From: a candidate division KSB1 bacterium
GTDB lineage: Bacteria; Zhuqueibacterota; JdFR-76; DREG01
DNA: 6,208 bases
Direction: 5' to 3'
Assembly (NCBI GenBank): GCA_022566355.1
Contig: JADFJB010000183.1
Coordinates: 1 to 6,208 of the forward strand
This document shows, piece by piece, positions 1 to 6,208 of this stretch. Position 1 is the first letter of the stretch; each line of letters starts with the position of its first letter. The notes beneath the pieces were generated by a model. The model saw nothing but the letters and a program-made list of their open reading frames with translations, searched no databases and had not been told where the DNA came from. The translations under genes were made by a program, and so were the position numbers.

Positions 1-2280
1 AACGGTATATTCATCCACTGGATTTTCTTCATTCTTGAAATTATCCGGGTACTGCTTGCCCACATGTTTGAGGGTTAGCGATGCATTGAAACCTTTGTTT
101 GAATAGTTTATCATGGCGTTTGCAAGAAAATCGGGGAATCCTGCGATCGGGTTGCCATTTAAAACTGTTGGGGAGCCATTGCCGGAAAATACCGTATATT
201 TCTTCAATTCATTATTACTAAGGGAAATATTTCCGCCGACTGTTATTTTTTCTGTCAGATTCATTCCACCATTCATTTCAATTCCCAAATGAAGCGTCCT
301 TTCCGCATTACCGGTAATGGGCTGGCCAAACCGATCGAGTTGACCTTTACTGATAATTTCATCTTTAAAATCCATGAAGTACAGGTTAACATCCGCAAAA
401 ATATTTTCATTCCGATAACCCATTCCAACCTCAAAATCGTTCAGCGATTCCGGCTTAACCAGCGGTTCATCAAAATTGAATGCACCGTTCGGAAAGCGTT
501 CGAACCGGGGAACGACCGCTCCCCAGCTTGCAGGAGTGCTGGCTTCGGCAGCATCGTACAGATTTTTTAAACGGGGATCCCGGCTGGTGCGGGAATAACT
601 GACAAATAGGTTCGTCCTGCTGTTGAGATGAACATTGAAGCCAATCCTTGGATTGAGAAAATTATAGACTTGCTCAAATTCAGTTCCGATAAAATTCTCG
701 TCGTAAAGTTTGTAACGAAGATGAGAAAACTGTAAATCGAAACTTCCATAGATTTTGTCATTAAATTTGTAACCACTGTGAATGTAAGGAGACAATATGT
801 CTTTTCCGCCTTTATATTCGTAGTAGCGCCGGCTGCCTATATAATTATGACCGCTAAATTCGCCGGAAACTGCAGGAGGCAATTCGGTCGAACCTTTTTG
901 AATGCGCCCCCAATGTAACGAGCGATGAATGCGGATTTCACTTCCCAGGACCACAGTCGCCTTTTTATGCTGCCAGGTTAGATTGGGCAGCCAACCGATC
1001 TGTTTATTATCTACATAGGCACGGATTAACAGATCATCGACATAAATGTTCTCCGGATCGCCTTTATCGGCAAAGCCAAATTCCGGTGTCAGGCGAAAAT
1101 AAGAAGCCGGCGCCCAGGAGCCGTCGTAATCGAAAAAGCCGTAGCCGCGAATGCCGAAAAGCGTATTGTTGAGTGTAAGATTTTCGTTGACCTGGTATTG
1201 ATGAAAAAATTCTGCGTGTGGTTGATTGAAATTCTCGATCTCATCGGGACGAACAATGGGGTTCTCTTTTCGGGATTCTTTATTATTGGCAGCATTTTTT
1301 GAAATACCAAAAAACACCAGGTGATCTGCAATCGGACCGCCGTAAACGTGCAGCCGCATGGTCGATCTCTTGCCAAATCGCGCCGCGCCAAAAAAATAGC
1401 TTTTAAAATTTACCCAGGATTGGTTCCGGTAACCGTCGGTTTTGATCTGTGAAACCCGGGCATTTAGAATGTATTGGTTTTTCAGGAGACCGCTGTTATA
1501 GGCAAGCGAGTATTTTTGTGTATCGTAACTTCCTGATCCGGCATAAAACGAAATTTTGCGTTCCGGTGAAAATCGTGTGGTGGTGATATTTACGGAACCG
1601 CCGATAGCCGGTGGTCCGTAAAAAGCGCTGCCGGCACCGCGCTGAACTTGTATGTCTTCAACATTGTCCAAAAAATTCGGGAAATCGATCCAATATACAT
1701 TGTGGTCTTCCGGATCGTTTTGTGGGATGCCGTTAATCATCACCGAGATTCGTCGTTGATCGAAACCACGGATAGAGAGATAGTTGTAGCCGATGCCGCT
1801 GCCGCCCTCGGAGTAAAAAGTGGTCGAGGGCAGTTGGCTTAGCAAAACCGGGATATCCTGGGTGTGATAGTTTTTTTCGATATCTTCCCGGGTTAAGGTA
1901 CTAAACGCTGCCGGCGTTTCGCCTTCTGTCGCCCGAATTGCCGTAACGACAACCTCATGTCCCGGCAGGATTACGGAAGTTAATGCAAAGTTTACTTCTA
2001 TTGTATTTTGATTTAAAGGTAGCGATCTTTGTTCGGTTCGATAACCGACAAAACTCACATCCAGGATATATTGGCCGAAGGTGAGGTTTGAAATTTCAAA
2101 TTTTCCATCTTCCCCGGATATGGTTCCCAGGCTAATGTTTTGCAAAGCTATGTTTGCCCCTTGTAGCGGCCGGCCATTTGCAATATCGGTTACAGTACCT
2201 GTAATCGTTCCTTTTTGGTTCTGTGCGGTTAGAAGACATGGCAATAAAAACAGTAAAAAAATGAATATGGATCTTCTCAT
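1..2280 (-). CDS. TonB-dependent outer-membrane receptor, probable thiamin/TPP-regulated uptake receptor (3' end beyond window)
   Basis: The minus-strand frame is open for 760 codons from ATG at 2280 to the window edge, so the last strands of the barrel are missing. Residues 1-20 are a signal peptide (MRRSIFIFLLFLLPCLLTAQ). Residues about 22-105 form a carboxypeptidase-regulatory-like beta-sandwich (GTITGTVTD...GRPLQGANI...FVGYR). This is followed by a TonB-box-like EVVVTA and a plug at about 126-235, with the hallmarks SIRGFDQRRISVMINGIPQ, NPEDHNVYWID-type and VQRGAGSAFYGPPAIGGSVN (NDPEDHNVYWID is what is actually read). The rest is a 22-strand-type barrel with aromatic-rich alternating segments, for example NLFVSYSRTSRDPRLKNLYD. 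A Shine-Dalgarno AAAGGA lies at 2290-2295, nine bases before the ATG. Such receptors import scarce ligands across the outer membrane using TonB/ExbBD energy. The TPP riboswitch in the leader makes thiamin or a thiamin derivative the likely ligand; that part is inference, since the protein itself does not reveal the substrate. No frameshift or internal stop is seen. Confidence 0.93.
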   Translation of the reverse strand, partial: MRRSIFIFLLFLLPCLLTAQNQKGTITGTVTDIANGRPLQGANIALQNISLGTISGEDGKFEISNLTFGQYILDVSFVGYRTEQRSLPLNQNTIEVNFALTSVILPGHEVVVTAIRATEGETPAAFSTLTREDIEKNYHTQDIPVLLSQLPSTTFYSEGGSGIGYNYLSIRGFDQRRISVMINGIPQNDPEDHNVYWIDFPNFLDNVEDIQVQRGAGSAFYGPPAIGGSVNITTTRFSPERKISFYAGSGSYDTQKYSLAYNSGLLKNQYILNARVSQIKTDGYRNQSWVNFKSYFFGAARFGKRSTMRLHVYGGPIADHLVFFGISKNAANNKESRKENPIVRPDEIENFNQPHAEFFHQYQVNENLTLNNTLFGIRGYGFFDYDGSWAPASYFRLTPEFGFADKGDPENIYVDDLLIRAYVDNKQIGWLPNLTWQHKKATVVLGSEIRIHRSLHWGRIQKGSTELPPAVSGEFSGHNYIGSRRYYEYKGGKDILSPYIHSGYKFNDKIYGSFDLQFSHLRYKLYDENFIGTEFEQVYNFLNPRIGFNVHLNSRTNLFVSYSRTSRDPRLKNLYDAAEASTPASWGAVVPRFERFPNGAFNFDEPLVKPESLNDFEVGMGYRNENIFADVNLYFMDFKDEIISKGQLDRFGQPITGNAERTLHLGIEMNGGMNLTEKITVGGNISLSNNELKKYTVFSGNGSPTVLNGNPIAGFPDFLANAMINYSNKGFNASLTLKHVGKQYPDNFKNEENPVDEYTV

Positions 2281-2361
2281 TTTAGGCTTTCCTTTCAATT
2301 TATGATTTTTTAAAAACCGACTTTCTTGGTGTTGCTATTCTTATTCTTTAAAATTATTTAG

Positions 2362-2378
2362 ACAGGATTAACAGGATT
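2362..2378. repeat. Short tandem repeat ACAGGATTA-ACAGGATT in the receptor leader
   Basis: ACAGGATT occurs twice with a 9-base period. It lies in the untranslated leader between the riboswitch terminator and the receptor start. No function is apparent; similar short words occur as dispersed intergenic repeats in many genomes of this kind (general recollection, not tested). Confidence 0.45.
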
Positions 2379-2391
2379 TTGAATAGCTTTC

Positions 2392-2407
2392 AACCGCTTT
2401 AGCGGTT
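2392..2407. repeat. Perfect 7-bp inverted repeat AACCGCT-TT-AGCGGTT
   Basis: AACCGCT (2392-2398) and AGCGGTT (2401-2407) are exact inverted copies around a 2-base centre. On the minus strand the repeat sits in the receptor mRNA downstream of the riboswitch terminator and has no U-run after it there. On the plus strand it is followed by TTT, but no plus-strand gene lies upstream, so a terminator role is unlikely. It may be a dispersed palindromic repeat. Confidence 0.5.
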
Positions 2408-2420
2408 TTTGACTTAAACT

Positions 2421-2453
2421 AAAAAAGCCACAAGACCGGGAGGGTTTTGTGGC
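2421..2453 (-). terminator. Intrinsic terminator of the TPP riboswitch
   Basis: On the minus strand GCCACAAAACC (2453-2443) pairs with GGTCTTGTGGC (2437-2427). This gives an 11-bp stem with one A-C mismatch and a 5-base CTCCC loop, followed directly by six T (2426-2421). It lies 30 bases downstream of the aptamer and about 140 bases before the receptor ATG, the position expected for a transcription-terminating expression platform. Confidence 0.87.
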
Positions 2454-2494
2454 ATTCAAATCAATACGGATTGATGTGCAAATTCAAAATCCCT
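2441..2494 (-). promoter_or_regulatory. Candidate antiterminator pairing between aptamer 3' end and terminator left arm
   Basis: On the minus strand AGGGATTTTG (2494-2485, including the conserved GGGA that closes the TPP aptamer) is complementary to CAAAACCCT (2449-2441, left arm and loop of the terminator): nine pairs with one bulged A. The two pairings are mutually exclusive. A TPP-bound aptamer would hold the GGGA, leaving the terminator free to form; without TPP the antiterminator would win. Between the two arms lies a small perfect hairpin, ATCAAT-CCGT-ATTGAT (2475-2460). The pairing is read from the sequence; the switching model is inference. Confidence 0.6.
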
Positions 2495-2569
2495 GCGCTG
2501 GTATTATCCGGATCAGGTTCGATGGGTGTACTCTCAGCCTTGCACTGGTGCAAAGCACCCCGAGTCGAA
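2483..2569 (-). promoter_or_regulatory. TPP (thiamin pyrophosphate) riboswitch aptamer, THI element
   Basis: The minus strand carries the conserved TPP aptamer blocks in order: ACTCGGGGTGC, a P3 hairpin (CTTTGCAC / GTGCAAGG), GGCTGAGAGTACACCC with the invariant CUGAGA (2537-2532), then GAACCTGATCCGGATAA and TACCAGCGCAGGGA. P2 is GGGGTG / CACCC. A short P1 of TTCGA (2569-2565) with TTGAA (2487-2483) is possible, with one G-U pair. The element binds TPP in the mRNA and in bacteria represses thiamin biosynthesis or transport genes. Here it is followed by an intrinsic terminator and the TonB-dependent receptor, so control is probably by transcription termination. The outer limits are approximate because P1 is weak. 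Confidence 0.96.
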
Positions 2570-2585
2570 ATCAAAGAACTTGGTA

Positions 2586-2614
2586 AATATAAGTTGAAAT
2601 TTGGCTGAATTCAA
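2586..2614 (-). promoter_or_regulatory. Sigma70-like promoter for the riboswitch-receptor transcript
   Basis: On the minus strand a -35 TTGAAT (2614-2609) and a -10 TATATT (2591-2586) are separated by exactly 17 bases. The predicted start near 2578-2579 is about ten bases ahead of the riboswitch, giving a leader of about 300 bases. Position and spacing are good; the boxes are a visual match only. Confidence 0.6.
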
Positions 2615-2675
2615 GTTGAAAAAGACATTAGTTTAATGACCACATATTAATAATTGATTTTGCCTAAAGAAGCCC

Positions 2676-3653
2676 ATGAAAAAAGAAGAGCTGGATTTCG
2701 ACCTGGTAGATAAGCTTTATCAAAATCTCATTCAAACAAGCAAAATTGTCGGTCGCTTGTTTATTATTTTTTTTACTTTGATGCTGTTGCTTTCTGCCCT
2801 GGTATTCGAGCCTGAATTATTTCCAACCAATACTCCACCCGGACAATCGAGAATAGAAAGGCTTCCCGCCCAAGAGATAAATTTACAAGATACATCGAAA
2901 GTCGAGTCAAGTCCGGATAAATCAGGAGTTAAGCCTGAACCAATTATACCTTTATTTGGCTTTAAAATCAATAGCAGTAAAATGCTGAAATTTAGTCCTT
3001 TGATTTTGGCAGCGATCTACTTAATGCTTGCAACCTATTTGATTTACCTGGATTTCTTAAAAAAAGAGTATTTTGAAACCTACGAAGATCTTTATGCGCA
3101 AGCAGAGGGAGAGGGTGAAAGCTCCTTATTGTATAAAATTCGTTTACCCAATTTACACTATATTTTAACAGATTTGTCCAGTCAACATTCATCAAAGTTT
3201 GTCCAGTTAATCTATCAGACAGCAAATATAATTAAATCTTTTGTCCTTTATGTATTACCTATGGTCGTCTTGATAATATTACTTGGTGAAGGTTTTCAAG
3301 AGTCTACATCAAACATATTAAACGGTTTATCCTGGGGTGGTCTTATCTTGGTAATAGTTGGCACTGCAGCACTCACAAGAGAATGGTTTATCGACGCCAA
3401 GGAAGTTATGAAGGATATTCTAATAGGTGTGCGAACAAAAACAATAAAAAGGGTTGAAGCTGTTCGTTACGCAAGAGCCTTAATTACCATATTGGCTGTT
3501 TCACTTACTTTAGCCGGGGGTTCGTTTGCAGTTAATCAATTTCTTAAGTCTACTGATTATCTTTCCTTTGAAAAGGCAAAAGCAATGGTAATAGAGAGGG
3601 ACTTTTATCATATGTTTTGGAATGAGAAAGGGGGGAATAAAACATCAATATGA
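2676..3653 (+). CDS. Multi-pass membrane protein, N-terminal part of a frameshifted membrane-anchored DUF1566 protein
   Basis: I do not recognise a named family for this 325-residue protein. It has five likely membrane helices at about 25-44, 106-126, 188-204, 218-234 and 268-286. A polar, Pro/Ser-rich loop of some 60 residues lies between the first two, and an acidic soluble segment (about 127-185, with AEGEGES) between the second and third. The last residues from EKGG onward come from a frame change. A run of six G (3630-3635) holds one base too many, and removing it continues the protein as EKGGIKHQYELKTINDDTIII into the DUF1566 domain that follows. The natural protein was therefore probably about 446 residues: membrane anchor plus C-terminal lectin-like domain. 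The start is ATG at 2676 with only a weak AAAGAAG purine tract (2666-2672) three bases before it. It is divergent from the receptor and shares its upstream region. Confidence 0.75.
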   Translation: MKKEELDFDLVDKLYQNLIQTSKIVGRLFIIFFTLMLLLSALVFEPELFPTNTPPGQSRIERLPAQEINLQDTSKVESSPDKSGVKPEPIIPLFGFKINSSKMLKFSPLILAAIYLMLATYLIYLDFLKKEYFETYEDLYAQAEGEGESSLLYKIRLPNLHYILTDLSSQHSSKFVQLIYQTANIIKSFVLYVLPMVVLIILLGEGFQESTSNILNGLSWGGLILVIVGTAALTREWFIDAKEVMKDILIGVRTKTIKRVEAVRYARALITILAVSLTLAGGSFAVNQFLKSTDYLSFEKAKAMVIERDFYHMFWNEKGGNKTSI

Positions 3654-4018
3654 ACTCAAAACCATAAATGATGATACAATAATTATTGACTCTGCTACAA
3701 ACCTCACCTGGCAAAAGGCAGGCACAGGAAGGTTGAGTTATGAAAAGGCAGAAGCGTATATTCAAAAATTACGCCGTGATAAATTGTGCCGATTTTAGTG
3801 ATTGGCGTTTGCCGACATTGGCAGAAGCGATGACGCTTATGGAGCCAGTAAAGAAAAATGAGGGTCTATTTATTGATTCAATTTTTGATCCACAACAGAG
3901 ATGGATTTGGACTTCGGATAAACAAAGCGCCTCGGGTGCATGGGTAGTCGATTTCAATTTTGGCGGCTGCACCAACTACCCTCTCGACGACGGGAACGAC
4001 GTTCGAGCGGTTCGCTGA
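3636..4018 (+). pseudogene. DUF1566 (Lcl/C-type-lectin-like) domain, displaced by two +1 frameshifts from the upstream membrane protein
   Basis: After the G6 run, the next frame reads KHQYELKTINDDTIIIDSATNLTWQKAG...SYEKAEAYIQKLRRDK. It then hits TAG at 3796, while the third frame carries FSDWRLPTLAEAMTLMEP...LFIDSIFDPQQRWIWTSDK and ends VRAVR-stop at 4016-4018. Deleting a single G near 3786 (TTGTGCC to TTTGCC) joins them as DKFADFSDWRLPT, exactly the family's layout. The IDxATxLxW, DWRLPT and RWIWT...W motifs are typical of DUF1566, a C-type-lectin-like fold used for binding. The ATG at 3740 is an internal methionine, not a start. Function is unknown; in other bacteria this fold occurs at the C-terminus of surface or membrane proteins and as a target of diversity-generating retroelements. 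Either decay or sequencing error could explain the two shifts. Confidence 0.8.
3953..4018 (+). other. Candidate DGR-like variable region at the end of the DUF1566 domain
   Basis: From 3953 to 4000, 12 of 16 codons end in C (TTC, GGC, GGC, TGC, ACC, AAC, TAC, CTC, GAC, GAC, AAC, GAC). In the 42 codons from 3800 to 3925 of the same domain none does. The segment ends in VRAVR followed by TGA. Such NNC-rich stretches arise when a template repeat full of AAC codons is copied with adenine mutagenesis. The position, at the extreme C-terminus of a lectin-like fold, is also the usual one. No template repeat, reverse transcriptase or accessory protein is present in this window, so this is a hypothesis. 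Confidence 0.4.
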
Positions 4019-4022
4019 GGAC

Positions 4023-4044
4023 AATCATCGATCATTCGATTATT
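4023..4044 (+). other. Stem-loop four bases after the DUF1566 stop, in a T-rich gene-free stretch
   Basis: AATCATCGA (4023-4031) and TCGATTATT (4036-4044) pair over nine positions with one mismatch around a four-base loop TCAT. The following bases to 4120 are T-rich low-complexity sequence with no gene. It could act as a weak rho-independent terminator. A hairpin of similar size and loop length also lies just downstream of the variable region in known DGRs, although those are GC-rich and this one is not. Confidence 0.4.
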
Positions 4045-4120
4045 TGTGTTATTTGATTATTTTTTTGTTGTTTTTGTTTTAAGGTTTGTACATTTTTTTT
4101 TGCAAGAAATCGGCACATCT

Positions 4121-4663
4121 TCAAATCTTAATAAAAATCTTCCTGCGATACATCCAGCTTAAAATTGCCCACCATAAAACAATATTCAAGATGGCGTATA
4201 AAAGCGAGCCCAACCAATCGCCAAAAATTGGCGTAACCAGGTTGTTGTAGAACATTCCTTTCAGTGAAACCTGGCTGCCGTCCGGGAGAGTAAATTTCCA
4301 CCAATAGAGATTCTTGGCCAGAAAGGAGGAGCCGGCAAAAGCAAAGATGGAATTCATACCAAACACCATAAATATTTTGCTGCCTTTTTGCTTGCCTTTA
4401 CTATCGAGCCACCAATAACTAGCAGCCAGGCAGAGCAGGGCTAATCCGGCTGTATAAACCGAATAGCTGCTGGTCCACAGCGCTTTGTTGAGGGGCATCC
4501 ATTCCTGCCAGAATAGGGTGATGAAGATAGCAATGGTTCCGGCAATGAACAAACCGTTGGTCTTCTCCAAAGGCTGGCGATCGGAACGCAGCCAATCCCC
4601 GGCAAAATAACCGAACAATACGGTTGCAATGGCCGGTAGGGTACTGACAATCCCTTCAGGATC
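4121..4663 (-). pseudogene. C-terminal fragment of a heparan-alpha-glucosaminide N-acetyltransferase-like membrane acyltransferase (COG4299/DUF5009)
   Basis: Reading leftward, about 180 residues resemble the second half of this family: DPEGIVSTLPAIATVLFGYF, then LNKALWTSSYSVYTAGLALL, YWWLD, and FMVFGMNSIFAFAGSSFLAK, ending at TGA (4123-4121). At least four hydrophobic helices remain (GLFIAGTIAIFITLFW, VYTAGLALLCLAASYWWL, FMVFGMNSIFAFAGSSFLA, GSLLYAILNIVLWWAILSW). Full-length relatives are near 370-390 residues, so roughly the first 200, with the catalytic region, are absent. Upstream of DPEG the frame loses family character and meets a stop at 4696-4694. No ATG lies in the fragment; TTG at 4618 is internal. 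The missing half is not found beyond the insertion sequence either, so a deletion or rearrangement, not just insertion, removed it. Relatives transfer acetyl groups from acetyl-CoA to amino sugars across a membrane. Confidence 0.8.
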
Positions 4664-4696
4664 GCGATGACACGGAAGTTTCTTGGAAGGAGTTTA

Positions 4697-4757
4697 CGAC
4701 GAGAAATCTTTTAATCTATACAAAAAATGACTTGTTGGGAGACAAGATTTCTCCTCG
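4697..4757. repeat. Palindromic intergenic repeat beside the IS
   Basis: CGACGAGAAATCTT (4697-4710) is repeated inverted as AAGATTTCTCCTCG (4744-4757), 13 of 14 bases, with a 33-base loop. The word GGAGTTTA appears twice in direct orientation (4689-4696 and 4760-4767), once on each side. This looks like a dispersed palindromic repeat. It lies between the broken acyltransferase and the IS and could be either the IS target or part of an IS-encoded structured RNA. Confidence 0.55.
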
Positions 4758-4763
4758 CGGAGT

Positions 4764-4775
4764 TTATCCTGAGAC
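4764..4775 (+). repeat. Left copy of 12-bp direct repeat TTATCCTGAGAC
   Basis: Identical to 6018-6029 on the other side of the transposase. The bases outside the 12 differ. It is a candidate shared core/boundary of the IS110 element. Confidence 0.55.
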
Positions 4776-4808
4776 ATTATGTTAAAAAGTAATTGTAAAT
4801 AAAAGAAA

Positions 4809-4866
4809 AGCTCCTTTCTTACATTAAAGTTAGAAGCAGTAATATAACTTAAATCAGAAAGGAGCT
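4809..4866 (+). promoter_or_regulatory. 11-bp inverted repeat sequestering the transposase ribosome-binding site
   Basis: AGCTCCTTTCT (4809-4819) and AGAAAGGAGCT (4856-4866) are perfect inverted copies separated by 36 bases. The right arm contains the strong Shine-Dalgarno AAGGAG (4859-4864), five bases before the transposase ATG at 4870. A transcript entering from outside would fold and hide the ribosome-binding site. One starting inside the loop would lack the left arm and be translatable. This is the arrangement known from several other IS elements for limiting transposase made by read-through transcription. The pairing is seen directly; the role is inferred. Confidence 0.7.
4818..4848 (+). 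promoter_or_regulatory. Weak candidate promoter inside the loop of the RBS hairpin
   Basis: CTTACA (4818-4823) and TATAAC (4843-4848) are 19 bases apart, a long spacing. They would start transcription near 4855, just before the Shine-Dalgarno arm and after the left arm of the hairpin. The boxes are imperfect, and a promoter formed at a circle junction is an alternative source of transcript. Confidence 0.3.
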
Positions 4867-4869
4867 ATC

Positions 4870-5941
4870 ATGCAGCAAATTAATCAAAAGGAATTTAAGG
4901 ATCAAGAGTTTTATATTGGTATGGATGTGCATAAGAAGAATTGGGTTATCACGCTTCGGAATAACAACATGGAATTAAAGACTTTTAGCATGGATCCATC
5001 TCCAGAATTATTGTATAAGCATTTGCACTGCAATTACCCTGGTGGTAGGTACATCAGTGCCTATGAGGCTGGTTTCTGTGGCTTCTGGATTCATCGTAGT
5101 CTCGAGAGCCTGGGCATAAAGAATTTGGTTATTCACGCAGCTGATGTAGCCACCACAAACAAAGAGAGGACAAACAAAACCGATAAAGTGGATTCACGCA
5201 AGATAGCACGAGAGTTAGAGAACAAATCTCTAAACAGTATTTATATACCTGATGAGCTGCACCAACAACTACGTTCACTCTGTCGATTGCGTGGTCAATC
5301 AGTTGTGAATCAGACACGTGTCAAAAACCGTATTAAAGGACATTTACACACCTATGGTATCCCCCATACCATGTCAAGTGAAAATGCCGCATTGGTCAGG
5401 TAATTTCATCAACTGGTTGCTGTCACTAGAATTTTCTCAAGCATGTGGTAAGGATTATCTGATATTTTGCCTTGAAGAGTTGCAACAACATCGGCAAAGG
5501 ATAGTGGATATTACGCGTATTTTACGAAGCCATCTCAAAAGTCACAGCTTATATGAACCGTTTGTATTTTTACGCTCAATACCAGGTATTGGCCTTGTCG
5601 TCGCACTTTCATTTTATACTGAAATTATGGACATCAATCGATTTCGAATATTCGATAAATTAGCCTCTTTTGTTGGGCTGGTTCCGTCAGTTCATGGTAG
5701 CGGAGATAAAACCATCGATCAGGGATTGACAAAAAGACGAAATCGCTATTTGCGCCATCTCATAGTTGAAGCTGCCTGGATTGCCGTTAGAAAGGATCCG
5801 GCTTTACTACATGCATTTAATCAATTAACACGACGTATGAAGAAACAAGATGCCATTATTCGCATTGCCAAAAAACTTCTTCGACGTATCCGATACGTCT
5901 GGAAAAATCAACCGCCTTATGTACTAGCAGTCGTTGAATAA
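4870..5941 (+). pseudogene. IS110-family transposase (DEDD/serine recombinase), split by one frameshift
   Basis: The first frame (4870-5403) holds the RuvC-like DEDD domain: YIGMDVHKK (D19), AYEAGF (E66) and KTDKVDSRKIA (D105, D108), then a coiled-coil region (LRSLCRLRGQSVVNQTRVKN). The second frame (usable from about 5366 to 5941) holds the IS116/IS110/IS902 domain: LRSIPGIGLVVALSF, FVGLVPSVHGSGDK (S of GSGDK, repaired residue about 277, is the likely nucleophilic serine), and TKRRNRYLRHLIVEAAW. Removing one C from the five at 5361-5365 reads GIPIPCQVKMPHWSGNFINW, a normal family sequence, and gives a 356-residue protein of usual length. All catalytic residues are kept, so the damage looks recent or is a sequencing error. 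The start is fixed by AAGGAG five bases before ATG 4870. Confidence 0.92.
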
Positions 5942-6017
5942 GAGGACAAAATCGAAATAACAATCTTTTACCTTTGCGTAGACCGTTTACGAAAGGCTGC
6001 AATCCTTTTAGGAACAG
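5942..6017 (+). ncRNA. Candidate structured non-coding end of the IS (possible bridge RNA segment)
   Basis: Between the transposase stop and the right direct repeat lie two adjacent hairpins. The first is CCTTT-g-CGTA (5971-5980) with TACGAAAGG (5988-5996): nine pairs, one bulged G and a 7-base loop GACCGTT. The second is CTG..TCCT (5997-6006) with AGGA.CAG (6010-6017). Bridge RNAs of the IS1111 subgroup come from the downstream end, and those of the IS110 subgroup from the upstream end. This 76-base region is short for one, and I could not match its loops to target and donor sequence. It may simply be a transcription end. Confidence 0.25.
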
Positions 6018-6041
6018 TTATCCTGAGACTGCGGCTACGCA
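5975..6041. repeat. Imperfect inverted repeat TGCGTAGACCG / CGGCTACGCA spanning the IS right end
   Basis: TGCGTAGACCG (5975-5985) pairs with CGGCTACGCA (6032-6041) with a single bulged A (ten pairs). The arms lie on either side of the right copy of the 12-bp direct repeat. If the IS ends at 6029, one arm is inside the element and one outside. It competes with the smaller hairpins at 5971-6017. Confidence 0.4.
6018..6029 (+). repeat. Right copy of 12-bp direct repeat TTATCCTGAGAC
   Basis: Identical to 4764-4775; candidate right boundary/core of the IS110 element. Confidence 0.55.
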
Positions 6042-6155
6042 TTTTATATCATTTAATTCTTGTCTTGCAGCTCCCTCATCAGAAAAGGGATGTCTGTTTA
6101 TAACAGCGTGTTTGTATTTTGTTTTGTTCTGTTATTTGTTCTTTAAATTAATCTA

Positions 6156-6206
6156 ATTTTTTTTGAATCACTTCCTTTTTTAGATGAGAAGTAATTCAAA
6201 AAAAAT
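6156..6206. repeat. 19-bp inverted repeat with T8/A8 outer arms; no gene in 6042-6208
   Basis: The left arm (6156-6174: A, eight T, then GAATCACTTC) and the right arm (6188-6206: GAAGTAATTC, eight A, then T) match inverted at 18 of 19 positions around a 13-base loop. The order T-run, stem, A-run is opposite to a rho-independent terminator on both strands, so a dispersed palindromic repeat or small transposon end is more likely. The rest of 6042-6208 is T-rich and holds only minor hairpins, such as CTGTT-TAT-AACAG at 6094-6106 and TCCCT/AGGGA at 6072-6090. I see no credible coding sequence. Confidence 0.55.
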
Positions 6207-6208
6207 CT

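Follow-up and report, generated by a model that had tools for sequence, protein, structure and literature searches.

A TPP riboswitch followed by a TonB-dependent receptor (TBDR), a sodium:solute symporter (SSS) and a thiamin pyrophosphokinase (TPK) is an arrangement already known from Caldithrix abyssi, in which the riboswitch lies 163 nt upstream of the TBDR and the SSS and TPK genes belong to the same locus, Cabys_3975-3977 (PMC5317091). The C. abyssi receptor was called highly similar to BT2390 of B. thetaiotaomicron (PMC5317091). The latter receptor, also named OMthi, has genetic support: its loss in a biosynthesis-minus strain raised the EC50 for thiamin from 2.8 to 15.8 nM (PMC5613172). 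Thiamin had little effect on transcripts of the B. thetaiotaomicron transporter genes that lie beside TPP riboswitches (PMC5613172). A symporter of the SSS family, ThiV, has been listed among thiamin transporters (PMC6593275), and the ThiV protein of SAR11 is likely a carrier of the pyrimidine precursor HMP in HMP auxotrophs (PMC11452348). The latter paper also gives substrate-site residues for HMP/thiamin symporters. Our literature search found nothing that joined thiamin, TonB and KSB1.

The locus described here belongs to a bacterium of the Calditrichota/KSB1 assemblage and was analysed as one stretch of 6208 bases, referred to below as the window, which is the whole of a contig (C183). We read its receptor as a riboswitch-controlled, TonB-energised outer-membrane importer of vitamin B1, most likely of thiamin, in a thiamin auxotroph, and we give this reading as a whole a probability of about 0.85. 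By description, the system resembles that of C. abyssi in having a predicted thiamin TBDR whose leader contains a TPP riboswitch, an incomplete thiamin pathway, and both SSS and TPK. Whereas the three C. abyssi genes share one locus, the receptor of the source genome stands alone, with TPK and SSS on two other contigs (C38 and C39, respectively) and no riboswitch on either. The system also resembles, again by description, OMthi/PnuT/Tnr3 of B. thetaiotaomicron, with which it shares a TPP-riboswitch-linked TBDR assigned to thiamin, a split operon and a TPK-type enzyme (PMC5613172). The partner in B. thetaiotaomicron is PnuT, whereas no PnuT scored above the cut-off in the source genome and SSS would fill that position; B. 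thetaiotaomicron is, in addition, able to synthesize thiamin, unlike the apparent auxotroph considered here. The likeness to SAR11 ThiV, by description, lies in an SSS-family symporter tied to thiamin metabolism and to a TPP riboswitch (PMC11452348). Unlike ThiV, with its link to HMP, the SSS protein of our system accompanies TPK without ThiE, which points to thiamin. What the present analysis adds to these systems is a receptor-riboswitch association in 77 of 77 loci, the apparent replacement of PnuT by SSS in the assemblage, the mutual exclusion of receptor and ThiE, and the retention of the riboswitch with the receptor alone in the source genome.

TPP aptamer and candidate expression platform in the receptor leader

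The receptor gene and its leader lie on the minus strand of the window and comprise the following features.

1-2280, minus strand: TBDR gene, ATG at 2280, 760 amino acids in the window, open reading frame running off position 1
2421-2426, minus strand: U-run of the terminator (UUUUUU), directly after the hairpin
2427-2453, minus strand: intrinsic terminator hairpin GCCACAAAACCCTCCCGGTCTTGTGGC, -13.0 kcal/mol by folding
2473-2572, minus strand: TPP riboswitch aptamer (RF00059), full-length match of 62.1 bits, with covariation
2485-2495, minus strand: candidate antiterminator strand CAGGGATTTTG at the 3' end of the aptamer, complementary to the 5' arm of the terminator with one bulge
2586-2614, minus strand: possible promoter TTGAAT-17-TATATT from a consensus scan, at a plausible position

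The original prediction had placed a TPP aptamer with all conserved blocks in the receptor leader, on the minus strand at 2480-2575. Scanning of the window with Infernal (cmscan) bore out the aptamer, with a match to RF00059 at 2572-2473 that exceeded the gathering score of 54.3 bits (E 8.5e-11) and covered model positions 1-105; RF00059 was the only Rfam family above threshold in the window, and the receptor ATG is located 193 nt downstream of the match. The loop blocks were found to be intact; the inner pairs of P1 are partly non-canonical. When 22 aptamers from the source genome and related genomes were aligned, 51 helix cells had changed on both sides, compared with 14.6 in shuffles, and 97.5% of cells were paired. 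A search of the whole 4.62-Mb assembly, which is 98.5% complete, returned the window aptamer as its sole TPP riboswitch.

The terminator was detected by energy-based folding with shuffles. A simple consensus scan for terminators did not report it, because the hairpin contains an internal mismatch and a long loop. Among related leaders, 18 of 20 had a terminator no more than 100 nt from the aptamer, compared with 0.83 expected from dinucleotide shuffles. Given this position of a terminator after the aptamer, the best reading of the leader is likely an OFF switch that acts through transcription termination. At a high cytoplasmic concentration of TPP, the nascent leader would bind TPP, the hairpin at 2453-2427 would form, and transcription would stop before the receptor gene; at a low concentration, the 3' strand of the aptamer would instead pair with the 5' arm of the terminator and the receptor would be made. 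The predicted duplex between the antiterminator strand and the terminator arm is weak in the window (-9.1 kcal/mol, p 0.067 versus shuffles) and stronger in most relatives, with a mean of -17.3 kcal/mol for 16 leaders and with cognate pairs exceeding swapped pairs (p 0.045). Since the transporter transcripts of B. thetaiotaomicron responded little to thiamin, regulation at the present locus may, by analogy, also be weak. The promoter scan found one consensus compared with 1.3 expected, which is not above chance.

The receptor leader also contains a perfect palindrome, CAACCGCTTTAGCGGTTT, at positions 2391-2408 of the window. It has the same 7-nn-7 layout as an 18-nt REP-like motif of C. abyssi, nAACCGTTnnAACGGTTn (PMC5317091), from which it differs by one paired change, and no second exact copy was present within the 66.6 kb of the source genome examined.

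Receptor protein, its orthologs and thiamin gene content

The open reading frame of the receptor is cut off because the window is an entire contig. The right end of another contig, C117, overlaps the left end of the window over 234 bases at 97% identity, the two contigs meeting at their ends, and C117 extends the receptor frame to a stop at position 13589, thereby supplying the COOH-terminus. The 3% mismatch is compatible with strain variation in a metagenome assembly, with an incomplete second receptor copy being a possible alternative. Beyond the receptor stop, C117 encodes a tetratricopeptide-like protein and then other genes without a link to thiamin; on this side, where the original prediction had pointed to PnuT or a kinase as possible operon partners, neither adjoins the receptor.

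The receptor comprises a carboxypeptidase-regulatory-like domain, a Plug domain (PF07715, E 1e-19) and a beta-barrel (PF00593, E 2.8e-19). A structure model obtained with AlphaFold2 (mean pLDDT of 82.8) resembled known TBDR structures, the best being PqqU/YncD, FecA and FhuA, with PqqU bound to PQQ as the top match (TM 0.65/0.74, 16% identity). The best sequence match in PDB was BtuB, for the plug region only. Both PqqU (YncD) and BtuB of E. coli are TBDRs for cofactors, and the resemblance is one of fold; their ligands differ, and their identity to the window receptor is low. The match of the predicted model supports a TBDR fold and says nothing about the ligand, and the receptor, judged by its sequence on its own, names none. 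A TPP aptamer senses TPP, so the aptamer alone does not name the ligand either.

We therefore considered the orthologs of the receptor together with the genes around them. Orthologous loci were obtained by scanning the GTDB genome collection, and the best 80 were taken; their titles included KSB1, Calditrichota/Calditrichaeota, Ignavibacteria, Bacteroidetes, Latescibacteria, Gemmatimonadetes, Neomarinimicrobiota and Kryptonia-like entries. A covariance model built from the 22 related aptamers matched 77 of these 80 loci, and the three loci without a match (L150, L161 and L181) had no more than 74 nt of DNA upstream. Among the best 80 loci, all those that extend 75 nt or more upstream, 77 of 77, thus carry the aptamer, and the association of receptor and riboswitch is complete wherever it is visible. 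Orthologs tied to another ligand and lacking a TPP riboswitch, which the original prediction had named as evidence against itself, did not appear among these 77. One Neomarinimicrobiota contig (L189) carries two tandem TPP aptamers before the receptor, at 1167-1263 and 1385-1484, and one Caldithrix contig (L156) carries two that are 4 kb apart, at 700-798 and 4918-5015.

Co-occurrence was examined across 79 genomes, all from the phylum of the source genome, with the receptor called at E <= 1e-60. The receptor was encoded in 39 of these genomes and was found across 24 genera; 38 of the 39 contained a TPP riboswitch, and in 37 the aptamer was seen upstream of the receptor. In one genome (G074), the riboswitch and the receptor match lie on separate contigs, and in another (G061) the receptor begins at a contig edge. 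The spacing between aptamer and receptor was mostly 75-341 nt, and about 1.2-1.5 kb in three cases with thiL in between. An intervening thiL of this kind is seen in loci L077, L078 and L082.

For 79 of the best 80 loci, neighbouring genes were analysed. TPK adjoins the receptor in 53 loci and SSS in 41, with the typical operon of relatives being TPP riboswitch-TBDR-TPK-SSS. The identity of TPK in relatives was confirmed with TIGR01378 (154 bits versus a cut-off of 76.4), whereas SSS matched the superfamily model only, under its cut-off, and reached no named transporter family. Genomes with the receptor also differed from those without it in the presence of SSS (36/39 versus 2/40, Fisher p 1.5e-16) and TPK (31/39 versus 1/40, p 1.9e-13), and the converse was apparent for ThiE, which was mutually exclusive with the receptor (0/39 versus 32/40, p 7e-15), and for ThiC (1/39 versus 23/40, p 4.5e-8); these p-values treat related genomes as independent and so overstate independence. 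The count for ThiE leaves out one weak partial match (G004, 35.9 bits, positions 102-177 only), which we took for another TIM barrel. The exclusion of receptor and ThiE provides a simple marker of thiamin dependence for metagenome-assembled genomes.

An inner-membrane partner such as PnuT had also been suggested. The PnuC/PnuT family (PF04973) reached its cut-off in only one of 79 relatives, and its best score in the source genome, 23 bits, was under the cut-off. PnuT was ruled out as the partner because nearly all relatives lack PF04973; the suggestion of a partner stands in another form, with the SSS symporter, together with TPK, appearing to fill this role in relatives. Where PnuT is lacking, the symporter is thus a clear candidate for the carrier of thiamin across the inner membrane.

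The source genome encodes TPK at C38:25499-26092 on the minus strand (150.6 bits versus the cut-off of 76.4) and SSS at C39:275-1612, also on the minus strand. Neither gene has a TPP riboswitch, and they are unlinked to each other and to the receptor. No thiamin salvage gene adjoins the receptor in the source genome (on C117), whereas such genes do so in relatives. Neither ThiC nor ThiE was detected in the draft assembly, and the ThiL family gave two matches, none listed above the cut-off (best 84.1 versus 184.15 bits). The gene content of this draft genome is apparently that of a thiamin auxotroph that uses TPK to phosphorylate the thiamin it imports.

Predicted ligand and route of uptake

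TPK acts on intact thiamin, and the use of HMP needs ThiE to join the two moieties. Given that TPK is present and that ThiE and ThiC were not detected in the source genome, intact thiamin is favoured over the precursor HMP as the ligand. An importer of thiamin or of a precursor had been predicted initially; gene content supports this prediction and narrows it towards intact thiamin. After passage through the receptor, periplasmic thiamin would probably be carried inward by the SSS-family symporter, and TPK would convert it to TPP. Since TPK and SSS are encoded elsewhere and have no riboswitch, only the outer-membrane step appears to be under the control of TPP in the source genome. Import of thiamin would put a predicted ligand on a receptor whose sequence gives none, and it predicts thiamin auxotrophy for an uncultured lineage.

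Import of thiamin phosphates (TMP or TPP) or of a mixture of vitamers seems unlikely for the window receptor. Such import would be in keeping with the position of thiL between aptamer and receptor in three relatives (G005, G006 and G065) and with the five receptor-bearing genomes that have ThiL and neither TPK nor ThiE, a gene content that would fit the use of TMP. The source genome, however, contains TPK and no ThiL match above the cut-off, which leaves TMP without an obvious use, and the receptors of relatives with a thiL operon are only 37-41% identical to the window receptor. The eight receptor-bearing genomes without TPK, which include these five, may use thiamin monophosphate or another route. 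We consider it doubtful that two broader proposals hold together, namely that thiamin usually crosses the inner membrane in the assemblage by way of an SSS symporter that is distinct from the HMP carrier ThiV and replaces PnuT, and that receptors of the thiL sub-group import thiamin monophosphate. If so, thiamin monophosphate would be a new TBDR ligand, in a sub-group with thiL in place of TPK.

It is very improbable that the receptor imports HMP, alone or with thiazole, for completion to TPP inside the cell. The SAR11 symporter ThiV, a likely HMP carrier of the SSS family, is also located behind a TPP riboswitch (PMC11452348), but this route requires ThiE, which was found in none of the 39 receptor-bearing genomes, the source among them, and TPK, with its action on intact thiamin, is present in the source genome and adjoins the receptor in relatives. 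An unrelated ligand such as a siderophore or cobalamin, with the riboswitch being incidental or captured from a lost neighbour, is scarcely credible: although the receptor sequence names no ligand and general family models for siderophore and B12 receptors matched it, all far under their cut-offs, the 77/77 aptamer association across several phyla, the co-occurrence with TPK and the mutual exclusion with ThiE and ThiC argue against it.

Other elements of the window

The gene next to the receptor is divergent, as originally noted, and encodes at 2676-3653 (plus strand) a membrane protein without a known family. A DUF1566-like Lcl_C domain follows it at 3740-4018 in different frames, and the region 2676-4018 looks like a single gene with frameshifts near a G-run at about 3630 and near 3780. 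Positions 4121-4665 encode the COOH-terminal region (NF046061 positions 218-369) of a NagX-like transmembrane acyltransferase, the gene for which is apparently cut off near a repeat and an IS element. The repeat, at 4700-4773, has an imperfect inverted repeat with arms at 4697-4710 and 4744-4757 and is REP- or MITE-like; about 20 places in the genome match it at 79-100%, over part or all of its length. An IS110-family transposase spans 4870-5941 in two overlapping frames (4870-5403 and 5318-5941) and is apparently frameshifted.

C39, the contig with the SSS gene, begins with 75 bases that are identical to window positions 6074-6148, so an IS end appears to be located immediately downstream of that gene. 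We rejected C39 as a continuation of the receptor operon, because SSS is read towards the contig start, where the IS-end sequence lies, and because the upstream side of SSS runs into another gene region. The last 127 bases of the window (6082-6208) show full identity with the end of contig C132, probably the rightward continuation of the window.
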